Part shown: one piece after another, positions 1-64,000 of the stretch
How positions within the stretch are numbered: position 1 is the first letter of the stretch
Layout of the letters: each line of letters starts with the position of its first letter
NCBI RefSeq assembly: GCF_900114285.1
Contig: NZ_FOSN01000004.1
Location: 1 to 64,000, forward strand
DNA length: 64,000 bases
DNA from: Methylocapsa palsarum
GTDB taxonomy: Bacteria; Pseudomonadota; Alphaproteobacteria; Rhizobiales; Beijerinckiaceae
Reading direction: 5' to 3'
Notes under the pieces: generated by a model
What the model saw: the letters and a program-made list of their open reading frames with translations, nothing else
What the model was told of the DNA's origin: nothing
Databases searched by the model: none
Program-made: the position numbers and the translations under genes

Positions 1-1781
1 CCGCCCGGCGCGATCAGCGCCTGTGTATACGTCGTTCCGGCCGCGTCGAGGGGCTTCGCCAGCGCGTAATGGCCGGCGAGGTTGCTGTTGACGCCTAGCA
101 CGTCGCTCATCGAATAAAGCAGCGTGTAGCTTTGGCTGTTGATCGTCAGCGCCTGGCCGGTGTTGGGCGCGCCGGTGAATTGAACGCCGGCGCCTGACGC
201 GAACGACAGCAGCGCCAGCGTCGGGATCATCGGGTCCGCCGCCGCATTGAGGCTGAGCTTGCCCGCGCCCTTGATCGTCACCGGCGCGTTGATGGCGATG
301 GCGTGGTAGGCGTCGAGGGTGAGGCTCTGCGGACTCGACCACGAAATCGCCGAGGCGATGGTGATGTCGCCGGCGCCCGGCGTCTGAACCCCCGGCCCGG
401 AGGCACCGCCCGCCGTCGTTTGCAGAGTGACGTTGGTGGACGCCAGATTGCCGGAGATCGTATTCGCCGCCGCCGCGCCGACGGTCAGATTGACCGGATC
501 GATCAGCCAGATCCCGGCGCCGCCGCGGGGCGCGGACGTATCGACAGACAGCCCGGCGAAATCGACGGTCTTGCCCGAGGTCTCGACTGCGCCGCCAGCG
601 CCGCCCGAGGCGCCGCCGCGCGCCGTGATCCTGCCATTGACGCTCGTCGCGCCGTCCGACCAGACCACGACCGAGCCGCCCTCGCCGTTCGCCGTCGCGT
701 CGGCCTTGATCGTGGTCGCGGAGTCGATCCTGACGCTCGCCGCATGGGAAAGTTTTCCGGTTCCCTGCGGGCCGCCGCCGATGCGGACCTTCCCGCCGCC
801 GGCTCCGCCCGAGACATCGACGGCCGCGCTCCGCAGCGCGATCTCCCTTCCGGTGATGGCGATGCGCCCGCCCTTGCCCAGATCGCCTTTGCCGGAAACG
901 CTGGAGGCGTCGAGCCTGCCCGAGACATTGACCGCCCCGCCCGCGCCGCCGCCGATGACGATCGCGCCCGAATGGCCGCCGATGCTGCGGGCCTGCACCA
1001 GGCCGCTGATGTTGACGGCGTTGCGCGCCGCCTCGCGCGCCGTGGCCGCCTCGATCACGACGAGGCCGCCGTCGGCCTTGATCGTTCCCGTGTTGCTGAC
1101 GAGGGCCTCCTTGCCGTTGAAACGGGTGGGCGCCGCGACCTTGAGGAAGCCGTTGCCGGAGAAATCAAGCGTCGCGGTTTCGCCGGAGCCGAGCCCGACC
1201 TTGCCCATCAGCGCGAGGATTTTCCCGGAATTCGACACGGTTCCGCCGATCAGCGCGGCGTAGCCGCCGCGCCCGACGCGGATGACGCCGTCGTTGGTCA
1301 CGGCTTTCGAGGCGCCGCCGCCCTTGAATTTGAGTCTGGCCCTGCCGCTGAGGAAATCCTCGTTCGAAACGCCAAGCGTCGAGGCGACGAACCCGGCGGC
1401 CCTGACAACGCCCGTCTTTGTGATCGCGACGCCGTTGGGATTGACGAGGTAGACCTGACCATTGGCGTTGAGCCGTCCGGCGATGGTCGAGGGCGTCGAG
1501 CCGGTCACGCGGTTGAGCAGCGCCGCGGATGAACCGGGCTGATGAATGTTGACGGTGTTGCCCTGGCCGATCGAAAAGCCCTGCCAGTTGACGATGGCCC
1601 CCTGGCTGGACTGGCGAATGTTCAGCGTATTGCCCGAAGGCGGTGAAATCGTCACCGAGCCGGAGGCGACACTGCCTCCGGTCGGCAGAATGCTAATGCC
1701 CCCGGCGAGAACAGGCTCCACGCCGCTCAGCGCCGTCGAAGCGAGCAGAACTGCGCCGAAGCGTGAGTGACTGCGGCGCAT
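1..1781 (-). CDS. Filamentous haemagglutinin-type exoprotein, N-terminal part (TPS domain)
   Basis: The gene runs off the left edge, so only about 593 N-terminal codons are visible. The ATG at 1781 follows an AAGGTG ribosome site. A signal peptide (about residues 1-26, ending PVLA) leads into a two-partner-secretion domain: the blocks NTLNIRQSS, IVNWQGFSIG and the hallmark NPNGV near residues 114-118 are visible. Downstream the chain becomes a glycine-, valine- and threonine-rich beta-helix-like repeat. Known for the family: such exoproteins cross the outer membrane through a TpsB/FhaC porin and act as adhesins or surface proteins. No TpsB partner lies in this window. Function beyond surface display is inference. 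Confidence 0.85.
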   Translation of the reverse strand, partial: MRRSHSRFGAVLLASTALSGVEPVLAGGISILPTGGSVASGSVTISPPSGNTLNIRQSSQGAIVNWQGFSIGQGNTVNIHQPGSSAALLNRVTGSTPSTIAGRLNANGQVYLVNPNGVAITKTGVVRAAGFVASTLGVSNEDFLSGRARLKFKGGGASKAVTNDGVIRVGRGGYAALIGGTVSNSGKILALMGKVGLGSGETATLDFSGNGFLKVAAPTRFNGKEALVSNTGTIKADGGLVVIEAATAREAARNAVNISGLVQARSIGGHSGAIVIGGGAGGAVNVSGRLDASSVSGKGDLGKGGRIAITGREIALRSAAVDVSGGAGGGKVRIGGGPQGTGKLSHAASVRIDSATTIKADATANGEGGSVVVWSDGATSVNGRITARGGASGGAGGAVETSGKTVDFAGLSVDTSAPRGGAGIWLIDPVNLTVGAAAANTISGNLASTNVTLQTTAGGASGPGVQTPGAGDITIASAISWSSPQSLTLDAYHAIAINAPVTIKGAGKLSLNAAADPMIPTLALLSFASGAGVQFTGAPNTGQALTINSQSYTLLYSMSDVLGVNSNLAGHYALAKPLDAAGTTYTQALIAPG

Positions 1782-2289
1782 AGAGACACCTTAATATCGT
1801 CTTCAAAACAATGAAATCAGCCAAATTTGGGCCTCGCCGTATTCTCGCCATAAAACATTTGCCGTCAAGCCGAAGTTCTTCAGTCAACGGTTATATATTT
1901 TTTAGGCGCCTCTCCCTGCATTACGATTAACTGTATGGCTGCTACTAGATTATTTCGAGGCTGCACTTTGGAAGCGCGTCGCTAAACGTATAAAGCAGAG
2001 GGTCGATTATTCCCTCGAACTTCCTGTTCGCGTAAATCCTTTCTATGGCCTAACGTAAAGTGCATGCCCGCAGAAAGTCCCGCGATTTCCCCATGGCGCC
2101 GAGTTCCAGCGGAGGGCAACGAGCCTTGGACAGAGGTCAATCACGGTTTCACGTTGGCCGACATCCTAGGCGACCTTCGCCAGCCCGCTATGCTCCTCGG
2201 ACCGGGCCTCGAAGCGCGTGTCCGCCTACCTCGTCACGTAGCTCCCGTCTCGACAAGCGCTCGTCGTCTCGGCTCCGCCTAGGACCCAT
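1782..2289. other. Intergenic, no convincing gene
   Basis: The first 250 bases are AT-rich and hold the promoter side of the haemagglutinin gene. The rest has only short open frames on both strands that I do not recognise; it probably includes decayed insertion-sequence DNA next to the fragment at 2290-2543. Confidence 0.4.
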
Positions 2290-2543
2290 TCGTCGAGGCT
2301 CAGCGCCGTCCGAAATCCCAATGCCATAAAGCCGGTTTTCGAAATTTCGGCGCTGGTTGACCGCCCGAGGTTCGAAAGGAGTTTCAGTTTCCCCGCCGAC
2401 CATACGAGCAGACTGAGCCTTTCAATGAAATGAGCTGGTTTGGCGGGACACGAATTGCGGGGTGGGTCGACCAGCGTCTTTTCGCCCTTGATCGCGGCCA
2501 AGGCTATCGCTGGTGCGTGGTTCCGGTGGGGTCGTTTGCTCAT
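2290..2543 (-). pseudogene. IS3-family transposase OrfA remnant
   Basis: Reading the minus strand from the ATG at 2543, the protein opens MSKRPHRNHAP and continues ALAAIKGEKTL, the helix-turn-helix start of OrfA in IS3-family elements. After that the frame breaks. DNA coding for the usual NQIxxWKAQLLE segment is still recognisable near 2420-2460 but is read in shifted frames. The start is intact, the middle is frameshifted and the end is lost, so this is a dead copy. No matching OrfB follows it directly. Confidence 0.5.
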
Positions 2544-3145
2544 CGCCTTTCCTGCGCTGCGACCATTTAGGCCGCGATCAGGCAAGACTCCGCTTGGCCG
2601 ATTGTCCAAATTCGTCGGGCCAGCTCTCCTTTTCGTGAAACGGGTTGCCCGCCTCATCAGCATGCGGAATCGCCTAGTTTTTTCTTGCAGCCTGGAAAGC
2701 GGTTGCGAAACCCACCCATGGTCGCCGAAAACAACCTTGGCGTCAGACGCCGCCATGCACTAACATTGAAACTGGATCACCCCTCGGGGGCAGGCCAGCT
2801 GGAACTTGGGCTCTTCTTGGGTGCCCGTAAATTCGGCGGCCGCAAGCACATGCAGAAGAAAGCCTCATTCTCGATCGACAAATGCACCGCTATCAGAAGT
2901 TCATCTCCGATATCGCCGGCCAACACATCCATTCCCATGACGGGGAAGTCGATAAATTGATCGAAAAGGTGGCGACCTGGCTCCGCGGCGCGGCCGGGTA
3001 TTCAATCGTGCCCGGCGGCCGTGCTATAGCCGCTGAGTTATGGTTCACCTCTGCTGGGGTGATCTCAACTCCGCTTTCGGAGTTTAAACCATCGCGAGCC
3101 GCGCACGGGCAACGTCGCGCACCAGTCGCCAGATTTCGGCCCTTT
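2544..3145. other. Intergenic, probably decayed mobile DNA
   Basis: Six hundred bases with overlapping short frames on both strands and no protein family I recognise. It lies between an OrfA remnant and the end of the split regulator, and is probably insertion-sequence debris. Confidence 0.35.
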
Positions 3146-3898
3146 CTAGTTTTTTCGCCCTTTTGTATCGCCCTGAAATGCCGTCGAGGGCGGGGTGAGA
3201 AAGGCGTCGAACCGCTGTTTGACAATCGCGTAGCATTCACACGAGGCCTTTTCGAGGGCGGAACGATCACAAACTTGGATCATTCCCCGTCGATAACTGA
3301 TGAGGCCGGCGTTCTGCATCGATTGAGCCGCAAGCGTCACCGATTTCCGATTGGCCCCCATAATGCCCGCGAGAAACTCGTGAGTGTATTTAAGAACTTC
3401 GCCTTCAGCTCGGTCATCCATCATGAGTAGCCAGCGGCACATTCTTTCCTCGATAGAATGCATGGAGTTGCAAGCGACTGTCTGCTGGATTTGAGACAGC
3501 AGCGTCTCAGAATAGCTGACGAACAGATCCCTCACCTATTCGCTGCTCGCAAATTCGTGTCGCAGCACTTCTATCGGGCACCGGCCCATAGGACCTTCTA
3601 ACTGTACAATGCACCGATTGAAAGAGGTGCGGCTGTACATGGCCGCGAACAGGCCGAACGCGCCCTCACGCCCTATGTTTGCGGTTTCAATCGCCGAGCC
3701 GTTCTCCAAAATGGTCAGTAAAGAAAAAACCGCGCCACTCGGGAAGTAAGCGTGTTTGAGAACGCCGCCTGCTTCGCAGACGATTGATCCCAATTTAAGG
3801 GTGACAGGTTCGAGATGGGAGCGGATCCGGTTGCGGATGGCCGACTCCAAAGCGCGGAGCAACTGATTTTCATGCTCCGAAGGCAGGAACTGCTTCAT
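3146..3898 (-). pseudogene. Crp/Fnr-family regulator interrupted by an in-frame TAG
   Basis: One frame of 251 codons is interrupted only by TAG at 3536-3538. The first 120 residues (ATG at 3898) form a cyclic-nucleotide-binding-like domain, with SGAVFSLLTIL and GREGAFGLFA. The last 129 residues hold the winged helix (ERMCRWLLMMDDR, then FLAGIMGANRKSVTLAAQSMQ). Together they give the usual length of this Rhizobiales regulator class. The codon after TAG is GTG, so a second protein could begin there by re-initiation. Both halves keep good family sequence, suggesting a recent nonsense mutation, readthrough, or a sequencing error. The gene is divergent from the response regulator at 4026, with an operator-like palindrome between them. 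Confidence 0.75.
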
Positions 3899-3935
3899 TA
3901 ATATCTCCCAGGAACAAACCGATTTTTTTCTTTCG

Positions 3936-3953
3936 CTGTGGTGTATACCACAG
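3936..3953. promoter_or_regulatory. Operator-like inverted repeat between divergent genes
   Basis: CTGTGGT-GTAT-ACCACAG has perfect 7-bp arms and a 4-bp spacer. It lies 38 bases upstream of the Crp/Fnr-type gene and about 70 upstream of the response regulator. The spacing and symmetry fit a dimeric regulator, possibly the split Crp/Fnr protein itself; that assignment is inference. Confidence 0.5.
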
Positions 3954-4025
3954 AGAGAACAATTTATAAGTGCATAATAAAATTTCGTTTTCTATCAGTC
4001 GGCAATTGTCGCGAGCTTAAGCTAA

Positions 4026-4394
4026 ATGACGCCAGTCTCAGGTTTATGCTTGATTGTGGAAGATGACCCTTGGATTGCTTTTGATTTAGCTGACTACGTC
4101 AGCTTTTCTGGATACGTGCTCGCTGGACCATTCACAACCTGCAGGGAAACTCTTGCTTATCTCAAAAATCAAACACCAACCCTAGCTATCATCGACATTA
4201 AAGTATTGGACGGTTCGAGTAGATTGATAATCGAAAAACTTACACAAAAAGGTGTGCCTTTCATCATCTATTCTGGATACAGCCGCAAACACTTCACATA
4301 CACGGAAATTGGATCTCACACAGAATGGATCCAAAAACCTGCGAGCGCGGAAAAAGTCCTGTCAGCCGCCGAACGGCTATTAATCCCATCTTGA
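4026..4394 (+). CDS. Single-domain response regulator
   Basis: This 122-residue protein is a bare receiver domain. Visible active-site residues are the acidic pocket E12-D13-D14, the phospho-acceptor D57 in IIDIKV, S83 in IIYSGY (Thr/Ser switch position) and K104 in QKPAS. No output domain follows, so it probably works by protein contact or as a phosphate shuttle, as known for other stand-alone receivers. Its kinase is not nearby. It is transcribed away from the split Crp/Fnr gene and is followed after about 100 bases by a phasin gene. Codon use is more AT-rich than in the core part of the window. Confidence 0.8.
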   Translation: MTPVSGLCLIVEDDPWIAFDLADYVSFSGYVLAGPFTTCRETLAYLKNQTPTLAIIDIKVLDGSSRLIIEKLTQKGVPFIIYSGYSRKHFTYTEIGSHTEWIQKPASAEKVLSAAERLLIPS

Positions 4395-4495
4395 AGCTCT
4401 CGTAGAGCAACACAGCGTTTCGAAACAGATAAACGGGGCGCCCATCGCCAAGGTCAAGCGCACCAATTCGATTTCTGGAAGGATCAATAATCAAA

Positions 4496-4822
4496 ATGGA
4501 ACAAATCGAGCACCACCTCAACAACACTGAAATAGCGACCGACTCTGCAGCTAAATTTATCCAGAATTTTCGAACGATAGCAACTGAGGCTATCGACTAC
4601 TCGAGAAACTCTTTTGCAGACAGAGCTGCTTTTTTGGAAAAGCTGAGTAACGCCAAATCCATCGACACCGCTTTCCAGATCCAGTCGGAATACGCCAAGC
4701 AATTTTATGCGGCGTTCACCGCACAGGCGAAGAAATTAAACTCCCTCTATTCTGATCTGGGCAAAGAGGCTTTTAAGCCAATTGTGGAGTTAACCGCCAA
4801 GGTTCAGAACGATAGGAAGTAG
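4496..4822 (+). CDS. Phasin family protein
   Basis: A 108-residue, mostly helical, cysteine-free protein with the amphipathic pattern of small phasins: FIQNFRTIATEAIDYSRNSF, then a heptad-like segment IDTAFQIQSEYAKQFYAAF. Phasins coat polyhydroxyalkanoate granules and stabilise their surface. The ATG at 4496 lies downstream of a GGAAGGA site. A TetR regulator follows at 4913 and may control it, but the sequence does not prove that. No PHA synthase gene is in the window. Confidence 0.75.
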   Translation: MEQIEHHLNNTEIATDSAAKFIQNFRTIATEAIDYSRNSFADRAAFLEKLSNAKSIDTAFQIQSEYAKQFYAAFTAQAKKLNSLYSDLGKEAFKPIVELTAKVQNDRK

Positions 4823-4912
4823 GCCCTGAACATCAGTTAAATGTGTCGTTCAAAGCTAAACCATGACGGTTTCTGCGCCATGATCCTCTTTTAATAGTAG
4901 TAGGAGTAGCGC

Positions 4913-5533
4913 ATGACCCCAGTGACGCTCGAACGTGATATATCTACAAGAATCGTCGATGTAACCGAGCTCTTGTTCGGAGAACTCGGATTTAGGAAGA
5001 CGACGGTCTCCGATATTGCCCGTGAACTGAAGATGTCTCCAGCAAACATTTATCGATTTTTTGACTCGAAAGCTGAAATCAATTCAGCAGTCGCTCGCCG
5101 CCAGCTCGCGGAAATCGAAAACCGCGTAGAGCAAATTGAAGGAAGCTTTGACTCGGCGAGCGACCAGCTACGACGTTCCATAGCGACGATTTATAATCTT
5201 CACACGGAACAATTCGCATGGAGGCCGAAAATCCACGAGTTGCTGGTTACGGCGTACGACGAGCGTTGGGAGGTGGTTACAAGTCACACAAAGACCATCG
5301 GAAATTCCCTCGTCCGTATCATCGGTCTGGGCATGTCCGAACGAAAGTTCGCAATTGGAGGCGCAGACCTTACTGCGATTCTCATTCAAAGCGCTTGCAT
5401 GCAGTTTTGCCACCCTCGACTTATAGCTGAAGCCGCGCAAGCCCCCTCGCCGCCAATCGATCAAATGATTGCTTTTTGCCTCGCCGGACTGACGAAAAAA
5501 GCTACGGAGCTGTCCGTCGCCAGGTTATTTTAG
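4913..5533 (+). CDS. TetR/AcrR-family transcriptional regulator
   Basis: A 206-residue protein. The N-terminal helix-turn-helix spans about residues 10-58, with TTVSDIARELKMSPANIYRF as recognition region, typical of TetR repressors; the rest is a divergent helical ligand-binding and dimerisation domain. The ATG is preceded by AGGAG at good spacing. The target and ligand cannot be read from sequence. It lies 90 bases after the phasin gene on the same strand, so regulation of that gene, or simple autoregulation, is possible. Confidence 0.8.
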   Translation: MTPVTLERDISTRIVDVTELLFGELGFRKTTVSDIARELKMSPANIYRFFDSKAEINSAVARRQLAEIENRVEQIEGSFDSASDQLRRSIATIYNLHTEQFAWRPKIHELLVTAYDERWEVVTSHTKTIGNSLVRIIGLGMSERKFAIGGADLTAILIQSACMQFCHPRLIAEAAQAPSPPIDQMIAFCLAGLTKKATELSVARLF

Positions 5534-5604
5534 ACAACTTTCGGGCGTCAGGAACGGAGGCTCTGGCACATCGGTGATTGAGGTTACGCGGCCTGCAGCC
5601 GATG

Positions 5605-5700
5605 CTACAAGCGACGATTGGCGATGGTCTGGCGTTTGATCCTTTCGCGCTCGAGGAGAATGCTCTCGGCGCGCCCGAAATAGACGTTAGCCGGCGCACC
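5605..5700 (-). pseudogene. IS3-family transposase OrfB C-terminal remnant
   Basis: The minus strand reads ANVYFGRAESILLERERIKR and then QTIANRRL before a stop at 5605-5607. This is the conserved C-terminal tail of IS3-family integrase-type transposases. The catalytic DDE core is absent upstream (5701-5870), so only a fragment survives. It has the same orientation as the OrfA remnant at 2290-2543, but the order is wrong for a single intact element. Confidence 0.6.
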
Positions 5701-5872
5701 GGCTGGACCAGATCAGCTGATCCTGACGCACCCCCCAGGTGTTAGACAGTCTCCGGTTTCGCCTAGAACAAGCTTATCGACATGCCCTGGAAAATCATGC
5801 CCATCGGAATGCGCGAATGCCTATCGGTTTTACTAATCCCCGAGACTTGGAATAAGCCATCGTTGCCTTCCG
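5701..5872. other. Intergenic
   Basis: No gene seen between the transposase fragment and the end of the thioesterase gene. Confidence 0.4.
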
Positions 5873-6967
5873 TCATCGCGAAGGCCGGTCGAGCCTCGCA
5901 AGCGCCTCCGACATATGGTGGGCAAGTTCAGCCACGTGTGGTTGGCGCATCACACTCGCATGATCGCCGCTGCAAACATGGGACTCGTAGGCGCCGACAT
6001 AGGGCGGAAGTACTTCCAGTGGGCGGCAGGATAAAGGATCGCCGCCGGCCGAGTCGAAAAATATGACTTTTCCCCGATAGGGGCTCATCTCGTAGCTGTA
6101 AAAAGCAGCTATGCCGGCCTCCCGCGCATCGAGAAGCTCTTTGGGCAGAGTTGCGAGCGTGTAAGGCGACGCGGACGCCTCGCCCTTGTCGCCGATGAGC
6201 CGGCGTAACCGGCGCGCCACCGGTGTCGCCCTTTCGACGAGATAGGGAAGAATTGCGCGGGGCGACAGCGTTTTGATTGTGGCGAGGTGCGTCTTAAGGC
6301 GTCGCCAGAGAAAGGCGCGCTTCACCGCTGGCGGCCAGCAGCGTTCCGGCAGATTAGGCTCGATAAGCCCAACGAAGTCGACTTGTTCGCCACCATCCGA
6401 GAAGACGCGCGCCGTCTCAAGCGCAACGAGCGCTCCGAGGCTGAAGCCTGCAACACGATAGGGGCCGCGCGGCTGTATGCTGCGGATGCAGGCCGCCTGA
6501 TATCGCGCCATTTCAGTGATAGAGCGATGGAGCGGCTCGAGGCCGTCGAGGCCCTGAAATATATTTGCGTAGACTGGGCCGCCGGCCTTCACAAGACTGC
6601 CGAGATCTAAGAGTTCGAGCGGCAGCCCGCCGAGGCCGGGGAACAGGAAGAGCGGAGTTCCTCCATCCTGCGGCTGTACGAGCACCGTCGGACGCTGAGC
6701 CGGAGTCTTGCCGCGCTTGACCACGTCGGCGATGGCTCCGATCGTGCAGGCTTCGAAGACCGTGGTGATTGGCAAGTATACGCCCGTCGCTTGCGAGATG
6801 GCTTCCAGAAGCCGATGTATGCGTTGCACGCCGAGTCTGAGATCGAAAAGATTCGCCGTGCGGGCGTGCGGACCTCGTTCCAGAATGCGGTCCCAGAGAT
6901 CAGCGATCACCGCTTCGACGGATGCGGTCGCCTCGACGAATGCCTGGCTTTTAATTTGACTGTTCAT
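5873..6967 (-). CDS. Carrier-like domain fused to type I thioesterase
   Basis: The protein has 364 residues. Residues about 12-85 resemble the peptidyl/acyl-carrier domain that precedes thioesterases in NRPS and PKS enzymes, but the phosphopantetheine motif expected as DxGGxSL reads FDLRLGVQRI: the serine is missing. Residues about 100-355 are an alpha/beta-hydrolase thioesterase with LFLFPGLGG, the nucleophile elbow GFSLG (Ser176) and a C-terminal GDHASVM (His336); the acid position may be Glu203 in GLIEPNLPE. A strong GGAGGAG site precedes the ATG. It lies 39 bases downstream of the kinase-like gene on the same strand, at the edge of the polysaccharide locus. A role in acyl modification of the polymer is inference. 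Confidence 0.7.
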   Translation of the reverse strand: MNSQIKSQAFVEATASVEAVIADLWDRILERGPHARTANLFDLRLGVQRIHRLLEAISQATGVYLPITTVFEACTIGAIADVVKRGKTPAQRPTVLVQPQDGGTPLFLFPGLGGLPLELLDLGSLVKAGGPVYANIFQGLDGLEPLHRSITEMARYQAACIRSIQPRGPYRVAGFSLGALVALETARVFSDGGEQVDFVGLIEPNLPERCWPPAVKRAFLWRRLKTHLATIKTLSPRAILPYLVERATPVARRLRRLIGDKGEASASPYTLATLPKELLDAREAGIAAFYSYEMSPYRGKVIFFDSAGGDPLSCRPLEVLPPYVGAYESHVCSGDHASVMRQPHVAELAHHMSEALARLDRPSR

Positions 6968-7006
6968 GGACGCTCCTCCATGTGCGACGAGAAGGGCGGG
7001 CGGAGC

Positions 7007-7708
7007 CTAAAACCAGCGTTGGAGCCAGCTTGGCATATAATTCTTCGCCCGGTTGAGGACACAACCGATGACCTGCCCGCCGAAGCGCTCGATGTCGTTG
7101 CGGGTCTGAACGATCATCGAGCGGGACGACGAGCCCGCGCCCACGACGAGCACTGTGCCATCGCTGCATCGGGCGAGCGCGAGCGATTCCGGCGATTCGG
7201 CCACGGGCTGGCAATCGAGAACGATGAAGGGGAAGCCTTGCTTTGCTTCCGTGAATAGCCGGCCAAGATCGCTGAGGTCGACACGCGACAAGACGCCTTC
7301 AGGAGCGATCAATCGCGCCAGAACGACCCCCGGACGGCCCGGAGCCGGGTGCATCGCGTGATGCAATGCGCCCTTGTTGGAAAATGCCTCAAGCAGGGAT
7401 GGCGAGCCCGCCCCAAGACGCTCTCCCGAGGCGGTCGAAGAGCAGTCGACGAGGAGGACCCGTCCTCCCCAATGAGCCGCCGCCGCATCCGCAAAGCCGA
7501 CCACCGTCGCGCTCGTCCCTTCTCCATGGGAAGAGGCGATGAACTGCAGCACGAACGGCTTGTCTTCGCGGTTCATCGCCTTGACGGCATGAAAGAGCTG
7601 CAAATAGGACGGGTGCGGTCGCCGCGGCGATGTACGACCAAAAGGAAAAAGATTCTTTTCGGCCGGAAGACATGTTTCTTCTCTTGGGTATGAAGCATGC
7701 GCCGTCAT
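7007..7708 (-). CDS. CpsD/CapB-type (BY-kinase-like) ATPase, degenerate P-loop
   Basis: About 233 residues from the ATG at 7708, which follows GGAGGGG. It has the fold pattern of the cytoplasmic tyrosine autokinase of Wzc/CpsD systems: FIASSHGEGTSATV at the Walker A position, VLLVDCSS at Walker A' and FIVLDCQP at Walker B. The Walker A lysine expected in GEGKS is threonine (about Thr65), and the C terminus (NYMPSWLQRWF) lacks the usual tyrosine cluster. Catalytic activity is therefore doubtful; it may be a structural partner of the Wzz protein encoded divergently at 8084. A GTG at 7723 is an alternative start. It is probably co-transcribed with the thioesterase gene. Confidence 0.75.
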   Translation of the reverse strand: MTAHASYPREETCLPAEKNLFPFGRTSPRRPHPSYLQLFHAVKAMNREDKPFVLQFIASSHGEGTSATVVGFADAAAAHWGGRVLLVDCSSTASGERLGAGSPSLLEAFSNKGALHHAMHPAPGRPGVVLARLIAPEGVLSRVDLSDLGRLFTEAKQGFPFIVLDCQPVAESPESLALARCSDGTVLVVGAGSSSRSMIVQTRNDIERFGGQVIGCVLNRAKNYMPSWLQRWF

Positions 7709-8083
7709 TGCGCCCCTCCGCACGCGAAAGAATAAGCGGTGACGTCCCGATCAACTGATGACCAATAAGCTGAGAGCAAGTTCATGTTACCCTTCAGAAA
7801 TGGGAGGGTGTTTTCGATGCGCTGTGATGCCATGCCCATGCTAGGGCAAGATAATTGTAAGGAAGATAATTGCGACGCTTGAATTGTCATATGGAAGCTT
7901 TTTTTAGCTATCCCAACGTACATTCGAGTTTGACGCAGCGCAACAAAAAAGATAAAAATGACCTGTGGAAGTCGAATTTCTCTCGAATTCTTAATAAGTA
8001 CTGACAAAAAACATAATTAATCAGATTCCACATCGCTTTTTAACGGGAGCTGCGCCTATCCGACGTTCTGGAGCAAATGAATC
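7709..8083. promoter_or_regulatory. Divergent AT-rich intergenic region
   Basis: Some 375 bases between the divergent kinase-like and Wzz-type genes, clearly AT-rich in 7880-8040 and probably holding the promoters of both arms of the polysaccharide locus. I could not assign boxes with confidence. Confidence 0.45.
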
Positions 8084-9481
8084 ATGAGTCTAGTCTCTAA
8101 TGAGTCGGCGCTCACTTATTGTCGGTCCAACTCAGCCACCCTGCGCGTCGCGCTCAACTCCCTTTGCAAGGACTGGCGGGTTGTCGCCGCTTCCATTGTC
8201 GTCACGCTTGTCGTCGCCGTCGCCGTCGCCACGCTCGTCAAGCCGAAATATGCAGGCGAGACGCATCTGCTGGTGCCGCTCTCCCCTGACTACGCGGCCC
8301 GTGCAGCGGTGGGTGCGGAAACCGCCGCATCGCCAGCCATGCTGGAAAAGGACGCGATTCTAAAAAGCGAGGTTGAGATCCTAACGGCGCCTTCGCTGGC
8401 GAGGGCCACAATCGAGGACGTTGGCCTTGCGAAGATGTATCCGGGCCTTGCGGAGCCGGGCCTGCGCGCGCGTCTCGCGCAAGTAGTTTTTCAATGGACT
8501 CTGGAGCCAGCGCTTGCCGCCAATCCGCTCGGCGCCGCGACGCTCGCTTTTGCGAAAGATCTCACGGCGACCCCGGATAAGACCGGCAATCTAATTACCG
8601 TCAGCTTCCGTAATGCTGATCCAGCCGTCGCCGCGCTGACGGCAAATACGCTGGTAGCCAACTATCTTAAGAAGCGCGCAGTCCTGTTTGCCGACGTGCA
8701 GTCGCCCGTGGTAGCGATCGAGGCGCAGGCGCTGCGCCAACGCGCCGACGAGGCGGCCCGCGCGGTGGCAGACTTCAAGGCGCGCAACGACATCGCCGAC
8801 CACGCCCTGCAGCGCGACCTGCTGCTGCGCCAGCGCGCCGATATTATGCGGGACAGGCAACTCGGCGAGCTGGATGCCGCGCAGTCGACAGAACGCAGCG
8901 ACGTCCTGCAACACGAGCTCGACGACACCCCAAAAGACATTGTCGCCTATCGTGGCGGGCAGCAGCTTGTCCGGCACGGCCGTCCGAATGTCGTCGACGC
9001 GCTCGAGATCGAACGTGCCCGCGCGCGCCTAGGATACGAGGCTGCGCGGGTGCGCGTCGCAACGGACGACGTGCAGCTTGCCGCTACAGACCGCGACATC
9101 AAGTCTATCGAGACGAAAGCTTTCGAACTGGCGCGTCTCGAGCGCGAGCGCACGCTTGCGGAGGACCATTACATCGCCGCCGCCAAGACTCTCGATGCGC
9201 GCCGTTTCCAGGAAGACGTCAGCTCGCGCGCGGCGGCGAGCGTGCGGGTTATCGACCCTGCGACCCCGCCAGTCGAAGCCGGGAATCAGCGCGCCGTCAT
9301 CATCGCGGCGGGGATCCTGCTCTCCCTCTTCATTGGCGCTCTCGCTGCGGTGTTGTCGGACGTCTTTCGCCGCAGCTTCATCACGCCGGAGAAGCTTGAA
9401 AAGACGCTAGGCCTTCCGGTGCTCTGCGTCATTCCCGTGCTCGACCGGGCACCGGACGGAGCGGGCGCTGCCGGCTCTTGA
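8084..9481 (+). CDS. Wzz/GumC-type polysaccharide co-polymerase
   Basis: A 465-residue inner-membrane protein with the arrangement of chain-length determinants. The first membrane helix is about residues 33-52 (VVAASIVVTLVVAVAVATL). A large periplasmic part follows with long coiled-coil heptads about 210-370 (RQRADEAARAVADFKARND), then a proline-rich turn (RVIDPATPPVEAG) and a second membrane helix about 403-425. It sets polymer length together with a Wzy polymerase. The C-terminal cytoplasmic tail is short and has no kinase domain; the separate kinase-like protein at 7007 may fill that role. GGAGC precedes the ATG. Confidence 0.85.
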   Translation: MSLVSNESALTYCRSNSATLRVALNSLCKDWRVVAASIVVTLVVAVAVATLVKPKYAGETHLLVPLSPDYAARAAVGAETAASPAMLEKDAILKSEVEILTAPSLARATIEDVGLAKMYPGLAEPGLRARLAQVVFQWTLEPALAANPLGAATLAFAKDLTATPDKTGNLITVSFRNADPAVAALTANTLVANYLKKRAVLFADVQSPVVAIEAQALRQRADEAARAVADFKARNDIADHALQRDLLLRQRADIMRDRQLGELDAAQSTERSDVLQHELDDTPKDIVAYRGGQQLVRHGRPNVVDALEIERARARLGYEAARVRVATDDVQLAATDRDIKSIETKAFELARLERERTLAEDHYIAAAKTLDARRFQEDVSSRAAASVRVIDPATPPVEAGNQRAVIIAAGILLSLFIGALAAVLSDVFRRSFITPEKLEKTLGLPVLCVIPVLDRAPDGAGAAGS

Positions 9482-9735
9482 AGCCGCGGCGGCGCGCAGG
9501 TCGGGCCTCCGCCCACAAAGGCATTTTGCCAGATATCACGGTTCTTTTGCCCGACGCAGGCCTTCCTCGCCATTTGAACGCTCGACTGCGCCCGGACGAA
9601 AGAAGGGGCGTCCCGAAGGGCGCTTAGGCCTGGGAGCGAAAGCAACTGGCGTCGCGAACTTTTTGGTTCGACTGAGCGTGAACGCACATTCTCCGATGCC
9701 GCAATAGCGGGAGGGTTCAATAAGGGCGAAGGCGT
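9482..9735. other. Intergenic between convergent genes
   Basis: About 250 bases between the convergent Wzz and exported-protein genes. No gene or clear terminator recognised. Confidence 0.4.
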
Positions 9736-10824
9736 TCACCAAGTCACGCTCCGGACCTTCGCGAGAATGGCGTTCAGATCGTTTTGCAAACCGTAATTCC
9801 AGGCGCGTAGGACGCTATCCGACGTCGCGCATTTTGGTTTCACACGGATCGTCACGCCGGTTCCGCCGCGGTCGACGATAATGAAACCATAGGCTTTCGC
9901 CGCCGTCGCGATCGCTTTGCCTGCTGCGGTTGAGAGGGCTAGCGATGCGACGGAAACCGACGGCGGCAGCGCAAGCCGGGATCCCATCGGCAGCACGCCG
10001 GCGTAGGGTTGCTTGTTGATCAGGCTATCGCGATCGAAAGCGTAGGCTGGATATGCGATCTGCGGCGCGAGCAGTGTAGGCGGGACGGTGATCGCCAGGG
10101 CGTGATTGAGACCAGTAGCGACGTCCTCATCACAGAAGAGCCCGGCGTAGGCAGGCAGCATCGAAGCGGTCTGGCCATTCTGCCATCCATCGCCGGCGCT
10201 CGTGGTCGACGTCGTCGCGTAGGAGAGGGCCACCACCGGCCCCGAGCTCAAGACGATCGTAGCATATGTCTCAAGCGCCGTTCCGACCGGTTGGAACACC
10301 ACCATATGGCCGTCCGTCCCGATCGCTGGTGTCATGCCCGCGCCGATCCGGAAACGGGCGGGCGGCGAAGCAGAGCTGACCGTCTCGTTGTAGGAAGCCG
10401 GCAAAGTCCAAGCGTTTGGCGTCGTCGTCGAGAAGACGTTGCCGCGGTAGGGGAAGCTCGTTTTTGAAGAGGCGAGAATGTCGGCCTCGACAGCCGCGCT
10501 ATTGCCGACACGCTTCCACTCGCCGGTGAAGACTTTGTACCAAGCAAGGGAATTGTAGAGGAGCGGCTGCAGGGGATCGTTCGCCCCGGCCGTATAAATA
10601 GGAATGGTCCAGACGTTCCGCTGGTCCCAGGAATCCACGCCGGCCACTAGACCGGGGTCCGCCGGTTCGGAAGCGTACACGGCGGCCGCTGGTATCGTCG
10701 TGTTCCACACTGATGCGAATGTGAAAGGCCGGTTTTGGGCGCTGGCCTGCCCGGATACCGCCAGCCCAGCCGCAAAGGCGAGAGATCGCGCGAGGCGACG
10801 GCGCGGACGCCTGAAAATTGCCAT
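9736..10824 (-). CDS. Exported protein of unknown function in the polysaccharide locus
   Basis: I do not recognise the family. From the ATG at 10824 the product has 362 residues and a clear Sec signal peptide: basic start MAIFRRPRRRLARS, hydrophobic core, AxA-type cleavage near SGQASA. ATG codons at 10839 and 10881 and a TTG at 10887 are other possible starts; none has a strong ribosome site. The mature part is rich in Ser, Thr, Ala, aromatic residues and Pro, with HALAITVPP and PMGSRLALPP, and looks like a beta-rich secreted protein. It lies opposite to its neighbours inside the locus, so a periplasmic or secreted role in polymer processing is possible but unproven. Confidence 0.6.
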   Translation of the reverse strand: MAIFRRPRRRLARSLAFAAGLAVSGQASAQNRPFTFASVWNTTIPAAAVYASEPADPGLVAGVDSWDQRNVWTIPIYTAGANDPLQPLLYNSLAWYKVFTGEWKRVGNSAAVEADILASSKTSFPYRGNVFSTTTPNAWTLPASYNETVSSASPPARFRIGAGMTPAIGTDGHMVVFQPVGTALETYATIVLSSGPVVALSYATTSTTSAGDGWQNGQTASMLPAYAGLFCDEDVATGLNHALAITVPPTLLAPQIAYPAYAFDRDSLINKQPYAGVLPMGSRLALPPSVSVASLALSTAAGKAIATAAKAYGFIIVDRGGTGVTIRVKPKCATSDSVLRAWNYGLQNDLNAILAKVRSVTW

Positions 10825-11098
10825 AAGAAAAATTTCCATAAAAGCGGATATCTTTTCGTCGATTCCTATAAAGGATCGCATACCCAACAGAACACAAGAT
10901 AATACACAATATTCATCAGATCACTTATGGTTGTTAAATATACGTAGGCGCATTACCAATGCCATTATATTATATTGCTGCGACGCAACAAAATATAGTG
11001 ACATGCTGTTCGTTTGCCTCTACGCTCTCACTTATACTAGCTTAGAGTAAATGGATGCTCTTTTCTAGAGTTTCTGAGCTCTATCGAAGGGGGACGAA

Positions 11099-12220
11099 TT
11101 GCGTATCGCGATGATTGGCTCCCGTGGAGTCGGCTCTAGTTACGGTGGCATCGAGCGGGTGCTTAATGAACTGTGTCCAAGACTTGGAAAACTCGGCTAC
11201 GAAGTCGACGTATTCTCTGATGCTAGGGTGACCTTCGAGGATCACGGTGGAGTGCGCGCAATTCGCGTGCCTTCCCTTGGCGGCAAGCATTTTGAGACGC
11301 TCTCTCGCAGCGTTGTTGCGTTGCGGCGGGCCCTCGGCAATTATGACCTCATTCACCTCCACGCGGTCGGGCCTGGGATTCTGTCGGCAGCGACAAACCT
11401 GTTTGGTCAGCGCTCCCTCGTCACCATTCACGGGCTTGACCAGCAGCGTGACAAATGGGGCGTCGTGGCACGATCCTGTCTCAGTCTCGCCGAACGCACG
11501 CTGGTCGCCAACGCCGACCAGATCACCGTGGTATCCGAAAATCTGCGGCGTTACTTCATCGAGCGCTACAATGTCGCCACGGCGTTCGTTCCGAACGGCA
11601 TGCCAAACAAGCACCGCGTTTCGCCTGGGCCGTCCTTCTCGTCCTTCGGCATTGAGCCTGGACGTTATATTCTCTTCGCGAGCCGCCTGACGCCGGAGAA
11701 GGGCTGCCACGACCTCATAGAGGCGTTCAACAGCCTGACGACTGAAATGAGGCTCGTCATCGCCGGATCCTCCGGCGAGCCTGTCTATCTCGATTCGCTC
11801 CGTCGGGCGGCCAATCCTGACAAGATCGTCTTCGTCGGCCATCAGTCGGGCGACGCTCTCGCCGCCCTCTTCAGCAACGCGCATCTCTTCGTTTTGCCGT
11901 CATACGTGGAAGGCATGTCGATGGCGTTGCTTGAAGCGCTCGGCTACAGAGTTCCCGCGGTCGTCACTGATATTCCCGAAAACCGCGCTGTCGTCGGTGC
12001 CCACGGCTTTTATTTTCAGCCTCGTGACGTCGAAGGGCTGCGCGCTGTGCTCGCGACGTTACTCGACGCCCCGCAGATCCTTGAGGGGGTCGCGCGCAAT
12101 CTTGGCGCGCTTTCCTTGCCCGACTGGGATGTCGTCGCGGAACGCTACGCTCAGCTCTACCGAACCCCGTTGCGCGCAAGGCCGACGATCGCATCGACGC
12201 AGCGGATGGCGGCACGATGA
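11099..12220 (+). CDS. Glycosyltransferase family 4
   Basis: A 373-residue GT-B fold enzyme. The N-terminal acceptor half opens MRIAMIGSRGVGSSYGGIE; the C-terminal donor half has YILFASRLTPEKGCHDLIEA, IVFVGHQSG and the nucleotide-sugar-binding E-x7-E region in SYVEGMSMALLEALGYRVP. It adds a sugar to the lipid-linked repeat unit at the cytoplasmic face of the inner membrane. The start is TTG at 11099 with a GAAGGGGG site. It is the first gene of a plus-strand run whose junctions with the flippase and polymerase genes overlap by 4 bases (ATGA), pointing to one operon. Donor and acceptor sugars are unknown. Confidence 0.85.
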   Translation: MRIAMIGSRGVGSSYGGIERVLNELCPRLGKLGYEVDVFSDARVTFEDHGGVRAIRVPSLGGKHFETLSRSVVALRRALGNYDLIHLHAVGPGILSAATNLFGQRSLVTIHGLDQQRDKWGVVARSCLSLAERTLVANADQITVVSENLRRYFIERYNVATAFVPNGMPNKHRVSPGPSFSSFGIEPGRYILFASRLTPEKGCHDLIEAFNSLTTEMRLVIAGSSGEPVYLDSLRRAANPDKIVFVGHQSGDALAALFSNAHLFVLPSYVEGMSMALLEALGYRVPAVVTDIPENRAVVGAHGFYFQPRDVEGLRAVLATLLDAPQILEGVARNLGALSLPDWDVVAERYAQLYRTPLRARPTIASTQRMAAR

Positions 12221-13455
12221 TTGGATCCGTCGCGCGGGCGCTCCGCGCCAGAGCCGCTCTGCTCTCCGACCGCTTCGGGCGCGAAGCCGGGTTGGTAATG
12301 CTGTCACGCGTTCTGCAGAACGCCAACGGGCTGCTTCTTTCCGTGCTGATCGTCCGTCGTTTTGGCCTCGCCGCAGCGGGCACTCTTACGGTGGCGGCGG
12401 TGGCGGTGACAGTCATCGCGCTTGTCGGAACTTTCGGCCTCCCCTATGTCTTTGCGCGCATGGATGCGCAAATGCGCGTCAAGAACGCTCTTGGCTTCGC
12501 GGCAGCGCTCGCAGTCGTCCCGTTGAGTCTGCCCTTTCTCGTGGCGCTTGGCGCGCTAGCCGCGCAAACACATGAGGAGATGCTGGTCATCGTTCTGCTT
12601 GCGCTCGGCGGTCCGTTCTTCGCACAGGGCAATCTTCTAAACTCGCTACAGGTGCTTCAAGGAAAGGCGGGCGACACCGTCATTGCTCCCGTCGCCAATT
12701 CGCTTGGCCTTGCCGCCGCGGCGCTCTTTGCCTCGAGCTATATCTTATTCGCCGCGATTCTCGCCGCCTTTCGGTTTGGCGGCGTCCTCGTCGCATTCCT
12801 GCGTCTTGAGCGCGCGCCGTTCGACATTCCTCTTTTCATTCGTCAAGCGCGCGAGGGTTGTCGATACCTTGTGGGCGACTCGCTCAATCTTGGCGTCGAT
12901 CAGATCACGGTGCTTATTGTCTCCTATCTCATGAGTCGCGATGATCTCGGCCTGTTCGGATTATGCCGGCAAATCCTCACCGTCGCCGAGACGCCAGGCT
13001 GGTCGCAAATGCAGGCGAAATATCCGACCGTCGTGGCGGATCCCGACGGGGCTATGCCCGAGTTGCGCCGATTGATGCTCCGGCTTGGTGCCACATGTGC
13101 GGTCGGCGCGGCTGTTATTGCTGCTCCACTGGGCCTTATGGTTTTTCATCTGCCGCGCTTCGTCCTGTTTGCGCCGCTGATTCTTGTGTCCACGCCGATC
13201 CGCTATCTGCTCTCAACCTATGATCTGCATCTGCGCGCAATCGGAGCGCTCGGGTCGGTCAACCGCATCTCGTTGATCAGGGCTGCCCTGGCGCTTGCAA
13301 TTGTGCCCGCAGGGGCTGCAATCGGCGGCGCGCTTGGCGCAATCCTCGCGACCGTCCTTCACGTGTCGATCGCCTGCGCCCTCACCGCACGCGCAAGCGC
13401 GTCCTTCGGGCCCCGCGCTGCGCCGAGTTTTGCTGAAGCCGGAGCCGCGCAATGA
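12217..13455 (+). CDS. Wzx-like polysaccharide flippase (MOP superfamily)
   Basis: A 412-residue integral membrane protein with about 12 hydrophobic segments. The start GREAGLVMLSRVLQNANGLL and the FGLAAAGTLTVA segment resemble O-antigen/teichoic-acid exporters of the MOP family. It would flip the undecaprenyl-linked repeat unit to the periplasm. Its ATG overlaps the stop of the GT4 gene by 4 bases and its own stop overlaps the next start in the same way, so translation is coupled. Length is normal for the family. Confidence 0.8.
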   Translation: MIGSVARALRARAALLSDRFGREAGLVMLSRVLQNANGLLLSVLIVRRFGLAAAGTLTVAAVAVTVIALVGTFGLPYVFARMDAQMRVKNALGFAAALAVVPLSLPFLVALGALAAQTHEEMLVIVLLALGGPFFAQGNLLNSLQVLQGKAGDTVIAPVANSLGLAAAALFASSYILFAAILAAFRFGGVLVAFLRLERAPFDIPLFIRQAREGCRYLVGDSLNLGVDQITVLIVSYLMSRDDLGLFGLCRQILTVAETPGWSQMQAKYPTVVADPDGAMPELRRLMLRLGATCAVGAAVIAAPLGLMVFHLPRFVLFAPLILVSTPIRYLLSTYDLHLRAIGALGSVNRISLIRAALALAIVPAGAAIGGALGAILATVLHVSIACALTARASASFGPRAAPSFAEAGAAQ

Positions 13456-14921
13456 GCGCCGAAGCCGCCCTCCCGCGAGCGCCGTCGCCAAGCCTGCGCG
13501 CCCTTTCCGCGTTTCCCCGCATGCGTCGGAGCGTCCTGGCCCGATTGTCCGACCGGCGGCTCTATTGCGGCTATCTGCGCGCCATTCCCGCGATGTGGAT
13601 ATTGGGCGTCCTTACGCCAGCGGGCGCGGTCATGCTGATCAAGCTCGCGGCGGAGCGCTGGCCGAGGGGGGTGATGACCAACGTGATTGTCTGGAGCTGG
13701 TTCGCTATTGGGCTCTCGCAAGCCGCAGCCTCCATTCTGAACGGCGTCGATATCGGAGACTATGGCCGCGGCTTAGCCAACGCGGTAGGTTTCGGCGTCG
13801 TCGGTTGGGCGTTCGGCGGCCTCGCGATCGCCGTCGGCGCAGCGCACAGGCTCGACGACGAACGGTCGATTCGTGCTGTGACCTGGGTTGGCCTTTACAT
13901 GCTGATTTTCGCCGCGATCGCCGCGCTCGGCCATCTCGCTGGAAAGCGCGAACTCTATATATGGCCGACGCCGATCGGAATGCTGTTGCCAAATAGTCCT
14001 TCTGTAACGTTCTACACGGCCGCGCTCATTTATCAGACGGAAGAAACGCTTGGCGAACTTTCAACTCGCCTCGTGCTTTTCTTTCCCTGGGCGCCGGCGC
14101 TGGGTCTCGGGGCGCTGGCGGTGACCTTCATCAGCCTGCTCGAAAGCAATCGATTGTGGCGCCTTCTCGGCGTGGCTGGCGGCGCCGTCGGCGTTGTCTT
14201 CAGCTGGAGCCGGATTGCCATTGGAGCACTGGTCGTCGTCGGCGCGTTCATCGCTTTTATGCGAGCTCCGCGCTTCGTCAAATTCACCGTCATCGGATGC
14301 GCGCTCACAACGCTGTTCGCGCTGCCCTTGTTCGGCATCGATCCGATTGGCGAGATCGCCCAGATACAAGATCGGGTGAATGGCGCGCGGGCCGGATCCA
14401 GTCTCGCTCGTGAGCTTATTTACGACAGGAGCTATGAGGGCTTTCTACAGTCGCCTCTTATCGGTCACGGCTGGATCGGCGAATCCGTGCACTCAAAGGA
14501 GAATTTGCCGATAGGCAGCCACTCCACCATCTATGGCCTGCTCTACACCGGGGGTGCGCCAACTTTCGCGGCCTTTGTCATCGCCATGGGGGCGATCTTG
14601 TTCGGGCTCATCCGGCGCTACCTAACGCTGCGATCTGACGATCCGCGTCGCGCCCACGTCGTCGTCGCTGGCGGTCTCTTTTCATGTCTTGCTCTCTACT
14701 GCCGCTACGAAGCGCTATTCAACCTTACGCTTCCCTGCGTATTTCTCTTCGTCTTCATTGGCGCAGCTCTCGCGCCGCCTTCCAAGGCCGACCGCCGTGG
14801 CTCGCCGGACAGGGGGCGCGCTCTTGCGCGCATCCCCTTACGCACGATGAGCGCGCTTCAACCGAATTACCATCATCGCGGGGCTGATAAGAACGCCTTC
14901 GCGCCAATAGGCCCTATTTAG
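13452..14921 (+). CDS. Wzy/WaaL-like polysaccharide polymerase or O-antigen ligase
   Basis: A 489-residue polytopic membrane protein of about 11-12 helices. A periplasmic loop containing SSLARELIYDRSYEGFLQSP and LIGHGWIGES is followed by IGSHSTIYGLLYTGG, the pattern seen in O-antigen ligase/polymerase (Wzy_C-type) proteins, including an H-S-x-Y/F-like site. It would polymerise or transfer repeat units in the periplasm. The start overlaps the flippase stop (ATGA). Polymerase and ligase cannot be separated by sequence, but the Wzz and Wzx neighbours favour polymerase. Confidence 0.75.
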   Translation: MSAEAALPRAPSPSLRALSAFPRMRRSVLARLSDRRLYCGYLRAIPAMWILGVLTPAGAVMLIKLAAERWPRGVMTNVIVWSWFAIGLSQAAASILNGVDIGDYGRGLANAVGFGVVGWAFGGLAIAVGAAHRLDDERSIRAVTWVGLYMLIFAAIAALGHLAGKRELYIWPTPIGMLLPNSPSVTFYTAALIYQTEETLGELSTRLVLFFPWAPALGLGALAVTFISLLESNRLWRLLGVAGGAVGVVFSWSRIAIGALVVVGAFIAFMRAPRFVKFTVIGCALTTLFALPLFGIDPIGEIAQIQDRVNGARAGSSLARELIYDRSYEGFLQSPLIGHGWIGESVHSKENLPIGSHSTIYGLLYTGGAPTFAAFVIAMGAILFGLIRRYLTLRSDDPRRAHVVVAGGLFSCLALYCRYEALFNLTLPCVFLFVFIGAALAPPSKADRRGSPDRGRALARIPLRTMSALQPNYHHRGADKNAFAPIGPI

Positions 14922-14934
14922 GAGATTCCGTGTA

Positions 14935-15981
14935 ATGTCAACGCCGTTACAAAGTCTTCCTAATAATGCTTGTGAGCCGAGAGCGCAGGGCGGCGAGGGG
15001 TCGAAGCCTTCACTTAGCATTGTCATTCCCGCCTATAACGTCGCACCCTACATCGAGGCTGCGGTTCTCTCGGCGCTGCGCCAAACACTGCATGACATCG
15101 AAGTGATCGTCGTTGACGATGGTTCGACAGATGCGACATCTGTGATCGTGCAATCCCTCGTGGACAAATTGAAGGATCCGCGCCTACTGGTCATACGTCA
15201 GGAAAATGGCGGCCTCTCCGCCGCGCGCAACGCTGGGATCCGCGCCGCTCGCGGCGAGTTCATAGGCCTACTTGACGGCGACGACATCTGGCTTCCCGGG
15301 AAGGCGGTGCTGCACATTGAGGTTATGGTTGTCGATCCCATGATCGGCATTACATTCAGCCACTCCGAATATTTGACGGAGAAAGGCGAGCGCACAGGCC
15401 ACCTTTTGCTTGCGGGCAATCCTCGTCCCTCACTCCACGAAATGATTCGCCGCAACCACTTTGGCAATGGATCGACGGTCGTTGCCCGTCGGGCGTGCTT
15501 CAGGGAGGCGGGGCTGTTCAGGAAGGAGTTGCGGAGCTGCGAGGATTATGAGATGTGGCGACGTATTCTTTGGCTTACATCCTACAGCGCCATTCTTGTG
15601 CCAAAACCACTTACTCTCTACAGAAGACGCGAAAGCAGCCTTTCCTTCAACGCGACAAAGTTTGTCAGCTATGCGGATCAGGCGATGGAAATCCTGCGCC
15701 GCGATATGCCGCATGTTCCAGAACGCATCTTCCGCGCTGGCCATGCTGAACATTACCGTATCGCCGCGTGGAAGGCGCTTTCCAGCGGACATCGAGGCGA
15801 CGCCTTCAACCTCCTTAGACGAGCGGTGGCGCTACGGCCATTGTTGTTCTTCACGGACTGGCGGGCGTTCGGCGCTGCGGTCGGACTTGTTTTGCCGGCG
15901 CTCGCCCGCGAGCACTTCACCGCGGCTGCAAAGGCCCTACAAAAGGACCGATCAAAAATCACTCCACTTGAAGGGATTTGA
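14935..15981 (+). CDS. Glycosyltransferase family 2
   Basis: A 348-residue GT-A enzyme. Visible motifs are SIVIPAYNVAPYIEAAVLSA, the nucleotide site VIVVDDGSTDAT, GGLSAARNAGI and the metal-binding LLDGDDIWLPGK; CEDYEMWRR is the likely catalytic-base region. It acts at the cytoplasmic face on a lipid-linked acceptor. The ATG is 13 bases after the polymerase stop and follows GGAG, consistent with the same operon. Sugar specificity is unknown. Confidence 0.85.
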   Translation: MSTPLQSLPNNACEPRAQGGEGSKPSLSIVIPAYNVAPYIEAAVLSALRQTLHDIEVIVVDDGSTDATSVIVQSLVDKLKDPRLLVIRQENGGLSAARNAGIRAARGEFIGLLDGDDIWLPGKAVLHIEVMVVDPMIGITFSHSEYLTEKGERTGHLLLAGNPRPSLHEMIRRNHFGNGSTVVARRACFREAGLFRKELRSCEDYEMWRRILWLTSYSAILVPKPLTLYRRRESSLSFNATKFVSYADQAMEILRRDMPHVPERIFRAGHAEHYRIAAWKALSSGHRGDAFNLLRRAVALRPLLFFTDWRAFGAAVGLVLPALAREHFTAAAKALQKDRSKITPLEGI

Positions 15982-16180
15982 CGCACTCTGCGGCGTCGCA
16001 ATTATTTCAGGCCGCAACATCTTGCGTCGCAAGGCCTCTCTTTCTGCGCGCTACGTCGCGTCAATTTCAAACCTGTGCGGCGTTTCCCTTTGCAAGAGAG
16101 CGCACCGGACACGGCGACCCCGATGAGGATAGGCGAGGCCCGCGAGTAAAGCTGGGGGCCGAGTTTCTTGGGAGATCAGC

Positions 16181-17416
16181 ATGATTGAGTATGAGGAGAC
16201 GAGGCGCAGTCTACGAGGCCTTGACACGCTCTTCCGCGCCACCGCGCTGGCATGGCGCAGGTCGGATGGAGCGCCAAAGAGTGTAGGGGAGATCCTCAAT
16301 GAGAATAAAGGAAAGGGCCCGGGATTCGACATGGCGCGGCTCGTGCTTGCGCTCGGCGTCCTCTGCTTTCACTCCATTATCACCTCCTACGGGCAGGAAG
16401 CGCAGGATGCGGTCCTCGAGGGACCGTTCAAGCCGCTCTTTCTTGCCACGCTGCCCATGTTCTTCGCCCTCAGCGGCTTCCTGATAGCAGGCAGCCTGAC
16501 GCGGGTGAAGTCGCTCAAGACTTTCATCGTTCACCGCGTACTGCGCATCGTCCCGGCGCTGTCATGCGAGGTCTTTCTGTCGGCGCTCATTCTTGGGCCA
16601 ATTGTGACTGTCTATACATTACCAGCCTATTTTTCGGATCGCGGATTCTTTGAGTATTTTTTCAATATCATCGGGAAAGTTCGTTACTATCTGCCGGGTG
16701 TGTTCCTGGATAACCCGCTTCCCTCGATCGTCAACTTTTCTCTCTGGACAGTGCCGATCGAAATCCAATGCTACATCGGCATTTCCATCCTGATCCTTCT
16801 AGGCGTTGCTGCCAACAAGCGGATGATGCTGGTGGTTTTCGTCGGCGCGGTGCTCGTGCAGGCGGCGGGCGAGGCGCAGGGCGTCTTCGCGCCAAACCCG
16901 AAAGATATTGTCACGCACTACACCCTGTTTGTCTGCTTTATCGGCGGCGTTGCAACCTATCTTTGGCGGGATCATATCAAGCTGACCTATTTTGGCGTCG
17001 TCGCCGCGCTTATCGTGATGGCTGCGTCTTTCTACACGGGTGCCTATTATTTTCCTTCTTCCGCCTGCGCCGCTTACCTTGTCGTCTGTTTCGGCATGAC
17101 CGCGTTTCCTCGCATCCCGCTTCTTTCCAACGGCGACTATTCCTACGGGATTTATCTTTATGGCTGCCCCGTGCAGCAGACGTTGATGCATTATTTCCCA
17201 GGCCAGCAGAACTGGGCCTTCAATCTTGCGCTCGCGATGCCCTTGAGCGTCGCGTTAGCCTATCTATCCTGGAACATGGTTGAGAAGCACGCTCTCTACC
17301 TAAAAGATCACCCGCAGCTACAGCGCTTCATGGCCTATCCGGCAAGAGATCGATATCGCGCCGCGACGAGCTCGTGGCGCCGGAGACTGATCGCCGCCGC
17401 TGGGCGCGGTCGTTAA
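16181..17416 (+). CDS. Acyltransferase 3 family membrane protein
   Basis: A 411-residue protein with about 10 membrane segments. Family signs are GFDMARLVLALGVLCFHS (catalytic-histidine region), FFALSGFLIAGSL and the R-x10-P-A pattern in VHRVLRIVPAL. Members O-acetylate or otherwise acylate surface sugars, using acyl-CoA from the cytoplasm. The gene is the last of the plus-strand polysaccharide run, 200 bases after the GT2. With the thioesterase-like gene at 5873 it suggests an acyl-decorated polymer (inference). Confidence 0.85.
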   Translation: MIEYEETRRSLRGLDTLFRATALAWRRSDGAPKSVGEILNENKGKGPGFDMARLVLALGVLCFHSIITSYGQEAQDAVLEGPFKPLFLATLPMFFALSGFLIAGSLTRVKSLKTFIVHRVLRIVPALSCEVFLSALILGPIVTVYTLPAYFSDRGFFEYFFNIIGKVRYYLPGVFLDNPLPSIVNFSLWTVPIEIQCYIGISILILLGVAANKRMMLVVFVGAVLVQAAGEAQGVFAPNPKDIVTHYTLFVCFIGGVATYLWRDHIKLTYFGVVAALIVMAASFYTGAYYFPSSACAAYLVVCFGMTAFPRIPLLSNGDYSYGIYLYGCPVQQTLMHYFPGQQNWAFNLALAMPLSVALAYLSWNMVEKHALYLKDHPQLQRFMAYPARDRYRAATSSWRRRLIAAAGRGR

Positions 17417-17566
17417 TCGCGCGCGGCGTCTGGCAGATCGAGCAGGGACTCGGCGCTCTTGAGGGACGCCCGTCTCGGTATGCCGGTCTCCGTTCGGGTC
17501 AAGGCAAAACCCGCCTTAATCCCGAAACATACCGTTATTACAACATAATTGGAGAGACAAGGAAAA

Positions 17567-18139
17567 ATGAATATTTATGAAGAATATAGAAGGCCAGTTC
17601 TCTTATTCATCCTTATAACAATAGGATTCATAGTTTGGCTTAAATGCAAACTGCTTCTCATTGTTTCCGGTTCTTCCAATGAAAAACAAAGAGCAGAAGC
17701 AATAGAGGAAGTCGCTATACTATATTTACAAAGGTTGCGCAAACAAAAACCGCGACTTCCACTAGAGTTTTGGATTGTCGAAGGACATGTAAAGGACAAG
17801 AGAAAATTAAATAGACAAAGCACCCCAACTAAGTTTTGGATTTTTAATAACATAAGAGAGCTGATGGAACATCTGGAAGAAGATATCCGGCTTCCAATTA
17901 GGTTAGATCCGATCAAAAAATCAGAGGGTGCAAAACAAATATATATTTTTTCAATGGCTGATTATAAAAGGATTCAGAGTATAAAATATAGCCCATTTCT
18001 GGTTCAAGAGTACGAAAGAGCCTCAGGACTCCCCTCATTTATAGCCGACTCACGATCGCCTGAATTGAGGCGCCAAGCGGTGACGGGACCTAGAATCAGC
18101 GGTCGGGGCCGAGATGCAGACCTCCACCTATCGCATTGA
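17567..18139 (+). CDS. AT-rich orphan membrane-anchored protein, unknown
   Basis: I do not recognise this protein. From the ATG at 17567, which follows AAGGAAAA, it has 190 residues. One membrane helix lies near the N terminus (VLLFILITIGFIVWLKCKLL), then a charged domain with ILYLQRLRKQKPRLP, FWIFNNIRELMEHLEEDI and IYIFSMADYKRI. Base composition is strikingly AT-rich against the GC-rich polysaccharide genes just upstream, which suggests recent acquisition. A TTG at 17549 would add six residues. The GC-rich last 30 codons differ from the rest, so the reading frame may have lost its original end. Confidence 0.55.
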   Translation: MNIYEEYRRPVLLFILITIGFIVWLKCKLLLIVSGSSNEKQRAEAIEEVAILYLQRLRKQKPRLPLEFWIVEGHVKDKRKLNRQSTPTKFWIFNNIRELMEHLEEDIRLPIRLDPIKKSEGAKQIYIFSMADYKRIQSIKYSPFLVQEYERASGLPSFIADSRSPELRRQAVTGPRISGRGRDADLHLSH

Positions 18140-18387
18140 AACCGTTCTGCCTACACCGTCGCCAATGAATCGAAATAAAAAGACTCTACCACATGAACAT
18201 TTTTTGATAATTCTGGACAAAGGGGGCCAAACAGATTCAATATAGATCCGCTTATTCGTTGCTCACAACTAATAACGAAATCGAACGCAAGAACCTAGTC
18301 GCCTATCAATTCTTTGCAGGTAGTTTTTGCCGAATGGGCGTTTCATCCTATAGTTCTCCCTGAGGCCATGTTGCCAGGACTCGTTAA

Positions 18388-19140
18388 ATGACGAAGCCAA
18401 CCGATCCCGACCACACAGAGGGCCTCGCTAATGCTGCGGAAACAATGCCAACGCCGCAACAGCGCGCCATTATCGAGCGTTACCTCAAGCGCCGCAAGAG
18501 TCGACCCCACGCGCCTCGTCTGGTCGTCAAATCGCAATCGAGCGAGCCGTTGGCGGTCAGCAGCCCTTCACTGGCTGACGACGCGGGCCTAGCGCTGGCT
18601 TTCGGAACCACAGATCCCGGGCTTGCAAATACCTTGCTCAAGAGCCTTATCAGCGCAGCCTGTGATAGCGGCCCTAATCATTCGCCGAGCGAAAAAGAGG
18701 TCAACGGAATGCTGGCGGCCGTTCATGGCGTCGGGGCGAACGACGAAATCGAAGCGATGCTGGCAGTGCAGATGGTCGCCACGCATTTCGCCGCAACACG
18801 CGCGCTTCGTCGCTTGAAAGGCTCGGACACGATCCCTCAGCAGGACAGCAACGGAAATCTGGCAGTGAAACTTTTGCGAACCTTCGCGGCCCAGACCGAG
18901 GCGTTGCAGCGGTATCGTGGGAAGGGGCAGCAGAAAGTGACCGTCGAACACGTTCACGTGCATACCGGCGCGCGCGCAATTGTTGGTACAGTGAGCCACG
19001 GCGGGAGGGATCATGTCGAAAATCGTGGACAACCCCACGGACCTCAAAATGGAGGAACCATCACATTTGCGCCAGGCGCGGCGCTGCTTGGCGAAGACGA
19101 GACGCGGGACGCAGTGCCAGTCGCCAGCGGTCAGCGGTAA
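18388..19140 (+). CDS. Conserved hypothetical protein, Rhizobiales type
   Basis: 250 residues, no known function. A polar N-terminal part with TPQQRAIIERYLKRR is followed by a helical core carrying EKEVNGMLAAVHGVG and EAMLAVQMVATHFAATRALRR, then a conserved-looking tail VTVEHVHVHTGARAIVG. I recall this family from many Rhizobiales genomes, always paired with a small Cys/His-rich protein gene like the one that follows. The last 128 bases overlap that gene in another frame. Confidence 0.65.
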   Translation: MTKPTDPDHTEGLANAAETMPTPQQRAIIERYLKRRKSRPHAPRLVVKSQSSEPLAVSSPSLADDAGLALAFGTTDPGLANTLLKSLISAACDSGPNHSPSEKEVNGMLAAVHGVGANDEIEAMLAVQMVATHFAATRALRRLKGSDTIPQQDSNGNLAVKLLRTFAAQTEALQRYRGKGQQKVTVEHVHVHTGARAIVGTVSHGGRDHVENRGQPHGPQNGGTITFAPGAALLGEDETRDAVPVASGQR

Positions 19141-19306
19141 AAGGCGCTGCCGAATGCATGGTGGCGCGGCAGGTAGTGGAGCCCCAAAGGGAGAGCGGAA
19201 CGGGAATTGGAGGCACGGCGGCTTCACTGCGGAGGCAGTGGATGAGCGAAGGCGTCTGACGTCTTTGATCCGGAATGGCCGTGAATTTCTGACGCGGCTG
19301 CGGTAA
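19013..19306 (+). CDS. Small HGG-motif Cys/His protein overlapping the upstream gene
   Basis: A 97-residue basic protein. It carries RRCLAKTRRGTQCQSPA and RRCRMHGGAAGSGAPKG, a Cys/His arrangement (C-x6-8-C, C-x2-H) that may bind metal; the tail ERRRLTSLIRNGREFL is helical. Its ATG at 19013 follows GGGAGGGA located inside the upstream coding sequence, so the two genes share 128 bases in different frames. Databases sometimes carry misleading names for this family; I assign no function. Confidence 0.65.
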   Translation: MSKIVDNPTDLKMEEPSHLRQARRCLAKTRRGTQCQSPAVSGKRRCRMHGGAAGSGAPKGERNGNWRHGGFTAEAVDERRRLTSLIRNGREFLTRLR

Positions 19307-20303
19307 CGCGCGATGACCAGACCGCCGCGCTCCGTTGAGACGACGGAAATGGGCGAACCGTGTTTGCTAAACGGATTTTCAAGAACGTCGCGTTAGGCAG
19401 TTTCGGAATAGAAATTAACCCGCCTCAACGGCCAGCTGGCGCTAGCGGAGATCGTCAAAGGCCTCACCCGTGAACAAGACTGGCTGCGGGTCGGCGGCAG
19501 CGGCCCCCGAGAACGCCTTTTTTCGCTATCCGGGCTTAGCTGATTAGCCCGAGAACCTGGCGTCGGTCTGCTCCCGAAGGGTGATTGACGGGGAGAACGA
19601 TATCCGCTCCCGGCGCCAGAAAAGAAACCATAGTAGGATACGTGTTGCCGTATGACCACACTCATGGCGGGCCTATTGGCGAGGTCGGTGGCGGCGAGTT
19701 TGAGCGAAGTCTCTTCTCGCGGCGATCAAGAAAATCGGTGAGGGCAGCCAAGGATACGAGAGCCCCGGCGGTGCCGTGGAATATTTCAAGCTCGTGTCTT
19801 CAATCGCCAGTTTCAGAGTGGCCAGCTCTTGGATCGCGGGGATCACTTTTACCGAACTCCGCAGCGGCGGCCCGGTAGGCGGCTAGATATCGCTTGGCTT
19901 CGCGGGTGCGGATAATCAAGATTGGATGGCCCGCGATGGTCGCCGTGCCTGCCTGTCTCCGTCTGCTGGGTTCGGTGGGCGACGATTTTCTTCTGCGCCG
20001 AAGTGCCTGCGGCGGACATCGCCAAATCGTCCAAGTTGAAATCCTTCCTTGTGTCACCCCAGCGTCGTCACCACTTGGCGGCGCTTTGCATTAAGACCGC
20101 TGCATCTTGGGGGGGGGTACCTAGCATGATTAAAAAGCCACTCCCGTTAAAAAAAACGCGACTGTTGTCCCTACGTTGCCCCAATTTAAGCCGCATCGTC
20201 GCGAAGGACAACATGCGCCGGAGGTATCCATTAGATATCAAGGGTGTACATAGGGCCTGTCGTGCAGGGAGCGCAAGATATAGGGTCACGTGATCTTAAT
20301 TGG
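19307..20303. other. Gene-poor stretch with decayed frames
   Basis: One kilobase without a convincing gene. A minus-strand stretch about 19800-20060 still looks protein-like (alanine-rich, with AKRYLAAYRAAAAEFGK) but is broken by frameshifts. A run of nine G residues sits at 20109-20117, just before a 55-codon frame starting at 20127. Both may be remnants of older mobile DNA. Confidence 0.4.
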
Positions 20304-20321
20304 GGCCGATTCGAATCGGCC
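20304..20321. repeat. Perfect 18-bp palindrome
   Basis: GGCCGATTCGAATCGGCC is fully symmetric, with no spacer. It lies near the presumed left border of the integrated element. It could be a protein-binding or recombination site; its role is unknown. Confidence 0.45.
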
Positions 20322-20375
20322 TGGGAAGTTGTGGCAAAAGTGAATTGTTAAGCTTACCGTTGAGGGAATGTCGGT

Positions 20376-20417
20376 TTAGCCGGTTAAGGTGCGATGCGCT
20401 GGGCGCTTAGCCGGTTA
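20376..20417. repeat. Two direct TTAGCCGGTTA sites, 31 bases apart
   Basis: TTAGCCGGTTA occurs at 20376-20386 and 20407-20417, a centre spacing of 31 bases, close to three helical turns. A related perfect palindrome, TTAACCGGTTAA, lies at 25789-25800 near the AlpA-like gene. The set looks like binding sites for one element-encoded protein. Confidence 0.5.
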
Positions 20418-20521
20418 CGGTAGGGTTGCGAAGCGTTTGTGCGCGAAAGATGTCGGAGTGGAGGGTGGTGTCGGACGGTGACGGATGTGGTCGTGTGAGG
20501 CGTGCGAACGATGACATCGGT

Positions 20522-20768
20522 GATATCGATGATTGCCTACTGCTGTATCTTTCGAATTAAAATATATTTCTCTCCCTTTTTTTTGCTCCTGCTACTTTTG
20601 CGATTTTTGGTGATAATTTTAGATACTTAGATAAAAAATATATGTTTTAATTTGAAAGATACAGCAGTGCGAAATCATCGATATCGTCCATCTTGTCGAT
20701 TTCGAAATATTTTGGGTCCATAAATAGCGCAGTTGGAAATCATCAATTTCATCGATTTCGTTCGATTC
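20522..20768. repeat. AT-rich inverted and direct repeats, candidate replication origin
   Basis: Arms 20522-20569 and 20635-20685 are near-identical inverted copies of about 48 bases, both containing ACTGCTGTATCTTTC and ATATCGATGATT, separated by a very AT-rich spacer with long T runs. The outer part of the right arm recurs as a direct copy at about 20730-20768 (GAAATCATC followed by a CATCGAT-type word). The array lies immediately downstream of the primase-helicase gene. Repeats plus an AT-rich core next to a replication initiator are the usual form of an origin; that function is inferred. Confidence 0.5.
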
Positions 20769-20790
20769 GTCCCATTCGCGGCCATCCCTC

Positions 20791-23619
20791 CTACCTGCAC
20801 AAAGCGACAACCGCGTCCGTCTGTTCCTGCGACCCCAAACCCGTCCTGACGTAGACAGTCTGGCGCTTACCACCAACGACATACTGGCCGTCCTTAGCCG
20901 CTTCGTTCCGGATCGGAACAAAACCATTTTTTTCCATGTGGTAAGGGAGGGTACGCCAGTTTTTGCGGCTCGTCAGCCACTCGTAGAGCGAGTGGTCCCC
21001 TATCACAGCCTTCACCAGCATCTCGCGGGTTACGACGCGCAGCTCTCCGCCGTTCTCGACCGCGAGACGGTCGAGAACATCAGCAAGCTCGCTCACTTCT
21101 GGCGAGCGGGCGGTGTTGGCGATTGCCCAAAACGCCTCCGTTTTGAGCGGCGGAGCTTTCGGATCGAAGCGTGAGATGTCGCGCTCGGCCAACCATGCCG
21201 CGACATGGCCGAAACCTCCCGACGAGTACCACACCCACATTCGGGACCAATATCCCTCGTCGAAATCCTTCTGCTCCAGGTCGCTCCAGGCGACGTAGTG
21301 GCGGCGGTCGTCCGGCGGCAGGTAGATTCCGTCAGTCTTATGGTTGCTCGTGATAATGACGCCCATAACATTTTGTACATAATATTCTTTGGTGTGCTTT
21401 TCATTGACGCGGAGCACATCTGGCGGCGTCGCGGCATACGTTTTCATGTGTTCATAAAACGAGAAACGGTCAAATTCTCCCATGTCCTTCGCTTCGGAGA
21501 TGCGGAGGATCACAGACTTGCAGTAGCTGTTGAAACTATTAAGCAAATTAGGCGGTGTGATTTCGGTGAAGTTCCATGACCCAACGGCGTGCTTGACAGG
21601 TTCGAGCATCGTGTCCTTGCCGATGCCCGGCGACCCCCCAAGGAACAGCGCATGATTGATCTTGACGCCGGGCTGCTGTACGCGCTGCGCCAGGAAGTTA
21701 AAGATATGCTCAGCGTCGTTTGGCTCGACCCTGCGGACATGGTCGAGCCACGGACCCGCCTTCGTCGCGTCGCCGGGACTGGGGCGGCCAGGACGGTAAA
21801 GATTGAACACCGAGACCCCTCTGCGCGGGATCCACCCCCCATCAGCGATGAGCATGTCCTTGATTAACTGCGGCTGCCCCGGCGACCATGTCAGCTGTTC
21901 GACTGGGGCGTTTCTGGCGATCCAGGAGCTGGCCGCCAAGCTCTTTTTTTCGCCATCCTCGTCTATGAGCGGGCGGCCGCGGGCGTCAAAGAGTTGGACC
22001 GGCGGCACACGCTGATCGACGCGCTGAGGTGGCCAGAGCTCGCCTGTCGGTTTAAAAATGCACATCGGACTTTGCATGTAGGCCACGAAGTCGCCGAGCT
22101 GCACGCCTTCCCCGTCCGCGCCCTGGGCGGCGCCTGCCGTGATCTGCCTCGCATCCTGCTTCTTCGCCCAGGCCGCCTTATCATGGTCCGCCTTCTCCCG
22201 GGCCGATTTGACCGTCGCATTGATGCCGCGCTTGCCGTCGCCGGACAGGTCTTTCGCGAGGTTGCGAAGTCGCTCATCGTCAATCGCGTCCAATTCGGCG
22301 TCGCGGAGCATGCCAACAAAAACCCGGACCGCGTTCGTGGGGTCGGCCCGCATCGCGGCCTCGATGGCTGGCGGCGTGTAACGCAGGACATAGGTCGTCA
22401 GTCCATGCGCGAAAGACCGAATCCACGGCCGCCCGTCATCGCGGACATAAACGATCGCGGTGCTGCGCCCGTAGGCCACGCCCTCTTGCGGATCGGCGAG
22501 CGCCTGGCCCTCAAACTTCGATGGCTCAGCCATGACGTCGCCCACCGTCACGGCCCCGAACTTCGGGTCGGCGAAGTCGAGCGGAACGTCCGGATACAGG
22601 ACGCCCTTGCTCCAGGCTTCCGCCATCGCCCGCGCCCGAGGCTCCGGAACGCCGGCCTCGACCGCGGCGGCGACGCGCTGGTCCTCGGCGCGCCTCTGTG
22701 TGGCCTTGCGGAGTGGCTCAAGCAGGAGCGCCGAGGCGGCGATGCGCCGGGCCGCCTCGATCCGCTGGAGCTCGCTCGGAACGATCGCCGCGGTGTCGAA
22801 CGGCGGGCCGCTGTGCGTCACCGCCGGACGCGGACCCTGCCGCAGCCCGGGGCCAAGTTCGGGGTCGGCCTCGAAGACCAGGCGCTCGCCGCCTCCGACG
22901 GACCTGTCGATGATCGATCGTTCGAGCAATTGACCAATGAGGCCGACGCCGTGCCAGCCAAAGCCCGCGGCCCAGCATTTCACCTGCAGCGCGGCGAGGA
23001 AGCGGGTCGCGTCGGCGCCGTCCTTGACATGAAGATAAACATGCTCGCCGCCGGAGCTTAGAGGCTCTCCCGTGGCGGCTCTCAGCACGCCAGCGCTGGT
23101 CGAGGAGCGGGCGACGCGGCCAGCCGCGGCGATACCAGGGCACACGTCCTCCAGCGCGCCCTGGAACCCGCCCAGCGCGACGATGCGGGCGCGAACGTCC
23201 GCGGGCATGTCCTTGCGGTCGAAGTCGAGCAGGACAAAAGCCGGTTCGCCCGGCCGATAATCGAAATTCTCCCGGATCCGCGCGATCGCCGCGCCGCCGT
23301 TCAGGCGATTGCGCGAGACGATCGGGACGCGGTCCGGCACGCCGGCGGCTGGGGCGCCGAGCCCATAGGCGACGTTGCGGGGCGTCGATTCGATCAAGGC
23401 TCCGAAGGTTTCGACAGTCGTCTCCAGTCGTTCCGCGAAACCGCTTCCCATCACGCATTGCGAGCTGTCGCTCGCGAGCCCGCCATCCGGCGCCAGCGCT
23501 ATTCGCTTGGTCAAACTGCCGTGGTCCTTGACGAACTTAGTCAGCGCAATCGTAGGTTCGGCCGGGGCCGCGCAAGAATTGGCGTCGAGAAAATCCGGGT
23601 TTATAGTCATGGCGAGCAC
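20791..23619 (-). CDS. Primase-helicase of a mobile element (SF3/D5-type)
   Basis: A 942-residue replication protein. The N-terminal third resembles archaeo-eukaryotic-type primase/polymerase domains, with an acidic strand FVLLDFDRKD (D132, D134) and GGEHVYLHV near 190-198. The C-terminal part is a superfamily 3 helicase: Walker A GGSPGIGKDT at about 661-670, then VILRISEAKD as the Walker B region and VIITSNHKTDGIY as sensor. It would unwind and prime the element's DNA. The start is GTG at 23619 or ATG at 23610. It is the last gene of the minus-strand module and ends beside the repeat array at 20522-20768. Confidence 0.8.
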   Translation of the reverse strand: MLAMTINPDFLDANSCAAPAEPTIALTKFVKDHGSLTKRIALAPDGGLASDSSQCVMGSGFAERLETTVETFGALIESTPRNVAYGLGAPAAGVPDRVPIVSRNRLNGGAAIARIRENFDYRPGEPAFVLLDFDRKDMPADVRARIVALGGFQGALEDVCPGIAAAGRVARSSTSAGVLRAATGEPLSSGGEHVYLHVKDGADATRFLAALQVKCWAAGFGWHGVGLIGQLLERSIIDRSVGGGERLVFEADPELGPGLRQGPRPAVTHSGPPFDTAAIVPSELQRIEAARRIAASALLLEPLRKATQRRAEDQRVAAAVEAGVPEPRARAMAEAWSKGVLYPDVPLDFADPKFGAVTVGDVMAEPSKFEGQALADPQEGVAYGRSTAIVYVRDDGRPWIRSFAHGLTTYVLRYTPPAIEAAMRADPTNAVRVFVGMLRDAELDAIDDERLRNLAKDLSGDGKRGINATVKSAREKADHDKAAWAKKQDARQITAGAAQGADGEGVQLGDFVAYMQSPMCIFKPTGELWPPQRVDQRVPPVQLFDARGRPLIDEDGEKKSLAASSWIARNAPVEQLTWSPGQPQLIKDMLIADGGWIPRRGVSVFNLYRPGRPSPGDATKAGPWLDHVRRVEPNDAEHIFNFLAQRVQQPGVKINHALFLGGSPGIGKDTMLEPVKHAVGSWNFTEITPPNLLNSFNSYCKSVILRISEAKDMGEFDRFSFYEHMKTYAATPPDVLRVNEKHTKEYYVQNVMGVIITSNHKTDGIYLPPDDRRHYVAWSDLEQKDFDEGYWSRMWVWYSSGGFGHVAAWLAERDISRFDPKAPPLKTEAFWAIANTARSPEVSELADVLDRLAVENGGELRVVTREMLVKAVIGDHSLYEWLTSRKNWRTLPYHMEKNGFVPIRNEAAKDGQYVVGGKRQTVYVRTGLGSQEQTDAVVALCR

Positions 23620-23682
23620 TGCAAAAGAGACAAAAAACCGCCGCGCCAGTGCGAGACTGGCGGCCGGCGGCAGGGGGCTGGA

Positions 23683-24456
23683 TTAGAACGGCGGCGCGTA
23701 ATCGCCGGCCGCGCCGTCCGCCGGAGCGGGCAGCATCAAGCGCGGGGCGCCGTCGCCCTTGATGGAAACGATGACGTCGGAGAATTCATCTTCCGGCGCC
23801 CAGCCCACAATTTTGTAGACGGGCGTGTGGATACGCCCGTATTCCTTCCGGGGGTGCGCGTAGCTGGAGCTCTCGAATGTGATGATCGGAAGCATTCCCG
23901 CCTCCATCCGCAAATGCCGTCCGAACAGGCCGAGAAGATTGACGAACCCGGTATAGCCGCCGCGGGACATCGAGCTCACCGTGAAGCCGTCGCCTTGGGC
24001 GTTGACTACGCAGAACGACGACGCTTGCTGCCAGGGGTCCTTCGGCTTGCCGTTTTCAAACGACCACGCTGATTCATCGGCCTCGTCCAGAGAGTCCCGA
24101 TCGACGCGGAATCCCCCATCGATAAAGCCCATGGACGAGCCAGCGAGGGCGCCCTCACGCCATTTCTGGAAACCGGCCTTGGCGGTCGGCATGAGAGCGA
24201 CATATGGCCCGGTCGGCAGCGGATGACCGTCCTGACCGGAGGTATAATTCCCCGAGCGGTGGTCGAACTTGATCCGGTTGCCGAACAGCCCCTCATTTAT
24301 GCCGCCCGCGTCCGCGACAAATTCCGCGTAGGCATTATACCGGAGGCCAGGACCCGCCACGGCCGGAACCTTCGGCTCCGGCGCTGGCGCGGGGACGCTG
24401 GGCGCGGCAACATGCGTCTTTCCCGCGTTATCATTGATCGCCTGCTTCGTTGTCAT
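23683..24456 (-). CDS. Phage-type replication-associated protein, possibly ssDNA-binding
   Basis: A 257-residue protein with a proline/alanine-rich N terminus (about residues 15-36). The core contains GNRIKFDHRSGNYTSG, PTGPYVALMPTAKAGFQKW, PKDPWQQASSFCVV and GDGFTVSSMSRGGYTGF, a pattern I recall from replication blocks of phages and integrated elements. The predicted beta-rich core fits a single-strand DNA-binding role, but that is inference. AAGGAAAAA precedes the ATG, and the gene starts 18 bases after the nuclease stop, so both are in one operon. Confidence 0.6.
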   Translation of the reverse strand: MTTKQAINDNAGKTHVAAPSVPAPAPEPKVPAVAGPGLRYNAYAEFVADAGGINEGLFGNRIKFDHRSGNYTSGQDGHPLPTGPYVALMPTAKAGFQKWREGALAGSSMGFIDGGFRVDRDSLDEADESAWSFENGKPKDPWQQASSFCVVNAQGDGFTVSSMSRGGYTGFVNLLGLFGRHLRMEAGMLPIITFESSSYAHPRKEYGRIHTPVYKIVGWAPEDEFSDVIVSIKGDGAPRLMLPAPADGAAGDYAPPF

Positions 24457-24474
24457 GACTTTTTCCTTTTGCTT

Positions 24475-25392
24475 TCAATTTCCCGACGCGACGCGTCGGG
24501 GCTCCATCGGCCCGTCAGAATGAAGGTCCCGAATTCGTGTTTCACCGCAGGCGCCGCACGTGGCGACGTAGGGGCAATATTGACACTCGCCGCCGCCGGC
24601 GAGACGGCCCTCGGCCGGCAAGTCCGCCATCGACGCGGCGCCCATGATGAGTCGCGCTCGCCGTTCAGCCGCCGCGAAAACGGCCGGATCAAACCTGATC
24701 GGAATTTCAGTGACTTTGAGGAAGCTAGCTGAAAGGTAGATGATGATTCCAACATCAGGCTTGTAGCGAGACGTCTCGCGAACCAAACCGAGCTGAATCT
24801 GCACCTGGACGACGTGGGTGTTTTTGGGGAGGTCGCGCGTGCGGTCGTCTACGCTTTTGCATTCCGTGATGACGACGGCGTTATCACGTCCGAGATCGAC
24901 GCCAAGATGCGCGAACTCGTGGCGTTGGCATCCCAGCAACAATCCGTCCGGCGTGGCGGCGAGGCGCCCATTGGAAAAATTGTGCTGGCGTGCGCCGCCG
25001 TAACGGAACCGGCGGCCGTAGGCCCCGCGCATGGCGGGCGCGAATAGCCCGGCCTCGATCATCTGACCGCGGAAAGCGCAGCGCTGATTTTCCACGTAGT
25101 GAGGATCAGGGGGAACCGCGTCTTTGCCAGCGCGGACGCGACGGGCGCAAGAAACGCATTCAGAGGCATTGAGCGTGGCGCGGCGGCGCTCCAGCCGGGC
25201 CGCGTCAAAAGTCTGATTTTCAGCGATGAACGCATCGACATGCCGGTCGATCGTCGGGATCGCGCGGTCCGGCGCCGGGCTCGCGTTGGCTGCTACTTGA
25301 TTTTCTGGTGGATTTCCTTTAGAAACATCTTCGCCTGCAAAGCGACCTAGTTTTTTAAAGAAGGCCGCCCCGTGTTGGGCGGCTTTTTTCAT
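24475..25392 (-). CDS. PD-(D/E)XK exonuclease with Cas4-like cysteine cluster
   Basis: A 305-residue protein from the ATG at 25392, which overlaps the stop of the AlpA-like gene (ATGA). Visible nuclease residues are D149 in ATPDGLLLG, E177-x-K179 in ITECKS, then a Gln-rich helix HVVQVQIQLGLV (QxxxY-like region). Cysteines at 79/82 (ECVSCAR) and 270/273/279/282 (CQYCPYVATCGAC) match the iron-sulfur cluster layout of Cas4 and AddB-type RecB nucleases. No Cas1, Cas2 or CRISPR array is nearby, so it is an element-borne recombination or replication nuclease, not a CRISPR gene. Codons 3-9 form a strong GC hairpin at DNA level. Confidence 0.75.
   Translation of the reverse strand: MKKAAQHGAAFFKKLGRFAGEDVSKGNPPENQVAANASPAPDRAIPTIDRHVDAFIAENQTFDAARLERRRATLNASECVSCARRVRAGKDAVPPDPHYVENQRCAFRGQMIEAGLFAPAMRGAYGRRFRYGGARQHNFSNGRLAATPDGLLLGCQRHEFAHLGVDLGRDNAVVITECKSVDDRTRDLPKNTHVVQVQIQLGLVRETSRYKPDVGIIIYLSASFLKVTEIPIRFDPAVFAAAERRARLIMGAASMADLPAEGRLAGGGECQYCPYVATCGACGETRIRDLHSDGPMEPRRVASGN
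25364..25389 (+). terminator. GC hairpin with T6 (plus strand) inside the nuclease start
   Basis: GCCGCCC-CGTGTT-GGGCGGC followed by six T on the plus strand has the form of a rho-independent terminator. On the minus strand the same stem is preceded by six A and followed by CTTCTTT, so it could act there as a weak terminator or attenuator. It lies within codons 2-9 of the nuclease gene, directly after the AlpA-like gene. Confidence 0.5.
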
Positions 25393-25721
25393 GGCGCTAA
25401 CGCCTGTGAAGCAACTCGAGCCGCCTTGCGGCGTGGCGCTGCTTTGGCCGCCGTCGGACGTGTGCGCAGAAACGCGTCGATTTGTGCTGCGGGCCAAACG
25501 CGAATGTTCGGACCGATCAAAATTCCGGGCGGAAAATCGCCCGCCTGAATCCAACGCGCGAGCGTCGCTCGCGAGTCTACAATCCCGCGACTTTTTAGGT
25601 CACGGTAACGAAAGTTTTCGAGGTTCTTTTTTTCAAAGGCCGCCTCAATTCGGCGGAAGGTCTCAGGCGAAACTATTTCGTTCAGTTCGGCGCGCAAGGC
25701 TTCCGGCAAAACGTTGGGCAT
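25389..25721 (-). CDS. AlpA/MerR-type small DNA-binding regulator (excisionase-like)
   Basis: A 110-residue protein. The core, RYRDLKSRGIVDSRATLARW then FPPGILIGPNIRVW and IDAFLRTRP, is the winged helix of AlpA/excisionase-type proteins from phages and islands. These control integrase or excision, or activate element genes. The ATG at 25721 is preceded by an AGGACC ribosome site that lies inside a perfect inverted repeat. The stop overlaps the nuclease start. Confidence 0.75.
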   Translation of the reverse strand: MPNVLPEALRAELNEIVSPETFRRIEAAFEKKNLENFRYRDLKSRGIVDSRATLARWIQAGDFPPGILIGPNIRVWPAAQIDAFLRTRPTAAKAAPRRKAARVASQALAP

Positions 25722-25725
25722 CGGT

Positions 25726-25755
25726 TAGGTCCTGTTGTCGTTTCAACAGGACCTA
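25726..25755 (-). promoter_or_regulatory. Leader hairpin or operator overlapping the AlpA ribosome site
   Basis: Perfect 12-bp arms (TAGGTCCTGTTG and CAACAGGACCTA) with a 6-base loop. The arm next to the gene carries the probable ribosome site AGGACC of the AlpA-like gene. At RNA level it would hide the site; at DNA level it could be an operator. Confidence 0.5.
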
Positions 25756-25788
25756 TCGGACACCACCCGCAATGGGAAAAACAGACGC

Positions 25789-25800
25789 TTAACCGGTTAA
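25789..25800. promoter_or_regulatory. Palindrome TTAACCGGTTAA upstream of the AlpA gene
   Basis: A perfect 12-bp palindrome about 70 bases upstream of the AlpA-like start, matching the two TTAGCCGGTTA sites at 20376-20417 with one change in the core. It may be an operator for an element regulator. Confidence 0.45.
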
Positions 25801-25817
25801 CCCGATATTAACATTTG

Positions 25818-26294
25818 TTAATCTTTAGTTCGCCTCCGGGGCCAGCCGTCCGCTCTCTCAACGCGGCGAATGATTTCAACAATGGTGACGACTCCGAGGT
25901 TCTTCCCGAGGTTCTTCCCGCGCTTCTTCTTGCACTCATCGGGCCACGCGTTGCGGACTCTCTCGGCCAGTTCTACTTGTGTGAGAGTTGGATGGTCTTT
26001 CATGAATTCGCGGATGTAGGACTCTCGCACGGCGTTGATTTCTAGATTTCGCGGCCGGTTGGCGAGGTCGCGTTGCTGGCGTTTATTCGCCGCGAGCAGC
26101 ATCGGACCAGAATCAAACCAAGGCGGCGGCGTCTCAGAAACAAATTCCGGCGGCGTCACTGCCTTTCCGAGGTCGCGGGCAACCGCCTCAGCCGTAGCCG
26201 AGCCCGCACAAACAGTAAAAGTCGCGTCCGACTCCAACACCTCCGTCTTGCCGGAGGCGGGAACAGCAACTAGGTTTTTTGGGGGCTTGGTCAT
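25818..26294 (-). CDS. Element-encoded protein of unknown function
   Basis: I do not recognise the family. From the ATG at 26294 (preceded by AAGGG) it has 158 residues; an ATG at 26309 is an alternative. The N-terminal half is low-complexity; the C-terminal half contains RESYIREFMKDHPTLTQVELAERV, helix-turn-helix-like in spacing, and then a lysine-rich stretch KKKRGKNLGKNLGVV. That stretch arises from a tandem 12-base DNA duplication near 25899-25922. It lies between integrase and AlpA-like gene on the same strand and may be a regulator of the module. Confidence 0.5.
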   Translation of the reverse strand: MTKPPKNLVAVPASGKTEVLESDATFTVCAGSATAEAVARDLGKAVTPPEFVSETPPPWFDSGPMLLAANKRQQRDLANRPRNLEINAVRESYIREFMKDHPTLTQVELAERVRNAWPDECKKKRGKNLGKNLGVVTIVEIIRRVERADGWPRRRTKD

Positions 26295-26357
26295 GACTCT
26301 ACCCTTCATGGCTGGTCAAGGACCGGCGAGGGGTTGGCGCGCCTGCCGGTCCGTATT

Positions 26358-27623
26358 TCAAGACGTCGCGAACTCGCGGGGCTCTGAATGATCTTGGCGC
26401 AGGTTCACCACATTGGACGCCCCTCCCGGATCGGACATCGTGATGATTGCACGCGCCCATAACTCCATGGCGCGCCTCCTTTCGGGCAAATAAGCGCCGG
26501 TGTCGTAAACCCTGTGTATGCCGACCTGCCTGTGCGCGATACACAATTCGGCCACGTTTGTTGGCACGGTTAAGTCGCCGAGTCCGGTCCTGAATGTCCT
26601 GCGCAAGTCGTGGAATCGCCAGCCCTTTCCGATCTTCGCGGCGGCGTCGATCTTACGCTTGCCGAAACTAAATCCGCTGATCGGCGTCGCCCCGCCCGTC
26701 GATGAAAAAATGTACGGGCCCCGTTCGCCAACGGGCAGCGCGCCCAGCAGATCGATGACGGCTTCGGCCAATGGAATTTTATGGGCGGCGTCGCCTTTCA
26801 TTCTGGTTTCGGGAATCGTCCAAAGCTTTGCGGCAAGATCGATTTCGGACCATTTTGCTTCCGCGACTTCGCGCAGCCGCTGCCCGGTCAACAACAGCAT
26901 CCGCGTCAGATCGCCGAACGGATAGCCGACAAGGTCGGCGGCGCGCGCGACGGCGCGGATTTCGTCCGGCTCAAGGGTGCGCTGGCGCGGTTTTTCCTTA
27001 AGTGGCCTTTTGACCCGTGCGAGAGGATCGGGCTCGTTAAAATGGCCGTTGTCGGCGCGCCATCGAAAAAAGGCGCGGAGGTTGGCGTACAATCGGTTCG
27101 CTCCCGCGAGAGGCATTTTCTTCGTCGCCTCGCCCTTGATCCTCTGCCAATCGTCGGGACCGAGCTCGGTCAACGGAATCGAACCCCAGGTCGGCAGCGC
27201 GTAATGTTCCACCATTCGGCGAACAGCGGGGCCGGACTTCAGCTGGCTCAATCTCTCCTCGGCGTAGACCAGCCATGCGGCCCCGAAGGTGTCCAAGCGC
27301 TTGCGCTCCTCAGCACGCTTCGCGGCCTCAGCAGCGGTCTTCGGATCGATGCCCTTGCTGATAAGCGCGCGCCATTCGCGAGCTTTCTCTCGGGCCTCGC
27401 TAAGCGACATGTCCGGATAATCGCCGATGCGGCGCGCCGTTGGATTGGGTGAGCTAGGAAAGCGCGCGACTAATACGAAAGAGCCGACATTGGCGGGCGT
27501 GCTTTTTTCAGTAACGCGAACGCCGAGCTGCGGCTCCCTAGTGTCCATATGGATGACGCGCTTGCCAGGCTTGGCCGGTTTGATCGATTTGAGGAATCGA
27601 TCGGTGAGCTCTTTCTTGGCCAT
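26358..27623 (-). CDS. Tyrosine-type site-specific integrase (P4-like)
   Basis: A 421-residue recombinase. Residues 1-100 form the DUF4102-type arm-binding domain of P4-like integrases (IGDYPDMSLSEAREKAREW). A SAM-like core-binding domain spans about 110-205. The catalytic domain shows R249 in TGQRLREV, a lysine in the beta hairpin near 276-282, H338-x2-R341 in FHDLRR, H364 in AHRQVG and a tyrosine at 373 or 378 in VYDTGAYLPERR. All catalytic positions look intact, so it may be active. AAAGGAACGGCC precedes the ATG. It is the right-most gene of the element and marks its right border. Confidence 0.9.
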   Translation of the reverse strand: MAKKELTDRFLKSIKPAKPGKRVIHMDTREPQLGVRVTEKSTPANVGSFVLVARFPSSPNPTARRIGDYPDMSLSEAREKAREWRALISKGIDPKTAAEAAKRAEERKRLDTFGAAWLVYAEERLSQLKSGPAVRRMVEHYALPTWGSIPLTELGPDDWQRIKGEATKKMPLAGANRLYANLRAFFRWRADNGHFNEPDPLARVKRPLKEKPRQRTLEPDEIRAVARAADLVGYPFGDLTRMLLLTGQRLREVAEAKWSEIDLAAKLWTIPETRMKGDAAHKIPLAEAVIDLLGALPVGERGPYIFSSTGGATPISGFSFGKRKIDAAAKIGKGWRFHDLRRTFRTGLGDLTVPTNVAELCIAHRQVGIHRVYDTGAYLPERRRAMELWARAIITMSDPGGASNVVNLRQDHSEPREFATS

Positions 27624-28034
27624 GGCCGTTCCTTTGGTCAGGACAACGCCCGGACAACAAAGTCGGGGCGCAATCAGGGGTATCCGACGGATATCGGCGC
27701 TATCGTTTATTTGGCTATCTTGGAGGCAAGCGCAAGATTTATATAGGGATTTCTTTATCGGGCGAACGCCGATGATATCTCCTGGTCAACCTAAAGCACG
27801 TGTCTCATTGTCTCACGTTGCGGGCCCGGATCATGACGGCCGCCTTTGGGAACTGCGCCTTCTAAACCGGCGCAATGATCGCCTCAGGCAATGGAATGAT
27901 CGCCGGACCGCAGTCTGGCAATGGAGGGGCCGCCTGCCTGGGCGGCCCTTCTTTTTATGGCTCGGGAAGACGGCGGCGCTGTCACGAGCTGGCGGCAAGA
28001 CGCGCTGCCAGACTCATGGGATTGATGATCAGAG
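27624..28034. other. Intergenic, probable right border of the element
   Basis: Four hundred bases between the integrase start and the EamA gene. It should contain the integrase promoter and the attachment site. I see no tRNA and no obvious direct repeat to the left side. A plus-strand terminator lies at 27927-27956 although no plus-strand gene precedes it. Confidence 0.45.
27927..27956 (+). terminator. Rho-independent terminator without an upstream gene
   Basis: GGGCCGCC-TGCCTG-GGCGGCCC followed by TTCTTTTT has a perfect 8-bp GC stem and a T-rich tail on the plus strand. It has no T tail on the minus strand, so it does not serve the genes on that strand. Confidence 0.7.
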
Positions 28035-28916
28035 TCACGGGATCTGGCGGATGCGGCGAGCGAGCAGACGCTCGCCGAAAACATTGAAAGTCAGCCCCGC
28101 CATGACCAGCAGCGCGCCGGCCATCTCGATCCGGCTCAGCGGTTCAAGGAAAACAATCCGGCCGGCGATCATCCCGATAACCGGGATCAAGAGCGCGAAG
28201 GGAGCGATTTGACCCGCCGGGTAATGCGAAAGGAGCCGACTCCAGAGTCCGAAGCCGATCAACGTCCCGCCATAAGCGAGACCCGCGACGCAAAGCGCCA
28301 AAACCAGCGTCGGATGCGTCAGGGCGTGGAGCCCGTCGCGCCCATCGACCCAAAGCGAGAGACCGAGCAGCGGCAGCGGCGAGGCGAGGCTCGACCAGAT
28401 CGTAAAGGCGAACATGTCGATGCGGCCGGCGATCTTGCCCACGAGATTGCCGACGCCCCAACAGAGCGAGGCGGCGACGACCATCAGAAACGGACCGAGG
28501 CTCGCCGAGCCAAGACGCGCCGAACCGATGAGCGCAATTCCCGCAAGGGCGACGGCCGCCGCCGTCACCTGAACCGCGCTGGGCCGCTCGCCTAAGGCGG
28601 CCCATGCCAGCAGAACCGTGACGAAGGCCTGGAGCTGAATGACCAGCGACGCCAGTCCGACCGGCATCCCGCGCCCGATCGCCAGGAAAAGCAGTCCGAA
28701 TTGGCCGACCCCTATCAGCAGCCCATAAAGCGCGACGATCGAGATCCGCGCCTTTGGAGGAGACACAAAACAGACGGCCGGGAAGGCGGCGAAGGTGAAG
28801 CGCAGCGCGGTCAGAAGCATCGGAGGCGCCTCGGCGACGCCGATCTTGATCGCGATAAACGCCAGGCCCAGCGCAAGCGCGGCGATCAAGGCGGAGAGAA
28901 TATCGAGCGGCCGCAT
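28035..28916 (-). CDS. EamA/DMT-family transporter
   Basis: 293 residues from the ATG at 28916, which follows a GGAGGCG site. Ten hydrophobic segments form two EamA repeats: the first opens LIAALALGLAFIAIKIGV, the second LMVVAASLCWGVGNLVGK. The family exports amino acids and small metabolites from the cytoplasm. The gene lies 97 bases after thiE on the same strand, so it may be transcribed with the thiamine operon, but nothing in the sequence links it to thiamine compounds. An O-acetylserine/cysteine exporter-like role is another option. Confidence 0.8.
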   Translation of the reverse strand: MRPLDILSALIAALALGLAFIAIKIGVAEAPPMLLTALRFTFAAFPAVCFVSPPKARISIVALYGLLIGVGQFGLLFLAIGRGMPVGLASLVIQLQAFVTVLLAWAALGERPSAVQVTAAAVALAGIALIGSARLGSASLGPFLMVVAASLCWGVGNLVGKIAGRIDMFAFTIWSSLASPLPLLGLSLWVDGRDGLHALTHPTLVLALCVAGLAYGGTLIGFGLWSRLLSHYPAGQIAPFALLIPVIGMIAGRIVFLEPLSRIEMAGALLVMAGLTFNVFGERLLARRIRQIP

Positions 28917-29012
28917 TTGCGCCTCCAGGTTCGATCTTTTGAGACGCATTCCAGCGAGCCGATTCGAAGACCAATACGGCGCCGCGACGGGAAGAACATG
29001 ATTTCGCGGGCG

Positions 29013-29630
29013 CTACGCCGCCGGTCCGGAACAAAACCCTCTCGTCGCCGCCGCCCAGTCCCTCGCCCGGGTCTCTGGGTCGGGATTGAGCGTGATATCC
29101 GTCACGACCGCCGCGCTGTCCGCCCCGGCCGCCAACACGCCTTGCGCCCGCTCCAGGGTAATTCCTCCGATGCCGACCAGCGGAACCGCGCCGATGCGCT
29201 TCTTCCATTCGCCAAGGCGCAGCAGTCCCTGCGGCGCGAACGGCATTTTTTTCAGAATGGTCGGATAAATCGGCCCCAGCGCGATGTAATCAGGCGCCGT
29301 CTCGAGCGCGCGGGCGAGTTCGGCCTCGTCATGCGTCGAGACGCCGAGGCGCAGGCCCGCGCGGCGGATGGCCGCAAAGTCCGCGTGATCGAGATCGCTT
29401 TGCCCGAGGTGGACGAAATCACATCCGGCGCCAATCGCCTCTTCCCAATAATCATTGACGACAAGCTGCGCGCCATGCCGCGCGCAAAGCGCTTTGGCCG
29501 CGAGAATCTCCGCAAGCAGGGGAGCGCCCGAGCGGTCCTTGACCCTCAATTGCGCCAGCTTGACGCCGCAGGGCAGCAGCCGGGCGAGCCATGCCGCGCT
29601 GTCGACGATGAGGTAAAACGGATCAAGCAC
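29013..29630 (-). CDS. thiE: Thiamine phosphate synthase
   Basis: A 205-residue TIM-barrel enzyme that joins the hydroxymethylpyrimidine diphosphate and thiazole phosphate moieties into thiamine phosphate. Family motifs are [48 protein letters not shown] and PLVGIGGI. The GTG start at 29630 lies 8 bases inside the end of thiG, so translation is coupled. It is the last thi gene of the riboswitch-controlled operon. Confidence 0.9.
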
Positions 29631-30420
29631 GCGCGACGCCGGTGAAGGCCCGCCCCATCACGGGCGTCGAAGGAGCGGCCATGTCGCGCGGCTGCATCGG
29701 GTCGGAGAGAAAGGCGAGCCGCCCCGCCTCGACCGCCAGGGAAAAAGCTCTCGCCATCCCCACGGGATCGCCCGCCCTCGCGATCGCCGTATTCAAGAGG
29801 ACGGCGTCGTAGCCCATTTCCATCGCAGCAGCGGCGTGGGACGGCGCGCCGAGGCCCGCGTCTATGATGAGCGGAATTTCCGGAAAATGCGCCCGCAGCG
29901 CCCGCAGCGCGTACGGATTGTTGAGGCCGCGGCCGGAGCCGATCGGCGCCCCCCAGGGCATCAGGACTTCGCAGCCCGCGCCGAGCAGCTTTTCCGCGAC
30001 GACGAGATCTTCGGTCGTGTAGGGAAACACCTGAAATCCGTCGCGGGTGAGGATCGACGCGGCTTCGACGAGACCGAACACGTCGGGCTGCAAGGTGTCG
30101 TCCTCGCCGATGACTTCCAGCTTGATCCAGGGCGTGCCGAAGATTTCGCGCGCCATCTGCGCGGTCGTCACCGCTTCCTTGACGGTCCGGCAGCCTGCCG
30201 TATTCGGCAGGACCTTGACGCCAAGGCCGCGGATCAGCGCCCAGAAGGTTTCGCCCGCCCTGGCCGCTCCCGACTCGCGGCGCAAGGAGACTGTCGCAAC
30301 CTCGGACCCCGAGGCTCGAACCGCGTCGGCGAGGATGGCTGGCGAGGGATATTGCGCGGTCCCCGCAAGGAGGCGCGAGGAAAGCGCAACGCCATAAAGG
30401 GTCAGCGCGTCTTTTGTCAT
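29623..30420 (-). CDS. thiG: Thiazole synthase
   Basis: A 265-residue TIM barrel that builds thiamine thiazole from deoxyxylulose phosphate, dehydroglycine and ThiS thiocarboxylate. It opens with [20 protein letters not shown]; the Schiff-base lysine is K100 in [29 protein letters not shown] binds phosphate. It starts 10 bases after the thiS stop. With ThiO as the glycine oxidase, the dehydroglycine source is the aerobic route. Confidence 0.95.
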
Positions 30421-30430
30421 GGCTCTGGTT

Positions 30431-30628
30431 TCAGCCGCCCTGCCGGGGCGAAAGGATTTCGACCGCGTCGCCCTCTTTCAGGCCGGTCTCGGCGCGCTCC
30501 GTCTTGCGGACGAACGTCTGGTTGAGCGCGGTCGCGACGCTGTTTTCCTCGAAGTCGAGTTCCTGCAGAAGCGCGGCGAGCGTCGCCGACGACACTTCAA
30601 GCGCTTTGCCGTTGACGTGGATCAGCAT
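30431..30628 (-). CDS. thiS: Sulfur carrier protein ThiS
   Basis: A 65-residue ubiquitin-fold protein ending in the required Gly-Gly (SPRQGG), whose C terminus becomes a thiocarboxylate and donates sulfur to ThiG. It opens [22 protein letters not shown] precedes the ATG. The start lies 32 bases inside the end of thiO, so the two are coupled. No thiF-like adenylating enzyme is in the window. Confidence 0.95.
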
Positions 30629-31619
30629 CGGTCACCTCTGGAAAATGAGCGCCGTCAAGCGCCATGCGCGCGGCCCTTCGCGCGAGCGCCGGCGCGATCA
30701 AAAATCCGTGCCGGAAAAGCCCGTTGACATGAATAACCCTGCCTTCGCGCCGGAGTCTTGGCAGATTATCGGGAAAGGCCGGGCGCACGCCGCAGCCGGT
30801 CTCGACGATTTCGGCCTCGGCGAAAGCGGGATGGACCGTGTAGGCGGCGCCGAGAAGCTCCAGCATCGCGCGGGCCGTGATCCGCCCTGGCTCGTCGTTT
30901 TCGATCATGGTCGCGCCAACCATGAACCGGCCGCCGCCGCGCGGCACGATATAGACAGGCTGGCGCGGATGGAGCAGCCAGACGGGCCGCGAGAGATTCA
31001 CCTCCGGCGTGGCGAGAATCAGCATTTCGCCCTTGACGCCGCGCAGATCCTGCAAGCGGTCCCGGCTGTCCAAGCCACGGCAATCGATGGTCCAATCGGC
31101 ATCGTCGGACGCCGGCGACGCTTCCACGCCGAACCGCAGCGCGACGTTTGCAAAGCCCTTGAGACGCGACAGAAGCGCCGCCATCGCCGCGCGGGGATCG
31201 AGATGGGCCTCCCGTGGATAAAACAGGGCCTGTTCGAAACGCCCGGAGAGATCGGGCTCGAGGGCCGCGATGGCGGCGCCGTCGAGGCTCTCACGCTCGA
31301 GAGTCCGGCGCGCGTAGCGGGCAAGTTCAGGGCGGTCCCGCGCGGCGGCGAGCACCAGCGTTCCGCGCCGCTCCGCGACCGGGACGACATGCGTCCAGAA
31401 CTCGATCGATTCGACGCCGAGATCGACGATGATCTGTTCGGAGCTCTCCGCCTCGCACCAGGGGGCGAGCATGCCTCCGGCCAGATGCGAGCATCCAAGG
31501 CCGGCCGCCTCGCGCCGTTCGATCAGTTCGACGCGACAATCCGCGCGGGCGAACTCGAACGCGGCGGCAAGCCCCGCGACGCCGGCGCCAAGGACGCGAA
31601 CACGCGGGCCGTCAGACAT
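30597..31619 (-). CDS. thiO: Glycine oxidase ThiO
   Basis: A 340-residue FAD-dependent amine oxidase of the DAO family. The dinucleotide-binding motif is VRVLGAGVAGLAAAFEFA, followed by the acidic end of strand two (VELIERRE). ARCHITECTURE: GCSHLAGGMLAPWCEAES is typical of ThiO, and the C-terminal GVRPAFPDNLPRL and VNGLFRHGFLIAP complete the FAD site. It oxidises glycine to the imine used by ThiG. First gene of the operon, about 65 bases downstream of the TPP riboswitch. Confidence 0.92.
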   Translation of the reverse strand: MSDGPRVRVLGAGVAGLAAAFEFARADCRVELIERREAAGLGCSHLAGGMLAPWCEAESSEQIIVDLGVESIEFWTHVVPVAERRGTLVLAAARDRPELARYARRTLERESLDGAAIAALEPDLSGRFEQALFYPREAHLDPRAAMAALLSRLKGFANVALRFGVEASPASDDADWTIDCRGLDSRDRLQDLRGVKGEMLILATPEVNLSRPVWLLHPRQPVYIVPRGGGRFMVGATMIENDEPGRITARAMLELLGAAYTVHPAFAEAEIVETGCGVRPAFPDNLPRLRREGRVIHVNGLFRHGFLIAPALARRAARMALDGAHFPEVTDADPRQRQSA

Positions 31620-31684
31620 CGCCGGCGGCCGCGCGCGGGACGGACGATAAGCAAAAAGGCGTCCTGTCCGAGAAAATCATAAGA

Positions 31685-31790
31685 CCATCCCTACGCCAGT
31701 ACGAACTGGATCAGGTTCGAAGGGTCGCCGGGCCGCTCATGGAAAGCGATGCCAGCCTCTCAGCCCCCTGCCGGGGATCCCCTAGGTGAA
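31685..31790 (-). promoter_or_regulatory. TPP riboswitch (THI element)
   Basis: On the minus strand the conserved TPP aptamer is clear: GGGGGCTGAGAGGC, then ACCCTTCGAACCTGATC, then GTACTGGCGTAGGGA. It sits directly upstream of thiO and should lower thiOSGE expression when thiamine diphosphate is abundant. The expression platform between 31620 and 31684 probably acts on the thiO ribosome site or by termination; I could not decide which. Confidence 0.95.
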
Positions 31791-32035
31791 CGCAATAGGT
31801 AGGCGCGTCCCGCGAAAGCGTCAAGCGCGGGCGCGCGAAGACGCAAGCGTCCGCCAACCCCCCGGAGCCTTTGCGTCGACAGGCGCCCGCGCCGATTTAT
31901 TCAAAGTCCTGTCCGTAAATAGCCATGAGCGGCGCACATCCCGGACTTGTTTTTTGACTATAATTTTGTCTCGAAAGTATAATTGGCGTGACGGGCCTTA
32001 TAAATGATAACATTTATTATAATTTGGAGAGTGCT

Positions 32036-33844
32036 GTGTTAAGCAACAGTCGAATAATTCCAGCCTTAACGCTTCTCTGCTGCGTTTATGCCATTCCTCT
32101 GCAGGCGGAGACGCCGCTCTCCGACTTTCAAGAAAAAGAATTGGCGGACATTCTTCGTCTGTCCCAATCGAGAGAAGAGAAAGCGTCGGCGAGCAAGCAG
32201 GAGCTTGAGATGCTCATTGACACGCAAAACAAGCGTATCGCTTTGCCTGCGTCCCTCCCTGCGTACAAAACGTATTTGCAGCACAACGATCTCCTCCTTC
32301 TGTTGCAAAGGAAAAAAGCGCCGGAGCTGGGCGCTGTTCTGATGTGGAATTTGAACGCGCTCGATATGACCGCAATCGATCACACATTGGTCGCCGGTCC
32401 AAATTCCAACGGTCACGAACAATACGGCCCGCATCGGACGAGCCGCGCGCTCGCTATTGTCCATCTCGCCGTGTTCGAGGCGGTGAACGCAGTTTTCAAC
32501 ACGTTCGAAAGCTACCACGGACTTCAGGACAAGATCATCGCCGAGCTACAGAAACGTTATCCTCGTCTCACCCGCGACAAACTGACTCCAAGGACCGCGG
32601 TTGTGGATGTCGCCATCACCGAGTCCGCGCACGATACGCTCACGGCGCTTTATCCGAAAAAACAGGATTTTGCCGACTACGCCGAGAGAGTGTCGCTTCA
32701 GACCTTCGGGAACCGCACCGATCCGGCGCAGATGGATACAGCGCACAGGCTTGGCTATTATCTTGGCAAGGCGGCTGCCAAGGCCGTTCTGGACGAACGC
32801 GGTTATGATGAAGCCGCGACCCAATCAACGAAAGTCTCGACGTTCAACGATGGCTCGTCAGCGGGAGAGCCGACCGAACCTGCTCCCGATTACAGCCAAT
32901 ACCCGATCGGCGGATATCCCGCCGACGGGCGCTGGCATCCGGACCCGGTCCATGCCTCGGTGCTGATTGCGCTTGGCGGCGACTGGATGAAAGTCAGACC
33001 CTTTGTGCTGACTGGCGCCGATATCGCGCGCTTGCGGCCGACTCCTCCCGACATCAACTCGAAACTCTTCGTAGACGCCTACAAGGAGGTCAGGCGGCTC
33101 GGAGGCGACGCCACGGCCGACCTTCAAGCGCCGAGAGGAACGACGCCCACAACGCGATCGCCGGCACAAACCATCATTGGCGATTTCTGGGCGTATGACG
33201 GCACCGCGCTGCTTTGCGCGCCGCCCCGGCTCTATAATGAAATCGCGACGTCCGTCGCACTGCAGGAAAAGCCGATCGTCACTGTCGCCGACATGGCCCG
33301 TTATCTGGCCCTCGTGAACGTTTCTCTGGCGGACGCAGGCATTTCCGCGTGGGAGGCGAAGTATCATTGGCGCCTCGGCCGGCCGGTGACTTATATCCGC
33401 ACTTTGCCGGCGGATGGAACGCCGGAGGGAAAAGCTAATCCCGCTTGGACGCCGCTCGGCGCGCCTATTTCGAATGGCGACGCCAACGGCCGCAATTTCA
33501 CCCCTCCGTTTCCGTCGTTTCCCTCGGGCCATGCGGTGTTCGGAGGAGCGTTGTTCCAGACCTTGCGAGCCTATTGGTCAACCAAAGGGGGCGATGAAGG
33601 TTTCTCGTTCATCTCGGACGAATATAACGGCAGGAATTATGGCCCTGGCGAAACGACGCCGCGTCCCCTGATCGTGAAGAGGTTCGCAAGTTTTGGCGAA
33701 GCGGAGCGGGAGAACGCCCGAAGCCGCATCTATCTGGGGATTCACTGGCAGTTCGACGCCGACGCCGGCATTCACCAGGGAAACGAGGTGGGCGGGATCG
33801 TCTTTGGCAACGCATTCCGGCCGAAGACTTCGGCGGCGCGATAA
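32036..33844 (+). CDS. Vanadium-dependent haloperoxidase/PAP2-type phosphatase, exported
   Basis: 603 residues from the GTG at 32036, which follows GGAGAG and gives a clean signal peptide (MLSNSRIIPALTLLCCVYAI, cleavage after LQA). A GTG at 31988 would add 16 residues and spoil it. The three active-site blocks are in the last third: K-x6-RP in KYHWRLGRPVTYIR, PSGH in PFPSFPSGHAVFGG and S-R-x3-G-x-H-x3-D in SRIYLGIHWQFDAD. These bind vanadate in haloperoxidases or phosphate in acid phosphatases; which reaction applies cannot be told. A long N-terminal extension precedes the domain, normal for this periplasmic subgroup. Confidence 0.85.
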   Translation: MLSNSRIIPALTLLCCVYAIPLQAETPLSDFQEKELADILRLSQSREEKASASKQELEMLIDTQNKRIALPASLPAYKTYLQHNDLLLLLQRKKAPELGAVLMWNLNALDMTAIDHTLVAGPNSNGHEQYGPHRTSRALAIVHLAVFEAVNAVFNTFESYHGLQDKIIAELQKRYPRLTRDKLTPRTAVVDVAITESAHDTLTALYPKKQDFADYAERVSLQTFGNRTDPAQMDTAHRLGYYLGKAAAKAVLDERGYDEAATQSTKVSTFNDGSSAGEPTEPAPDYSQYPIGGYPADGRWHPDPVHASVLIALGGDWMKVRPFVLTGADIARLRPTPPDINSKLFVDAYKEVRRLGGDATADLQAPRGTTPTTRSPAQTIIGDFWAYDGTALLCAPPRLYNEIATSVALQEKPIVTVADMARYLALVNVSLADAGISAWEAKYHWRLGRPVTYIRTLPADGTPEGKANPAWTPLGAPISNGDANGRNFTPPFPSFPSGHAVFGGALFQTLRAYWSTKGGDEGFSFISDEYNGRNYGPGETTPRPLIVKRFASFGEAERENARSRIYLGIHWQFDADAGIHQGNEVGGIVFGNAFRPKTSAAR

Positions 33845-33847
33845 GCT

Positions 33848-33898
33848 GAGAGCGCATTCCGGATCACATGGACTCATGCGATCGATCAGCAATCGCCG
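33848..33898. repeat. Half copy of the 115-bp dispersed palindromic repeat
   Basis: This segment matches the first half of the repeats at 42441 and 54106, with several changes: GAGCGCATTCC, then CTCATGCGATCGATCAG and AATCGC. The second hairpin half is missing. It sits just after the haloperoxidase stop. Confidence 0.65.
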
Positions 33899-33990
33899 GG
33901 GCGGTTGAGAAACGACGGCCCCGGGCGGCCCTTCCTTTTGCGGAAGTCTCCCGGAAACGAGAAGGAATCGAAAGTCCGGAAAAAGTCGGC

Positions 33991-34770
33991 TCAGTCCGCT
34001 TTCGCCACAGCGACGGGAGGAAGCGAGGCGTGATCGCTGGTTCGGAGCCCCGTCAGCCAGACCTGCCATTCCTTGGCCGTGCCATTGAAGGCGTTACGAT
34101 CCACATAGCCCTTGATCCCAGGAACATGGCCCTCGGCGGTATGCTGCCAGAAATGCCAGCGGCGGGCGCCGTATTTGACCGAGGGATGGTATTTCACGCT
34201 GCGGACCCAGATCGGATAATCGGTGAATTCGCCTTGCATCACGTCGCGATGAAAATCGACGGCGGTGTAAATCACGGGCCTTTTGCCGTAGGCTTTCTCC
34301 ATAGCGGCCAGAATGATTTTCATCTGCGCAAGCGCGACATCCTTCGGCACGGTTTTGGCGCAGGTCTTCGACTGCCCATTCCATTCGACGTCCAGCACCG
34401 GGGGCAGCGCGTCAGGATCGTTGGGCACATTCGCGGTGAACCAGGCCGCCTGCTCTTCCGCAGGCCTGCACCAATAGGCGAAATGATAGGCCCCGCGCGG
34501 GATGCCCGCAGCCTTCGCCGCTTCCCAGTTGCGCTGGAACTTGTCGTCGATGTGATCGCCGCCCTCGGTCGCCTTGATCCAGGCGAAGCGGACGCCGGAG
34601 CCGCGCACGCTGTCCCAGTCTATGTCGCCCTGGTATTTCGAAACGTCGATGCCGTAGACCTCGAAGTCCGAGGGTTTGGGAAATGGGTCGTCCACGAGAC
34701 CTGTCCCGGCGCAGCCGGCGAGCGAGAGCGCGCAGACGAGAGTAAAAATGAAAGACGAAATGTGCCGCAT
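33991..34770 (-). CDS. GH25 lysozyme-type lipoprotein
   Basis: From the ATG at 34770 the product has 259 residues (GTG at 34773 adds one). The signal is a lipoprotein type with lipobox LAGC near residue 20, so it is anchored in a membrane facing the periplasm. The glycoside hydrolase 25 fold shows YGIDVSKYQGDIDW, FAWIKATEGG, GAYHFAYWC and the catalytic acidic pair in PVLDVEWNG, with WHFWQHTAEGHVPGI near the end. Such muramidases cut peptidoglycan; here it may remodel the wall. It stands alone, convergent with the haloperoxidase gene. Confidence 0.88.
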   Translation of the reverse strand: MRHISSFIFTLVCALSLAGCAGTGLVDDPFPKPSDFEVYGIDVSKYQGDIDWDSVRGSGVRFAWIKATEGGDHIDDKFQRNWEAAKAAGIPRGAYHFAYWCRPAEEQAAWFTANVPNDPDALPPVLDVEWNGQSKTCAKTVPKDVALAQMKIILAAMEKAYGKRPVIYTAVDFHRDVMQGEFTDYPIWVRSVKYHPSVKYGARRWHFWQHTAEGHVPGIKGYVDRNAFNGTAKEWQVWLTGLRTSDHASLPPVAVAKAD

Positions 34771-34773
34771 CAC

Positions 34774-35219
34774 GCAAAAACCAATTTTCGATCAGGCCAG
34801 GATGCTCTCAAAAAAGGTAACGCGTCATTAACAACCGCGAGGGCGGACCGCCAGATCCACCACGATGGGCTTTCGACCAGCGGTCTCGCCGGTCCGTGAA
34901 AAACGATCAAAGTGTCCGGCATCGCTTTGATGAATAAATCGAAACGACCGCGAAGGCGCACACCCTCTCCTCCAACTTGACGTTAACCATTTGCTCCTTT
35001 TTTGGCGAGAATGTGAAGAAATCTGTTCGACGCCCGCTTTTGACGCCGCCCCCCAACGCGGCGATCGCCTCCGCCGTGAGCCTTGGTCCGGAAACACAAG
35101 GATCCGTCATCTCTTTGTCATGGCCAGAGACAAGAAGGTTGATCGCGCTAGAGTTCCGGCCTAGTCAGGCGCAACCGCCTTGCGCCCGGCTGACCGGACA
35201 GATCCCCTAAAGGCCCGCC
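34774..35219. promoter_or_regulatory. Divergent intergenic region
   Basis: About 450 bases between the divergent lysozyme and ABC-permease genes. No small gene or named element recognised; it should hold both promoters. Confidence 0.4.
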
Positions 35220-36956
35220 ATGATGTCACGGTTCGTCGCCTTCACTTCGCTTGGCCGGAAGGCGCTCCCCAATCAGTACGATCTTTTGGCGCTGGCGCTG
35301 ATCATTGCGGCATTTATCGCCGTCTCCCACACCACCAGCGGCCTGACCTTGCCGCTCGAAGCGCCGGAATCGACCGCCATTTCGCTCGATTACCGGCATC
35401 TGCCGTATTACGCCTTGCGCACCACCTTGCGCATGTTCGCGGCGATCGCCCTTTCCCTGCTGTTCACCTTCACATATGCGACGCTGGCGGCGAAAAGCCG
35501 CCGGGCCGAGATGGTTCTGATCCCCTTGCTCGACGTCCTGCAATCGGTTCCGATCCTCGGCTTTCTGTCCTTCACCGTGACGTTCTTTCTGGGGCTCTTC
35601 CCCGGATCGGTGCTCGGGGCGGAATGCGCGGCCGTGTTCGCGATCTTCACCTCGCAGGCCTGGAACATGGCGTTTTCCTTCTACCAGTCGCTGCGCGGCG
35701 TCCCGCGCGACCTCATCGAGGTTTCCCGCGGCTTCCAGCTCTCTGGCTGGCAAAAGTTCTGGCAGCTCGAGGCGCCCTTCGCGATGCCGGGGCTGATCTG
35801 GAACACGATGATGTCGATGTCCGGAGGCTGGTTCTTCGTCGTGGCGTCGGAAGCCATCTCGGTCGGCGACACCACGATCAAGCTGCCGGGAATCGGCTCC
35901 TACCTCGCCGTCGCGATCGACGACAAGAGCATTCCCGCCGTGTTCGCGGCGATCATCACGATGATGTTCGTCATCATCGGCTATGACCAGTTGCTGTTCC
36001 GGCCTCTCGTCGTGTTCGCGGCGCGGTTCCGGGTGGAGCTTTCGGCGAGCCAGACACAGGAAAGCTCCTGGGTTTCGCAGGTCTTCCGGCAAACCCGCTG
36101 GTTGCGGGCTCTGATGAGCGGCCCGGCCGAGATGTTCCACAGCATTTCTCTGTGGCGGCTCGAACTGCCCTTCCGCTGGCCGGCCGCGAATGCGGACGCG
36201 CGAGCGCCGAGCCGCCTGCTTGACGTCATCTGGCTGGTCCTTGTCGCGGCCCTCGCCTTCTGGGCGGGCCGCCTGATCTTCAATTTCGTCCGCCACGACC
36301 TTGTCCTCGCCGACGTCGAGCAGGCGGTCCTGTTGACCTTGATCACCATGCTGCGCGTGGTGCTGCTGATGGCGCTTGCGACGGTAGTGTGGGTGCCCAT
36401 CGGCGTCTGGATCGGCCTGCGTCCGGCGCTCGCCGAAAAAGTCCAGCCGCTGGCGCAATTCCTGGCGGCGTTCCCGGCCAACGTCATTTTTCCCGTCGCC
36501 GTGGTGGCGATCCTGAGATTCCACCTCAACCCCGACATCTGGTTGAGCTTCCTGATCATCTTTGGCACGCAATGGTATATTCTGTTCAACGTGATCGCAG
36601 GGGCGACCGCGTTTCCGAACGACCTGAGGGAAGCCGCGGCGAATTTTCAAATCCGGGGCTGGTCCTGGTGGCGCTACGTGATCCTGCCCGGGATCTTTCC
36701 GTATTACATGACAGGGGCGTTGACGGCCTCGGGCGGATCGTGGAACGCCGCCATCGTCGCCGAATATGTGAAATGGGGCGACGACACGATCTCCGCCCAT
36801 GGCATCGGCGCCTATATCGCCAAGGCGACGGCGGACGGCGATTTTCCCCGCATCGTGCTCGGCGTCGTCGTCATGTCGATCTTCGTGATCCTGTTCAATC
36901 GTCTGTTTTGGCGCCCGCTGTTCGGCCTCGCCGAAAAGCGCCTGCGGCTGGATTAA
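35220..36956 (+). CDS. Fused two-domain ABC transporter permease (NitT/TauT-like)
   Basis: A 578-residue protein carrying two binding-protein-dependent permease domains in one chain, about residues 65-270 and 370-575, where usual members have one of 250-300 residues. Each half has an EAA-type loop: PRDLIEVSRGFQLSGWQKF in the first and PNDLREAAANFQIRGWSWW in the second. This resembles NitT/TauT/SsuC permeases. The ATPase gene follows after 9 bases. No periplasmic binding protein gene is present, so substrate and direction are unknown. A long antisense open frame covers this gene and is rejected. Confidence 0.85.
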   Translation: MMSRFVAFTSLGRKALPNQYDLLALALIIAAFIAVSHTTSGLTLPLEAPESTAISLDYRHLPYYALRTTLRMFAAIALSLLFTFTYATLAAKSRRAEMVLIPLLDVLQSVPILGFLSFTVTFFLGLFPGSVLGAECAAVFAIFTSQAWNMAFSFYQSLRGVPRDLIEVSRGFQLSGWQKFWQLEAPFAMPGLIWNTMMSMSGGWFFVVASEAISVGDTTIKLPGIGSYLAVAIDDKSIPAVFAAIITMMFVIIGYDQLLFRPLVVFAARFRVELSASQTQESSWVSQVFRQTRWLRALMSGPAEMFHSISLWRLELPFRWPAANADARAPSRLLDVIWLVLVAALAFWAGRLIFNFVRHDLVLADVEQAVLLTLITMLRVVLLMALATVVWVPIGVWIGLRPALAEKVQPLAQFLAAFPANVIFPVAVVAILRFHLNPDIWLSFLIIFGTQWYILFNVIAGATAFPNDLREAAANFQIRGWSWWRYVILPGIFPYYMTGALTASGGSWNAAIVAEYVKWGDDTISAHGIGAYIAKATADGDFPRIVLGVVVMSIFVILFNRLFWRPLFGLAEKRLRLD

Positions 36957-36965
36957 GGACATCCC

Positions 36966-38315
36966 ATGGCTGACAAGAACCCGCCTCACACGAATTCGTC
37001 CGCGCCGTCCTTCCGGCGCAAGCTGCTGCTCGAAGTCAGGAACGTCAGCCAGCATTATCTGACCGGATCTGGCGAACGCGGGCCGGCCGTTCTCGACGAC
37101 GTTTCCCTCAATCTCAGGGAAAACGAGATCGTCGGCCTTCTCGGGCGGTCGGGAAGCGGCAAGTCCACGCTTCTTCGCCTTGTTGCGGGCCTTACGACCC
37201 CGACCGGCGGCGACGTCACTTATCTTGGCGAGCCGGTCGAGGGCCCCGTCGACGGGGTCGCCATGGTGTTTCAGAGCTTCGCGCTGTTTCCGTGGCTGTC
37301 GGTCCTGTCCAACGTCGAACTCGGCCTCCGGTCCAAGAACGTCGGCAAGGACGAGGCGCGGCGGCGCGCGCTGAAGGCGATCGACCTGATCGGTCTCGAC
37401 GGTTTCGAATCGGCCTTCCCCAAGGAACTCTCCGGCGGCATGCGCCAGCGCGTCGGCTTCGCCCGCGCGCTCGTCGTTCATCCCAACATCTTGCTGATGG
37501 ACGAGCCGTTCTCCGCCCTCGACGTTCTCACCGCGGAAACCCTGCGCACCGATCTGCTCGACCTCTGGGTCGAAGGCCGGATGCCGATCCAATCGATCCT
37601 CATGGTGACGCACAACATCGAGGAGGCGGTCTTGATGTGCAACCGCATCCTCGTCCTGTCGTCAAATCCGGGCCGGATCGCGGCCGAAATCCAGGTGACC
37701 TTGCAGCATCCGCGCAACCGGCTCGATCCCGAGTTCCGGCAATTGGTCGACAAGATCTACGCGCTGATGACGAAGCGGCCGGTCGTCGCCGCGGCCGGCC
37801 GGGACGGCGCATTTCCCGGCCTTGGCTTCGGCATGGCGCTCCCGCGCCTCTCAACCAACACGATCTCCGGCATGATCGAGGAGATCGCCGCCGAACCTTA
37901 TCACGGCCGCGCCGATCTTCCCGCTCTCGCCGACAGTCTGCAGATGGAGGTCGACGAGCTGTTTCCGGTGGCGGAAACCCTGCAGCTGCTGCGCTTCGCC
38001 GAGGTCGAGGAAGGCGACATCAGGTTGACGCCCGCCGGGCTTCGTTTCGCCGAAGCCGAAGTCGACGTGCGCAAGAAACTGTTCGGCGATCATCTCCTCG
38101 CCTATCTTCCGCTGGCCGCGCGGATCAAGCACGTGCTCGACGACCGCCCGGCGCACACGGCGAGAACCACACGGTTCCTGGAGGAGCTCGAGGATTATAT
38201 GTCGGAGGATTACGCCGACCAGACCCTGAAAAGCGTCATCAACTGGGGCCGGTACGGCGAACTTTTCGCCTATGACGAGACCTCGGAAACCTTTAGCCTC
38301 GAAAACCCGGAATAG
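36966..38315 (+). CDS. ABC ATPase with C-terminal AAA-associated domain
   Basis: A 449-residue protein. Residues about 20-260 are an ABC ATPase of the nitrate/sulfonate type: Walker A GRSGSGKST (about 60-68), signature LSGGMRQR (155-162), Walker B LLMDEP (176-181) and the H-loop VTHNIEEA. Residues about 295-435 match the AAA-associated C-terminal domain (ISGMIEEIA, LQLLRFAEVEEGDIRLTPAG), thought to be regulatory. It energises the fused permease encoded just upstream. The multicopper oxidase gene starts 42 bases later and may share the transcript. Confidence 0.88.
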   Translation: MADKNPPHTNSSAPSFRRKLLLEVRNVSQHYLTGSGERGPAVLDDVSLNLRENEIVGLLGRSGSGKSTLLRLVAGLTTPTGGDVTYLGEPVEGPVDGVAMVFQSFALFPWLSVLSNVELGLRSKNVGKDEARRRALKAIDLIGLDGFESAFPKELSGGMRQRVGFARALVVHPNILLMDEPFSALDVLTAETLRTDLLDLWVEGRMPIQSILMVTHNIEEAVLMCNRILVLSSNPGRIAAEIQVTLQHPRNRLDPEFRQLVDKIYALMTKRPVVAAAGRDGAFPGLGFGMALPRLSTNTISGMIEEIAAEPYHGRADLPALADSLQMEVDELFPVAETLQLLRFAEVEEGDIRLTPAGLRFAEAEVDVRKKLFGDHLLAYLPLAARIKHVLDDRPAHTARTTRFLEELEDYMSEDYADQTLKSVINWGRYGELFAYDETSETFSLENPE

Positions 38316-38357
38316 GCTCCCGAAAAACGCGAGCCTTGGACAAGAGAAAGATCCTCG

Positions 38358-39788
38358 ATGCTCACCCGCCGGAAATTCCTTGGCGCGTCCCTCGCCGCCG
38401 GGACCATTGGAGTTCATCGCGGCTGGTCCGACGAAGTCGCCCCCGCAATCCTGCGCATCGAGAATCGCACGATTGAAGTCAACGGCAAAGCCGCCCCGGT
38501 GTTCGGCATCCGCCAGCCCGACGGCTCCGCCGGGCTCATCGCGGAGGCCGGACAGCCGTTCCGGGTCCGCGTCGAAAATCGCCTCAATGAGCCCAGCATT
38601 CTTCACTGGCACGGTCTGACTCCGCCCTGGCGCCAGGATGGCGTGCATGAACTTGACGGCGGACTGATCGCTCCCGGCGCAAGCGCCGACTACGACTTTC
38701 CGCTGCGCGCGCCCGGCACGTTCTTCATGCATTCGCATCATGGGCTTCAAGAGCAGCAGCTGCTGTCCGCGCCGCTGATCGTGCGCGAGGCAGGAACCGG
38801 CTCCGGGGCGCAGGACGTGATCGTGATGCTCGCCGATTTCAGCTTCACGCCTCCCGAGGAGCTTTTCGCGCGGCTGCGCGACCCGAAATCAATGGCGAAC
38901 ATGAACCATATGGATATGACGCCGGAGGAAATGGCGGCGATGCCCGGGATGGCCGGAATGTCGACGCACGACGCGGAGCCAGACATCAACGACATCGACT
39001 ACGACGCCTTCCTCGCCAACGACCGCACCCTGCGCGATCCCGAGGTGGTCAAGGTCGAAGCAGGCGGACCTGTCCGCCTGCGCATCATCAACGCCTCGGC
39101 GATGAGCGGCTATCATCTCGATCTCGGCGAGTTGCAGGGTCGACTCGCCGCCGTCGACGGGCATGCCGTCGTTCCGGTCTTTAGCCGCACATTTCCGATC
39201 GTTGTCGGGCAACGCCTCGATATCGAGCTGAATGTCCCGCCCGGCGCCGGCGCCTATCCGATCCTCGCAACGCTGGAAGGCGGGCGCAAGCGCACCGGGA
39301 TCGTCCTGCGCGCCGGCGCGGGAACGGTGACGAAGCTTGCCGAGGAAGCCGCAAGCGCCACGCCCGCGATCACTCTCGGCCTCGAGGCCTGGCTGCGCGC
39401 GGCGGCGCCGCCGCCGCCCCGCCCGGCGGACCGCGCCTACGACGTGAACCTCACAGGCTCCATGGCGGGCTATCAATGGTCGATCGACGACGTCGCCTGG
39501 ACGGAGACGACCCCTCCCCTGCTGGTCAGGCAAGGCGAGCGGGTCGAGCTTACGTTCGTCAACAAGACCAGCATGGCGCATCCCATGCACCTGCATGGGC
39601 ATGACTTCCAGGTTGTCGCCATCAACGGCGACCGTTTTGCGGGCGCGGTGCGGGACACGGTTCTCGCGCCGCCGAAGACCAGCGTCACCATCGCCTTCGA
39701 CGCCAATAATCCAGGCTGGTGGGCGATCCATTGCCACATGGCCTACCACATGGCGGCGGGGATGTTCACGACGATCAGATACGGGTGA
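38358..39788 (+). CDS. Tat-exported multicopper oxidase with Met-rich loop
   Basis: A 476-residue laccase/CopA-type oxidase. The twin-arginine signal is LTRRKFLGASLAAGTIG. Copper ligands: HWHG (83-86), HSHHG (125-129), HPMHLHGH and the type-1 block HCHMAYHMAAGM at the C terminus. Residues 179-201 form a Met/His-rich loop (NMNHMDMTPEEMAAMPGMAG), as in cuprous oxidases such as CueO and CopA. The likely role is periplasmic Cu(I) oxidation or metal detoxification; substrate unproven. It follows the ABC genes closely. Confidence 0.9.
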   Translation: MLTRRKFLGASLAAGTIGVHRGWSDEVAPAILRIENRTIEVNGKAAPVFGIRQPDGSAGLIAEAGQPFRVRVENRLNEPSILHWHGLTPPWRQDGVHELDGGLIAPGASADYDFPLRAPGTFFMHSHHGLQEQQLLSAPLIVREAGTGSGAQDVIVMLADFSFTPPEELFARLRDPKSMANMNHMDMTPEEMAAMPGMAGMSTHDAEPDINDIDYDAFLANDRTLRDPEVVKVEAGGPVRLRIINASAMSGYHLDLGELQGRLAAVDGHAVVPVFSRTFPIVVGQRLDIELNVPPGAGAYPILATLEGGRKRTGIVLRAGAGTVTKLAEEAASATPAITLGLEAWLRAAAPPPPRPADRAYDVNLTGSMAGYQWSIDDVAWTETTPPLLVRQGERVELTFVNKTSMAHPMHLHGHDFQVVAINGDRFAGAVRDTVLAPPKTSVTIAFDANNPGWWAIHCHMAYHMAAGMFTTIRYG

Positions 39789-39821
39789 GCAGGCTCGAAA
39801 CAGCTCCTTTGCCGAAGCTCT

Positions 39822-41258
39822 CTACCCCAGCCCGAACCACAGCGTCGCGATCCCCAGAAACGATCCGTAACCGACAACATCCGTGACCGTGGTGACGAAG
39901 GCGCTCGACGAGACGGCGGGATCGATGCGGAGACGATCCAGCGCCTGGGGAATCAATATTCCGCCGAGCGCCCCCGCGATCAGGTTTGTCAGCATGGCGA
40001 GCGCAATGACCACTCCGAGCCCGGAGAGGCCGAACCAGAAGGCCGCGACGAGGCCCGTGATCGCGCCGAACGCGGCCCCGTTCAGGGCGCCCACCAGGAC
40101 TTCGCGCAAAATGACGCGATAGGCGTTGAGGCGCGACAGCTCTCTTGTCGCGAGCGCGCGCACCGCCACGGTCATCGTCTGCGTCGCCGCATTGCCGCCC
40201 TGGCTCGCGACGATCGGGGCGAGCACGGCCAGCGCCACCATTTTTTGTAATGACCCTTCGAACAGCCCCAGCACAGACGAGGCGATGAACGCCGTGATAA
40301 GGTTGACGAACAACCAGACGAACCGGCTTTTTGCGGTCCACCAGACCGTGTCCGAGAGTTCTTCATTTTCGGAAACGCCGCCAAGCGCCTTCACTTCGGC
40401 GTCCGCTTCCTCCTGAATGACGTCGACGGCGTCGTCGATGGTGATGACGCCGACAAGGCGCTCGCCTTCGTCGACGACAGGAATCGAGACGAGATTATAG
40501 CGCTGGAACAAAAGCGCTACTTCCTGACGGTCCTCGGTCACCTCGACGCGGCGCCGGTCCACGGACATGATGTCTTCAAGGGGCGTCGAGCTTTTCGCCC
40601 GCAAAAGCGTGTCGAGAAAAATATTGCCCAACAGGCGGTGCGCCGGATCGACGATGAAGATTTCAAAGAAGGAATCCGGGAGATTTTCTTCCTCCGCGTC
40701 GCGCATGACGTCGATCGCCTGCCCCGCTGTCCAGAACGGCGGCGCGGTGACGAAGGACGTCTGCATCAGGCGCCCGGCGGAATGGTCCGGATAGTCGAGC
40801 GAGCGCTGCAATTGGGCGCGGTCGACTGGCGGCAGGGCCTCCAGGATTTCGGCCTGGTCTTCGGCGTCGAGGTCTTCGAGAATCGTGAGCGCGTCGTCGC
40901 TTTCGAGATCGCGCACGCCTTCGGCGACGGTCCGGTTCGGCAATTCCGCGAGGATTTCGTCGCGGATATTGTCGTCCATCTCGGTCAGGGCCGCGAAGTC
41001 GAACTCCGGCCCCATGAGCTCGATCAGCCTGAAGCGCTCGTCGGGATCGAGCGCGACGAGGACCGCGCCCAGATCCGCCTCGTGGAGAGACCCGGCGCGG
41101 GCGCAGACTAAAGACGCGTCCGACGAGTCGATCGCCGCCTTCAGTTCGTCAAGAAATTCGGATTTAATCTCGCCGTCGCTGTCGTAAAGGGAACCGGATT
41201 CGTCCGCGTCCCGGAGGCCGGACGCCGAGGCCTGATCGTCATCCTCGGTGTCGGCCAT
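39822..41258 (-). CDS. mgtE: Magnesium transporter MgtE
   Basis: 478 residues, normal for MgtE. An N-terminal helical domain (about 30-170, with LDAEDQAEILEALPPVDRAQL), a CBS-domain pair (about 170-300, SVDRRRVEVTEDRQEVALLF and VVDEGERLVGVITIDDAVDVI), then five membrane helices with VLAPIVASQGGNAATQTMTV, the region lining the ion pore. It imports Mg2+, gated by cytoplasmic Mg2+ binding to the N and CBS domains. It is convergent with the oxidase gene and alone on its strand. Confidence 0.92.
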   Translation of the reverse strand: MADTEDDDQASASGLRDADESGSLYDSDGEIKSEFLDELKAAIDSSDASLVCARAGSLHEADLGAVLVALDPDERFRLIELMGPEFDFAALTEMDDNIRDEILAELPNRTVAEGVRDLESDDALTILEDLDAEDQAEILEALPPVDRAQLQRSLDYPDHSAGRLMQTSFVTAPPFWTAGQAIDVMRDAEEENLPDSFFEIFIVDPAHRLLGNIFLDTLLRAKSSTPLEDIMSVDRRRVEVTEDRQEVALLFQRYNLVSIPVVDEGERLVGVITIDDAVDVIQEEADAEVKALGGVSENEELSDTVWWTAKSRFVWLFVNLITAFIASSVLGLFEGSLQKMVALAVLAPIVASQGGNAATQTMTVAVRALATRELSRLNAYRVILREVLVGALNGAAFGAITGLVAAFWFGLSGLGVVIALAMLTNLIAGALGGILIPQALDRLRIDPAVSSSAFVTTVTDVVGYGSFLGIATLWFGLG

Positions 41259-41438
41259 CAGTTCAGTCCAGGTTCGTGGGGGTCACCGGGTTCATAAAGG
41301 GCTTTGCGATCCGGTCAAACCGCGAAAACGAATTGCCGCGTTTTGGCCTTATTGTTTTCCGCCAGTCTCATCGTTTTTATCTCAATTTTTCGCCAATCCT
41401 GACTTGTCCGGCCTTGGCGCGCTCGAAGGGTTACCCGA

Positions 41439-42386
41439 ATGGGACAACAAAAACCAACGCTTGAGGTTTTTTGGCGCGCCGCCAAAACAGTGCTGAGCGT
41501 CGCCGCCGGTCTTTTGCAGCCGCTCCTGCCCGGCCCCGCGGCCGCTAGGTCGCCCTCCTGCGCCCCCGACGCCCTTGGCGTCAGCCGGACGCTCTATCTT
41601 GGAACCGAGGGCGGCTGGCGGGCCGGCCTGAAAAGTTATCCGCAGACCCTTGCGCTCGACGATCACGAAGTCATCCTCACCTTCGACGACGGCCCGCTGA
41701 ATTCCACGACCGGGAAGATCCTCGACGCGCTCGCGGCCGAATGCGTGAAAGCCACGTTCTTTCTCGTCGGCCGCAACGCCGAAGCCTCGCCCGCGCTTGT
41801 CAAACGCGAGATCGCCGAAGGCCATACGGTCGCGCATCATTCCTATTCGCATCCGGGCGCGACCTTGCGCCGCTTGAGCGAGAAGGCGGCGCTGGCCGAG
41901 ATCGTCAAGGGTTTCACCGCCGTGGACAAGGCGGGCTACGGCGCGGCGGGCGCGACCCCGAGAACGCCCTTCTTCCGCTATCCGGGCTTCGCCGATTCGC
42001 CGGAAACGCTTGCGTGGCTCGCGCAGAACAATATCGCCGTGCTCGGCGCGGACCTTTGGGCCTCCGACTGGCAACCGATGACGCCGCAGGCGGAGCTTGA
42101 CCTCGTCATGGACCGCCTCGACAAGGAAAAGCGCGGCATCCTCCTCTTCCACGACACCAAGGCGCAGACGGCGGCGATGCTGCCTGCCCTGCTCCGCGAA
42201 CTGAAGCAGCGGGGATACAGAATCGTCCATATCGCGCCGGGCGGCGAACCGCCGCCGCTCAGGGCCGCGCCGCCAGGCTGGACCTCGGAGACGGACAAGA
42301 TCATCGCGAATGTTTTCGCCAAGGAATACGGCGCCCGGCCGGCGAGGCGTCCGGCCCTGGCGCCGGCGCCGATGGGCGCCCGCTGA
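41439..42386 (+). CDS. Polysaccharide deacetylase (NodB homology)
   Basis: A 315-residue exported protein with a hydrophobic N terminus ending near GPAAARS. NodB motifs are all present: ILTFDDGPLN (catalytic Asp, metal Asp), VAHHSYSHPGAT (metal His pair), FFRYPGFADS and ILLFHDTKAQ (catalytic His). It removes acetyl groups from an N-acetylated sugar polymer such as peptidoglycan or an exopolysaccharide in the periplasm. GAAGGG precedes the ATG. No partner genes are adjacent. Confidence 0.88.
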   Translation: MGQQKPTLEVFWRAAKTVLSVAAGLLQPLLPGPAAARSPSCAPDALGVSRTLYLGTEGGWRAGLKSYPQTLALDDHEVILTFDDGPLNSTTGKILDALAAECVKATFFLVGRNAEASPALVKREIAEGHTVAHHSYSHPGATLRRLSEKAALAEIVKGFTAVDKAGYGAAGATPRTPFFRYPGFADSPETLAWLAQNNIAVLGADLWASDWQPMTPQAELDLVMDRLDKEKRGILLFHDTKAQTAAMLPALLRELKQRGYRIVHIAPGGEPPPLRAAPPGWTSETDKIIANVFAKEYGARPARRPALAPAPMGAR

Positions 42387-42440
42387 CGCCAGATGACGCC
42401 CGATTCATGGGCCTCATTTGCCGAGGATAAGCCAGGCTGC

Positions 42441-42555
42441 TAGAGCGCTTTCCGATCGCATGAAGTCATGCGATCGATCAGAAATCGCTCCAGAGTTAAA
42501 GCTTGAGCATATTCTTCTCGATTGGATTGATTCAATCCGATCGGAATATGCTCTA
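42441..42555. repeat. 115-bp dispersed palindromic repeat, full copy 1
   Basis: It starts TAGAGC and ends GCTCTA. Hairpin one is CGATCGCATGA-AG-TCATGCGATCG; hairpin two has outer arms GAGCATATTC and GAATATGCTC around a GATTGGATTGA/TTCAATCCGATC stem. A second full copy lies at 54106-54220 and a half copy at 33848. All copies are intergenic. Confidence 0.8.
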
Positions 42556-42622
42556 GACGGACATCAAACGACCGGTCCACGCTCCTTTTCCTGCCGGACC
42601 CTCCGCAAGGCCCCATTGAGCG

Positions 42623-43504
42623 ATGTCCCGCAGGCTGCTGATAGTCCATCACAAGAACGCCGCGGGCGGCCCGGACGCGCCTTACCTCGTCAGTCTCATG
42701 CGCCCCGAATGGGAGCGCGCCGGCTGGTCGGTGACCGACGTCGCCGGAACAGCCCGCAGGCCTCCGGCGGACGTCGCGTTTCTCCATGTCGACCAGTCGC
42801 TTGTGCCGGACGAATACCGGGAATTCGCAAACGGCTATCCCGCCGCGGTCAACGCAAATATCCAGGACATCCGCAAAAGCTCCTATTCCCGCAACCGGGT
42901 TGTGCGCGGCGACGGGTATGACGGGCCTGTGATCGTCAAGACGGACCTCAACTCCGCGGGATTTCCCGAAATCAATCTGCAATATCCGCATTGGAGCCCG
43001 TTTGGCCTGGCGGCCCGCCTCCTCGCCCGGGAAGGGATTCGCTGGCCGGGCGGCGTTCAGCCGCGCTATCCCTATCCTATGCGCGGCAAGCAGGACTACC
43101 GCGTCTTTGACTCGGTTCGGGACGTCCCCGCCGGGGTCTTCGACTGCCCGGCGCTGATCGTCACGAAATTCAGTCCCGAGATGCATGACGGCAAATATTG
43201 CCTGCGCGAATGGTATTTCCTCGGCGACGTCAGCATTGATCGCGCCGAACTGTCCGACGATCCCGTGTCCACCTACGGAAAGCACACGCCGCGACTCGAC
43301 AAGCCCGCGCCGCCCGGGCTTTGGGATCTGCGGCGCAAGCTTGGTATGGATTACGGCAAGATCGATTATGCGATCTGCGACGGCGAACCCGTCGTCTTCG
43401 ATCTCAACAAAACAATCGGGTCGCGGCGCAGGCCGACCGAGGCGGCGAGGACGCTCGCCGCTGCGCTGGCGAAAGGGCTCGGCTCGTTGGCGAAAAGCGG
43501 CTGA
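42623..43504 (+). CDS. ATP-grasp-like protein of unknown function
   Basis: A 293-residue protein that I cannot place precisely. The N terminus, RRLLIVHHKNAAGGPDAPYL, looks like the pre-ATP-grasp strand; PVIVKTDLNSAG and later YGKIDYAICDGEPVVFDLNK then IG resemble the lysine and the Asp/Asn metal-binding strands of ATP-grasp ligases. A ligase adding an amino acid or similar group is possible. It stands alone between a palindromic repeat and tRNA-Leu, with no pathway context. Confidence 0.6.
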   Translation: MSRRLLIVHHKNAAGGPDAPYLVSLMRPEWERAGWSVTDVAGTARRPPADVAFLHVDQSLVPDEYREFANGYPAAVNANIQDIRKSSYSRNRVVRGDGYDGPVIVKTDLNSAGFPEINLQYPHWSPFGLAARLLAREGIRWPGGVQPRYPYPMRGKQDYRVFDSVRDVPAGVFDCPALIVTKFSPEMHDGKYCLREWYFLGDVSIDRAELSDDPVSTYGKHTPRLDKPAPPGLWDLRRKLGMDYGKIDYAICDGEPVVFDLNKTIGSRRRPTEAARTLAAALAKGLGSLAKSG

Positions 43505-43558
43505 CTGATTGGTCTTCGGGTCCCAAGGCGCAGACCCCAGACGAGGCCAACAGGAACT

Positions 43559-43643
43559 TGGTGCGGCCAAGAGGACTCGAACCTCCACTGGTTGCCCAAC
43601 TAGCACCTCAAGCTAGCGCGTCTACCAATTCCGCCATGGCCGC
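43559..43643 (-). tRNA. tRNA-Leu (anticodon GAG)
   Basis: An 85-base minus-strand gene including an encoded CCA. The acceptor stem pairs GCGGCCA with TGGCCGC. The anticodon stem CTAGC/GCTAG encloses loop TTGAGGT, giving anticodon GAG for CUC/CUU codons. A long variable arm and the T loop GGTTCGAGTCC fit leucine class II tRNAs. Confidence 0.95.
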
Positions 43644-43967
43644 AACCGCCCGTGCGAAGGATCAAAGGCCTTCGCCGAGGCAGGCGCGTCGTCTAACAAA
43701 TCGCCGCTCCCGTGGCAAGCAGCGATCCAAAATCTCCTCAAGAACCATACCTCGTCAGGATGGGGGAGGATCCGCCATCTTTCTCTGACGCTCCTTGGCG
43801 CGGCGCGCTCAAAGCCCTAAATCTTCGCAACACCTCGCCTCCGGCGAAGTCCGCGAACCGGCTCTTCACCTCACGCGAACCTGCTTTGCGCCTTGCATAT
43901 GGAGAAGAATATTTCCCTCTCGCAAGCGACCGCCGCGCCGTGTGCGCGCGACACCCTGACCAAAGTC

Positions 43968-44693
43968 ATGACGGCGCGCGAAGGATCGCCGCCGGTCGAA
44001 TGGCGAATCTCCCACGCGCCTGTCCCCTATTCCGAAGCCGTCGCCTTCATGGAGGCCCGCGCCGACGCCATCGCCGCAGGCGAAGCTGCGGAACAGGTCT
44101 GGCTTCTGGAGCATCCGCCGCTCTACACGAAAGGAACGTCGGCGCGGGACGCCGATCTGCTCGATCCGCGCTTTCCCGTCTTCGAATCGGGCCGCGGCGG
44201 CCAATTCACCTATCACGGCCCCGGCCAGCGCGTCGCCTATGTCATGCTCGACCTGAAACGCCGCCAGCCGGACGTGCGCTGTTTCGTCGCCGCCCTCGAG
44301 ACCTGGATCATCCGAACGCTCGCCTCGTTCGGCGTCGTCGGGCTCCGGCGCGAGGATCGCGTCGGGGTCTGGGTGGAGCGGCCGGACAAGCCGAGAGACC
44401 TTGGTGGGGAGATTGCCGAGGACAAGATCGCCGCGGCGGGGATCCGGCTCCGGCGCTGGGTGTCCTTCCATGGAATAGCGCTCAACATCGCGCCGGACCT
44501 TTCTCATTATACGGGGATCCGGCCCTGCGGCGTCGCGGACGCCCGGCTTGGCGTGACCAGCCTTCGCGATCTCGGATCAGACGCGGCCATGGATGACGTG
44601 GACGCGGCGCTCCTGCGCGAGTTCGAATGCGTTTTCGGCCCGGCGGTCCCGCTTGAGGTCAGCAGGCCGGCCCAACCGGAACCTCCCGGTTGA
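43968..44693 (+). CDS. lipB: Octanoyltransferase LipB
   Basis: 241 residues from the ATG at 43968; a TTG at 43893 and an ATG at 43899 would extend it by about 25 residues, but the LipB-like sequence starts near [12 protein letters not shown]. It moves octanoyl groups from acyl carrier protein to lipoate-dependent enzymes. Motifs are [36 protein letters not shown], the lysine in [14 protein letters not shown] and the catalytic cysteine in [16 protein letters not shown]. Length and order are normal. It is convergent with cutA; their ends are adjacent. Confidence 0.92.
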
Positions 44694-44976
44694 GCCAGTC
44701 CAGAAACGCGCTGTTGACGGCGTCAGGGGAAATCCGCGCGATGCAATTGGTGTAGCTGACGGCGGCTTTGACGATGCCTTCCACGGTTTCGGTGAGTTCC
44801 GCCCGGGTCTTGACCAGAAGCACGACTTCCGGCTCCTCCACGATCTCGCCTTCCCACCGATAGGCGCAGGTGATGGGAAACCAGTTGCAGCAGACCGCCG
44901 CCTGGCGCTCCAGAAGCGCCCGCGCGATGGCGCGCGCCTCATCCGCATTGTTCAGCGTGACATAGATCATTTTCAT
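44659..44976 (-). CDS. cutA: Divalent-cation tolerance protein CutA
   Basis: 105 residues from the ATG at 44976, which follows GGGAGCG. Trimeric CutA family signs are [40 protein letters not shown] and [12 protein letters not shown]. Reported to bind Cu2+; its cellular role is not settled. The open frame extends further upstream but without family similarity. It overlaps the lipB end by 35 bases, convergent, and is divergent from the haem monooxygenase gene. Confidence 0.9.
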
Positions 44977-45038
44977 GAATGCGCTCCCGGTCTCGTCGGC
45001 CCGGCCGCCGCCGGAAACCAAAGCCTCGGCAAAGGCGC

Positions 45039-45060
45039 GGCGAGGCGAGGCGAGGCGAGG
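45039..45060. repeat. GGCGA pentanucleotide tandem repeat
   Basis: Four GGCGA units plus GG in a row, about 70-90 bases upstream of the haem monooxygenase start, in the divergent promoter region with cutA. Such short repeats can change length by slippage. Confidence 0.7.
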
Positions 45061-45127
45061 CAAGCCATTTCCTGTTTCACGGACAGGCGTTAATATAAGC
45101 CGGAAAGCTTCAAGCCCGGAGAACGTC

Positions 45128-45496
45128 ATGTACATCGCCATGAACCGCTTCAAGGTCATCAAGACTGAAAAGGCGGCTTTTGAAAATGTCTGGCTGACGC
45201 GCGAATCCCGCCTCGACGAAGTGCCGGGGTTCATTTCGTTTCATATGCTGAAAGGGCCGGAGCGCGAGGACCATGTGCTTTATTCGTCGCATACGATCTG
45301 GGCGAGCGAGGCGGATTTTCTCGCCTGGACCAGATCCGAACAGTTTCGCGCCGCGCACAAACATGCGGGCGGCCAGAAACCCCTGACGATCGGGCATCCC
45401 GAATTCGAAGGCTTCGAGGTCATCCAGACCCTCGACAATCCGCGCCTCAAGGCGCAGACCCCCTCCCCTGCGGCGCCGAGCCCGGCCGCGGCCTAA
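45128..45496 (+). CDS. Haem-degrading monooxygenase, HmuQ/IsdG-like
   Basis: 122 residues from the ATG at 45128 (GGAGAAC site). This ABM-fold protein has MYIAMNRFKVIKTEKAAFENVW, then PGFISFHMLKGP, EDHVLYSSHTIW, FLAWTRSEQFRAAHKHAGG and HPEFEGFEVIQ, very like rhizobial HmuQ/HmuD enzymes that open haem to release iron. An N-terminal Asn (N6) and a histidine in AHKHA are candidate haem-site residues. No haem-uptake genes are next to it. A proline-rich tail of about 20 residues follows the domain. The stop overlaps that of the convergent hydroxylase gene. Confidence 0.82.
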   Translation: MYIAMNRFKVIKTEKAAFENVWLTRESRLDEVPGFISFHMLKGPEREDHVLYSSHTIWASEADFLAWTRSEQFRAAHKHAGGQKPLTIGHPEFEGFEVIQTLDNPRLKAQTPSPAAPSPAAA

Positions 45497-46266
45497 CCCT
45501 TGCGGCCTCCCGCCAGATCCCAGCGGGTTTCGAAGATCGTGTCGCAGATGCCCGGACTGCCGAAGCCGTCGCTGAAGCTGACATTGCTGCGGCGATGATG
45601 TTCGCCGTGGGCCTTGCTGGTGATCGCGGCGAAAAACCACGCAGTGGCGAGCCCTTTCAGGCCCGGCGCGCGTTCCTTTGGCGCTTTGGCCGCAAAATCA
45701 TACCCGGAATGCTCGTAGAGCCCGCCCAGCGCGCCAAGGCTGGCGACGATCAGATGAAACGCGACATCGGCTCCCGCCCCGACCAGCGCCAGCGGGATGA
45801 GATAAGGCAGAACGATTTCCAGGAAAAAATCCGCCGGGCTCATGTAGCACGCGCTGACGCCTTTGCTTGCGCCCGTGGAATGATGCACGCTATGGCCAAG
45901 CTTGCGGATCAGACCGGCCCTGTGCAGCACAAATCGATGGAAAATATATTGGACAATATCGTGCCCCACCCCCATCAGCGCCATGGCGGCGAGAAAATGA
46001 ACGAGCCCCATATGCGGCGCGCCGGTGAAGGCCAGTCCGAAATATTGAACCGCGCCCATCGACGGCAGCAAAATGAAAAACTGGTTGAACAGGACCCGCG
46101 GCAACAATTCGCGATAGCCGAGCCGGTCGACGTCGCGCACCTTGAAGGCGCGCAGCATTTTGGTCCGGTCCCAATATTCGAACAAAAGCCCCGCGCCATG
46201 ATAGACGAGCATCTGAACCGCGAAGGCGAGGAGAAACAGCGGCGGACTCCACGACGAGCCGCTCAT
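45493..46266 (-). CDS. Fatty acid hydroxylase/sterol desaturase family protein
   Basis: 257 residues from the ATG at 46266; a TTG at 46293 is the other candidate. Several membrane helices and the diiron histidine boxes of the family are visible: HDIVQYIFHR, HSVHHSTGASKG and HGEHHRRSN, plus YEHSGYD. Members hydroxylate or desaturate lipids (sterols, fatty acids, hopanoid-type lipids, carotenoids) at the membrane; the substrate is unknown. TAG of this gene and TAA of the haem monooxygenase share bases. Confidence 0.85.
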   Translation of the reverse strand: MSGSSWSPPLFLLAFAVQMLVYHGAGLLFEYWDRTKMLRAFKVRDVDRLGYRELLPRVLFNQFFILLPSMGAVQYFGLAFTGAPHMGLVHFLAAMALMGVGHDIVQYIFHRFVLHRAGLIRKLGHSVHHSTGASKGVSACYMSPADFFLEIVLPYLIPLALVGAGADVAFHLIVASLGALGGLYEHSGYDFAAKAPKERAPGLKGLATAWFFAAITSKAHGEHHRRSNVSFSDGFGSPGICDTIFETRWDLAGGRKG

Positions 46267-46427
46267 ATCAAGACCAGAACCCACGTCGCGCAACCCTTTC
46301 GGCGTTCAAGCATCACTTAGTCCTCAGCCCCGGCTTACCGCAAAATTAACCTCAGGACAAAGAGCGGGTTGCGGTTTTTCACAGCCGCCTGCAAGCTTCC
46401 ATTCATTCGAACACAAGGTAAAAACCG

Positions 46428-47126
46428 ATGAGCGGCTCTTCGCCCGAGAAGCAAATCATCGCCCGCGAGACCGCCAGGATGCTGATCGAGGTGGAGGCGG
46501 TGCTGTTCAACGCAAAAACGCCGTTCATCTTCACGTCCGGCTGGGCGAGCCCGGTCTATACCGACATGCGCAAGATCATTTCCTATCCGCGACTGCGCAA
46601 TCGGCTCATTGATTTCGCCGTGACGACGATCGAGCGCGAAATCGGCTACGAGAGCCTCGAAGTCATCGCCGGCGGCGAAACGGCGGGCATTCCTTTTGCG
46701 GCGTGGCTCGCCGACCGGCTGATGCTGCCGATGCAATATGTACGGAAAAAACCCAAAGGCTTTGGCCGCAACGCCCGGATCGAGGGCGACATTCATGTGG
46801 GCGGCCGCGCCCTCCTCGTCGAGGATCTCGCCACCGACGGGCGCAGCAAGGCGAGTTTCTGCAATGCGCTGCGCGAGTCGGGCCAGGCCTGCGACCACGC
46901 CTTCGTGTTCTTTTTTTATGATATATTTTCCGACACTCCGGCCCTCATGGCCGAGCTTGGGCTGACGCTGCATTCCCTTGCGACCTGGCGCGACGTGATC
47001 GCGGTCGCGCGCGAGAACCGCTATTTCGACGCCGCGGTCCTCGATGAGGTGGACGCGTTCTTGAGCCGTCCGGCGGAATGGTCGGCGGCGCACGGAGGCG
47101 TCAAGGAATTCAAGCCGGCGGGGTAA
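46428..47126 (+). CDS. pyrE: Orotate phosphoribosyltransferase
   Basis: A 232-residue type I phosphoribosyltransferase. It converts orotate and PRPP to orotidine 5'-phosphate in pyrimidine synthesis. Motifs are [46 protein letters not shown] (flexible loop) and the PRPP loop [23 protein letters not shown] precedes the ATG. No other pyr gene is in the window. Confidence 0.93.
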
Positions 47127-47130
47127 AGTC

Positions 47131-48294
47131 CTATCGCGCCGTCAGGATTTTCCGCCACGGCACGCCGCTTAGAAACATCAGGCCTTTGGTGATCGGGGCG
47201 CCCAGCACGGGGGCGATGGTCTTGAACCGGGCGAGAAGCTGATTGGCGACGCGGGAGCGCCGCGACCATTTTGGCGCCGCCGTGTTGGCTGGGTCGGAAC
47301 AGTCGATGCGGCGCAAAAGCCGCGCGTAATCGAATGGCGTCCAGCCCCGGTCGACGAAATAATCCGCGTGGTCAATCAAATGATCGACCAGGATGGCCTT
47401 GGCCTCGTCGTTGCTGTCGCCCTCGCAGCCCGGCTGGTAGCAGAGGACATGGTCGAGCTGCGGCCGTTTGGAGAAAATATTGCCGCCGTGGATGCGGTAC
47501 ACCGCGACCGGCTCGTCGATCAGGACGCTGCCGCTGACCGCGTTGATTCCGAGGCAGAAATAGAGATCCGTCCCGGTGCGCAAATTGCGCAACGCCGGAT
47601 TGCCGGCGAAAAGACCCAGCGCGTCGCGGCGAAAGCAATTTCCTGAGGTTGGCGACCAGACCCATTGATTGGTGGTCCAGTTCACGAACCGGATCCTGTC
47701 CAGCAACGAGGCGTCGACATGATACGGCGGCCATGATTCGCCGAAGGAATGCCTGTAGGCGCGCGTCGCCCCGGCTTTTTTGCCAAGGTCGCCGTTGAAG
47801 AACTGATTGAACGCATGCTCGGTCCCGAGCACCACCTGATCCTCCGAGGCCTGGAGCATGTCGCCGGAGGAAAAGCCGACATGAACCCGCAGCGACAGAT
47901 GGACGAACATATGCGTCTCGACGCAACGGGGAAGCAGCGTGTCGTCGGCGTCGACGAAGATGACGTAAGGTCCGCTCGTCGCCGCGAGGCCGTCGAGCGC
48001 CGCCGGGGTCTGACCGCCGTTCGCCTCACGCCGGACAACTTTCAATTGCGGGTGGCGCGCCTGAAGCGCGAGCAGAATTGTGGCGCTGTCGTCGGTCGAG
48101 GCGTTGTCGACGACGACGCATTCGACGTTGGGATAGGTCTGGCTGTAGATTGAGCCGACGGCGTCGTTCAGAAAGCGCCCGTAATTGTAATTGACGACGA
48201 TGACGCTGACGACCGGGAGCTTGAACGCATGCGCCGCGCCGGCCTGCTCGCCAGCGACGCCCGTCGTGGACCGCCATTCATTCATTGTCCGCAT
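47131..48294 (-). CDS. Glycosyltransferase family 2 (second copy)
   Basis: A 387-residue GT-A enzyme with VSVIVVNYNYGRFLNDAVGS, VECVVVDNASTDDS, REANGGQTPAALDG and the metal site VIFVDADDTLLPRC. The C-terminal part (about 230-387) is long and specific to its subgroup. Acceptor and donor are unknown. Its end is 5 bases from the convergent pyrE end. It is distant from the main polysaccharide locus and not in an operon with it. Confidence 0.83.
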   Translation of the reverse strand: MRTMNEWRSTTGVAGEQAGAAHAFKLPVVSVIVVNYNYGRFLNDAVGSIYSQTYPNVECVVVDNASTDDSATILLALQARHPQLKVVRREANGGQTPAALDGLAATSGPYVIFVDADDTLLPRCVETHMFVHLSLRVHVGFSSGDMLQASEDQVVLGTEHAFNQFFNGDLGKKAGATRAYRHSFGESWPPYHVDASLLDRIRFVNWTTNQWVWSPTSGNCFRRDALGLFAGNPALRNLRTGTDLYFCLGINAVSGSVLIDEPVAVYRIHGGNIFSKRPQLDHVLCYQPGCEGDSNDEAKAILVDHLIDHADYFVDRGWTPFDYARLLRRIDCSDPANTAAPKWSRRSRVANQLLARFKTIAPVLGAPITKGLMFLSGVPWRKILTAR

Positions 48295-48377
48295 CCCATA
48301 TGGCCGCGATCCTGATCGGCGGGCCGCGCCCGCTGGCTAGCACAGACGCCCCTGACCGCAAAAAGCAAGAGCGCGTG

Positions 48378-49355
48378 TCAATAACCTCGCGCGGGGTCGA
48401 CGATATCCTCGACCGGTTCGCCGCGGACGTAATGATCAAGGTTCGTCAGAATTTTGGCGGCGAGGCGGTCGGTCGCCCTGAGGTCTCCCCAGGAAATATG
48501 CGGCGTCAGCCGGATCTTCGGATGAGAATAGAACGGATGGCCCTCGGGCGCCGGCTCGGGATCGGTCACGTCGAGGCTCGCCCCCGCGATGCGGCCCTCG
48601 TCGAGCGCCGCCAGCAAGGCGTCCTGATCGATGAGCGCGCCGCGCGCGACATTGACGACATGCAGCCCCGGCTTCGCGTGGGCCAGCGCCGGGGCGTCGA
48701 GGATTTTCCGCGTGCGCGGCGTCAGCGGCAGGACGAGAACCAGATGATCCGCCACACCCACGAGTGAGGCGAGATCGCCCGCCCCTTCGACGCCTTCGTC
48801 GAGCGGGCGCGGTTCGCGCGTCAGGGCGACGATTCGCATCCCGAACGGGCGCGCGCGATCCGCGATCGCCCGACCAAGCGCGCCGTAGCCGGCGAGACCA
48901 AGGCATTTGCCGTGGAGGCTGCCGAGCGGGCGCATCTTCCATTGCGACCTGTCGCGCACGCGGATCGCCTCGAAATCCTTCTCGAAGGCGAGAATCGTCG
49001 CCAGCACGAATTCGGCGATGGGAATCGCCGCGACGCCACGCGCGCAGGAAGCGATGCGCCCCTCGAACAGCCAGGGCGGGAACGGATCGACGCCCGCCGA
49101 CATGATCTGGATCATCCGAAGCCCGAACGGCCAGCCGGGCGGCGGCGAGTCGGGCGCGCCCCGGAAGGCGGAAACCTGCGTGATCAGCACATCGGCCTGC
49201 GGAGGAACCTCCCACCCCAGCGCGCCCTTGGGATGTTCGATGATCTGCGGGCGCGACCAGTGCGCGGCGAGAAGTTCGCCGATCTTCGCGCCGCCCTGGT
49301 TGACGATGAGGGGAGAGCGGACCGTCTTTTGAGGCTCGGAGGGAATGTCGTTCAT
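48378..49355 (-). CDS. D-isomer-specific 2-hydroxyacid dehydrogenase
   Basis: 325 residues from the ATG at 49355. The Rossmann motif is CLGLAGYGALGRAIADRA; the catalytic Arg is in VVNVARGALIDQ, Glu in DVTDPEPAPEGHP and His in RLTPHISWGD. It reduces or oxidises small 2-hydroxy/2-keto acids with NAD(P)(H). The subgroup resembles glyoxylate/hydroxypyruvate reductases, but the substrate cannot be fixed from sequence. It is divergent from nothing; 84 bases follow to the GT2 start on the same strand. Confidence 0.87.
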   Translation of the reverse strand: MNDIPSEPQKTVRSPLIVNQGGAKIGELLAAHWSRPQIIEHPKGALGWEVPPQADVLITQVSAFRGAPDSPPPGWPFGLRMIQIMSAGVDPFPPWLFEGRIASCARGVAAIPIAEFVLATILAFEKDFEAIRVRDRSQWKMRPLGSLHGKCLGLAGYGALGRAIADRARPFGMRIVALTREPRPLDEGVEGAGDLASLVGVADHLVLVLPLTPRTRKILDAPALAHAKPGLHVVNVARGALIDQDALLAALDEGRIAGASLDVTDPEPAPEGHPFYSHPKIRLTPHISWGDLRATDRLAAKILTNLDHYVRGEPVEDIVDPARGY

Positions 49356-50109
49356 TTGACCGCTTCTATCATTCCGGCGAGTGCTGGATTTGGCGAATAG
49401 CGCAAATCCGTCCGCCGCGCCATGCGTCAGCTGTAAAAGCATGGAAAGAGCGGGCAGCGTCTCAGTTTGAATTTCCGCACTGGGTGGATTTCAGTCAGTC
49501 CGTTCCCGAGCGGGCATTTTGGAAAGCGGCCTTTCTGTCTATTGCGTGGTTGGGCGGATAGCCGCCTGTCAAAGAAATCTATTGAACGGCAAGGTTGGGC
49601 CATAAGCGGACCTAATGCACCTGTGCGTAATTCAAGAAAAACGCTCAGCGTTTAAGCGATTGTCTTGATTTCCGTTTTGGTGGAAATAGCCATCCTAAAA
49701 CGCTAAGTTTTCTCAGCCGCATGACGGGTTTCAGACTGGGGCTTATGCGACTGGTGCGCCGTCCAAACGCACAAGCGCCATGCTCCATGCGCACGTGGCG
49801 CGAAAGGAAAACGCAGGGCGCGGCGGCGGGCCGCGCGAAGGTCAGCGGTTCGAAACGCCTTGGCAATCCGCGAACGGGGGCGCGTCGAGCGAAGCCATTG
49901 TGGCGACGCCAGCCGTAAAAGCGAGCGCGAGCGTTCGGCTCTTCACAAATGCGCATACATGGAAGCTGCTTTCGCCTGGATCGCTCGCCGTAATTGCACA
50001 CCATCGCATATTTCGCCCCACCCGTATCTGCATCTCGCTCGGCGGGTCCAGTTGACCGATCGCCGTCGGAGTTTGTGGGTGAAGTTCGATGATTGCCAAC
50101 CCTGGAACC
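49356..50109. other. Intergenic, no gene recognised
   Basis: About 750 bases. Short frames on both strands lack family similarity. A small perfect hairpin (AAACGCT-C-AGCGTTT) lies at 49639-49653. I see no RNA gene or mobile element. Confidence 0.4.
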
Positions 50110-51690
50110 TCACGGACTTGCGCCCAAGCGCTTCAAGGCGTCCTTTATTTCTTGCCGATCTGGCCCCTTTGCCAGCGCGCGTCGGAAGTCAGCGATGGCT
50201 TCATCCTTGCGGCCGAGCGCTTCCAAGATGCGACCGCGCGTATCGAGCGCGGCGGGGTCGTCTGGGCCCAACTCGAGTGACGTCTGGACATCCCGCAGTC
50301 CTTGCGCCGTCTTACCCGCCTCAAAGTAGGCCATAGCGCGGTTGTTGTAGGAGGGAGCATTTTTCGGATCGAGCTCAATCGCCTTGTTCAAATCGGCCAT
50401 GGCGCGGTCGAGTTCGCCCTTGTTTCCGTAGGCGTTGCCGCGGCCGTTGTACGCAGCTGCCAGTTTCGGATCGAACTCGATCGCCTTGTTGTAGTCGGCG
50501 ATCGCGCGGTCTTGATCGCCCTTGTTCGCATAAGCGTTGCCGCGGTTGTTATAAGCGAAGGCGAATTTCGGAACGAGCTCTATCGCCTTCTCGAAATCGG
50601 CGATCGCACGGTCGTGATCGCCCTTGTTCCTATAAGCGTTGCCGCGGTTGTTGTAGGCGAGGGCATTTTTCGGATCGAGCTCGATCGCTTTGTCGTAGTC
50701 GGTGATCGCGCGGTCTTGATCGCCGGTGCTCTGGTATGCAAAACCGCGGCCAGCATAGGCCGCGGCGTATCTCGGATTGAGCTCGATCGCTTTGTCGAAA
50801 TTGGCGATCGCGCGGTCTTGATCGCCCTTGTTCCTATAAGCGTTGCCGCGGTTGTTGTAGGCGAGGGCATTTTTCGGATCGAGCTCGATCGCTTTGTCGT
50901 AGTCGGCGACGGCGCGATCGTGATCGCCATTGTTTCCGTAAGCGATGCCTCGGTTGTAATAAGCGTCAGCGTATTTCGGAACGAGCTCGATCGCCTTGTT
51001 GTAGTCGGCGATGGCGCGGTCGTGATCGCCGTTGTTCGTATTAGCGTTGCCACGGTTGTTGTAGGCGAGAGCATTTCTCGGATCGAGCTCGATCGCTTCG
51101 TCGTAGTCGGCGATGGCGCGGTCGTGATCGCCCTTGCTAGCATAAGCTAAACCTCGGTCGTTATAGGCGGGGGCCAATTTCGGATTGAGCTCGATTGCCT
51201 TGTCGAAATCGGCGATCGCGTGGTCGAGATCGGCCTTCCTCCTGAATGCCTCACCGCGGTTGCTGTAAGCTAAGGCGTATTTTGGAGCGAGCTCGATCGC
51301 CTTGTCGAAATCGGCGACGGCGCGGTCCAGATCGCCCTTTGTCCCGTAGACGACGCCGCGGTAGTAATAGGCGACAGCATATTTCGGATCGAACTCGATC
51401 GCCTTGTCGAAATCGGCGATGGCACGGTCGAGATCGCCCTTCTTCCCATAGGCGATGCCGCGATCGGTATAGGCGGAGGCGTTCCCCTCGACCTGCGCCT
51501 GCTGAGCCTGCGCGAGCGAATTCGCGACAAGGATACCCGCACTTAAGAGTGCAGCGCCACGAATCGCGCCGGACGTCATGTAGGTAATATTACCCTTATA
51601 GGCTTGTGCAGCATTTGCCGTCGACGCGCCACAACCACCGAGCTGCAGTCCGATAACGACAACGATTACACCCCGCTTCAGGAGTGACAT
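50110..51690 (-). CDS. TPR-repeat lipoprotein with 13 tandem repeats
   Basis: A 526-residue protein with a lipoprotein signal (VVVIGLQLGGC, lipobox cysteine near residue 20) and then 13 consecutive 34-residue tetratricopeptide repeats from about residue 74 to the end. Repeats 4-11 are nearly identical (AYNNRGNAYRNKGDHDRAIA type) also at DNA level, indicating recent duplication; the last two are more diverged. TPR superhelices bind proteins; as a lipoprotein it probably acts at a membrane facing the periplasm. Repeat number may vary between strains by recombination. No partner gene is obvious. Confidence 0.85.
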   Translation of the reverse strand: MSLLKRGVIVVVIGLQLGGCGASTANAAQAYKGNITYMTSGAIRGAALLSAGILVANSLAQAQQAQVEGNASAYTDRGIAYGKKGDLDRAIADFDKAIEFDPKYAVAYYYRGVVYGTKGDLDRAVADFDKAIELAPKYALAYSNRGEAFRRKADLDHAIADFDKAIELNPKLAPAYNDRGLAYASKGDHDRAIADYDEAIELDPRNALAYNNRGNANTNNGDHDRAIADYNKAIELVPKYADAYYNRGIAYGNNGDHDRAVADYDKAIELDPKNALAYNNRGNAYRNKGDQDRAIANFDKAIELNPRYAAAYAGRGFAYQSTGDQDRAITDYDKAIELDPKNALAYNNRGNAYRNKGDHDRAIADFEKAIELVPKFAFAYNNRGNAYANKGDQDRAIADYNKAIEFDPKLAAAYNGRGNAYGNKGELDRAMADLNKAIELDPKNAPSYNNRAMAYFEAGKTAQGLRDVQTSLELGPDDPAALDTRGRILEALGRKDEAIADFRRALAKGPDRQEIKDALKRLGASP

Positions 51691-52123
51691 CGCTATTTTC
51701 TCCGAAATCTCAATGAACCGACATCCCTCATATAGGGTTTGCTCCGACCCTAATCCATTCCGAATTGAATCCGAGCAAAGCTAAGCCGTTGCCCCTGTTG
51801 AAGACTGCTCGCTCTTCGTGGGTCCGCACTCCTTACGCAATTCCGCTTGTGGATATTTCAAAAATTTGCTCTGGCAAGTTGCCTCAATTATATCAGGCGC
51901 TTACAGCGTGCAGAGATGAGGAGCGAATGTCCGCTCAACGCCGTTCGGAGATCGTCAAGCCAGGCAATGTCAATGTCCGCAATGTTTCACGAAGGGACAA
52001 TGGCACGTTTTTCGCGGTTGGCGGGATTGGGCGCTCTGCAGTCGGTTCCCCAACTTCTAAACGACTGCTTCTGAGAATCGGAACCAAGCCTTGGATCGAC
52101 GAGGCCGGGTCGAGTGCTGAAAT
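51691..52123. other. Intergenic
   Basis: About 430 bases between the TPR gene start and the end of the oxygenase gene. A plus-strand frame of 130 codons (51765-52157) has no family similarity and runs into the neighbouring gene; I do not call it. Confidence 0.4.
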
Positions 52124-53167
52124 TCAAACTGAGCCACTGCCCTCTCCGGCGATCTGACCTTGCAATTTATCCGCATGGCCAGAGGCGTAATATCGCGCCG
52201 CCACATCGGGGTGCGAGCGCAGCCGCCCTTTCAGATAATTCTCCCCGGCGTGACGAAGCAGTGGATTGGCGGGATCGCTCGCCGGTCCATGCGCCTGCGC
52301 CGCAAGCTCTAGCGGCAAATCGAGCAAGGGCGTGCGGGCGTCGAGCCGAGCGCCCAGAAAAAACGCGATGGAGAAACGCTCGCGCCCCGGCGGCGGCGCG
52401 ACGACCCGATGCATGGTCGCGCGCAGATAGCCGTTCGAGGCGAGTTCCAGAAGTTCGCCGATGTTGACCACGAACGTTCCCGCGCGCGGCGGCGCCTTGA
52501 TCCAGCGGCCCTCCTCGACCTCGACTTCGAGCCCGTCCTGATCGTCCTGGAGCAGGAGGGTCAAAAGCTCGCTGTCCTTGTGAGCGCCGACGCCCTGATC
52601 CCCGCTCGCGCCGTCGCCGCCGGGGTAGCGGATGATCTTGACGTGCTGGTTCGGCGCGCCCGCGTAAATCGGGGCGAAGGCCTCGCGGTCCTGCCCCAGC
52701 GCCTCGGCGAACGCCCGTAGCAGCCTGATCGAAACCTCCGTGAGCGCGCCTCGCCAGCCGAGCAGCGCCGCGCGCAGCTCGGGCAAGGAGTCCGGCCATT
52801 GATTGGGGCCTTGCAGGCGCAGCCAGGCCGGGTCGCCGGAGCGCCAGACCGCCTCGCGCTCGGCGCCGATGTCGAATTGCTCGCGCCAGTCTGGCTTGCC
52901 GCGCGTCAGTTCCGCGCCGGGACGGCTGTAGCCGCGAAAGTGCGGCGAACGAATCATCTCGACCGCCAGCTTTTCCGCCTCCGGAAGCGCGAAAAACCGG
53001 CGCGCCTCCGCAAAGAGGGTTTGGCATACCTGCGCGCCGAGACCATGCCCGGAAAGATAGAAGAACCCGGCCTCGCGCGCGGCGGAGCGCAGATCCGCCA
53101 GAAAAGCCTCCCTGTCCCGCGGGCTGCCCCCGAGGCGGGAGAGATCCAGCAGCGGCAGCGAGTTCAT
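52124..53167 (-). CDS. 2-oxoglutarate/Fe(II) oxygenase, isopenicillin N synthase family
   Basis: A 347-residue enzyme with the DIOX_N domain (PLLDLSRL and REAGFFYLSGHG) and the Fe(II)-2OG core: GVGAHKDSELLTLL holds the first His and Asp, ATMHRVVAPP the second His and RFSIAFF the Arg-x-Ser that binds 2-oxoglutarate. Members include ethylene-forming and gibberellin-type oxygenases and many unassigned bacterial hydroxylases; substrate unknown here. The start is 12 bases after the stop of the YcgN-like gene, so the two probably form an operon. Confidence 0.87.
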   Translation of the reverse strand: MNSLPLLDLSRLGGSPRDREAFLADLRSAAREAGFFYLSGHGLGAQVCQTLFAEARRFFALPEAEKLAVEMIRSPHFRGYSRPGAELTRGKPDWREQFDIGAEREAVWRSGDPAWLRLQGPNQWPDSLPELRAALLGWRGALTEVSIRLLRAFAEALGQDREAFAPIYAGAPNQHVKIIRYPGGDGASGDQGVGAHKDSELLTLLLQDDQDGLEVEVEEGRWIKAPPRAGTFVVNIGELLELASNGYLRATMHRVVAPPPGRERFSIAFFLGARLDARTPLLDLPLELAAQAHGPASDPANPLLRHAGENYLKGRLRSHPDVAARYYASGHADKLQGQIAGEGSGSV

Positions 53168-53179
53168 GGCGTCAACGCC

Positions 53180-53896
53180 TCACAATTCGTCGGACGCATC
53201 GGCCGCCGCGGCGGGCTTCGGCTTGCGCGGCCTCGGCATTTGCCGGGGCCATTTGACGATATGATCGGGATAATCCGCCAGCCGGACCTGCTTTTCCAGC
53301 GCCCGGACCCGGCCGCGCGCCGAAACTCCCGCCTCATGCACGGTCTGTGGCGACCCGGAGACCAGCGGGTGCCACCAGGCGAGATCGCGCCCCTCCGCGA
53401 CGAGGCGATAGGCGCAGGACGGCGGCAGCCAGGCCAGGGCGCGAACCTTCGCCGGAGTCAGGCCGATGCAATCGCGCACCCGGCGCCGCCGGTTCGCATA
53501 ATCGGAACAGGCGCAGGTTCCGGCTGAAAAAAGCGTGCAGGCGATATCCGTGAAATAGATTTCCCCGGTGTCCTCGTCTTCGAGCTTGATCAGGCAGCAG
53601 CGCCCGCAGCCGTCGCAAAGGCTCTCCCATTGAGACGGGGTCAATTCCTCAAGGCTCCGCGTCTTCCAGAACATCGCGTCCGTCTCGGGCTTGATCTTGG
53701 ACTTGGTCTTGATCTTGGGCTTGGCCTGAGGCGCGGATTTGGTCTTGGCTTCAGGCTTGGCCTTGGCTTCAGGCTTGGGCTTGGCTTCAGGTTCGGGCTT
53801 GGCTTCAGGTTCGGGCGCAGATTTCTGGCGGCGCCGGACGGGAGTAGCGTTTTCGCCATTTGGCGCGGGTCGATGCAATTTCGCTGGCGCTGACAT
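53180..53896 (-). CDS. YcgN/UPF0260-type cysteine-cluster protein with KPEAK repeat extension
   Basis: 238 residues from the ATG at 53896; an upstream start would add 20. Residues about 80-235 are the YcgN family: [20 protein letters not shown], the metal-binding CDGCGRCC, then [21 protein letters not shown] and [11 protein letters not shown]. The family is thought to bind a metal; function unknown. The N-terminal 75 residues are a low-complexity Lys/Pro/Glu/Ala repeat ([17 protein letters not shown]) unlike the usual 150-residue family members. The repeat is visible in the DNA as tandem 18-24 base units. Confidence 0.82.
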
Positions 53897-54105
53897 TATT
53901 TTGCGGGACAAAAGGGAACAGGAGTTTGACTTGCGCGCCGCCGCGGCTTTCGTCAAGGGCGTCGGCCCTTTCGCGGGGCGTTCCAGAGCGCTGGTTCAGT
54001 TTGCCTTGGGAAGACGGCCGCGCGTCATAGTTTTGGGCGATTATCGCCCTACGGATTTTCCGCTGGCGGCTTGAAGGAGAATTTCGCGAGCCCCGGCGGC
54101 TGAAC

Positions 54106-54220
54106 TGAGCGCTTTCCGATCGCATGAAGTCATGCGATCGATCAGAAATCGCTCCAGAGTCAAAAGCTTGAGCATAGTCTTGTCGATTGGATTGATTCAA
54201 TCCAATCGGAATATGCTCTA
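54106..54220. repeat. 115-bp dispersed palindromic repeat, full copy 2
   Basis: Same length and order as copy 1 at 42441-42555, with a few substitutions (for example GAGCATAGTC in place of GAGCATATTC, which weakens the second stem). It lies just upstream of the PBP1A gene. Confidence 0.8.
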
Positions 54221-54306
54221 TGCTTGATCTGTAAACGGCGACGTTCGATATCTGAATCATCGTCCGCGCGATAACGCGGACCGCGCTTGGGAAAGGCGGC
54301 TGAGCT

Positions 54307-56577
54307 TTGTTCGATGGTCTGCGGTCGTCGGCTTTCGGCCGGAAAATCGCGCGAGGATTGCTCGCGTTTGACGCGTTCGTCGACTCGACGCTCTATGCGG
54401 CGCAGGAGAGCGCGCGCGACCGCTATGACGCTTTTTCCACGTTCATGGACCGTTTCCACATCGCCGGATGGCGGCGCGCCCTCAATGAACTCGCCTGCGA
54501 AACCCTTAACATCAGCGTCGGCGTGGGAGTGCTGGCGCTGATGCTGGCGATGCCCGCTTTCCAGGAAACTTCTGAAGACTGGCTGAAAAAAACCGACCTC
54601 GCGGTCACGTTTCTCGATCGCTACGGTCAGGAGGCCGGGCGGCGCGGGATCCGTCACGATGATTCGGTCTCGTTCGACGAATTGCCGCCGGCGCTGATCC
54701 AGGCGGTTCTCGCCACGGAGGATCGCCGCTTCTTCGATCATTTCGGCATCGACGTGATCGGCACCATGCGCGCTTTGACCGTCAACGCGCGCGCCGACAC
54801 GGTGGTCCAAGGCGGATCATCGATCACTCAGCAGCTTGCAAAAAACCTTTTTCTCTCCAACAAGCGCACGCTCCAGCGCAAAATCAAGGAAGCCTTTCTG
54901 GCGCTGTGGCTCGAATACAGACTGCCGAAGCGCGAAATCCTTCGCCTCTACCTTGACCGCGCCTACCTCGGCGGCGGAGCGTTCGGGGTGCAGGCCGCGG
55001 CGCAATTCTACTTCGACAAATCAGTGAAGGATCTCTCGCTCGCCGAAGCCGCCATGCTCGCGGGCCTGTTCAAGGCGCCCACGAAATTCGCGCCGCATGT
55101 CAATCTGCCGGCGGCCCGCGCACGCGCGAACGACGTGTTGAACAACATGGTGGACGCGGGCTATCTCACGGAGGGCCAGATCTACGCGGCGCTGCGAAAT
55201 CCGGCGACCCCCGTCGATCGCAAACGCGACGTCAATCCGGACTGGTATCTCGACTACGCCTACGACGAGGTTAAAAAACTCTCGGACGCGGGAAAACTCG
55301 GGGACGAACGCGTTCTGACGGTCCGCACGGCGCTCGACCTCAATCTGCAACGGCGCGCCGACGCGACGATCGAGGATCAATTGCGCCAGTATGGTCCCGG
55401 CTACCACGCGAAGCAGGGCGCGATGGTGATCCTTGAGCCGCTTGGCGCGCTGCGGGCCATGATCGGCGGTCGCGACTATGGCGCGAGCCAGTTCAACCGC
55501 GCGACGGATGCGCTGCGCCAGCCCGGCTCTTCGTTCAAACCCTTCGTCTATCTGACGGCGCTGATGACCGGAAAGTACAAGCCGACGACCATCGTCGTCG
55601 ATGCGCCGATCTGCATCGGAAACTGGTGCCCGCGCAACTACAAGGGCTCCTATGCCGGCTCGCTTCCGCTGATCACCGCCCTGGCGAAATCTCTGAACAC
55701 GGTTGCGATCCGGTTGTCGATCGGCATCGGCGAGGCGGATTCGGTGCCGGGCCACAACAACACCTTCGAGGCCGCGAAACGCGGCCGCGCCAAAATCGTG
55801 GAAACGGCGCGGCGGATGGGCCTGACGACGCCTCTCGCCGACACGGTGTCCTTGCCGATCGGCGCGGCGGAAGTGACCGTCATCGACATGGCTTCGGCCT
55901 ATTGCGCCTTCGCCAACGGCGGCCTTCGCGCGCCGCCTTACACGGCGGTGGAAATCGCCAACAGCAGGGGCGAGGTCATCTACCGCCGCGACCGGGATTC
56001 TCCGCCGCCCTATCAGATCATCGACCCCGACACGATCGTCACGATGGACTCGATGCTGCTGCAGGTGGTCGAGGCCGGCACCGGAAAACGGGCGAAGCTC
56101 GACAATATCGACGTCGCCGGAAAGACCGGCACGACCAACGGCTACAAGGACGCCTGGTTCATCGGCTTCACCGGCAATTTCGTCGGCGCGGTCTGGTTCG
56201 GCAATGATGACGATACGGCGATGGAGAACATGACCGGGGGCAGTCTTCCGGCCGGCACCTGGCACGAAGTCATGGAATACGCGCACCACGGCGTTGAACT
56301 GAAACCCCTGCCGGGACGCCCGACGCCTGCGGCCGCGCCAAACCCGGCGCCGGTGGGAGAGGGGGCGACCGCCGACTCCGCCCTCGCCGGAGCGCCGCGT
56401 CCGCCGGCGCGATTGTCGGCGCGGGCGGTCGAGACGCTCACGGCGATCGAAGCCGAGATGACGGATCTTGCAAGAAAACGAAGCCAGGCGGAGCTTCCGA
56501 CCGTGGGCGCCTCCGTCAAGGACGTCGCCGGAAAGCCCGCTGAAGGGCGCAAAGGCGCGGCGGGCGGCGGCGGGTAG
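54307..56577 (+). CDS. Penicillin-binding protein 1A-type bifunctional peptidoglycan synthase
   Basis: A 756-residue protein with a membrane anchor about 68-84. The GT51 glycosyltransferase shows ATEDRRFFDHFGID (catalytic E138), QGGSSITQQLAKNLFL and RKIKEAFLALWLE. The transpeptidase shows SxxK at S408 (PGSSFKPF), KSLN, and KTGTT in VAGKTGTTNGYKD. It polymerises and cross-links murein in the periplasm. The start is TTG at 54307 after AGGCGG. A proline/alanine-rich C-terminal tail of about 80 residues follows the last domain. Length is typical. Confidence 0.9.
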   Translation: MFDGLRSSAFGRKIARGLLAFDAFVDSTLYAAQESARDRYDAFSTFMDRFHIAGWRRALNELACETLNISVGVGVLALMLAMPAFQETSEDWLKKTDLAVTFLDRYGQEAGRRGIRHDDSVSFDELPPALIQAVLATEDRRFFDHFGIDVIGTMRALTVNARADTVVQGGSSITQQLAKNLFLSNKRTLQRKIKEAFLALWLEYRLPKREILRLYLDRAYLGGGAFGVQAAAQFYFDKSVKDLSLAEAAMLAGLFKAPTKFAPHVNLPAARARANDVLNNMVDAGYLTEGQIYAALRNPATPVDRKRDVNPDWYLDYAYDEVKKLSDAGKLGDERVLTVRTALDLNLQRRADATIEDQLRQYGPGYHAKQGAMVILEPLGALRAMIGGRDYGASQFNRATDALRQPGSSFKPFVYLTALMTGKYKPTTIVVDAPICIGNWCPRNYKGSYAGSLPLITALAKSLNTVAIRLSIGIGEADSVPGHNNTFEAAKRGRAKIVETARRMGLTTPLADTVSLPIGAAEVTVIDMASAYCAFANGGLRAPPYTAVEIANSRGEVIYRRDRDSPPPYQIIDPDTIVTMDSMLLQVVEAGTGKRAKLDNIDVAGKTGTTNGYKDAWFIGFTGNFVGAVWFGNDDDTAMENMTGGSLPAGTWHEVMEYAHHGVELKPLPGRPTPAAAPNPAPVGEGATADSALAGAPRPPARLSARAVETLTAIEAEMTDLARKRSQAELPTVGASVKDVAGKPAEGRKGAAGGGG

Positions 56578-56642
56578 GCGGCGGGTCGGCGGCGGGTAGG
56601 CTCGGACAGAATGATGCTTTCAACGCGGGGTGGCGCCCGGCA

Positions 56643-57242
56643 TTGGCGAACTGGCGGTTACGGGTGCATTTTTTCATAAAATTGCTTGGCGTCGTTCTGG
56701 CGGGCGTCATTCTGGGTCTGGGAGGAACCCTCCTGATGCTGGAGCGCGGAGTCTCGTTCGGCGCGGTCAAGGCGGGGCCGTGGACGGCCTCGCCCCACAA
56801 CGGCTCGCTTGACGTCGACCCCTACGCGCGCGCGATGTTCGCCTACACGGGCGAACTTCCGCTGGGAGCGGCGGAAGGGATCGGCTTCACCGCCCAGAAG
56901 GACAGCATGGGTGCGCCTCTCAACGCGCACTGCGACTACATCGTCAGCGGCCACACGCCGCAAGCGCGCTACTGGACGATGACATTGCTCTCGCCCGAGG
57001 GCTTGCCTGTCGCCAACGCGGCCCGGCGGTACGGATTCACATCGGCGGAGATTTTGAGGGCGCCTGGCGGGAACTTTGAAATCGCGCTGTCGCGCCACGC
57101 GCGCCCGGGCAATTGGCTGCCGATCGGAGATGCGTCGAAATTCATGCTCGTTTTGCGGCTCTACGATCCAGATCTGAACATCGCGACCTTGTCTCTCGAC
57201 GAGGCCAGTCTTCCCGCACTCATCCGGAAGAATTGCCGGTGA
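56643..57242 (+). CDS. DUF1214 domain membrane-anchored protein
   Basis: 199 residues, starting at TTG 56643. One N-terminal membrane helix (FIKLLGVVLAGVILGLGGTL) then a periplasmic DUF1214-type domain: DPYARAMFAYTGELPLG, HCDYIVSGHTPQARYWTMTL and GNWLPIGDASKFMLVLRLYD. The function of the family is unknown. The stop overlaps the next gene start (GTGA), so the two are translated together. Confidence 0.8.
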   Translation: MANWRLRVHFFIKLLGVVLAGVILGLGGTLLMLERGVSFGAVKAGPWTASPHNGSLDVDPYARAMFAYTGELPLGAAEGIGFTAQKDSMGAPLNAHCDYIVSGHTPQARYWTMTLLSPEGLPVANAARRYGFTSAEILRAPGGNFEIALSRHARPGNWLPIGDASKFMLVLRLYDPDLNIATLSLDEASLPALIRKNCR

Positions 57243-57829
57243 CCAGTCTCGACCGCGCGCTCTCCACCCTGCTCTGGCTGCTTGCGCTGATCTTCATTGC
57301 GGGACTCGCGCATATCCTCACGATTTTCTACCTGCCGACCCATTTCGCGAAGGTTCCGATGGAGACGTTCGCGGCGTTCGCAAAACAATCGCAGTTGACG
57401 CTGTTGCCACAGGCCGCCCCCGGAGCGTCGCTGACGCCCTTCGCCGATCCCGCGACCGTTCAGGGAATCTGCACGTTCGATCTCGCGCAAGGGCCGTTGC
57501 ACGTGCATGGCGACGTGGACCGCGACCGATTGCTCACCATGTCGTTTCGAACGCCGGCTGGAATGGTCTTCTATTCGTTGACCAACCGGGCCGCGCAAAA
57601 GGGCAAACTCGACATTCTGCTGCTGAACACCGCGCAACTCGAAGCGCTGGAGGCGGAAGACGATGCTCAGGACGAAGGCGCGCCGGCGCAAGACCTGCGG
57701 CTTCTCTCTCCGACGGAAAAGGGATTCGTCCTGTTGAGCGCCCTGGCGAACTTCCCGAGCGAAACGGCGGATGCGGAGCAAAGGGTGAAAGCGTTCACCT
57801 GCGAAACGCAGGAGCCGGCTACGGATTAA
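57239..57829 (+). CDS. DUF1254-like membrane-anchored partner protein
   Basis: 196 residues from the GTG at 57239, overlapping the preceding stop. One membrane helix near the N terminus (LSTLLWLLALIFIAGLAHIL), then FYLPTHFAKVPMETFAAFA, a single central ICTFDLAQGPLHVHGDVD and MSFRTPAGMVFYSLTNRA. The DUF1214/DUF1254-like pair recurs in Rhizobiales, which supports the call. Function unknown; they probably form a complex in the periplasm. Confidence 0.75.
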   Translation: MTSLDRALSTLLWLLALIFIAGLAHILTIFYLPTHFAKVPMETFAAFAKQSQLTLLPQAAPGASLTPFADPATVQGICTFDLAQGPLHVHGDVDRDRLLTMSFRTPAGMVFYSLTNRAAQKGKLDILLLNTAQLEALEAEDDAQDEGAPAQDLRLLSPTEKGFVLLSALANFPSETADAEQRVKAFTCETQEPATD

Positions 57830-58105
57830 CCCCGACGTCGAAAACGCTCAGACTCGTTCGACGTCATGGTTCAGAACACACAACGGCCCGTAAACAATCT
57901 GGGCCGTACTCGCTTCGAGAAGCGACTGCGTCTTGAGATACGCGGTATAAAGCCGCGCAACAAAACACTCTTTAAAATTGAAGAACTTCGACAAATTGAA
58001 AAAACACCGCCAAATTGAAGACAGCCCGCAAAGAAAGCTTACCCGCCACAGAATGGATCTTCTCGCGACATGTTGGCGCAAAAACTCCTGACCGGACGCC
58101 TGTGT
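57830..58105. other. Intergenic with a hairpin and short direct repeats
   Basis: After the DUF1254-like gene comes an inverted repeat, ACGGCCC and GGGCCGT with an 11-base loop, near 57880-57907, and then three AAATTGAA words at 57975, 57993 and 58012, about 18-19 bases apart. No gene called. Confidence 0.4.
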
Positions 58106-58399
58106 TCAATATTTTTGTTTTTCCGTAACCCCGTCTTTGCCTTGAAGCACAGCCCCTTGCGACTGTTTCCGGCGCGTCTTTTTTTGCGGACGATCTCCCT
58201 GCGCCCGTCCCTTGGCCTCGCTCGGCCGGTCGACAATCGTCCCGCGCCGGACGCCGGGGAAGAAAATGACGACGGCCGAAGGCCTTGGCGTAGAAGGCTT
58301 GGGCGCAGGTGGCTTGGGCGCAGGGCCTTGATGAGCAAGGCGATCAGAGTCTGAAAGACCATGGCCCGTCACAGGTTTGAAAACCAACACTTCGCCCAT
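58106..58399 (-). CDS. Small conserved Rhizobiales-type protein
   Basis: 97 residues from the ATG at 58399, preceded by a good GGAG site. The middle, SAVVIFFPGVRRGTIVDRP, matches a short strand I recall in small Rhizobiales proteins of the IxFFxGVR type; the C terminus is basic (RPQKKTRRKQS). The N-terminal 40 residues are Pro/Lys-rich. Function unknown. Confidence 0.5.
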   Translation of the reverse strand: MGEVLVFKPVTGHGLSDSDRLAHQGPAPKPPAPKPSTPRPSAVVIFFPGVRRGTIVDRPSEAKGRAQGDRPQKKTRRKQSQGAVLQGKDGVTEKQKY

Positions 58400-58725
58400 C
58401 CTAAGTCTCCAGAATTCAGCGCACCCGGCTGTGCGGATCGCGTGATGTCTATTTTTATGAGTCCACCTTGCTCAACGCCAAACATGCATGACGAAAAAGC
58501 ATGGTCGAGGTCAGAGGCGACCGTCGGCGCGCTGTTTCGCCGGAGGGTTAAACTACGGCCTTACGATAATTTTAATGTGATAAAACGCACTCCCCATCAA
58601 CGGGTTCCGGGCATCTCAGGCTTTGCTATTTCGATGGCTGTGACATGGCGCCCTTGCGGACTCCAGCGAAGCCGCTGTTTCTCGGAATTCGTTTCTTGGA
58701 ATCTGTTTCTTGGAGGCGATGCGGA
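58400..58725. other. Intergenic
   Basis: No gene recognised; contains the promoter side of the small protein gene at 58399. Confidence 0.35.
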
Positions 58726-59103
58726 CTACAGGAATTGACTGAGGCCGGGGATGGCCGCCGCGACCTGCCCCACACGTTCATCGCCCGCCTTCTCACGGGC
58801 ATATGCGAAGACTTCCTTGCCGATCGCCTGCATTTGACTCATGCCAAGACCGAGCTCCCCAAGCCTGCCCGCCAGACCCATGAGGCCGCCGCCGATCATT
58901 CCAGCGAAGCCGGACAACACCCCGCCGCCGTCTCCCGCCGCGTCCGCAGCCTCGGAGGCCCCCGGCACGGACGTAAACAATTCCTCTACTTCAGCCTGCG
59001 GACCCTCCTTACGCAGAAACGCAAGAATGAGCCCCGTCGCCTGCCGGGCGACGTCGGGCTCCACACCCGTTGCTGCGGCGATGCGCGCGATCAATTCATC
59101 CAT
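58726..59103 (-). CDS. Small DUF2780-like protein
   Basis: 125 residues from the ATG at 59103, which follows AAGGAGG. The N terminus, DELIARIAAATGVEPDVARQ, and the glycine-rich middle GGGLMGLAGRLGELGLG followed by VGQVAAAIPGLSQFL resemble the DUF2780/VcgC-type family. Function unknown. The open frame continues upstream without similarity, so the later ATG was chosen. Confidence 0.65.
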   Translation of the reverse strand: MDELIARIAAATGVEPDVARQATGLILAFLRKEGPQAEVEELFTSVPGASEAADAAGDGGGVLSGFAGMIGGGLMGLAGRLGELGLGMSQMQAIGKEVFAYAREKAGDERVGQVAAAIPGLSQFL

Positions 59104-59380
59104 GTCGGCCTCCTTCCTTGCGAACCTGTCGCGCCGGGCTTTCGCGGCCCCGCCGATGCCCGCACTTGCCGCTCGCCGAGGCCAAAAATCAAGCCGATCC
59201 GCGCTTGAAAATGACCCTGCCGAGGCCATCGCACCTCGTATCGCGACAAGACATGTCCTATAGTCATCCTGATCCGCGGACCTTGAGGCAGACTGACCGC
59301 GGGGCGACCGGTCCGGTCAAACCGGTCCCTAGGAAATATTCTGTCCTGCGAAATAATCTGTCCCACAAGGAATCCGCCGC

Positions 59381-60925
59381 ATGGCCGATGAGTCGGCAAA
59401 TCCGCCTGGTCAGATTCTGGTCGGCAAGGGAGACCGGTTCGAGCATTTGATTCTGGCGCTCGGCAACCGTCACGGTCTTGTCGCGGGAGCGACCGGTACG
59501 GGTAAGACCGTGACTCTGCAACTTCTGGCGGAGGGATTTTCGCGGGCTGGCGCGGCTGTATTTGCGGCGGACGTAAAAGGCGATCTGGCGGGCGTCGCCA
59601 TGCCAGGCGATTCAAAGCCGCATTTCGTCGCGCGCGCCAGGGAAATCGGCGCCCCCTACAAGCCCGATTCCTTTCCGGTCGCGTTCTGGGATCTTTTCGG
59701 CGAACAGGGTCACCCCATCCGGGCGACGCTCTCCGACGTCGGCCCGCTGCTCCTCGCGCGGCTGCTTGAACTCAACGACATCCAGGAGGGCGTCCTCAAC
59801 ATCGCGTTCAAGGTCGCCGACGAATCCGGCCTGCTCCTGATCGACCTCAAGGATCTGCGGGCGATGTTGCGGCATGTGAGCGAGAACGCCTCCGACCTGA
59901 CGGCGCGCTATGGCAATATCGCCGCCTCGTCGGTCGGCGCGATTTTGCGCCAATTGCTGGTTCTTGAAAATCAGGGCGCCGCGAATTTCTTCGGCGAACC
60001 CGCGCTCGACATTCACGACTTCCTGCGCACGGACGCCAACGGGCGGGGGATCATCAATATCCTCAGCGCCGACAAGCTCATGCGCTCGCCGCGTCTTTAC
60101 GCGACTTTTCTTTTATGGATGCTGTCCGAACTGTTCGAGAAATTGCCAGAGGTCGGCGATCTCGACAAACCGAAGCTGGTGTTCTTTTTCGACGAAGCGC
60201 ATCTTTTGTTCGAGCGCGCCCCGGCGAGCCTCCTCGCCGCGATCGAGCAGGTCGTGCGGTTGATTCGCTCGAAAGGCGTCGGGGTCTATTTCGTGACGCA
60301 AAACCCCGTCGACATTCCCGACAGCGTCCTCGGGCAACTCGGCAATCGTGTGCAGCATGCGCTGCGCGCGTTCACGCCAAGAGACCAGAAAGCCGTGCGG
60401 GCGGCCGCGGAAACGTTCCGCGCGAATCCGTCGTTCAATACGGCGGCGGTCATCACCCAACTGGGCGTCGGCGAGGCGCTGGTCTCGATGCTGGACGAGA
60501 AGGGGAGTCCCGAAATCGTGGCGCGGGCCTTGATCGCGCCCCCATCGGCGCGGGTCGGCCCGATCACCCTCGAGGAGCGGCGCAGCCTCATCCAAAGCAG
60601 CAGCCTGCTTGGCAAATACGACACGCCCGTTGACCGGATCTCGGCCTTCGAGCGCCTAGAAAATCCCTCCGCCGCGCAGGCGGATCAACCCGGCGGCCAG
60701 CCTGGCGACGCGGCTGCAACCCCGACGGGAGGACTTCTCGACAGGCTCGGCGGCGCGATCGGCGGATTCTTCGGCAAAACGTCCGGGACCAGCGTCGGCA
60801 AACGCCAGCGCATGTCCCCCGGCGAGATGGCGGTCCGCTCCGCCGTTCAATCCGCCGCGCGCTCGGCCGGAACCCAGATCGCCCGGGCGATCATGCGCGG
60901 AATCCTCGGCGGGCGCTCGAAATAG
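59381..60925 (+). CDS. HerA-like ATPase of the DUF853 (YjgR) family
   Basis: A 514-residue protein with Walker A GATGTGKT (about 36-43), [23 protein letters not shown], Walker [15 protein letters not shown] and sensor [30 protein letters not shown]853 proteins are related to HerA/FtsK-type hexameric ATPases; the role in bacteria is unclear (possible nucleic-acid translocase). The last 90 residues are low-complexity Gly/Ala with a basic end. AAGGAATCC precedes the ATG. Confidence 0.88.
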
Positions 60926-61054
60926 ACGGCGCCTACTCTGCTCTCGCGGTCCTGATCCGCGATATCGAAAGGCGGGTGAAATCCTATGGCTCGCTGAATA
61001 AAAGTCCTGCGGCCGTCATCGGCAACACCCATCACGCTTCGTCAGGTCGTCGCG

Positions 61055-61837
61055 TCACCGGATCGGCACCCCCGATTCGGCGCTCAACTGGCGCGACAGG
61101 GCTGGCGTCAGGGCGCCGTGGACCGGACGGCCCCTGTCGCGCTCGTAGCGCTCGATGGCCTGCCTTGTCGTCAGTCCGGCGACGCCGTCGGGCTTCAGCA
61201 CAAAGCCCAGTTTGACGAGAGCGCGTTGCGCCGCAAGAATCGTTTTGCTCGGGGCCGCGGATGAAGCAGACGGCGACGTCGCCGCCGCAGCTTTGCCGGG
61301 CGAGGTTTGGGCAGGCGAAGTTTTGGCGCCCGAGGGTTTGGCCGATCCGGTTTTTGCCGGAGGCGCCTTGAGGAAGGTGGAAATCGGATCCCCTGTCTCT
61401 TCCTCGGCGGGGGCGTTTGCTGCCGGGGCCTGGCGCGGATGAAGGTTCACGACCTTGTCGGCGCCTTGATGGTCAAATGTCGTCTTCTCCTCGCTTGTTA
61501 GAGCGGGGGTTGACGCGCCCGGAGCGATTCGGGCGACGGGGGCCGGGGCGGTCTCCGCGATGGCCGGCTCACGCGCAGGCGCCAAGGATGCGGCCTTCGC
61601 GAACAAAGGCGCAGGATGGCGGCTGGTCTGCAAGGTGAGCGCGTTGACGATGATCCCGGCGACGACCGCGGTCCCGAGGACGGCGCAGATGAGGAGCCCA
61701 TAGCGCCGGCGCGGTTTTCGCCGCTGGTTCGCGGGCCGCCGTTGTCTGGAAAAGGGCTTGTCGAGCATCGGGTTTTGTCTCGAAGCCGGTTCAGACAAGA
61801 TGAAATCATGATCGGCCGCAGCCAGAGCTTCACGCAA
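61055..61837 (-). CDS. Membrane-anchored peptidoglycan-binding domain protein
   Basis: 260 residues. It starts at TTG 61837, which overlaps the stop of the kinase gene and follows GAAGGTG; an ATG at 61768 would shorten it by 23. A basic N terminus precedes one membrane helix about 47-68 (YGLLICAVLGTAVVAGIIVN). A Pro/Ala/Ser-rich linker about 75-195 leads to a PG_binding_1 domain at the C terminus (AQRALVKLGFVLKPDGVAGL and TRQAIERYERDRGRPVHG). It would reach from the inner membrane to the murein. Translational coupling to the histidine kinase suggests a common process, perhaps envelope sensing. Confidence 0.8.
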   Translation of the reverse strand: MREALAAADHDFILSEPASRQNPMLDKPFSRQRRPANQRRKPRRRYGLLICAVLGTAVVAGIIVNALTLQTSRHPAPLFAKAASLAPAREPAIAETAPAPVARIAPGASTPALTSEEKTTFDHQGADKVVNLHPRQAPAANAPAEEETGDPISTFLKAPPAKTGSAKPSGAKTSPAQTSPGKAAAATSPSASSAAPSKTILAAQRALVKLGFVLKPDGVAGLTTRQAIERYERDRGRPVHGALTPALSRQLSAESGVPIR

Positions 61838-63311
61838 TTTTCTTCACCTTCGTTTGCTTTGAAAGATCATCCAGCGTCTGCTTGAAAAGGTCGGGCTTTT
61901 CCTCTCCCCGGCGATAGCCGGAAAGGGCCGCGACTGGCGCGCTGGCGCGCGCGTCTTTAAGCGGCGGGCGGCAGTCGAGAGGCAGACGGACGACGACGCA
62001 GGTTCCCTTGCCGGGTTCGCTCGCGACCGCGATCTCGCCGCCCTGCAGTCCGACGAGGCCGCGGACGATCGACAGGCCAAGGCCAGTCCCCTGAAAGGGC
62101 CGATCAAGCGAGACTTTGGCCTGGAAGAACGGATCGCCGAGCCGCTCGAGATCGCGCGATTCGATTCCGATTCCTGTGTCCGCCACGGTGAGCAGGAGCG
62201 AATTCCCGTCGGATTTCGCGCTCACCGTCACGCGGCCGCGCGGGGGCGTGAACTTCACGGCGTTCGAAAGAAGATTGAGGATGATCTGTTTGCAGGCGCG
62301 CTTGTCGCCGATCAACTCGCTGAGACTCGCCGGGTAATCGCGAACGAGTTCGACGCCCTTCTCGGCGGCGTCAAGCCGGATCATGTCGCAACAAAGCTCG
62401 AACAGGGGCAAGACGCAAAATCGTTCAGGGCTGATTTCGAACGAGCCGGAGCGGATCTTGGAGAGATCGAGGATGGAGTTCACGACCGTCAGCAGATGCT
62501 GGCCGGACTGGTGAATGACTCCGGCATATTCGAGCCGCTTGCCGGCGTCGCGCGGCGCGAGGTCTGGATGGCTCAAGAGCTCCGAAAAGCCGATGATCGC
62601 ATTGAGCGGCGTTCGCAGCTCGTGACTGACATTGGCGAGGAAATGATCCTTGGACTGGCTCGCTTCCTCTGCGCTCGCGCGGGCCGCTTCGAGTTCGTCT
62701 TCGCGCGCCTTCGATTGCGTGACGTCGCGGAAAACGCAGATGATTCCAAGACCGTCGCGCTCGCCGGTCTCCCCAGGATCGCCGCCGCGACACCCCTGGG
62801 CGAGCATATCAAGCCAGACGAAGACCGGCTCGGCATAGCGGCCGCGATCGACCACCGCCGAGGCGCGCAGGCGCAGGTTCGCCCGCGCGATCGCGGAGCC
62901 AGGGCCAGCGTCGGTGATCGCTTTGAGAAAAACCGGCCGGTCGGCGACGTGAACCCGCTCGAAAAAGCCGCGGCCTTTCAATTCGCCGGGGGGAAGCCCA
63001 AGCAGGCTCTGGCAATTGCCGCCAACAGACATGGCGGCGCCGGAGGCCTCAAAAACCACCATGAGATCGAGGGAGGTCTCGCTCGTCAGCCTGGCGCCGT
63101 CGGCCTGAGGCCACTCGGGTTCGATCCGCACCGCCGCAAGCTGGACAAAGGCGAGGGCCGTGATCGCGTTCCCCATCGCCAGGATGAGGTAGAGCGAGCC
63201 ATGCGCCGCGCCGAGCACCGGCGTGGAAAGACTGGGGACGGCCGCCGCGCCAAGAGTCGCCAGCGCCAGAATTGTAAAGGCGCCGCTCGCGCCGGCGAGG
63301 ACGGCCTTCAT
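61830..63311 (-). CDS. PAS-containing sensor histidine kinase
   Basis: 493 residues. Two membrane helices (about 8-28 and 38-60) are followed by a PAS domain (about 80-200; LVVFEASGAAMSVGG opens near residue 84 and FRDVTQSKAREDEL closes it). The kinase core has the H box NVSHELRTPLNAIIGFSELL (H230), N box LLSNAVKF, G1 DTGIGI, F box FFQAK and G2 GTGLGLSI. It resembles PleC/DivJ-type hybrid-free kinases of alphaproteobacteria, but the cognate regulator is not adjacent. The gene ends inside the start of the peptidoglycan-binding protein gene. Confidence 0.88.
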   Translation of the reverse strand: MKAVLAGASGAFTILALATLGAAAVPSLSTPVLGAAHGSLYLILAMGNAITALAFVQLAAVRIEPEWPQADGARLTSETSLDLMVVFEASGAAMSVGGNCQSLLGLPPGELKGRGFFERVHVADRPVFLKAITDAGPGSAIARANLRLRASAVVDRGRYAEPVFVWLDMLAQGCRGGDPGETGERDGLGIICVFRDVTQSKAREDELEAARASAEEASQSKDHFLANVSHELRTPLNAIIGFSELLSHPDLAPRDAGKRLEYAGVIHQSGQHLLTVVNSILDLSKIRSGSFEISPERFCVLPLFELCCDMIRLDAAEKGVELVRDYPASLSELIGDKRACKQIILNLLSNAVKFTPPRGRVTVSAKSDGNSLLLTVADTGIGIESRDLERLGDPFFQAKVSLDRPFQGTGLGLSIVRGLVGLQGGEIAVASEPGKGTCVVVRLPLDCRPPLKDARASAPVAALSGYRRGEEKPDLFKQTLDDLSKQTKVKKIA

Positions 63312-63691
63312 CGCGCTCGCCCCGGCGGACGCGTCGCGACGCCCGCAACATTCAGAAGAGCTTTTTGACCATCAAGGCGGGGCGAAGGATTCACGATCGG
63401 CTCCAGGAAAGGGTCTGTCAGGCCGTTCGTCCGATGTGACGAATGAATTGAATGTGACCAGGTCTTGTTAAGTTCGCCCTAAATCCTGACGCCTTTACCC
63501 ATCCCGAACCCGTCGAGCAGCGGGTTCAGCAAGCAAAACGGCCGCTAATTCGCGAATATGGTTTAGAAAGGGTTCCGCTTCGACACCTTCCGGGTCGGGG
63601 CCCTCGCCTTGGGCGCGCCGCGCCGGTCTGGAGGCAGAGATTTAAGGATTGAACCCTAAAATCGAAGGGCTCGCCGGCTTTGGGTATTACT
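63312..63691. promoter_or_regulatory. Divergent intergenic region
   Basis: About 380 bases between the divergent histidine kinase and small membrane protein genes. No gene or named element recognised. Confidence 0.4.
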
Positions 63692-63973
63692 ATGTTCTTT
63701 CTGCTTCGCTGCGTGTTCTGGCTGACGATCGTGTATGCCGCGATCTTCTGGCCGAAAGACTTTGATCGAAAAGCCGCGGCTGACATCCTTCCAAAGACGC
63801 GTCAGCTGGCCGGCGACGCCCTGGAGCAGGCGCGCGACGAGATCGTCAGGTCCTGCGTCAGCGCGCCCGCCGCCTGCCTTGAAGCCTCGGGATATCTAAA
63901 CCTGCCGTCGGCCGCACGCGCCCCTCTCGGCAGAACCCGACCGCCGCCAAGAGAAGCAGCGGACCGGCCCTGA
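63692..63973 (+). CDS. Small membrane-anchored protein, Rhizobiales type
   Basis: 93 residues from the ATG at 63692; a TTG at 63680 is possible. The start MFFLLRCVFWLTIVYAAIFWP is one membrane helix, followed by a soluble part with ARDEIVRSCVSAPAACLEASG. I recall similar short proteins with this N terminus and a C-x6-C pair from many Rhizobiales. Function unknown. Confidence 0.6.
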   Translation: MFFLLRCVFWLTIVYAAIFWPKDFDRKAAADILPKTRQLAGDALEQARDEIVRSCVSAPAACLEASGYLNLPSAARAPLGRTRPPPREAADRP

Positions 63974-64000
63974 CGCGCGGAAGCGCCGGACGAACGCCGG

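Follow-up and report, generated by a model that had tools for sequence, protein, structure and literature searches.

A repeat array lies directly behind a primase-helicase gene in the window (the whole stretch of DNA that was analysed, 64,000 nt), and it is very likely the site at which an integrated mobile element starts its replication, with the primase-helicase of that element as the protein that reads it. Judged from sequence comparison, the best reading is probably a SaPI/PICI-style candidate origin for a self-loading SF3 helicase. Among the results that count for the origin reading are that the layout is kept after most of the closer helicase homologues and that the letters of its repeats covary with a predicted wing of the helicase.

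The repeat array and the genes beside it

The array contains two inverted arms (20522–20567 and 20640–20685) of 46 nt each, which are complementary at 41 of 46 positions (89%). The pairing lengthens to 59 nt at 81%, so the length of about 48 bases that the first-pass annotation gave for two near-identical facing arms is fair. The spacer, described there as very AT-rich, is 71% AT, and the outer motif does return once more downstream, as a partial direct repeat at 20736–20760 (76% to its reference). With an ungapped +1/−2 score of 31, the inverted repeat is the strongest in the 64-kb window, where the runner-up scores 14, and the best score in 500 dinucleotide shuffles of 20300–20830 was not higher than 13. 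The array is single-copy in its own 4.1-Mb genome. A genome search with E ≤ 10 returned the array, its own arms and five further matches of 15–18 nt, each with E > 1. DNA searches with the array gave no match in plasmids, and the one match among phages was to 39 nt of tail-fibre sequence in Erwinia phages (E 0.02).

The arms consist of tandem 9-nt iterons of the ATCGATGAT type (Table 1). The repeat type, left unnamed in the first-pass annotation, can thus be given as iterons in a SaPI/PICI-like layout. Each block has about three 9-nt units, of which the innermost is ATCGATGAT in blocks A and B and ATTGATGAT in block C, and behind the units stands a tail with ACTGC and TAT, read by eye. Blocks A and B face each other in inverted orientation across the spacer, and block C is a direct repeat of B that lies nearer to the gene. 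Units starting at 20516, 20525, 20674, 20739 and 20748, all near-copies of ATCGATGAT, were located by script, and the outermost units and the tails were read by eye. Single matches to 8 of the 9 letters of a unit are found in other parts of the window too, spaced as expected by chance.

Table 1. Features of the array and of the neighbouring gene run (positions in the window)
Feature	Position	Strand	Basis
Iteron block A, about three units (AACGATGAC, ATCGGTGAT, ATCGATGAT) pointing into the spacer	20507..20533	+	last two units by script, first by eye
Block A tail, inner left arm (ACTGCTGTATCTTTC and AT-rich end)	20534..20567	+	
AT-rich spacer, 72 nt; proposed melting site (inferred)	20568..20639	.	
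Block B tail, inner right arm	20640..20673	-	
Iteron block B, about three units (ATCGATGAT, ATGGACGAT, ATCGACAAG) pointing into the spacer	20674..20700	-	first unit by script, others by eye
Iteron block C, direct partial copy of B with tail (ATTGATGAT, ATCGATGAA and a weaker unit)	20722..20765	-	two units by script, tail and third unit by eye
Primase-helicase, 942 aa, DUF5906 (SF3-type) helicase in C-terminal half; proposed initiator	20791..23619	-	
Predicted C-terminal winged helix (residues ~865–925); proposed iteron-reading domain	20845..21027	-	AlphaFold2 model and covariation
257-aa protein, PHROG family annotated nucleotidyltransferase; same gene run	23683..24456	-	
Cas4-like (exonuclease-like) protein, start uncertain; same gene run	24475..25446	-	weak match
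AlpA-like excisionase/regulator	25389..25721	-	weak match (E 4.5e-6)
Tyrosine integrase with arm-type DNA-binding domain, 421 aa	26358..27623	-	

The site follows the primase-helicase gene immediately, as had been claimed. The array spans 20507–20765 and the gene, on the minus strand, ends at 20791, so the array lies on its 3′ side, with the arms within 290 nt of the stop. A place directly 3′ of an operon and long complementary arms would also suit a transcription terminator, an attenuator or another RNA element at the operon end. We consider this very unlikely, as no terminator-like site was detected in 20200–21000, no Rfam family reached its gathering score over the array (the sub-threshold matches are plant-type microRNA hairpins), and the spacer is long in the scored loci, with a median of 78.5 nt where a minimum of 20 nt was required. 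Iterons of iteron plasmids often serve as both origin and operator, and here the gene of a DNA-binding protein adjoins its repeats, as an autoregulatory operator of the helicase operon would have it. An operator with no origin function is nevertheless exceedingly improbable, because the array is 3′ and not 5′ of the gene and a scan of 20200–21000 for sigma-70 type promoters, the one type covered, found no promoter-like site.

The primase-helicase matches DUF5906 (PF19263), listed by Pfam as of unknown function, with 42.7 bits, above the curated cut-off of 27.6, and it also matches phage DNA primase families. Integrase, AlpA-like gene, primase-helicase and candidate origin are found in one element, which is the gene content used to recognise PICIs, the AlpA match being weak. 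The IMG/VR contigs L060, L061, L062, L067 and L069 carry relatives of the Cas4-like protein (35–42%) and of the 257-aa protein (27–31%). On the left of the array, the region 17400–20450 has little recognisable coding; an ORF with an HGGxSTG domain lies at 19013–19306, and a low-GC patch (35% GC) at 17.5–18.0 kb holds a 196-aa ORF without a family match.

The first-pass annotation had proposed an excised, replicating element. Its integrase and AlpA-like genes are present, but the search for an att repeat pair around the element gave chance-level matches only. Of 14 further genomes of the genus, two have the transporter gene of the right flank (73–76% identity), and the left-flank gene was found in none. 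Because the further neighbours of the transporter differ in those two genomes and the left-flank gene is absent, the comparison within the genus does not fix the element ends. A TPP riboswitch at 31671–31793 (minus strand), beside ORFs resembling thiamine genes, marks ordinary chromosome on the right of the element. Attachment, packaging and transposon-end sites have inverted repeats too, and block C gives the asymmetry that such a site could have. That the array is one of these is highly improbable, however. It is single-copy in the genome, no repeat matching it was found near the integrase, and its arms are only 72 nt apart. In addition, the array stays with the helicase, and a window-like integrase was seen in at least 23 of 116 loci, a lower bound because the loci are short.

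Arrays after the stops of homologous helicases

The search of genome contigs with the whole protein found no relative, whereas the alignment of the helicase alone did. The whole-protein search also gave two IMG/VR contigs, and both have inverted 9-nt units at the helicase stop, in other letters. The alignment of the helicase half (A1) led to viral loci, the best 80 of 89, and to 34 genomic loci. The starting set contained 118 helicase loci. From one earlier search, just two foreign matches (L010 and L011) were taken into this set, and the others, mostly distant, were treated separately. The window was added, and L045 and L073 (the same places as L027 and L028), two loci without a stop and two with less than 300 nt after the stop were removed, which gave 113 loci, and 95 after removal of 18 near-copies. 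The closer homologues, 75 of the 95, form the set A2. Among the 20 outside it, L047 and L118 were excluded because of unread bases, and all others are distant or partial.

The first-pass annotation had named, as a check on its reading, a look for the same array next to homologous primase genes. When the region from −40 to +450 of the stop was searched in the 75 de-duplicated closer homologues (window included), 63 had an inverted repeat scoring at least 13 and 58 reached at least 14. The array is neither absent beside homologues nor, being single-copy, shared with unrelated chromosomal sites, the two outcomes that the first-pass annotation had named against its own reading. Two controls were used, 570 random stretches of the same loci and 535 stretches after the stops of other long ORFs. 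In 61 of 95 loci the stretch behind the helicase stop scored 14 or more, as did 5 of the 570 random stretches and 7 of the 535 that follow other ORFs. For a 9-nt period score of at least 9, the numbers were 46 of 95, 16 of 570 and 14 of 535, respectively, and both features together were found in 43 of 95 helicase loci versus 0 of 570 and 3 of 535 controls. In A2, 9 nt was the single best period in 46 of the 75 loci and tied in 6. The window itself has a period-9 score of 8 and narrowly misses the threshold of 9 because its units are diverged.

The layout is kept while the iteron letters vary from locus to locus. In 50 loci anchored on the last nonamer, the two arms agree by 82–98% over the last two nonamers, by 32–56% at offsets +1 to +4 and by 70–82% at offsets +5 to +8. 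Since these loci were chosen by, and anchored on, their inverted repeat, the absolute agreement is partly by construction, but the dip between the agreeing stretches is not. In the chosen register, the last nonamer has G at position 7 (95%), T at 6 (82%), A at 8 (72%) and T at 9 (83%), and the second-to-last nonamer has mostly A at position 9 (64%); positions 3 and 4 vary most. In 64 of 66 loci the spacer has a higher AT content than the gene (median 0.55 versus 0.40). Contigs titled Pseudomonadota, Gemmatimonadota and Acidobacteriota are among the array-bearing loci, and some of these host labels may be wrong because several are metagenome bins.

Twelve of the 75 A2 loci are below the threshold of 13, of which six (L043, L053, L057, L122, L129 and L132) show inverted nonamers by eye, unscored. 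Outside A2, 3 of 20 loci have the array, and one of the three, L047, is closely related and was excluded from A2 because of an X; L118 has an array with a score of 17 about 2 kb downstream. None of eight named phages, taken among the matches listed (60 rows of 179 and 136 records), has an inverted repeat of at least 13, and phiM5 reaches 12. The wider DUF5906 genes of the genus have the array in 3 of 14 loci, at least three of the 14 being places already in the earlier sets. In 13 older, mostly distant loci, 1 of 12 reaches 13, and the remaining one has no stop in the locus. On the helicase tree, the presence of the repeat is not clustered (11 changes; 231 of 500 shuffles as low). The rule is therefore confined to one clade and patchy outside it, given 0 of 8 named phages, 3 of 14 loci of the genus and 3 of 20 loci outside A2.

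Some loci have other designs. The array period is 10 nt instead of 9 nt in L060 and L061. In the first 75 nt after its helicase stop, L135 has an unusually long tandem nonamer run (TTCCGTGAC type), with a short nonamer run across an AT-rich spacer from it. In L018 (857–1090) and L023 (829–1055), inverted repeats scoring 26 and 15 lie 5′ and not 3′ of distant helicase matches. L165, L170 and L171, distant DUF5906 loci of the same genus, show periods of 9 nt (CTGTCCGAA), 10 nt and 7 nt.

The helicase module and its predicted wing

The helicase part of the window's protein is present in 116 of 116 fetched loci, by construction of the search, and the primase part in 1 of 116. In ten whole proteins, the domains before the same helicase are Prim-Pol in four, Toprim-like in two (one match being under its cut-off), PriCT_2 in one and the NrS-1 HBD in one, and none was recognised in two. 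As differing primase domains stand before the same helicase, the array travels, as far as these sequences tell, with the helicase module and not with the primase module. NrS-1 is the top match of the helicase in both sequence and fold searches, and its helicase domain is the closest solved structure; later fold matches include poxvirus E5/D5, African swine fever PrimPol and the SaPI PriRep1/SaPI5 primase-helicase. AlphaFold2 on A2 gave a confident model (pLDDT 94.1, pTM 0.86), in which the C-terminal end has three helices and short strands. We read this end as a predicted winged helix.

Iteron distances were compared with the distances of parts of the helicase, with correction for the ATPase part, in 53 of the 54 loci for which a nonamer was written down. 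For the wing, the partial r was 0.284, and 0 of 2000 permutations were as high; in the main clade (41 loci) it was 0.278 (1 of 2000) and in the loci with distinct iterons (n = 32) 0.238 (6 of 2000), where the permutations remove shared descent incompletely and the iterons were written down by hand. In the same three sets, 9, 59 and 178 of 2000 permutations were as high for the helices of the winged helix, 21, 92 and 143 for the linker before it, and 586, 1248 and 606 for the N-terminal stretch. Positions 422, 424, 426 and 431 of the fragment (910–919 of the protein), all in the wing, are among the highest residue associations. Residue 276 of the fragment, which lies in the ATPase part, has the strongest association of all; shared descent can cause such an association as well as the covariation of the linker. 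These sequence data suggest that the divergence of the predicted wing tracks the divergence of the iteron.

The array could instead act as a stem-loop origin like that of pRN1, in which an extruded hairpin would be recognised by its shape and the tandem repeats would be incidental. According to the excerpts available, pRN1 depends on an intact stem-loop some 100 bp in size, which lies 3′ of its PrimPol-SF3-winged-helix gene (PMC4234260), and the window array as single-stranded DNA folds better than 200 shuffles (z −3.67). A hairpin would not, however, lead one to expect arms whose agreement is highest in the nonamers and low at offsets +1 to +4, nor iteron letters that covary with the wing, and pairing alone needs no tandem 9-nt units within an arm. 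Recognition by shape with incidental repeats is thus unlikely, and the stem-loop and iteron readings can both be partly true.

Known replicons, a proposed mechanism and meaning

The passages on SaPI/PICI origins place them directly 3′ of the initiator gene, with iteron sets around an AT-rich region (PMC6092414). The window array is likewise immediately 3′ of the putative initiator gene, as in its relatives, and has two iteron sets around an AT-rich region; the likeness is one of described layout. Two listed stretches of the E. coli CFT073 chromosome did not show the PICI EcCICFT073. The window helicase is also similar in fold to SaPI PriRep1 and to the SaPI5 primase-helicase. It differs in belonging to the DUF5906/NrS-1 branch, in the shared 9-bp iteron grammar and in its occurrence in phage contigs too. 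The link of DUF5906 to a 3′ origin is not wholly new, because the cited passages already place DUF5906 among the replication genes of PICIs whose positions coincide with mapped origins (PMC10111431). In SCCmec, the C-terminal domain of the self-loading helicase Cch2 is described as binding direct repeats downstream of its gene (excerpts of PMC7581432); these are three 5-nt iterons and the primase is separate, while the window has 9-nt units and a fused primase. For pRN1, a large stem-loop 3′ of the replication gene with variable sequence and kept structure is described, and a similar one was proposed for Bordetella phage BIP-1 (excerpts of PMC4234260). The window likewise has a large predicted stem-loop 3′ of a primase-SF3-winged-helix gene, but its arms are tandem 9-nt iterons, whereas the pRN1 authors, in the same excerpts, report no iteron structure. 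The PICMI satellites are also small elements with integrase, AlpA and a DUF5906-type primase, and the PICMI passages describe no origin repeats (PMC10803314). Their typical site, optional in the search model, is downstream of fis in Vibrionaceae. The window element has extra Cas4-like and 257-aa genes, an alphaproteobacterial host and a transporter at its right flank, and no fis site was found. For the NrS-1 helicase domain, the origin role is left open in the passages cited (PMC7102993).

The proposed mechanism is as follows. The integrase and the AlpA-like protein would excise the element. The winged helix of each helicase subunit would bind one 9-bp iteron, and a hexameric SF3 ring would assemble on each inverted block. 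Two facing rings could then open the AT-rich spacer, and the fused primase would prime on the exposed single strands. As initiator and origin are adjacent, they could be mobilised as a single cassette and change together, even as the primase part is swapped for another. The steps from binding and loading to melting and priming most likely proceed in this way by analogy with PICIs, SCCmec Cch2 and pRN1, as described in excerpts of PMC6092414, PMC7581432 and PMC4234260.

Origins of this kind are known, but the shared 9-bp grammar seems to be new, and so does its presence in phage contigs and in MAG contigs of three phyla. No open PMC paper was found to describe the clade-wide 9-bp grammar, the phage-contig occurrence or the wing-iteron covariation, and none joined DUF5906 with an iteron or contained any of six nonamer-pair strings. 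On balance, we lean towards the view that a clade of DUF5906 (NrS-1-type) helicases is one class of portable replicon, with a self-loading helicase whose C-terminal wing reads a 9-bp iteron behind its gene, freely exchangeable primases (Prim-Pol, Toprim-like or other) and a readable wing-to-iteron code, spread over phages and integrated elements of several phyla.

The array bears on a printed claim, made in the cited part of PMC6092414, that this origin layout is common to no known bacterial replicon but PICIs. If the view above is true, a layout that has been called peculiar to PICIs would be shared generally within this helicase clade. The results suggest a probable role for the DUF5906 helicase family, as an origin-binding, self-loading initiator, together with a probable binding site. 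They also place a predicted origin on dozens of the phage contigs and islands that were compared, and supply natural protein-iteron pairs with which a recognition code may be tested.
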